From contig JAIOSI010000221.1 in NCBI GenBank assembly GCA_021107695.1, positions 1 to 17,098 on the forward strand: 17,098 nucleotides of DNA. The letters are read 5' to 3'. Source of the stretch: a bacterium. GTDB lineage: Bacteria; RBG-13-66-14. Of the stretch, positions 1 through 17,098 are shown piece by piece. Every line of letters starts with the position of its first letter. Positions within the stretch are counted from its first letter, which is position 1. The notes under the pieces were generated by a model. The model saw only the letters and a list, made by a program, of their open reading frames with translations, was not told the origin of the DNA and searched no databases. Position numbers and translations under genes: made by a program.

Positions 1-1
1 C

Positions 2-1042
2 AGCATCTTTCGACGCTTTGGTGATGCCGCCAATGAGGCTCCCCTGCTCATTACTCTGGGGATTGCCAATCGTAATCTGGGGCGACTGGATGAAGCAGAA
101 CAGGCCTATCTCCGAGCAATTGAATTCGCCAAAGAACGAGAGCTCAGGGAGGTCATGGCCAACGCCACTAACAACCTCGGTACCCTGTACTCACGGCGTG
201 GCAATCTGGACGTTGCTCAGAAAAGTTACCAGAGTGCCTTTGAGATGTATCAAAGACAGGGCAGTACCATCAACGCCGGGCAGGCGTACAGCAATATCGC
301 CGGGATACTCACCCGTCGGGGAGAGTATGCCAGGGCTGAAGAGATATGCAGGGAGGTACTGACCAGCTTTCGCAAGATCGAACATCGTTCTGGTATTGGA
401 ATAATGCTCTTCGATCTGGGAATAATTCAGTTTCTCAGGGGAAGAGTTGAAAATGGACAAACAAACTGTAATCAGGGAATTGAGATAGCGATGCAACTTG
501 GCGAGCATCGTCGGGTTCATCATCGGCTTCACGAGGTAGCATGGTTCCTGACCATTAGCAGAGAACAGAATGCGGCCACTCGCTATTTCGCACGAGCTAA
601 AGAATATCTACCTAAAAAGGCAGAGGTTGAAAATCTCCAGCGTATCCTCGCTGTACGAGCCTGGCACCAGTTTGATCTGGGGAATATCGAAAAAGCATTC
701 AAGCTGACCGAGCAGGCATTGCGGCAGTCAACGGAGTCGGGGAAAACCCTCAGTACACTCTTTGTACTGCTAATCCACGGGCGGCTATTAGTGGAAACAG
801 GGGAGCTGGAGAAAGCTGGCGAAGAACTGCTGAAAACTCGTCAGGGATACGTTGAATTGCGGATGCCCTTCTACGAAGCTCTCACCTGCCGTGCCCTGGC
901 AGACTACTATCACAAGCAGGGGCAACCGGACAAACGGGATGCTGTGCTGAAAGAAGGACTGGCACTTGCCCGGAAAATCGGTGCGATGCGGTTGATTCCG
1001 TGGTTTGAAGAGATGTTGGACAACTTCGCCTACAATTGCTAG
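2..1042 (+). CDS. TPR-repeat protein, C-terminal part (5' end outside window)
   Basis: The reading frame is open from the left edge to the TAG at 1040-1042 (about 346 residues). The ATG at 155 is internal, because recognisable TPR sequence (LGRLDEAEQAYLRAIEFAKE) lies upstream of it in the same frame. I see roughly seven to eight tetratricopeptide-like repeats with a period near 40 residues, typified by N-LG-LYSRRGNLDVAQKSYQ and IAGILTRRGEYARAEEICRE. TPR superhelices are protein-interaction scaffolds. The 40-residue period recalls the C-terminal TPR regions of large bacterial kinases, cyclases and MalT/SARP-type regulators, but any catalytic or DNA-binding part would lie outside the window. 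No signal peptide or membrane segment is visible here. The TPR assignment is firm; the biological role is unknown. Confidence 0.85.
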   Translation, partial: SIFRRFGDAANEAPLLITLGIANRNLGRLDEAEQAYLRAIEFAKERELREVMANATNNLGTLYSRRGNLDVAQKSYQSAFEMYQRQGSTINAGQAYSNIAGILTRRGEYARAEEICREVLTSFRKIEHRSGIGIMLFDLGIIQFLRGRVENGQTNCNQGIEIAMQLGEHRRVHHRLHEVAWFLTISREQNAATRYFARAKEYLPKKAEVENLQRILAVRAWHQFDLGNIEKAFKLTEQALRQSTESGKTLSTLFVLLIHGRLLVETGELEKAGEELLKTRQGYVELRMPFYEALTCRALADYYHKQGQPDKRDAVLKEGLALARKIGAMRLIPWFEEMLDNFAYNC

Positions 1043-1060
1043 AGCGATCTTCGTAAGTAG

Positions 1061-1093
1061 TTAAGATATTTCTTAAATAAGTGTCTATTTTTT
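1061..1093 (+). terminator. weak AT-rich hairpin plus T-run after the TPR gene
   Basis: TTAAGA (1061-1066) and TCTTAA (1071-1076) form a perfect 6-bp stem with a 4-base loop, 18 bases after the TPR stop codon. A run of six T follows at 1088-1093, about 11 bases from the stem. The stem is AT-rich and the T-run is displaced, so this is at best a weak intrinsic terminator. Confidence 0.3.
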
Positions 1094-1170
1094 GTTTGCC
1101 TGGATTAATGAGTCCTAGGGTATCTACGGAGTGAGGGAACGCCATAAATTCCGTAACGGGTTAAAACAGC

Positions 1171-1198
1171 TTGCGTTAACACTATCGGGTTATATAAT
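1171..1198 (+). promoter_or_regulatory. sigma70-like promoter upstream of the DUF362 gene
   Basis: A perfect TATAAT -10 hexamer lies at 1193-1198. A TTGCGT -35-like hexamer lies at 1171-1176, leaving a 16-base spacer. Transcription would start near 1205, giving a leader of about 135 bases with two hairpins before the DUF362 start at 1342. The -10 is convincing; the -35 matches the consensus only in TTG. Confidence 0.5.
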
Positions 1199-1221
1199 TA
1201 TCATAAATCTTAATGTTGTAA

Positions 1222-1243
1222 GGGTCGACCAACCGGTCGACCC
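1222..1243. repeat. perfect GC-rich inverted repeat (9-bp stem)
   Basis: GGGTCGACC (1222-1230) and GGTCGACCC (1235-1243) form a perfect stem around AACC. The element contrasts with the AT-rich leader around it and has no T-run, so it does not look like a terminator. It could be a dispersed palindromic repeat, an operator, or an RNA hairpin near the 5' end of the DUF362 transcript. Confidence 0.6.
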
Positions 1244-1276
1244 GCAAATTTATCATAGGTTGTGGATCACTCGTTA

Positions 1277-1319
1277 CTGTTGGCACGACAAGCAGCACTG
1301 TGCTAACCTTGTCTAACAG
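1277..1319 (+). promoter_or_regulatory. interrupted hairpin in the leader of the DUF362 gene
   Basis: Nested complementary arms flank one another: CTGTT (1277-1281) with AACAG (1315-1319), GACAAG (1287-1292) with CTTGTC (1308-1313), and an inner AGCAC/GTGCT pair around 1299. The structure ends about 12 bases before the ribosome binding site of the DUF362 gene and could modulate translation. No known riboswitch class is recognised. Confidence 0.3.
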
Positions 1320-1341
1320 TCAAAATATCAGTGGAGGAACG

Positions 1342-2454
1342 ATGAGTCGCTCGAAGGTTGCCGTTGTGAAGACCCGTCCGGAGTCCGTTCTTGAAGACAC
1401 CGCCCGTGCCATGAAGCTCGCCGACTTTGAAGAGCATCTGCCGCCGGGCAAGACTACTATCCTTAAAGACAACATCTCCTGGCACCTCCCCATGCCCTCG
1501 GCAAACACCACACCCTGGCAACTGGAGGGAATCGTCCGGGCGATGCGGGCAAGCGAGGGACGGGAAGACCTCGTCGCCGTGGAGAACAAGACCGTGGTTA
1601 CCAAAGCGGAGAAAGGCGATGTTTACAACAAGTACCGCCCGCTCTACGAGCAGTACGATATTCCGCTGCTGTTTAACTTTCGCGGCGATCACATGACCTG
1701 GCGACCTTACAAACCAAAGGCGGAGATGTTGGTTCTGGACCACATCTTCCCCGAAGGCATCCAGCTGCCCGACTACTTCCACGGCAAGAACATCATTCAC
1801 CTGCCTACGGTAAAGTGCCACATCTACACCACGACCACCGGGGCAATGAAGAACGCCTTCGGCGGTCTGCTGGCGACGAAGCGGCACTACACCCACTCCT
1901 GGATTCATAAGACCCTGGTTGACCTCCTTGCCATTCAAAAGGAGATTCACCCCGGTCTCTTCGCCGTGATGGACGGAACCAGTGTCGGTAACGGTCCCGG
2001 TCCACGCACCCTGATTCCGGTGCAGAAAGATATGATGCTCGCCTCCGGCGATCAGGTGGCGATTGATGCCGTGGCGGCAAAGATGATGGGCTTCGAGCCG
2101 ATGAGCATCGAGTATATCCGTATTGCCCATGAGCGCGGACTCGGCGTGGGGCGGATTGAGGAGATCGAGATCGTCGGGGATATTGATATAGACAAGGAGA
2201 GCTGGGGCTTTAGTGTTGGCAACAACATGGCAAGCTCGGCGGGTAACTTCATCTGGTTCGGTCCGTTGCGGGGTATCCAGAAGCTCTTCTTCCATACGCC
2301 TTTAGTGGCTGTCTTCGTTGCCGCCAGCGACTTCTACCACGACAAGTTCTGGTGGCCGCGCAAGGGCGAGAAGGTCTATCGCAACTGGCTCGACGAGTCT
2401 CCCTGGGGTCGGCTCTTCGAGACCTACGAAGCAAGGTTCGAGCGCGAGAAGTAG
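1342..2454 (+). CDS. DUF362 family protein
   Basis: This is a 370-residue protein of the DUF362 family (PF04015), whose biochemical role is not established. The ATG at 1342 is chosen because GGAGG (about 1333-1337) lies a few bases upstream; an earlier in-frame start at 1300 has no such site. Family hallmarks are the KNAFGGLLATKRHYTHS block near residues 169-185, the VMDGT-x-GNGPGPRT segment near 209-220, and the DQVAIDAVAAKMMG segment near 236-249. Many relatives carry a C-terminal ferredoxin-like 2[4Fe-4S] domain. This one does not: there is no CxxCxxC motif and the last 100 residues are rich in aromatic and basic residues. No signal peptide is seen. The gene stands alone, with its own promoter and a following hairpin. 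Confidence 0.85.
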   Translation: MSRSKVAVVKTRPESVLEDTARAMKLADFEEHLPPGKTTILKDNISWHLPMPSANTTPWQLEGIVRAMRASEGREDLVAVENKTVVTKAEKGDVYNKYRPLYEQYDIPLLFNFRGDHMTWRPYKPKAEMLVLDHIFPEGIQLPDYFHGKNIIHLPTVKCHIYTTTTGAMKNAFGGLLATKRHYTHSWIHKTLVDLLAIQKEIHPGLFAVMDGTSVGNGPGPRTLIPVQKDMMLASGDQVAIDAVAAKMMGFEPMSIEYIRIAHERGLGVGRIEEIEIVGDIDIDKESWGFSVGNNMASSAGNFIWFGPLRGIQKLFFHTPLVAVFVAASDFYHDKFWWPRKGEKVYRNWLDESPWGRLFETYEARFEREK

Positions 2455-2480
2455 CTTTGCGGGACGAAAACACCGAAATT

Positions 2481-2508
2481 GTGCTACGATATTCTAAAAT
2501 CGTAGCAC
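2481..2508 (+). terminator. hairpin after the DUF362 gene, possible terminator
   Basis: GTGCTACGAT (2481-2490) and ATCGTAGCAC (2499-2508) form a perfect 10-bp stem with an 8-base loop, 26 bases after the stop codon. The following GATTATTATAG is T-rich but not a true T-run. The position suggests a terminator for the DUF362 gene; a protein-binding palindrome is an alternative. Confidence 0.5.
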
Positions 2509-2564
2509 GATTATTATAGACGGATCGCGCTTCAACCCTGTAGCATTGCTCTATCCTGATGAGT

Positions 2565-2570
2565 TATACT
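2565..2570 (+). promoter_or_regulatory. possible -10 element before the lipoprotein pair
   Basis: TATACT lies about 40 bases upstream of the first lipoprotein start and matches TATAAT at five of six positions. I find no good -35 hexamer at 16-18 bases, so this is a tentative call. Confidence 0.25.
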
Positions 2571-2610
2571 TTTCGCTCTCAGTCTTGTTGAAATTACCCC
2601 GGAGATTTTG

Positions 2611-3201
2611 ATGAAGCATTCGCTAAAAAATACTGTTTACCTTCTGTTAATCGTTGGATTGCTGCTTACTGGTTGTGAGCTGTTCAGCGGAACCGCCACT
2701 CCCAATGACAACAGCGATACCGGCTACACCTGGGCAAAGGCAAAGGCACTGGAGGCGATTGAGAGCGAATATCCGGGGTATGAGCTGCACTTCAGCGGAT
2801 TTGAAACACAGCGGGTAGACTTCTCTGGTCACCTTGATGAGGCGTTGCAAGCTCCCTATTGGGTGTTCTATTTGGATGACGAGGAGTTTTCCCGGTACGA
2901 AGTTTACGTGTTTCAATATCATACAGCGGTTATCTATCGTGAGTATGACTATCCCGATGACCATCTTCGGAGTGATTATACCAATGCCGACCTGCGACGC
3001 TGGCTGGGAATAGCCCGTAATGCTTACAGAATTGTTTCTGGAAGAAGGGATGATGTTAGTTATAAGGTTCGCTGTCATGCGGGCTATCAGGCTGATGGCG
3101 TGAGCATTACACTGTACAATGACAATTATGATGATGTGTGCTACGTCAGACTGGATCCGATAACAGGTGAGGTAGAGGAAATTGATTTTACACGTTATTA
3201 A
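2611..3201 (+). CDS. predicted lipoprotein, paralogue 1 of a tandem pair
   Basis: This is a 196-residue exported protein of unknown function. The ATG at 2611 is preferred over an adjacent TTG because GGAG (2601-2604) sits six bases upstream. The N-terminus has a short basic region, a hydrophobic core and a lipobox LLTGC, with lipid attachment expected at Cys22. The mature part is acidic and rich in Tyr and Asp. Its C-terminal half ends with an RRDDVSYKVRCH segment, then LYNDNYDDVCYVRLDPITGE, which aligns with the next gene. The repeated aromatic beta-strand-like pattern and the LDPITGEVEEID ending recall PepSY-like domains, but I cannot confirm this. Two Cys in the mature domain are shared in position with the paralogue and could form a disulfide. 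It is probably co-transcribed with the next gene. Confidence 0.8.
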   Translation: MKHSLKNTVYLLLIVGLLLTGCELFSGTATPNDNSDTGYTWAKAKALEAIESEYPGYELHFSGFETQRVDFSGHLDEALQAPYWVFYLDDEEFSRYEVYVFQYHTAVIYREYDYPDDHLRSDYTNADLRRWLGIARNAYRIVSGRRDDVSYKVRCHAGYQADGVSITLYNDNYDDVCYVRLDPITGEVEEIDFTRY

Positions 3202-3266
3202 TAGCAGCCTCTTGGTCAGATGAAAGTACAGATTCCAAGTTTATGTAAAAATCATGGAGAGTGAAT

Positions 3267-3839
3267 ATGCGAAGAGTTTTAATCATTGCTGTTATTGGCA
3301 CGGCTCTTCTGCTGACCAGTTGCGTAAGCATGATCGGTGTAGAGCAGCGTACCACCGGCGACTGGGACTGGACTTTAGAGTTTGCTTATCAGGTGCTGGA
3401 GGATTCTGGCTACGGCACGGACTATTATGTTTCTGATTTCTATGTGGAGAATCTGGACAGAGAGGGCTTCTTCGATCCTGAGATGCTCTTTCCGGTCTGG
3501 ACGATTTATTTTGAAAACGGGGGGCTTGAGTACCTTCGAATGCGTATTCATCCTGATGGGGATTTCTTTCTTGAGGAACGCAGCTATGATAATCGACCCG
3601 AAGGTCCCCTTGATTCCGCTTACACCTCCCGGGAGATCCGCTCCTGGATCACCACCGCTTCTTATATTTATCATCAGCTGTTTGGTAAGTTCGACGATAT
3701 TAGCTACGGGGTTTCGTGTTATACAATGCTGTATCAAGACATGGCATTCGTTTATCTAAAAAACGACGATTATGAACGGCTTTGTACCGTTACTCTGGAT
3801 GCGAAGGCTGGCACGGTCCTTGATATTGGGATGCCTTAG
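3267..3839 (+). CDS. predicted lipoprotein, paralogue 2 of a tandem pair
   Basis: This is a 190-residue exported protein of unknown function. The ATG at 3267 is chosen because GGAGA (3256-3260) sits at normal spacing; a GTG at 3261 is too close. The signal peptide ends in the lipobox LLTSC, with Cys19 as the lipidated residue. It is homologous to the preceding gene: P-W-x-x-Y-hydrophobic in the middle, then YTSREIRSWITTAS against YTNADLRRWLGIAR, FDDISYGVSCY against RDDVSYKVRCH, and a shared NDDYERLC / NDNYDDVC segment before a final LDA-KAGTVLDIG against LDPITGEVEEID. The gap to the upstream gene is 65 bases and the gene is followed by a strong terminator, so the pair likely forms one transcription unit. 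Confidence 0.8.
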   Translation: MRRVLIIAVIGTALLLTSCVSMIGVEQRTTGDWDWTLEFAYQVLEDSGYGTDYYVSDFYVENLDREGFFDPEMLFPVWTIYFENGGLEYLRMRIHPDGDFFLEERSYDNRPEGPLDSAYTSREIRSWITTASYIYHQLFGKFDDISYGVSCYTMLYQDMAFVYLKNDDYERLCTVTLDAKAGTVLDIGMP

Positions 3840-3858
3840 CTGTGGAATCGATTACTAA

Positions 3859-3880
3859 AAAGCCCCCGGTTGGGGGCTTT
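3859..3880. terminator. bidirectional intrinsic terminator between convergent genes
   Basis: AAAGCCCCC (3859-3867) and GGGGGCTTT (3872-3880) form a perfect 9-bp stem with a GGTT loop. On the plus strand it is followed by TCTCTTA; on the minus strand the stem ends in a run of five T. It lies 19 bases after the second lipoprotein and 43 bases beyond the 3' end of the convergent third lipoprotein gene, so it can serve both. Confidence 0.9.
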
Positions 3881-3923
3881 CTCTTAGAGTATTCGTACCG
3901 GCAGAGCTGGTTGAGCTTATCGT

Positions 3924-4568
3924 CTAGTACGCGCTGTACTTGATCTCGTAGATCATCCACTCGCCGCCGACATCCTTCAGATCGACAAAGATGTTGACCT
4001 TGCGGGAGCCGAGGAAGGAGGAGACCTTGGCACTGAGGGTAACCCGCGCCAGACCATCGTCGGCGACATGGCGATAGCGGGTCGCGCTCCAGCCACTCCA
4101 GTTGCCGCTCTTCATCTCGTTCCACTGGTCATCGATGTCCCGGCTTGCCGGGGAGCCAGAGGCAACCAGACCCCGGGCGGCGGATTCGTTATCGGCCTTG
4201 AAGTATTTGACAAAATCATCGACGACGGCGGAGGAGTCTTCGCCAGCCAGACCGTCGTAATGATCGTCGCTTTCGCCACCACCACCGCCGGAGTAGCCGC
4301 CGCCACCCTCGGTGAAGCCGTCGAACTCTTCTTCCGTGCCACCGCCGGAGCTTCCCCCGGAACCGCCGCTGCCGCCAGCGTTCTGCCCGGCGATAAAGCC
4401 ATCGGTGTAGCCTTCGTTATAGCCTTCTTTGTAGCCGTTGGTGAAGCCCTCGTCATAGCTGCCGCTTGACGGAGCCGCCTCGGTCGCGCTCTCGAAGCAG
4501 GCGGGCAGGAACAGGGTCAGCATCAGCAAAATGCCCAGAACCATGAGACCGTTGCTGGTTTTTTTCAT
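3924..4568 (-). CDS. predicted lipoprotein with GxxxG array, glycine-rich linker and C-terminal globular domain
   Basis: This is a 214-residue lipoprotein of unknown function. Two start codons lie six bases apart. The AGGAG site directly abuts the ATG at 4574 but is six bases from the ATG at 4568, so 4568 is the better start. A signal peptide ends in lipobox LPAC (Cys24). Residues 41-65 form a regular four-residue repeat in which Gly recurs at every fourth position (G41, 45, 49, 53, 57, 61, 65), mostly as GY-x-[ED]. This is the pattern of GxxxG helix-packing segments such as that of FliH. Residues 65-98 are a Gly/Ser-rich linker. Residues 115-214 look like a compact alpha+beta domain, possibly NTF2-like, with a helix followed by strands (ARVTLSAKV, VNIFVDLKDV, EWMIYEIKY). 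It has its own promoter and a shared terminator. Confidence 0.8.
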   Translation of the reverse strand: MKKTSNGLMVLGILLMLTLFLPACFESATEAAPSSGSYDEGFTNGYKEGYNEGYTDGFIAGQNAGGSGGSGGSSGGGTEEEFDGFTEGGGGYSGGGGGESDDHYDGLAGEDSSAVVDDFVKYFKADNESAARGLVASGSPASRDIDDQWNEMKSGNWSGWSATRYRHVADDGLARVTLSAKVSSFLGSRKVNIFVDLKDVGGEWMIYEIKYSAY

Positions 4569-4635
4569 CTTCATCTCCTGAGTTGATGTTAACAGTCATC
4601 GCATGCGTAGTTCACAGAAGCCACGAACCGTCCTT

Positions 4636-4664
4636 ATTCTATTATCCTGCGGCTGGATTGTCCA
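4636..4664 (-). promoter_or_regulatory. sigma70-like promoter of the GxxxG lipoprotein gene
   Basis: Reading the minus strand, TGGACA (4659-4664) is followed after exactly 17 bases by TAGAAT (4636-4641). Each hexamer matches its consensus at five of six positions. The start site would be near 4629, about 60 bases before the ATG at 4568. Confidence 0.6.
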
Positions 4665-4687
4665 GCGGAGTAACATCAATTGAGATG

Positions 4688-4721
4688 GGAAAAGAAAAAG
4701 CGGAGTCTCTCGACCCCGCTT
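4688..4721 (-). terminator. intrinsic terminator of the hyd operon
   Basis: On the minus strand, AAGCGGGGTC and GACTCCGCTT (4698-4721) pair as a 10-bp stem with one G-U wobble around a GAGA tetraloop. A T-rich tail TTTCTTTTC follows. It starts 29 bases after the hydA stop codon and ends the hydBGDA operon. Confidence 0.85.
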
Positions 4722-4750
4722 GGTTTACGACTTACTTTACTAGCCTGTTT

Positions 4751-6052
4751 CTACTGCTTGTCCAGGTTGATAACATGGACGGAGCAGGAGATGCAGGGGT
4801 CGTAGGCGCGGACGATGATCTCGGAGTGGAAGTGGATGTCTTCGTCGCTGAAGCCCGGATTGTTATCCACCATTTCCCGAATGTCTTTCTCCATGTTGCC
4901 ATAGTTCTGACAGGTCGGGGTGATGATGTCGGCACCAACGCAGTTGCCGTCGGCATCGTACTCGTAGGAGTGGTAGAGGGTTCCGCGCGGAGCTTCGATA
5001 CCGGCGGTACCTTTACCAGCCTTCGGCTTGACAACGGGATCCTTCGGACTGCCGTCGTACTCGGCAAGGACAGCGTCGATTACGTCGATGGAATCGGCGA
5101 TGGCATCCACCAGCTCCACCACCTGAGCAACGGAGTTGAAGAGCGAGTTGTGGATCGGCGGCTTGTAGCCGATGTCCGCAGCGACCGCCTTGGCGGTCGG
5201 GTGGAGCTTGTCGAAGAAGAGGTGGACCCGGGCAATGGCACCGACCATGAACGGTTTGTCTTTCCACGCCGAGTACTTGGCGTGGCAGTACGGCACCACG
5301 TACTCGTTGGTAACGTTCAGGTAGTCGTGAACATCCACCACGGTACCGTCGCTAACGGCGATTTTATCGCCCATGTAACCGAACTTGTCGCCGTAAGGAA
5401 CCAGACCGACGTAGGTGTTTTCTGACTTGAGGTAAGCCGGGATGCCCAGTCCCTTGACAATGGGAACCGTCGCGGCGGCGTTCTCGAGGGTTTTCTCCAG
5501 ACGATCACGCAGGAACTTCAGCTCGTCTTTCTTCGGAATCCGTCCGAAGCCGCCGAGCTTGGTGTTGCAAGCATGGATCTCTCGTCCACCGACGATGTCC
5601 TGAATCTCGTTACCACACTTCTTGATGTCCAGGGCAATCTTCGCCACGTCGGGCAGGTCCTGCGCCATGTGGAGAGCGGAATGGTAGCGCGGCTCCATCA
5701 GGTCGGGCAGTGCCAGCAGATAGACGTGGAGGGCGTGAGACTCGATGTTTCCACCGGCAACGTAGAGCCGCCGGAGGAGGTTGGTCTGGTCGGAACACTT
5801 GACCCCGAAGGCATCCTCGGTAGCCTGGTTGGAAACGATGTTATGCACCGCCGAACAGATCGCACAGATGCGACAGGCAATGCTGGCGGTCTGATCGTAG
5901 GGGACTCTCTTGAGGAAATGCTCGAAGTAACGCATCGCCTCGTAGATGTCCATCTGTACCTTGTCAACCTTGCCGTCTTTTAGCTCGACGGTTACTCCAC
6001 CATGTCCCTCGACGCGGCAGAGATGGTCAACGGTGATCTTTCGATTTGCCAT
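4751..6052 (-). CDS. hydA: group 3b [NiFe] hydrogenase large (alpha) subunit
   Basis: This is the catalytic subunit of the soluble NAD(P)-linked hydrogenase (sulfhydrogenase) and holds the NiFe(CN)2CO site. The 433-residue protein starts at the ATG at 6052, with GGAG six bases upstream. The N-terminal RVEGHG motif (residues 13-18) precedes the nickel ligand motif RICAIC (61-66; Cys63, Cys66). The second ligand pair is in DPCISCSVH at the C-terminus (Cys420, Cys423, His426). Only seven residues follow His426, consistent with the short tails that group 3b enzymes lose during endopeptidase maturation. Ala at the position often held by Gly in the first motif is in keeping with this group. It is the last gene of the operon, 16 bases after hydD, and is followed by a terminator. 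No maturation protease or hyp genes are in the window. Confidence 0.95.
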   Translation of the reverse strand: MANRKITVDHLCRVEGHGGVTVELKDGKVDKVQMDIYEAMRYFEHFLKRVPYDQTASIACRICAICSAVHNIVSNQATEDAFGVKCSDQTNLLRRLYVAGGNIESHALHVYLLALPDLMEPRYHSALHMAQDLPDVAKIALDIKKCGNEIQDIVGGREIHACNTKLGGFGRIPKKDELKFLRDRLEKTLENAAATVPIVKGLGIPAYLKSENTYVGLVPYGDKFGYMGDKIAVSDGTVVDVHDYLNVTNEYVVPYCHAKYSAWKDKPFMVGAIARVHLFFDKLHPTAKAVAADIGYKPPIHNSLFNSVAQVVELVDAIADSIDVIDAVLAEYDGSPKDPVVKPKAGKGTAGIEAPRGTLYHSYEYDADGNCVGADIITPTCQNYGNMEKDIREMVDNNPGFSDEDIHFHSEIIVRAYDPCISCSVHVINLDKQ

Positions 6053-6068
6053 GTTTATCTCCGGCTGC

Positions 6069-6860
6069 TTAAGGAATATCGGTTTTGACCAGCTTGCGCG
6101 CGCCCAGATCTTCCGCCGAAATCGTTCCAGCAAAGGTACTCATCTGCTGGGCGATGTACTCTTTTGTGTAGCCCTTCTCCAGCATGATCTCGACCTCGGA
6201 GGCGTAGTTCGCCTCGAAGACCGGACCACGACAACCCTCGCAGGGGATGTTGTTGCTCGGACAGCGGGCACCACAACCGGCCTTGGTAACCGGACCGAGG
6301 CAGAACTTGTCCTGCTCGATCAGCAGGCATTCGTTCTCTTTGAACTTGCACTCGGTGCAGAGGGCGTAGGTCGGCAGCAGCGGCAGGTTGCCGTTGAGCA
6401 ACGAAGCCACCGCCTGAATGAACTGGGGACGCTCGATGGGACAGCCGACGATCTGGAAGTCCACCTTAACAACATCCTTCAGCGGCATCGGGTTGAAGCA
6501 GTCGTAGAAGGGATTGTCTTTCATCGTGTCGCCATAAACATCCTTCTTGGCGACCTCGCGGGGGACGTCGTTGATCATCGCCTCGACTCCGCCCCAGGAG
6601 GCGCAGGTTCCGATAGCGACCAGCAGTCCGGCGCGTTCCCGGATGTCGAGCAGTTGCTTCTTCTGTTTCTCGTTACTCACAGCTCCCTCGACGAAGGCAA
6701 TGTCGATTTCACATTCCACGTTGCCCGTCTGAGCCATGATAAAGCTCTTGATGTCCACGGCGGCGGCAATGTCGAGCAGCTCATCTTCACAGTTGATGAT
6801 GTTGAGCTGACACCCGGCACAACCGGTCAGGCCGTAAACCCCAATCGATGGCTTGGCCAT
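6069..6860 (-). CDS. hydD: group 3b [NiFe] hydrogenase small (delta) subunit
   Basis: This is the electron-transfer small subunit that passes electrons from the NiFe site to the diaphorase half. The 263-residue protein starts at the ATG at 6860 with AGGAG upstream. The proximal [4Fe-4S] cluster ligands are C14 and C17 (GLTGCAGCQL), C86 (GTCASWGG) and C140 (VGCPIERPQF). Eight more Cys (168, 171, 178, 187, 196, 200, 207, 210), including the CGARCPSNNIPCEGC block, suffice for two further clusters. There is no Tat signal peptide, which fits a cytoplasmic group 3 enzyme. The order hydB-hydG-hydD-hydA matches the sulfhydrogenase operon known from Pyrococcus furiosus. The gap to hydG is 53 bases. 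Confidence 0.94.
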   Translation of the reverse strand: MAKPSIGVYGLTGCAGCQLNIINCEDELLDIAAAVDIKSFIMAQTGNVECEIDIAFVEGAVSNEKQKKQLLDIRERAGLLVAIGTCASWGGVEAMINDVPREVAKKDVYGDTMKDNPFYDCFNPMPLKDVVKVDFQIVGCPIERPQFIQAVASLLNGNLPLLPTYALCTECKFKENECLLIEQDKFCLGPVTKAGCGARCPSNNIPCEGCRGPVFEANYASEVEIMLEKGYTKEYIAQQMSTFAGTISAEDLGARKLVKTDIP

Positions 6861-6913
6861 GTTTTGCTCTCCTATGTGTTTGTCGCGAACGACTTAGTCG
6901 TTCAGCCGGGTTT

Positions 6914-7780
6914 TTAGATGCTCTCGCGGAGGTTAATGGCATCCCAGTAGGTGAAGATCGGTCCGTCGAGACAGGTGTACTTGTGACCGATGCTACAGTG
7001 GAGGCACTTGCCGATACCACACTTCATCATCCGCTCCAGGCTCATCAAAATGCGACCCTTGGAGAAGTTCAGCTTCAGCAGCTGGTCGATGACGAACTTG
7101 TAAACCACCGGAGGACCACAGATGGCAGCGTAGGTGGTGTCGGGGTTGAGGTTATCAACCTTGTCGAAGAGACTGGTTACCACGCCGACGTTGTAGGGCC
7201 AATTACCGGTGGGGTCTTTATCCACGGTAACGTGGCACTCCAGGTCTGCCCGGGTGATCAGATCGTCGAACTCCTCACGGAAGAGGAGGTCTTCGGGGCT
7301 GCGGGTTCCGTAGAGCAGGATGACCCGGTTGAAGCGGGCGCGGTTATCGAGGGCATACCAGAGCAGGCTGCGCAGGGGAGCCATGCCCAGACCGCCGGCG
7401 ATCATCAGCAGGTCGTTGCCTTCCATATCTTCGACGGGATAGCCGTTGCCGTAGGGACCGCGCAGGCCGACCATCGAGTTGGTGGGCAGATCGAAGAGAG
7501 CGTTGGTAACCCGACCGGTCCGGCGGACGCACATCTCTACGATACCCTTCCGGGTAGGAGGGCTGGAGATGGAGATCGGACACTCGCCAACGCCGATGAT
7601 CGAAAGCTCGGCAAACTGACCAGGGCGGGTGCAGAAGCTCTCGGCGTAATCCCGATCTTCAAAGCGAAGCTGGAACAGCTTGTGGTCGGGAGCCTGGGGC
7701 TTGATGGAGACGATCCGGGCAAGTCGAGGCTTGTAAGGATTGTTCGCCGGATCGAGCTTGACTGTCTGTTTGCTAAGCAC
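6914..7780 (-). CDS. hydG: group 3b hydrogenase diaphorase (gamma) subunit, FAD/NAD(P)-binding with [2Fe-2S]
   Basis: This subunit exchanges electrons with NAD(P)H through FAD. The 288-residue protein belongs to the ferredoxin-NADP reductase-like superfamily, close to the dihydroorotate dehydrogenase electron-transfer subunit PyrK. The flavin-binding segment is GQFAELS followed by CPISISSPP (about 54-75). The nucleotide-binding segment is AGGLGMAPLRS (about 128-138), with the family's CGPP at 221-224. The C-terminal [2Fe-2S] ligands are C254, C259, C262 and C270. The start is a GTG at 7780 with GGGGAG seven bases upstream. It overlaps the end of hydB by eight bases, so translation of the two is probably coupled. 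I cannot decide NAD against NADP preference from sequence. Confidence 0.93.
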   Translation of the reverse strand: MLSKQTVKLDPANNPYKPRLARIVSIKPQAPDHKLFQLRFEDRDYAESFCTRPGQFAELSIIGVGECPISISSPPTRKGIVEMCVRRTGRVTNALFDLPTNSMVGLRGPYGNGYPVEDMEGNDLLMIAGGLGMAPLRSLLWYALDNRARFNRVILLYGTRSPEDLLFREEFDDLITRADLECHVTVDKDPTGNWPYNVGVVTSLFDKVDNLNPDTTYAAICGPPVVYKFVIDQLLKLNFSKGRILMSLERMMKCGIGKCLHCSIGHKYTCLDGPIFTYWDAINLRESI

Positions 7781-8807
7781 TGGTCATCTCCCCTCTCATC
7801 GCCTTGAGGCACTCGACATAGTCGATGTTTGCCGGACAGGCAACGATGCAGCGACCGCAACCGACACAGGCGGTGCGACCGAAATCACCCAGATAGGCTT
7901 GCTGTTTGTGAAGATAACGATGCTTGAGTCGTCCACCTTGGTTTTCGCGGAAGTTGTGTCCGCCAGCGACAAGGGCATGGTCGCGGAAGAGACAGCAGTC
8001 CCATTCGCGCCAGCGTTCGCCGGTTTCGCTGTCCAGGTTGATGGTGTCATCCACGTTGTAGCAGTAGCAGGTGGGACAGACCATCGAGCAGGAACCGCAG
8101 GCAAGACAACGCTCGCCCAACTCGTCCCAGAGCGGGTTATCGTACTGGAAGTCGAGGATGGTCGGCAGGTCGCTGGTGTCGAGTACCAGCTCGAAGGACT
8201 CATCACGCTTGTTGCGGAACTCCAGGTACCGCTTCGTGGTGCTTTCGTCAACTTCCTCGTAGATATCGGGATTGTCGTTGACGATGTCGTCGCCCTTGGA
8301 AGAGCCGACACCGATCAGGAAGTCGTCCCCCAGATCGGTTAAAAAGATGTCATAACCCTCATCAACGGTATCGGCACCCATCGACTTGCAGAAGCAATGC
8401 TTGTCGGGCATACAACTGGTGCCAACGATAGTAATGTTCTTGCGCCGGGTGAAGTAGTAGTTATCCACGTACTTTCCGGCGAAGATGTTGTCGAGGGTCT
8501 CTAATGAATGGATCCCGCAGGAGTGGATTCCGAAAAGGATCACGTCCTCCTCACATTCGGCGCAGGCTTGAGTGTAACCGTTGGTCTTGTCGTACTCGAA
8601 CATCACCTCGCGCGGTTTGTAGAAGAACTTCTTTGCCGGGATAACCGTGCGAAGAGCGTCCAGGGCAATGTTATCAACCTCGCCATCGAACTCTTCCCAA
8701 CGGTAGGAGTTTTTACCCAGCTTGACCGGCACATACACCTTGCCCCATTTTCCCAGACTCTCCAGGAATTTGGGAAGGTGTCGCTTGGCCATGCGAAGAG
8801 ACTTCAT
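7773..8807 (-). CDS. hydB: group 3b hydrogenase iron-sulfur (beta) subunit
   Basis: This is the iron-sulfur subunit linking the diaphorase and hydrogenase halves; its counterpart in sulfhydrogenases is associated with sulfur/polysulfide reduction. The 344-residue protein starts at the ATG at 8807, with AAGGAAG five bases upstream. The C-terminal part has two classical [4Fe-4S] motifs, CLACGSCSMVCP (C234, 237, 240, 244) and CVGCGRCIVACP (C314, 317, 320, 324). Further Cys at 97, 132, 138 and 140 (HSCGIHS and SCMPDKHCFC) lie in the N-terminal domain typical of this 4Fe-4S dicluster family and may hold another cofactor. It is the first gene of the operon. Its promoter lies in the divergent region shared with hdrC. 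Confidence 0.93.
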   Translation of the reverse strand: MKSLRMAKRHLPKFLESLGKWGKVYVPVKLGKNSYRWEEFDGEVDNIALDALRTVIPAKKFFYKPREVMFEYDKTNGYTQACAECEEDVILFGIHSCGIHSLETLDNIFAGKYVDNYYFTRRKNITIVGTSCMPDKHCFCKSMGADTVDEGYDIFLTDLGDDFLIGVGSSKGDDIVNDNPDIYEEVDESTTKRYLEFRNKRDESFELVLDTSDLPTILDFQYDNPLWDELGERCLACGSCSMVCPTCYCYNVDDTINLDSETGERWREWDCCLFRDHALVAGGHNFRENQGGRLKHRYLHKQQAYLGDFGRTACVGCGRCIVACPANIDYVECLKAMRGEMTSA

Positions 8808-8935
8808 GCGATCTTCCTTTCGGTGTTGGTAACGGAACTTTCAAGTCGCCTCTGACAGACTTGCTTTCAAGAACAAAAATGTATGCGTAACCTGTGATAT
8901 ACCACTGTTTTTCACAACAAAGTTTGAAGAAGTGT

Positions 8936-8964
8936 AAGGTATCCAAACGCCGAGGATAAGTCAA
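8936..8964 (-). promoter_or_regulatory. predicted promoter of hydBGDA
   Basis: Reading the minus strand, TTGACT (8959-8964) is followed after exactly 17 bases by TACCTT (8936-8941). The -35 is near consensus (five of six) and the -10 is weak (three of six), as for an activated promoter. The start site would be near 8929, leaving a leader of about 120 bases before hydB. Confidence 0.5.
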
Positions 8965-8985
8965 GACAGGAAACCAAGAGATAGC

Positions 8986-8999
8986 ATCTCAATTGAGAT
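8986..8999. promoter_or_regulatory. 14-bp perfect palindrome, candidate operator
   Basis: ATCTCAATTGAGAT is a perfect uninterrupted palindrome located 21 bases upstream of the hydB -35 hexamer, a typical activator position. A related GAATTGAGACTAATTCTC lies directly upstream of the opposing hdrC promoter. The cognate regulator is unknown. Confidence 0.4.
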
Positions 9000-9111
9000 T
9001 ACGCAGGCTTGTTATTCAGCTTTGATAAAGAGAACCTTCGGTGAATGGAAATCGATTCACAACCAATGGAAATACTCGGTAATTCCGCAGTGAATTGAGA
9101 CTAATTCTCCC

Positions 9112-9140
9112 TTGACAACACAATGCAGTCGTTATACCTT
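9112..9140 (+). promoter_or_regulatory. predicted promoter of the hdr-mvh operon
   Basis: A perfect TTGACA (9112-9117) is followed after 17 bases by TACCTT (9135-9140). This is the same -10 and spacer length as the opposing hydB promoter. An alternative -10, TATACC at 9133, would give a 15-base spacer. The start site near 9147 implies a leader of about 360 bases before hdrC. Confidence 0.55.
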
Positions 9141-9445
9141 CTGCTCAGGGTGAGTACAGGAGCAGCACTACAGATGTACCGAGGTTCTTCTGAACGCTAT
9201 CGCTTGATGTGCTTAGGATTACAAGTCGGGGCTGGTGCGGATAAGTTCGTGAAATAATTCTCAGCATATTCGATATTGTGAATTGTCTCATCGGTCGCTT
9301 CGATTACGAGAATCCGCAAATACAGTTTCTCCTCTGCCTGACAGTACCCGATCTGACCAAACCCGCCATTTTAGATTCGTTGATCGGTTGTGGTGGCCTG
9401 AGATTGAGAAAAATTTCACCAACTTAAGAAACTGGTAAGTAACTG

Positions 9446-9463
9446 GGCTGAACGTACTCAGCC
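9446..9463 (+). other. leader hairpin upstream of hdrC
   Basis: GGCTGA (9446-9451) and TCAGCC (9458-9463) form a perfect 6-bp stem with a 6-base loop, 34 bases before the hdrC ribosome binding site. There is no T-run, so it does not look like a terminator. It is a possible RNA structure in the long leader. Confidence 0.3.
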
Positions 9464-9509
9464 ACGAAGGTAAGATGCCACCCATTGCACCGCAATTAAG
9501 GGAGATATT

Positions 9510-10076
9510 ATGGCAACTATCTCAACCAAAGAGCTGACCCGGGAGTTCCTCGACGGGATTTATGACCATCCCGACGGCGAGAAGGTTAACCAGTGCCTCC
9601 AGTGCGGGACCTGTACCGCCTCCTGCCCGACCTCTGAGGTCATGGACTGGAGTCCCCGGCAGATCTTCGCCGCTGTTCGAGCGGAGATGCTCGACCGGGT
9701 TCTCGGTTCAAACACGGACTGGTACTGCGTCTCCTGCTATTCCTGCACTGTGCGCTGTCCGGCGAGCATTCCCATCACCGACGTGATGTACCTGCTGAAG
9801 AATCAGGGGATAAAGCACAACCTGATGCCTCGTGGAACCCGGGGTGCCAAACTCTCTAAGGCCTTCTGTAAAATCGTTAGCAAGGGTGGGCGTTCCGCAG
9901 AGTTCGGCTTGATGATGAAATACTACTTCAGCACCAATCCCTTCGCGGCACTGGGCAATCTCGGCTTCGCCATGAAGATGCTCGGCAAGGGGCGACTCAG
10001 CCTGGGTTCGGAGAAGATAAAGGATGTAAAGGGGCTGCGCAAAATGCTGGAGGCACTGGAAGAAATTTCTGCATAG
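9510..10076 (+). CDS. hdrC: heterodisulfide reductase subunit C-like iron-sulfur protein
   Basis: HdrC relays electrons from HdrA to the catalytic HdrB subunit. The 188-residue protein starts at the ATG at 9510, with AAGGGAG five bases upstream. Two [4Fe-4S] motifs are present: CLQCGTCTASCP (C29, 32, 35, 39) and CVSCYSCTVRCP (C73, 76, 79, 83). The ASCPTSEVMDWSPRQI and CPASIPITDVMY stretches are typical of HdrC. The C-terminal 80 residues are basic and helical, without a predicted membrane segment, so the protein is expected in the cytoplasm. It is the first gene of the plus-strand operon and is followed by hdrB after a 173-base gap. Confidence 0.93.
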   Translation: MATISTKELTREFLDGIYDHPDGEKVNQCLQCGTCTASCPTSEVMDWSPRQIFAAVRAEMLDRVLGSNTDWYCVSCYSCTVRCPASIPITDVMYLLKNQGIKHNLMPRGTRGAKLSKAFCKIVSKGGRSAEFGLMMKYYFSTNPFAALGNLGFAMKMLGKGRLSLGSEKIKDVKGLRKMLEALEEISA

Positions 10077-10249
10077 GTGCCTTCGTAGCGTAGCGTCCGG
10101 CTTGGTTGGCAATTATAGAATCAAGCGATAGCCTCACAAACGAGAAAACAGCTACGTTTGTCGAGTTATGCCAGGGGGCATCTGTGGGTCAGAAATAGGT
10201 TTCTTTCAGCCTGATTTTGATTGAGAAGAAAACGATCGAGGAGAAAACC
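10077..10249 (+). other. hdrC-hdrB intergenic region with a bulged hairpin
   Basis: This 173-base gap is longer than the other gaps in the operon. ACAAACG (10136-10142) and CGTTTGT (10155-10161) pair perfectly, and CTC/GAG extends the stem past one bulged base. There is no T-run. It may be a processing or mRNA-stability element, or nothing. No gene is visible. Confidence 0.35.
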
Positions 10250-11110
10250 ATGAAAAGCTACGCTTATTTTCCCGGCTGTTCGCAGACAAAAGCCAACCGC
10301 GCCTACGATGTATCCTCCCGCTCCGTGGCAGCGGCACTGGGGGTAGAGTTGCGGGAGCTGGACGACTGGAACTGCTGCGGTGCCTCCGCCTACCTGTCTA
10401 TTGATGACAACAAGGCTTTGGCACTCTCGGCTCGTAATCTGGCTCTGGCAGAAAAGACCAGCGATGAGCTGGTAACGGTCTGCAGCGGCTGCTATCTGGT
10501 GCTGCACAAGACCAACAAGATTCTTGCCGGCAAGCCCCGGGTTCGGGAGCGGATTGACCATGCTCTGGAGGCCGCCGATCTCTCCTATCATGGCGGTGTA
10601 AAGGTACGCCACTTCCTCGATGTGCTGGTCAACGACATCGGACGCGAGAGGATAGAGGAGGCGGTTACCCGCCCCCTGGAAGGCTTGAAGGTCGCCGCCT
10701 ATTACGGCTGTCAGCTCAGTCGTCCCTACGGCGAGATTGACGATCCGGAGTTCCCTGTGAGCATGGACTTCCTGGCGCGCTGGCTCGGTGGCGAACCGAC
10801 TCCCTTCCCCTATCGGGCGAAGTGCTGCGGCGGAACCTCGATGACCACCAGCCCGGAGGTCGGTGCCAGCCTCACCGGAAAGATTCTCGATTCGGCAATC
10901 TCCGGCGGAGCGGACTGTATTATTACCGCCTGCCCGCTCTGTCAGCTCACTTTGGAGGCGTACCAGAAGAAGGTCAGCCGCCAGATGGGTAAAAAGCTCT
11001 CCATTCCGGTGCTTTACTTCACCCAGCTGATGGGGAATGCCTTTGGGCTGACAGAGAAAGAGCTGCTGCTCAAGGATAGCCTGACGGCGGTTCCGGCACT
11101 ACTAAGTTGA
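10250..11110 (+). CDS. hdrB: heterodisulfide reductase subunit B-like protein
   Basis: HdrB carries the noncubane [4Fe-4S] clusters that reduce the disulfide substrate in methanogens. The 286-residue protein starts at the ATG at 10250, with GAGGAGA six bases upstream; a TTG 33 bases earlier lacks a comparable site. Both CCG domains are complete. The first has C10 (YFPGCS), C42-C43 (WNCCGA) and C78/C81 (CSGC). The second has C154 (YYGCQLSRP), C192-C193 (KCCGG) and C228/C231 (CPLC). All catalytic Cys appear retained, so an active disulfide or thiol site is likely. In a bacterium without coenzymes M and B the natural substrate is unknown. It lies between hdrC and a small zinc-ribbon-like gene. 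Confidence 0.94.
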   Translation: MKSYAYFPGCSQTKANRAYDVSSRSVAAALGVELRELDDWNCCGASAYLSIDDNKALALSARNLALAEKTSDELVTVCSGCYLVLHKTNKILAGKPRVRERIDHALEAADLSYHGGVKVRHFLDVLVNDIGRERIEEAVTRPLEGLKVAAYYGCQLSRPYGEIDDPEFPVSMDFLARWLGGEPTPFPYRAKCCGGTSMTTSPEVGASLTGKILDSAISGGADCIITACPLCQLTLEAYQKKVSRQMGKKLSIPVLYFTQLMGNAFGLTEKELLLKDSLTAVPALLS

Positions 11111-11153
11111 GCCACCAACAGAACCCGATTATTTTCCCGCCAAGGAGAGAACG

Positions 11154-11345
11154 ATGCTGGAACTCAAGCACAAACTGGACCCGGCAAAGGGCAAATACTT
11201 CTGTCTGCGCTGTATGCGCTACTATGATGAGGTTGTGCCGAAGATCAATGTCAGCGGCGTGGAGTGGATGACCTGCCCACTGTGTCATTCGCCGAAGGTC
11301 TTTACCTCGACTGACCAAAAACCCGTCAACGAGTTGGATTTTTAA
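11154..11345 (+). CDS. small zinc-ribbon-like protein in the hdr operon
   Basis: This is a 63-residue protein of unknown function with a strong ribosome binding site (AAGGAG, six bases before the ATG). Two CxxC knuckles, C17/C20 (FCLRC) and C41/C44 (CPLCHS), are 20 residues apart, as in zinc-ribbon or rubredoxin-like folds, so it probably binds Zn or a single Fe. There is no signal peptide. It sits 43 bases after hdrB and 119 bases before hdrA on the same strand, so it is probably co-expressed. It could be a structural or assembly partner of the complex or a small electron carrier. The gene call is good; the function is not known. Confidence 0.75.
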   Translation: MLELKHKLDPAKGKYFCLRCMRYYDEVVPKINVSGVEWMTCPLCHSPKVFTSTDQKPVNELDF

Positions 11346-11367
11346 GCGAGCAGGTCTTTGGGCGACT

Positions 11368-11386
11368 GGCGAACACAAGGTTCGCC
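11368..11386. repeat. short inverted repeat between the zinc-ribbon gene and hdrA
   Basis: GGCGAAC (11368-11374) and GTTCGCC (11380-11386) pair perfectly around ACAAG, within the string GGCGAACACAAGGTTCGCCC followed by CTACC. From memory, this string resembles a dispersed intergenic repeat seen in many bacterial genomes; a search would decide. No T-run follows. Confidence 0.5.
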
Positions 11387-11464
11387 CCTACCAGAAGAGC
11401 CATGCGACTAAAGCAATGATTGTAAAATCTCGTTTTGAGGGCAGGTAAACCAAAGGTGGCGAAG

Positions 11465-11950
11465 ATGAACGGTACAGAGCGAATCGGGGTTTACGTCTGT
11501 CACTGCGGAACTAATATCTCCCACACCGTGGATGTGGAAGCGGTGGCAAAATATGCCGCCGGGCTGCCCGGCGTGGCTCTGGCGAAGGAATACAAGTACA
11601 TGTGTTCGGAGCCGGGGCAGGATATGATCCAGGAGGACATTAAGGAACACGACCTGACCCGGGTCGTCGTCGCCTCCTGTTCGCCGCTGATGCACGAGGT
11701 TACCGTCCGGGTCGCGGTCTGGGGGGCGGGGATGAACCCCTACGTCTTCCAGATGTCCAACATCCGCGAGCAGTGTTCCTGGGTTCACTCGGATAAACGG
11801 GCCGCCACGGAGAAGGCGATGCGCCTCGTCCACGGCGCGGTGATGCGAGTGAGTCAGCATCGTGAACTCTTCGAGAAAGAGGTTCCGGTCCATCCCGATG
11901 TGATGGTTGTCGGGGCGGGAATCGCCGGAATAGAAGCGGCACTGAGGTAG
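11465..11950 (+). pseudogene. hdrA: hdrA, N-terminal fragment upstream of a frameshift
   Basis: This is the first 160 residues of HdrA, the flavin subunit that bifurcates electrons. The ATG at 11465 has AAGGTGG six bases upstream. The fragment contains the HdrA N-terminal domain with conserved Cys in VCHCGTNI (12, 14), YMCSEPGQ (47), ASCSP (72) and SNIREQCSWVH (104), then the start of the FAD-binding Rossmann fold, VMVVGAGIAGIEAAL (about 146-160). The frame ends at a TAG at 11948-11950. In the -1 frame the sequence from GAG at 11944 continues the fold without a gap as EVAESGKQVYLVEKEP. One extra base after 11944 would restore a single gene to 14838 of about 1,124 residues. Likely causes are a sequencing or assembly deletion in a GG pair, a true mutation, or less likely programmed -1 frameshifting. 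Confidence 0.85.
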
Positions 11951-12006
11951 CCGAGTCGGGAAAACAGGTTTATCTCGTCGAGAAGGAGCCTTACATCGGC
12001 GGTCAT

Positions 12007-14838
12007 ATGGCGATGTTCGACAAGACCTTCCCCACCCTGGACTGCGCCGCCTGCATCCTGACCCCCAAGATGGTTCAGGTCGGTCAGCACCCCAACATCA
12101 AACTGATGACCCTCTCCGAGGTCGAAGCTCTCTCCGGCTATGTGGGCAACTTCAAGGTTCAGGTGCGCCAGCACGCCCGCTACATCACCGCCGACTGCAC
12201 CGGCTGCGGCGAATGCGTCGAGGTCTGCCCCTGCGAGCATCCCTCGGAGTTTGAGCAGGGGATGAACCAGCGGCGGGCGGTCTATCGCGCCTTCCCCCAG
12301 GCGGTACCCAACTGGTATTCCATTGAAAAACGCGGCGTGCCGATGTGCGAGGACACCTGCCCCATCCACACCCGCACCCAGGGCTACGTCAACCTGATCG
12401 CCCACGGGGACTACGCCAATGCCCTCAAGGTGATTCGCGATGTCAACCCCTTCCCGGCGACCCTGGGGCGAGTCTGCCACCACCCCTGCGAGAGCGAATG
12501 CCAGCGCGGCTTCCACGATGAACCGGTTGCCATCTGCGCTCTCAAGCGCTTCGTTGCCGACTGGGAGGATGAGCAGGGGCTTGCCCCGGAGCCTTTCAAG
12601 ACCAAGCCCAACGGCAAGAAGGTTGCCGTGATCGGTTCCGGCCCCGCCGGACTAACCGCTGCCTACGACCTGGCGCGCAAGGGCTATGGCGTAACCATCT
12701 TCGAGAAGTACGACAAACCGGGTGGCTTGATGCGTACCGGAATCCCCGCCTTCCGCCTGCCTCGTGATGTGCTGGATCGGGAGATCAACTGGATCCTCGA
12801 CCATGGCGTTGAATTGAAGCTCAACAGCCCGCTGGGCGATGTAGGCGTAACACTGGATGATCTTGAGAGCAAGGGCTACGACGCAACTATTCTGGCTCTG
12901 GGTACCACCAAGGGCAAGGCACTGGGGATCGAGGGCGAGGAGTTGCCCGGGGTCGTCAACTGTCTGGAGTACCTCCGCAATGCCAACCTGAGGGACGAGG
13001 TGGAGACCGGCAAGCGGGTGAGCGTGGTCGGCGGTGGCAACGCCGCCATCGACTCCGCCCGCACGGCATTGCGCTACGGTGCCGAAGAGGTAACGATCAT
13101 CTACCGCCGCACCCGGGACGAGATGCCCGCCATCGGTGCCGAGATTATCGCCGCCGAGCACGAAGGCGTTAAGATGCACTTCCTGGTCAACCCAGTGGAG
13201 ATGATGGACGGAGTGGACGGGCAGCTCACTAAGGTCAGGTGCCAGAAGATGCGCCTGGGCGAACCCGACGAGAGCGGTCGCCGCCGCCCGGTACCCATCG
13301 AGGGCGAGTTTATCGAGGTCGAGACTGACCAGTGCATCCTGGCGATCAGCCAGCTCCCCGATCTGGACTTCCTGGTTAAAGACGAGGACTTCGACCTGAC
13401 CAAATGGGCGACGCTGAAGGCCGACCCCCACACCTGCGAGACCGGCCACGCCGGGGTCTTTGCCTGCGGCGATGCCGTAACCGGGCCCAGCACCGTGGTC
13501 GAGGCGATGGCATCCGGTCGTCAGGCGGCAACCGCCGTGGACATCTTCCTCACCGACGGCGACATGGACTACATGCGCCGCGAATATCACCGACCCACCG
13601 ACCTGCCCAAGATGGACAACGTCCGCCAGCCGGGGCTACCCACGGTGAAGCGCGAGGAGATTCCTCTCAATCCCGATGCTGGGATTACCCTGAAAGAGGT
13701 CGAGCTGGCCTTCACCGAAGAGCAGGCGGTGGCGGAGGCAAAACGCTGTCTGGTCTGCGCCGGCTGCTCGGACTGTCGGGTCTGCGTGGATGCCTGCGAC
13801 AAGGGGGCCATCGACCACCTCATGCAGGATGAGGTTAGCGAGATAGACGTTGGGGCGATCATCGTCGCCACCGGCTTTGAACTCTTCGACAGTCGGGAGA
13901 TGCCGCGCTACGGCTACGGACGCTACGATAACGTCCTCAGCTCCCTGGAGTTCGAGCGGATGTGCCACGCCAGCGGTCCCACCGAGGGTAAGATCATCAC
14001 CAAAGACGGGCGCGCGCCGGAGGCGGTGGCAATCCTCCACTGTGTCGGCAGCCGTGACGAGAACCACCTCGAACACTGCTCACGGGTCTGCTGCATGTAC
14101 TCGCTGAAGTTCGCTCACCTGGTACTCGATCACACCGGAGCCGAGGTCTATAACTTCTACATCGATATGCGTGCCTTCGGCAAAGGCTACGAGGAGTTCT
14201 ACAAGCGGCTCCTCAACGAGGGCGTTCACTTCATCCGGGGCAAGGCGGCTGAGGTTACTAACGTCGCCGAGTTACCCGAAGAGGAGGGCAAGCTGATCGT
14301 AATTGGTGAAGATACCCTGCTGGGGATGAATCGCCGGGTTCCCGTGGACATGGTAATCCTCTCCGGTGGTCTTAAACCGCGAGCCGATGCCGATGAACTG
14401 GCGAGGCGGCTGCATCTCTCCTGTATGCAGGGCGACTTCTTCCTCGAAAAACACCCCAAGCTGGCACCGGTAGATACCGCCACCGACGGCATCTTCCTCG
14501 CCGGAGCCTGTCAGGGTGCCAAAGACATCCCCGACTCCGTTGCTCAGGGAGCAGCGGCGGCGGCGGGTGCTTTGGTACTGGTGGACAGGGGCAAGGTGGT
14601 ACTGGAGCCGATAACCTCCAGCATCGACGACGAGGTCTGTAGTGGTTGCAAGCTCTGCCTCCAGAACTGCCCCTACGACGCCATCGAGTTCGACACCGAG
14701 AAGAAGATTTCCAAAATAGTCGAAGAACTCTGCAAGGGCTGTGGAACCTGCGTGGCTGGCTGTCCCTCCGGGGCGGCGACTCAGCAGGGCTTCGAGGATG
14801 ATCAGATCTTCGCCGAGATTACAGGCAACCTGTCCTGA
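12007..14838 (+). CDS. hdrA: hdrA, main part: HdrA with an inserted GltD/NfnB-like NAD(P)H oxidoreductase module
   Basis: This is the continuation of hdrA after the frameshift near 11944. The ATG at 12007 is only the first Met of the new frame, with no well-placed ribosome binding site, so the real coding sequence runs on from 11944. Numbering from 12007: residues 1-20 (FPTLDCAACILTPKM) and the cluster CTGCGECVEVC (64-74) are HdrA. Residues about 111-580 form a complete GltD/NfnB-like module: cluster Cys 114, 118, 157, 161, 165, FAD motif GSGPAG (210-215), and NAD(P)H motif GGGNAAID followed by YRRTRDEMPA (342-375), closing with CGDAVTGPSTVVEA. HdrA then resumes at CLVCAGCSDCRVCVDAC (581-597), VGAIIVATGFELFD and LHCVGSRD. 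It ends with a two-cluster ferredoxin domain, CSGCKLCLQNCP and CKGCGTCVAGCP. The protein is predicted to hold two flavins and several [4Fe-4S] clusters, joining NAD(P)H to the bifurcation site. Confidence 0.92.
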   Translation: MAMFDKTFPTLDCAACILTPKMVQVGQHPNIKLMTLSEVEALSGYVGNFKVQVRQHARYITADCTGCGECVEVCPCEHPSEFEQGMNQRRAVYRAFPQAVPNWYSIEKRGVPMCEDTCPIHTRTQGYVNLIAHGDYANALKVIRDVNPFPATLGRVCHHPCESECQRGFHDEPVAICALKRFVADWEDEQGLAPEPFKTKPNGKKVAVIGSGPAGLTAAYDLARKGYGVTIFEKYDKPGGLMRTGIPAFRLPRDVLDREINWILDHGVELKLNSPLGDVGVTLDDLESKGYDATILALGTTKGKALGIEGEELPGVVNCLEYLRNANLRDEVETGKRVSVVGGGNAAIDSARTALRYGAEEVTIIYRRTRDEMPAIGAEIIAAEHEGVKMHFLVNPVEMMDGVDGQLTKVRCQKMRLGEPDESGRRRPVPIEGEFIEVETDQCILAISQLPDLDFLVKDEDFDLTKWATLKADPHTCETGHAGVFACGDAVTGPSTVVEAMASGRQAATAVDIFLTDGDMDYMRREYHRPTDLPKMDNVRQPGLPTVKREEIPLNPDAGITLKEVELAFTEEQAVAEAKRCLVCAGCSDCRVCVDACDKGAIDHLMQDEVSEIDVGAIIVATGFELFDSREMPRYGYGRYDNVLSSLEFERMCHASGPTEGKIITKDGRAPEAVAILHCVGSRDENHLEHCSRVCCMYSLKFAHLVLDHTGAEVYNFYIDMRAFGKGYEEFYKRLLNEGVHFIRGKAAEVTNVAELPEEEGKLIVIGEDTLLGMNRRVPVDMVILSGGLKPRADADELARRLHLSCMQGDFFLEKHPKLAPVDTATDGIFLAGACQGAKDIPDSVAQGAAAAAGALVLVDRGKVVLEPITSSIDDEVCSGCKLCLQNCPYDAIEFDTEKKISKIVEELCKGCGTCVAGCPSGAATQQGFEDDQIFAEITGNLS

Positions 14839-14954
14839 GCCGAATGCTGAGGGGTCATTCTCAACGAATAACATACCTGCGGTGGGGAGCGAATATCTCT
14901 GACATTTGATAATTTCCTCGAATCGTCAGTAACACCGATAGCCCCCCTTCCCAG

Positions 14955-14978
14955 CCTTCCCCCCCAGTGGGGGGAAGG
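14955..14978. repeat. GC-rich inverted repeat before mvhD
   Basis: CCTTCCCCCC (14955-14964) and GGGGGGAAGG (14969-14978) form a perfect 10-bp stem with a 4-base loop in the 159-base hdrA-mvhD gap. No T-run follows, and downstream genes are needed for the same complex, so termination is doubtful. It could be a dispersed repeat or an mRNA-stability hairpin tuning subunit ratios. Confidence 0.6.
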
Positions 14979-14997
14979 AGAAAGCCGGGAGTCAATC

Positions 14998-15465
14998 ATG
15001 GCAACTGACCAATTTGAACCGAGGATTGTGGGCTTCCTCTGCCGCTGGTGTTCCTACACGGGAGCCGACCTGGCAGGCACGAGCCGCATCCAGTATCCGC
15101 CCAACATGACCCCGATCCGGGTGATGTGCTCCGGGCGGGTTGACCCCACCTTCGTTGTGCAGGCCTTCGCCGAGGGAGCCGACGGGGTGATGATCGCCGG
15201 TTGTCATCCCGGAGACTGCCACTACGATGTGGGTAATTACCGCGCCATGCGCCGGGTGCCGATGCTGAAGAATCTGCTGGAGCAGTTCGGCATCTCGCCG
15301 GAGCGACTGATGCTGACCTGGGTCTCGGCGTCGGAGGGAAGGAAGTTCGCCGCTGACGTGGTAACCTTCACCGAAACCCTGCGCCGTCTGGGACCACTGA
15401 ACTTCGCCGGGGAGACAAAGGCGACCGATGAGCTTAACTTAAAGGAAACCGCCCCGGCGGTGTAA
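14998..15465 (+). CDS. mvhD: MvhD-type [2Fe-2S] subunit linking hydrogenase to Hdr
   Basis: MvhD carries electrons from the hydrogenase small subunit to HdrA. The 155-residue protein starts at the ATG at 14998, with GGGAG six bases upstream. Conserved Cys lie in FLCRWCSYTGAD (C15, C18), RVMCSGRVDP and AGCHPGDCHY, the pattern expected for the [2Fe-2S] cluster of the family. The RRVPMLKNLLEQFGISPERL and WVSASEGRKFA segments are also typical. The last 20 residues are polar and probably disordered. mvhG follows after 12 bases, so the genes are probably translated from one mRNA. Confidence 0.94.
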   Translation: MATDQFEPRIVGFLCRWCSYTGADLAGTSRIQYPPNMTPIRVMCSGRVDPTFVVQAFAEGADGVMIAGCHPGDCHYDVGNYRAMRRVPMLKNLLEQFGISPERLMLTWVSASEGRKFAADVVTFTETLRRLGPLNFAGETKATDELNLKETAPAV

Positions 15466-15477
15466 AAGGAGGCGGAG

Positions 15478-16446
15478 ATGGCTAAACCAAAGGTAGCTTT
15501 TTACTGGTGCGCCTCCTGCGGCGGCTGCGAAGAGGCCGTGGTTGACCTCGCCGAGGACATCCTCAAGGTGGTCGAGGCGGTGGACATCGTCCTCTGGCCG
15601 GTAGCTCTGGACTTCAAGCTAAAGGATGTAGAGGCGATGGCGGATGGGGAGATAGCCGTCAGCTTCATCAACGGGGCAGTCCGCCTCAGCGAGCAGGAGG
15701 AGTGGGTTCAGCTGCTACGCAGGAAGAGTGGTCTCGTCGTCGCCTTCGGTTCCTGTTCCCATCTGGGCGGGATTCCCGGTCTGGCTAACCTGACCACCAT
15801 TGAAGAGATCATGGCGAACAAGTACGACCGCGCGCCCACTATCGACAACCCCGACGGCACCCGCCCCCTGCCCCGACCCGTCGTGGACGGCTACGAGCTG
15901 GAGCTTCCCACACCCTGGAATACGGTGAAACGCCTTGACGAGGTGATTGAGGTTGACTACTACCTGCCCGGCTGCGCTCCTCCGCCGGAGCTGATAATGA
16001 CGGCGGTGCAGGCGATCCTCGCCGGAGAGCTGCCCCCCAAGGGGTCGGTCATCTCGCCGGAGAAAACCCTCTGCGAGTCCTGCCCACTAAACGAGAGCAA
16101 GCCCGACGAGTTGGTGATTACCGAGTTCAAGCGGGTCGCCACCAGCCAGCCCAAACCCGACGAGTGCTATCTGGCTCAGGGCTTCGTCTGTATGGGTCCT
16201 GCCACCCGCTCCGGCTGCGGTGAGCGTTGTATCCACGGAAACATGCCCTGCCGAGGCTGCTTCGGTCCACCACCGGGGGCGCGGGATCAGGGAACCAAGC
16301 TGCTCTCCGCCATCGCCTCCGCCGGAGCTGCCGAGAATAAAGACGAAGCCGATCTCTTTGCCAAAGGGTTCGTTGACCCGGCGGGAACCCTTTACCGCTT
16401 TAGCGTACCCAGCTCAATCCTCAAACGAACCCTTAAGGGGAAATAA
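15478..16446 (+). CDS. mvhG: group 3c [NiFe] hydrogenase small subunit
   Basis: This small subunit conducts electrons from MvhA to MvhD. The 322-residue protein starts at the ATG at 15478 with AAGGAGGCGGAG upstream. Proximal cluster ligands are C14/C17 (CASCGGCEE), C93 (FGSCSHLGG) and C166 (LPGCAPPPE). Eight further Cys (199, 202, 230, 238, 247, 251, 258, 261), ending in the CGERCIHGNMPCRGC block, can ligate two more [4Fe-4S] clusters. There is no twin-arginine signal, so the enzyme is cytoplasmic. It is clearly diverged from hydD in this window: it has a longer insert around residues 110-155 (RAPTIDNPDGTRPLPRP) and an extra 60 residues at the C-terminus. mvhA follows after nine bases. Confidence 0.94.
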   Translation: MAKPKVAFYWCASCGGCEEAVVDLAEDILKVVEAVDIVLWPVALDFKLKDVEAMADGEIAVSFINGAVRLSEQEEWVQLLRRKSGLVVAFGSCSHLGGIPGLANLTTIEEIMANKYDRAPTIDNPDGTRPLPRPVVDGYELELPTPWNTVKRLDEVIEVDYYLPGCAPPPELIMTAVQAILAGELPPKGSVISPEKTLCESCPLNESKPDELVITEFKRVATSQPKPDECYLAQGFVCMGPATRSGCGERCIHGNMPCRGCFGPPPGARDQGTKLLSAIASAGAAENKDEADLFAKGFVDPAGTLYRFSVPSSILKRTLKGK

Positions 16447-16455
16447 GGAGGGCCA

Positions 16456-17098
16456 ATGGGAAAGCAGATTACCATCAACCCGATCACTCGTCTGGAAGGC
16501 CACGGCAAGATCGAGATATTCCTCGACGACCAGGGCGACGTGGAACGGGCCTTCTTTCAGGTGCCGGAAATCCGTGGCTTTGAGACCTTCTGTCTGGGAC
16601 GACCCTCCGAGGAGATGCCCCGCATCACCGCGCGCATCTGCGGAGTCTGTCCCACGGCTCATCACATGGCGTCAACGAAGGCACTTGACGACCTCTGGAA
16701 GGTCGAACCTCCCCGCACGGCGAAGCTCCTGCGCGAACTGGTCTATAACGCCTTCATGTTCGAGGACCACAACCTGCACTTCTTCTTCCTCGGAGGTCCC
16801 GACTTCATCGTCGGTCCCGACGCTCCCGCCGCCGAGCGCAATATCCTCGGCGTGATCGCCAAGGTCGGGCTGGACATCGCCGGAAAGCTGATCAAAATTC
16901 GCCGTGAAACCCGCAACATCATCGAGACCATCGGCGGCAAGGTAATCCACCCGGTCTTTGGTCTCCCCGGTGGTGTCTCGCGGGGAATTGATGAAGATGA
17001 GCGGCAGAAGTTCCTTACCGTGGCTAAGGAGTCGGTGGGCTTCGCCCAGTTCGCCCTGCAAGCCTTCGACGACATCGTCCTCAAAAACAAGGACTATG
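16456..17098 (+). CDS. mvhA: group 3c [NiFe] hydrogenase large subunit, N-terminal part (cut by window end)
   Basis: This is the catalytic large subunit of the Mvh-type hydrogenase. The ATG at 16456 follows AAGGAGG (16445-16451), and the frame remains open to the right edge (about 214 residues). RLEGHG (12-17) and the nickel-ligand motif RICGVCPTAHH (60-70; Cys62, Cys65) are intact. Unlike hydA in this window, it has the canonical Gly in RxCGxC. The C-terminal DPCxxC motif and maturation tail lie outside the window. Confidence 0.93.
   Translation, partial: MGKQITINPITRLEGHGKIEIFLDDQGDVERAFFQVPEIRGFETFCLGRPSEEMPRITARICGVCPTAHHMASTKALDDLWKVEPPRTAKLLRELVYNAFMFEDHNLHFFFLGGPDFIVGPDAPAAERNILGVIAKVGLDIAGKLIKIRRETRNIIETIGGKVIHPVFGLPGGVSRGIDEDERQKFLTVAKESVGFAQFALQAFDDIVLKNKDY

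Follow-up and report, generated by a model that had tools for sequence, protein, structure and literature searches.

The coupling partners known for Hdr complexes are H2, formate or F420 on the one side and ferredoxin and a disulfide on the other. HdrA proteins bearing a GltD-like module are themselves already published: HdrL (2009), ANME-1 HdrA9–11 (2022), Moorella HdrA (2022) and type III HdrA (2025). The HdrL named in the preliminary description of this DNA is indeed such a case: HdrL of Desulfobacterium autotrophicum (HdrL1–3) is described as a "heterodisulfide reductase/glutamate synthase fusion" with an NADH site, adjoining mvhD (Strittmatter 2009, PMC2702500). In the available part of the type III report, nine sequences from methane-metabolizing archaea carry GltD within the inserted ferredoxin domain of type I HdrA, between its clusters, keep the bifurcation residues and, in one Bathyarchaeota cluster, stand with mvhADG; the low-potential acceptor is deduced there from sequence and structure prediction (PMC12054007). 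In the HdrABC-MvhD-MetVF complex of Moorella thermoacetica GltD likewise interrupts the TrxR/Fd unit of HdrA, and NADH oxidation was measured (PMC9430772). A related GltD module, with a terminal CxxC and a lysine at the proximal cluster, belongs to StnC/NfnA of the Bfu-type NfnABC transhydrogenases (8oh5, 9bov, 9n5u; PMC10482914).

The window, that is, the whole stretch of 17,098 nucleotides analysed, contains the gene run hdrC-hdrB-(small ORF)-hdrA-mvhD-mvhG-mvhA, which brings the HdrABC-MvhADG gene set together, with HdrC, HdrB and MvhG scoring below their NCBIfam equivalog cut-offs. Its features are as follows.

4751..8807, minus strand: divergent four-gene NADPH-type [NiFe]-hydrogenase HydA/D/G/B of the sulfhydrogenase kind (NF040832, NF040836, NF040835 and NF040833, all matched below the equivalog cut-offs)
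9510..10076, plus strand: HdrC (TIGR03290, E 5e-22, 78 bits, cut-off 160; Fer4 domains)
10250..11110, plus strand: HdrB with two CCG domains (TIGR03288, E 4e-60, 203 bits, cut-off 345; PF02754 twice)
11154..11345, plus strand: small Cys-rich ORF of 63 aa, CxxC...CxxC, no match in the family search
11465..11947, plus strand: HdrA as far as the frame break, comprising the N-terminal Fe-S domain and the first part of the FAD (TrxR) domain (NCBIfam HdrA2, E 1.3e-63 on P0001; alignment with L029 and L030)
11947..11948, plus strand: frame break, a single base short of the relatives (P0003, L029 and L030 lack the break)
11949..12333, plus strand: second part of the HdrA FAD domain and first cluster of the inserted ferredoxin domain (C245, C248, C251 and C255 of P0003)
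12334..13764, plus strand: inserted GltD-like module, residues 291–767 of P0003, 477 aa (PF14691, PF07992, PRK12771/PRK12814, gap against 5odc_A)
12544..12546, plus strand: Lys361, equivalent of StnC Lys170 (position counted in the alignment)
12634..12651, plus strand: FAD motif GSGPAG, first Rossmann motif (sequence; PF07992)
13030..13047, plus strand: nucleotide motif GGGNAA, second Rossmann motif (sequence; GxGxxA in 60 of 63 relatives)
13102..13110, plus strand: Tyr-Arg-Arg (YRR) after the second beta strand (alignment; 53 of 63 relatives)
13747..13797, plus strand: Cys cluster C762-C765-C768-C771-C774-C778, the module end and the second cluster of the HdrA inserted ferredoxin domain
13765..14838, plus strand: HdrA resumes with the rest of the FAD domain, including E831 and K882, then the C-terminal ferredoxin domain
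14998..15465, plus strand: MvhD (PF02662, E 1e-54)
15478..16446, plus strand: MvhG (VhuG NF045875, E 4e-55, 187 bits, cut-off 450)
16456..17098, plus strand: MvhA, N-terminal half, cut at the window end (VhuA NF041785, E 4e-66, partial)

The preliminary description had claimed a complete HdrBC together with MvhADG. The HdrBC setting stands, HdrB aligning along residues 2–285 of 5odc_B; only the N-terminal half of MvhA is present, the gene running off the window at 17098. The combination had also been singled out for attention, but the Bathyarchaeota cluster of PMC12054007 precedes it, and type III HdrA with mvhADG was found in several bacterial phyla as well; Acididesulfobacillus acetoxydans (L051) shares the gene order of the window. 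Gene order across the relatives was read from best-hit maps; a flag for 3b hydrogenase is unreliable, since MvhA cross-matches its probe, and these cross-matches also inflate the MvhG plus MvhA count (L050). The window differs from the nine sequences of that source in being bacterial and in having hdrB-hdrC in the same run. It is also unlike D. autotrophicum, compared by description, where dsrABC comes after HdrL1 and mvhD, and where HdrL1 and HdrL3 are selenoproteins (PMC2702500), and unlike ANME-1, where the clusters of HdrA9/10/11 hold several hdrA copies and most ANME genomes are without mvhA and mvhG (PMC9012536). The Moorella protein is a double HdrA (163 kDa) with MetVF in the place of MvhAG (PMC9430772).

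The interrupted hdrA gene occupies 11465–14838 of the plus strand and is read as starting with the ATG at 11465; position 11944, earlier given as its start, lies only near the beginning of the second frame. P0003, a near-identical database protein, is intact and has exactly the 1124 residues predicted for the frame-corrected product. Outside the break, P0003 and the window disagree at residues 81, 83, 93, 94 and 217. Because this protein is intact, the base missing near 11947 is probably an error. One might take the frame break as a sign of genes joined in assembly or annotation, or of a decaying pseudogene, to which we give almost no credence: besides P0003, 60 of 63 other fusion genes, from bacteria and archaea, contain neither a stop nor a masked base between residues 200 and 900, the exceptions being L067 and L095 with one stop each and L031 with a masked stretch. 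The survey for the same insertion point proposed in the preliminary description returned the same in-frame order in 63 genes at 61 loci, and the joining of two genes by misassembly was rejected on this ground and on the intactness of P0003.

Domain scan and alignment bear out the order HdrA / GltD-like / HdrA far beyond chance. On either side of the insert the protein matches NCBIfam HdrA2; its middle matches Pfam PF14691 and PF07992 and, on P0002, PRK12771 (residues 130–641, E 5e-148) and PRK12814 (residues 137–617, E 2e-134). Against the methanogen HdrA 5odc_A, residues 5–290 align with 4–291 and 768–1121 with 293–648, leaving 477 residues (291–767) as extra; the module had been put at some 470, and the cluster cysteines, FAD motif and nucleotide motif attributed to it are all intact. 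The full HdrA domain set is present (N-terminal Fe-S, TrxR/FAD, inserted and C-terminal ferredoxin domains), and the GltD domain sits inside the inserted ferredoxin domain, between C255 and C768. E831 and K882 correspond in the 5odc_A alignment to the bifurcating-flavin signature E356/K409 and are kept in 62 and 61 of the 63 relatives, respectively. The Cys cluster at the module end is conserved in all 63, except for C765 (59/63). A structure predicted from 15 sequences had a mean pLDDT of 76 and a pTM of 0.59, falling below 50 at residues 260–287, just before the junction.

The built-in NAD(P)H site suggested earlier is confirmed at the sequence level. By analogy with StnC and NfnB, YRR would be of the NADP type. 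The archaeal type III set is reported to have an NAD-type GxGxxG, which could be the first or the second Rossmann motif (PMC12054007); in the window the first motif is GSGPAG and the second GGGNAA (GxGxxA), with YRR after it.

Of the earlier label "GltD/NfnB-like" the GltD half holds, but StnC/Bfu-NfnA is a nearer relative of the module than NfnB. The best PDB matches of the insert are 9bov_A, 9n5u_A and StnC 8oh5_C, StnC/NfnA being its best match in both sequence and fold, and the structural match extends through residues 776–783. The StnC-type traits are present: the Lys170 equivalent, proximal and distal clusters with the C-terminal CxxC, and the NADPH fold. Lys170 of StnC is an unusual ligand of the flavin-proximal cluster, where NfnB has Glu (PMC10482914); the Lys361 position holds K, H or R in 63/63 relatives and Glu in none. 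On the lysine at this cluster, a Lys/Glu criterion drawn from one studied enzyme, and on the structural matches, we class the module by sequence as StnC-type and not NfnB-type. The hosts differ: the StnC module is fused to NuoG/FdhF domains in a NuoG-like protein that works with StnAB, whereas here the host is HdrA. Since the module lies closer to StnC/Bfu-NfnA than to NfnB, a second bifurcating flavin within it is unlikely. That the module flavin itself bifurcates as in NfnB, giving one protein two bifurcation sites, seems to us quite improbable: none of the 63 relatives has the Glu that NfnB uses as ligand, StnC and NfnABC chains are the best matches, and the hdr-mvh run has no NfnA-like partner ([2Fe-2S], a-FAD).

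We favour, with fair but not strong confidence, a bacterial type III HdrA (HdrL) forming the core of an HdrABC-MvhADG-like complex, in which a non-bifurcating StnC-type NADP(H) wire replaces ferredoxin. Domain order, cofactor residues and gene order are seen in sequence and fold; we infer the assembly of the complex, the assignment of the Cys clusters, the direction, the nucleotide and the HdrB substrate. HdrA would be the FAD-bifurcating core, and the module would connect to it through the inserted ferredoxin domain. One electron would pass through HdrC to the disulfide site of HdrB; the other would take the inserted ferredoxin domain, a cluster C6 (putatively C295, C346, C762 and C765), a cluster C7 (putatively C299, C338, C342 and K361) and the module FAD, presumably non-bifurcating, to NADP+, with NADP(H) in the place of ferredoxin. 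The likely net use would be to reduce NADP+ with H2 under H2 scarcity, with disulfide reduction covering the cost, or else the opposite reaction. Against an NADP(H) wire, the GltD-bearing Moorella HdrA oxidizes NADH (PMC9430772), and PMC12054007 argues for NADH.

As the module lies inside the ferredoxin-docking domain, NADP(H) is probably a substitute for ferredoxin and not an additional partner. The preliminary description had envisaged a four-way coupling, with ferredoxin still used and NADP(H) joining that arm as a third partner. In favour of this, 63/63 relatives retain the two clusters of the inserted ferredoxin domain; we nevertheless hold it to be very unlikely, for the docking domain is interrupted by the module, several BfuB proteins have the module where the ferredoxin domain would be, and a published model suggests that the module blocks access (PMC12054007).

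The same wire might also run in the other direction, NAD(P)H serving as a mid-potential donor to a bifurcating HdrA flavin which sends one pair to the disulfide and the other via MvhDGA to protons, making H2. Such a path is proposed for Bathyarchaeota type III HdrA with mvhADG (PMC12054007), and NADH oxidation with benzyl viologen is known from the HdrA of Moorella (PMC9430772). We think it unlikely, though worth keeping in mind: the window motif is NADP-type (YRR), NADPH at about -380 mV would hardly need bifurcation to yield H2 at low H2 pressure, and in known Hdr-Mvh complexes H2 enters on the donor side.

By their sequences, module and host HdrA have different histories, and the related sequences suggest that the module is one of the parts that evolution exchanges. 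In one pair of relatives the host HdrAs are 93% identical and the modules 45%; in L036/L038 the flank is 54% and the insert 90% identical. AU tests on the flanks, in which all groups were chosen after trees or identities were seen, did not reject common descent for {L036,L037,L038} (p 0.33) or {L092,L061,L063,L067} (p 0.15), and neither is counted among proven swaps. Among genomes of the same phylum, 10 of 14 contain part of an arrangement in which HdrA is split at that loop to enclose a Bfu-type engine (NuoE/NuoF/NuoG), usually together with GltD.

We tentatively suggest, at somewhat short of even chances, that HdrA has an exchange socket at its ferredoxin port. GltD and the adjoining ferredoxin cluster would be swapped as a cassette from one HdrA host to another, sometimes with a change from YRR (NADPH-type) to LE (possibly NADH-type), and the same inter-cluster loop would alternatively hold a whole Bfu (NuoE/NuoF-GltD/NuoG) engine. 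If so, a replaceable part sets the carrier of a bifurcating complex. A socket taking NADP(H) for ferredoxin would explain one bifurcating core with different carriers in diverse anaerobes, and would supply natural matched pairs (one host, different modules) for testing which features determine the low-potential acceptor. Two unrelated bifurcation mechanisms would be joined in one HdrA frame by the split HdrA-Bfu operon, whose product would be a machine for H2, disulfide and NAD(P)H that has two bifurcation centres of different kinds.

A Rex-like operator in the gap separating the divergent hydrogenase from hdrC was rejected: the window has eight matches against a shuffle mean of 5, which is not significant (20/200 shuffles as high). 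Over positions 8700–9600 three promoter-like sites were found (shuffle mean 0.9) and no terminator. In the genome, which is 71% complete, FTHFS, MetV-like PF12225 and DsrC gave no match and RnfC only one below cut-off, absences that are not strong; NuoF gave none except a 25% match to query residues 24–195. Over residues 1–450 of rpoB, hits from Eisenbacteria, Handelsmanbacteria, Zixibacteria and Latescibacteria show 38–41% identity, and three further hits show 77–78%. HydG of the divergent hydrogenase belongs to the wider NfnA family, and a separate NfnA/NfnB-like pair lies elsewhere in the genome, on C178 (L043).

Between 9510 and 17098 the (+) strand carries, in order, hdrC, hdrB, a 63-codon Cys-rich ORF, hdrA, mvhD, mvhG and, for its first half, mvhA. 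The genes neighbouring hdrA score significantly against NCBIfam, at values under the curated equivalog cut-offs. The preliminary description had placed complete HdrBC and MvhADG in this run: hdrB, hdrC, mvhD and mvhG are present, and mvhA is represented within the window by its first half only.

11465-14838, (+) strand, hdrA, 1 base short near 11947 relative to the related loci L029 and L030
11154-11345, 63-aa ORF between hdrB and hdrA, with two CxxC pairs and without a family match
4751-8807, (-) strand, [NiFe]-hydrogenase of the NADPH type, oriented divergently to the hdr-mvh run

P0003, a near-identical database protein, has 1124 residues without a frame break, the length that had been proposed for the frame-corrected HdrA. 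Besides the break, the window protein differs from it at residues 81, 83, 93, 94 and 217. Residue numbers are those of P0003; for r > 161, the first base of residue r is 11935 + 3(r - 158) in the window. The 63-aa ORF, used as a tblastn probe against the loci of relatives, gave no match; a probe this short can miss.

When HdrA is aligned with the methanogen structure 5odc_A, residues 5-290 and 768-1121 correspond to 4-291 and 293-648, and 291-767 is left over as an insert. A domain search matched the insert to PRK12771/PRK12814, PF14691 and PF07992, bearing out the claim of a GltD-like module inside HdrA. The observation is correct, and the architecture is one already known, here in a bacterial lineage new for it (literature base: PMC2702500, PMC12142623, PMC9012536, PMC5736913, PMC9304861, PMC9430772, PMC7325909, PMC12054007, PMC7382037, PMC10689502, PMC7886697, PMC10482914). 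By sequence, the insert's top matches among solved structures are the NfnABC chains 9bov_A and 9n5u_A and StnC (8oh5_C), with NfnB (4ylf/5jca) and GltD ranking behind.

The 100 loci scanned (L029-L128), chosen by likeness to the query and thus not independent, contained 85 GltD-like stretches, 63 of which, in 61 loci, lie in frame between HdrA halves. The remaining 22 are outside the residue counts (12 with the upstream half only, 2 with the downstream half only, 4 behind NuoF and 4 with neither). Named genomes gave 591 confirmed stretches; for the best 80 of these the record titles, which for the most part belong to MAGs, put the fusion in Chloroflexota, Bacillota, Desulfobacterales and other "Deltaproteobacteria", Aminicenantes and Acetothermia, and, among archaea, in Bathyarchaeota, Heimdall-, Loki- and Thorarchaeota and Methanophagales. 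Within 7.5 kb of the 63 fusion genes, with many contigs too short to judge, hdrB and hdrC matches occur together at 22, mvhD at 47, and mvhG with mvhA at 13 (some being cross-hits). All five neighbours accompany eight (L032, L051, L052, L056, L060, L072, L077 and L086), with mvhG/mvhA identity of only 28-40% in L072, L077 and L086. HdrA without an insert is also frequent in such neighbourhoods (most of L105-L128).

The host retains the first-cluster cysteines 245, 248, 251 and 255, and picks up again with a Cys-rich stretch (762-778). Cysteines 295, 299, 338, 342, 346, 762, 768, 771, 774 and 778 are present in all 63 fusions and C765 in 59. Gly replaces C765 in L061, L063, L067 and L092, where the distal cluster may differ. 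PMC10482914 describes a non-bifurcating StnC flavin and a proximal cluster C7 held by three Cys and Lys170, at whose place NfnB has Glu. Counted along the sequence alignment, Lys170 corresponds to window Lys361, a position occupied in the fusions by Lys (52), His (8) or Arg (3) and never by Glu. The mark of bifurcating HdrA flavins, E356 with K409 (PMC9430772, citing Appel 2021), corresponds to E831 and K882 of the window protein, kept in 62/63 and 61/63 fusions respectively.

In the alignment the window motifs GGGNAA and YRRTRDEMPA match those of NADPH-using StnC and NfnB. GxGxxA occurs in 60 of the 63 fusions and YRR in 53; eight have LE at the YRR place and two have neither. An acidic residue there favours NADH in Rossmann folds in general. 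PMC12054007 infers NAD for its type III HdrA set, and the Moorella HdrA oxidizes NADH (PMC9430772), so the window module may use either NADPH or NADH. The modules of L069 (GDDDRA, SRLPQPKA) and L076 (GGTVTA, QRVRRG) have degraded motifs and have possibly lost NAD(P)H binding. The window's own genome holds another HdrA with a GltD insert, of 902 aa, and a second HdrA gene comes after it (L042, contig C273, 1965-6998). The module of this 902-aa protein has YRR; in its likely orthologues, from L044 and L045, CLE is present. A separate NfnA/NfnB-like gene pair lies on contig C178 of the same genome (L043, 1563-3889).

The modules appear to have been exchanged between hosts. Database protein P0012 and L030 are 93% identical in the HdrA flanks and 45% in the modules; L036/L038 show the reverse, with 90% identity within 239-800 and 43% outside. 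The breakpoint gain was 68 to 180 log units, against 6.4 to 20.7 for three control pairs; of the controls, P0003/P0012 and P0024/P0025 vary over a short segment around 690-768.

Best-breakpoint support ranges by pair
L029/L030: left 282-296, right 777-783
L070/L096: left 282-296, right 794-798
P0027/L035: left 287-292, right 757-796
P0012/L031: left 238-293, right 777-784
P0012/L030: left 233-293, right 778-795
L068/L076: left 365-438, right 755-798

Four of the six pairs have a right range that starts at 777 or beyond, and the swapped unit therefore includes the second ferredoxin cluster motif, whole or for the most part. In P0027/L035 and L070/L096 the module difference includes YRR versus LE. 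Careful trees were built from 36 of 83 rows. The flank tree unites P0012, L030 and L031 (100/98); the module tree places P0012 with L029 (99/97) and L030/L031 apart. P0027 groups by its flanks with a Desulfobacterales-type set (99/95); in the module tree it falls with the window type (100/100). On module data the AU test rejected the groups {P0012,L030,L031} (p 1.3e-4), {L070,L099 with seven flank sisters} (p 0.0024) and {P0027 with six others} (p 3.5e-10); on flank data neither {L036,L037,L038} (p 0.33) nor {L092,L061,L063,L067} (p 0.15) was rejected.

In relatives HdrA is also found broken around NuoE/NuoF/NuoG (Bfu-type) genes. A full-length fusion of NuoG to the HdrA C half occurs in 10 of 14 genomes of the window's phylum, the window's own being counted among the 14, and is absent from that genome (G000) and from G001, G003 and G009. 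Nine loci have the order hdrC-hdrB-hdrA(N half)-NuoE-NuoF[-GltD]-NuoG/HdrA(C half): L030, L031, L034, L131, L132, L134, L135 and L136 from this phylum, and L133 from outside it; in the two further phylum members that have the fusion, G004 and G006, it lies on short contigs only. Downstream mvhD-G-A follows in the eight other than L133, which has about 3 kb between the HdrA N half and NuoE and whose contig ends within mvhD. Intervening genes are a GltD-type HdrA in L030 and L031, and extra hdr and mvhD in L136. By our reading, the break falls a little upstream of the GltD site, within the same inter-cluster loop of the inserted ferredoxin domain. The NuoF protein in L034 belongs to the bifurcating BfuB/HydB kind (659 bits to 9n5u_B versus 395 to the top complex I chain). 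L134 and L136 come from one genus, and their NuoF cores are 74% identical: NuoF of L134 (9007-10929) ends in the usual ferredoxin domain, whereas that of L136 has a GltD module at that place. In both engines, therefore, GltD modules are found at the ferredoxin port. A known complex that unites an HdrA-type module with Bfu subunits is Bam-Bfu (PMC9304861). Listings and passages of open-licence papers yielded no description of the split form; these split HdrA-Bfu neighbours and the swap history are the parts for which we found no account in print.

PMC9304861 gives potentials of -414 mV for H2 (standard), about -380 mV for NADP+ in vivo and -140 mV for the heterodisulfide. By our arithmetic the H2 couple is near -300 mV at 10 Pa H2, so that NADP+ reduction by H2 would be uphill at that pressure; disulfide reduction could pay for it. 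We infer that electrons run from H2 to NADP+. The divergent hydrogenase beside the hdr-mvh run is, by family, an H2-NADPH link, and L050, L095 and L117 each have a four-gene set similar to it in the vicinity of hdr genes.
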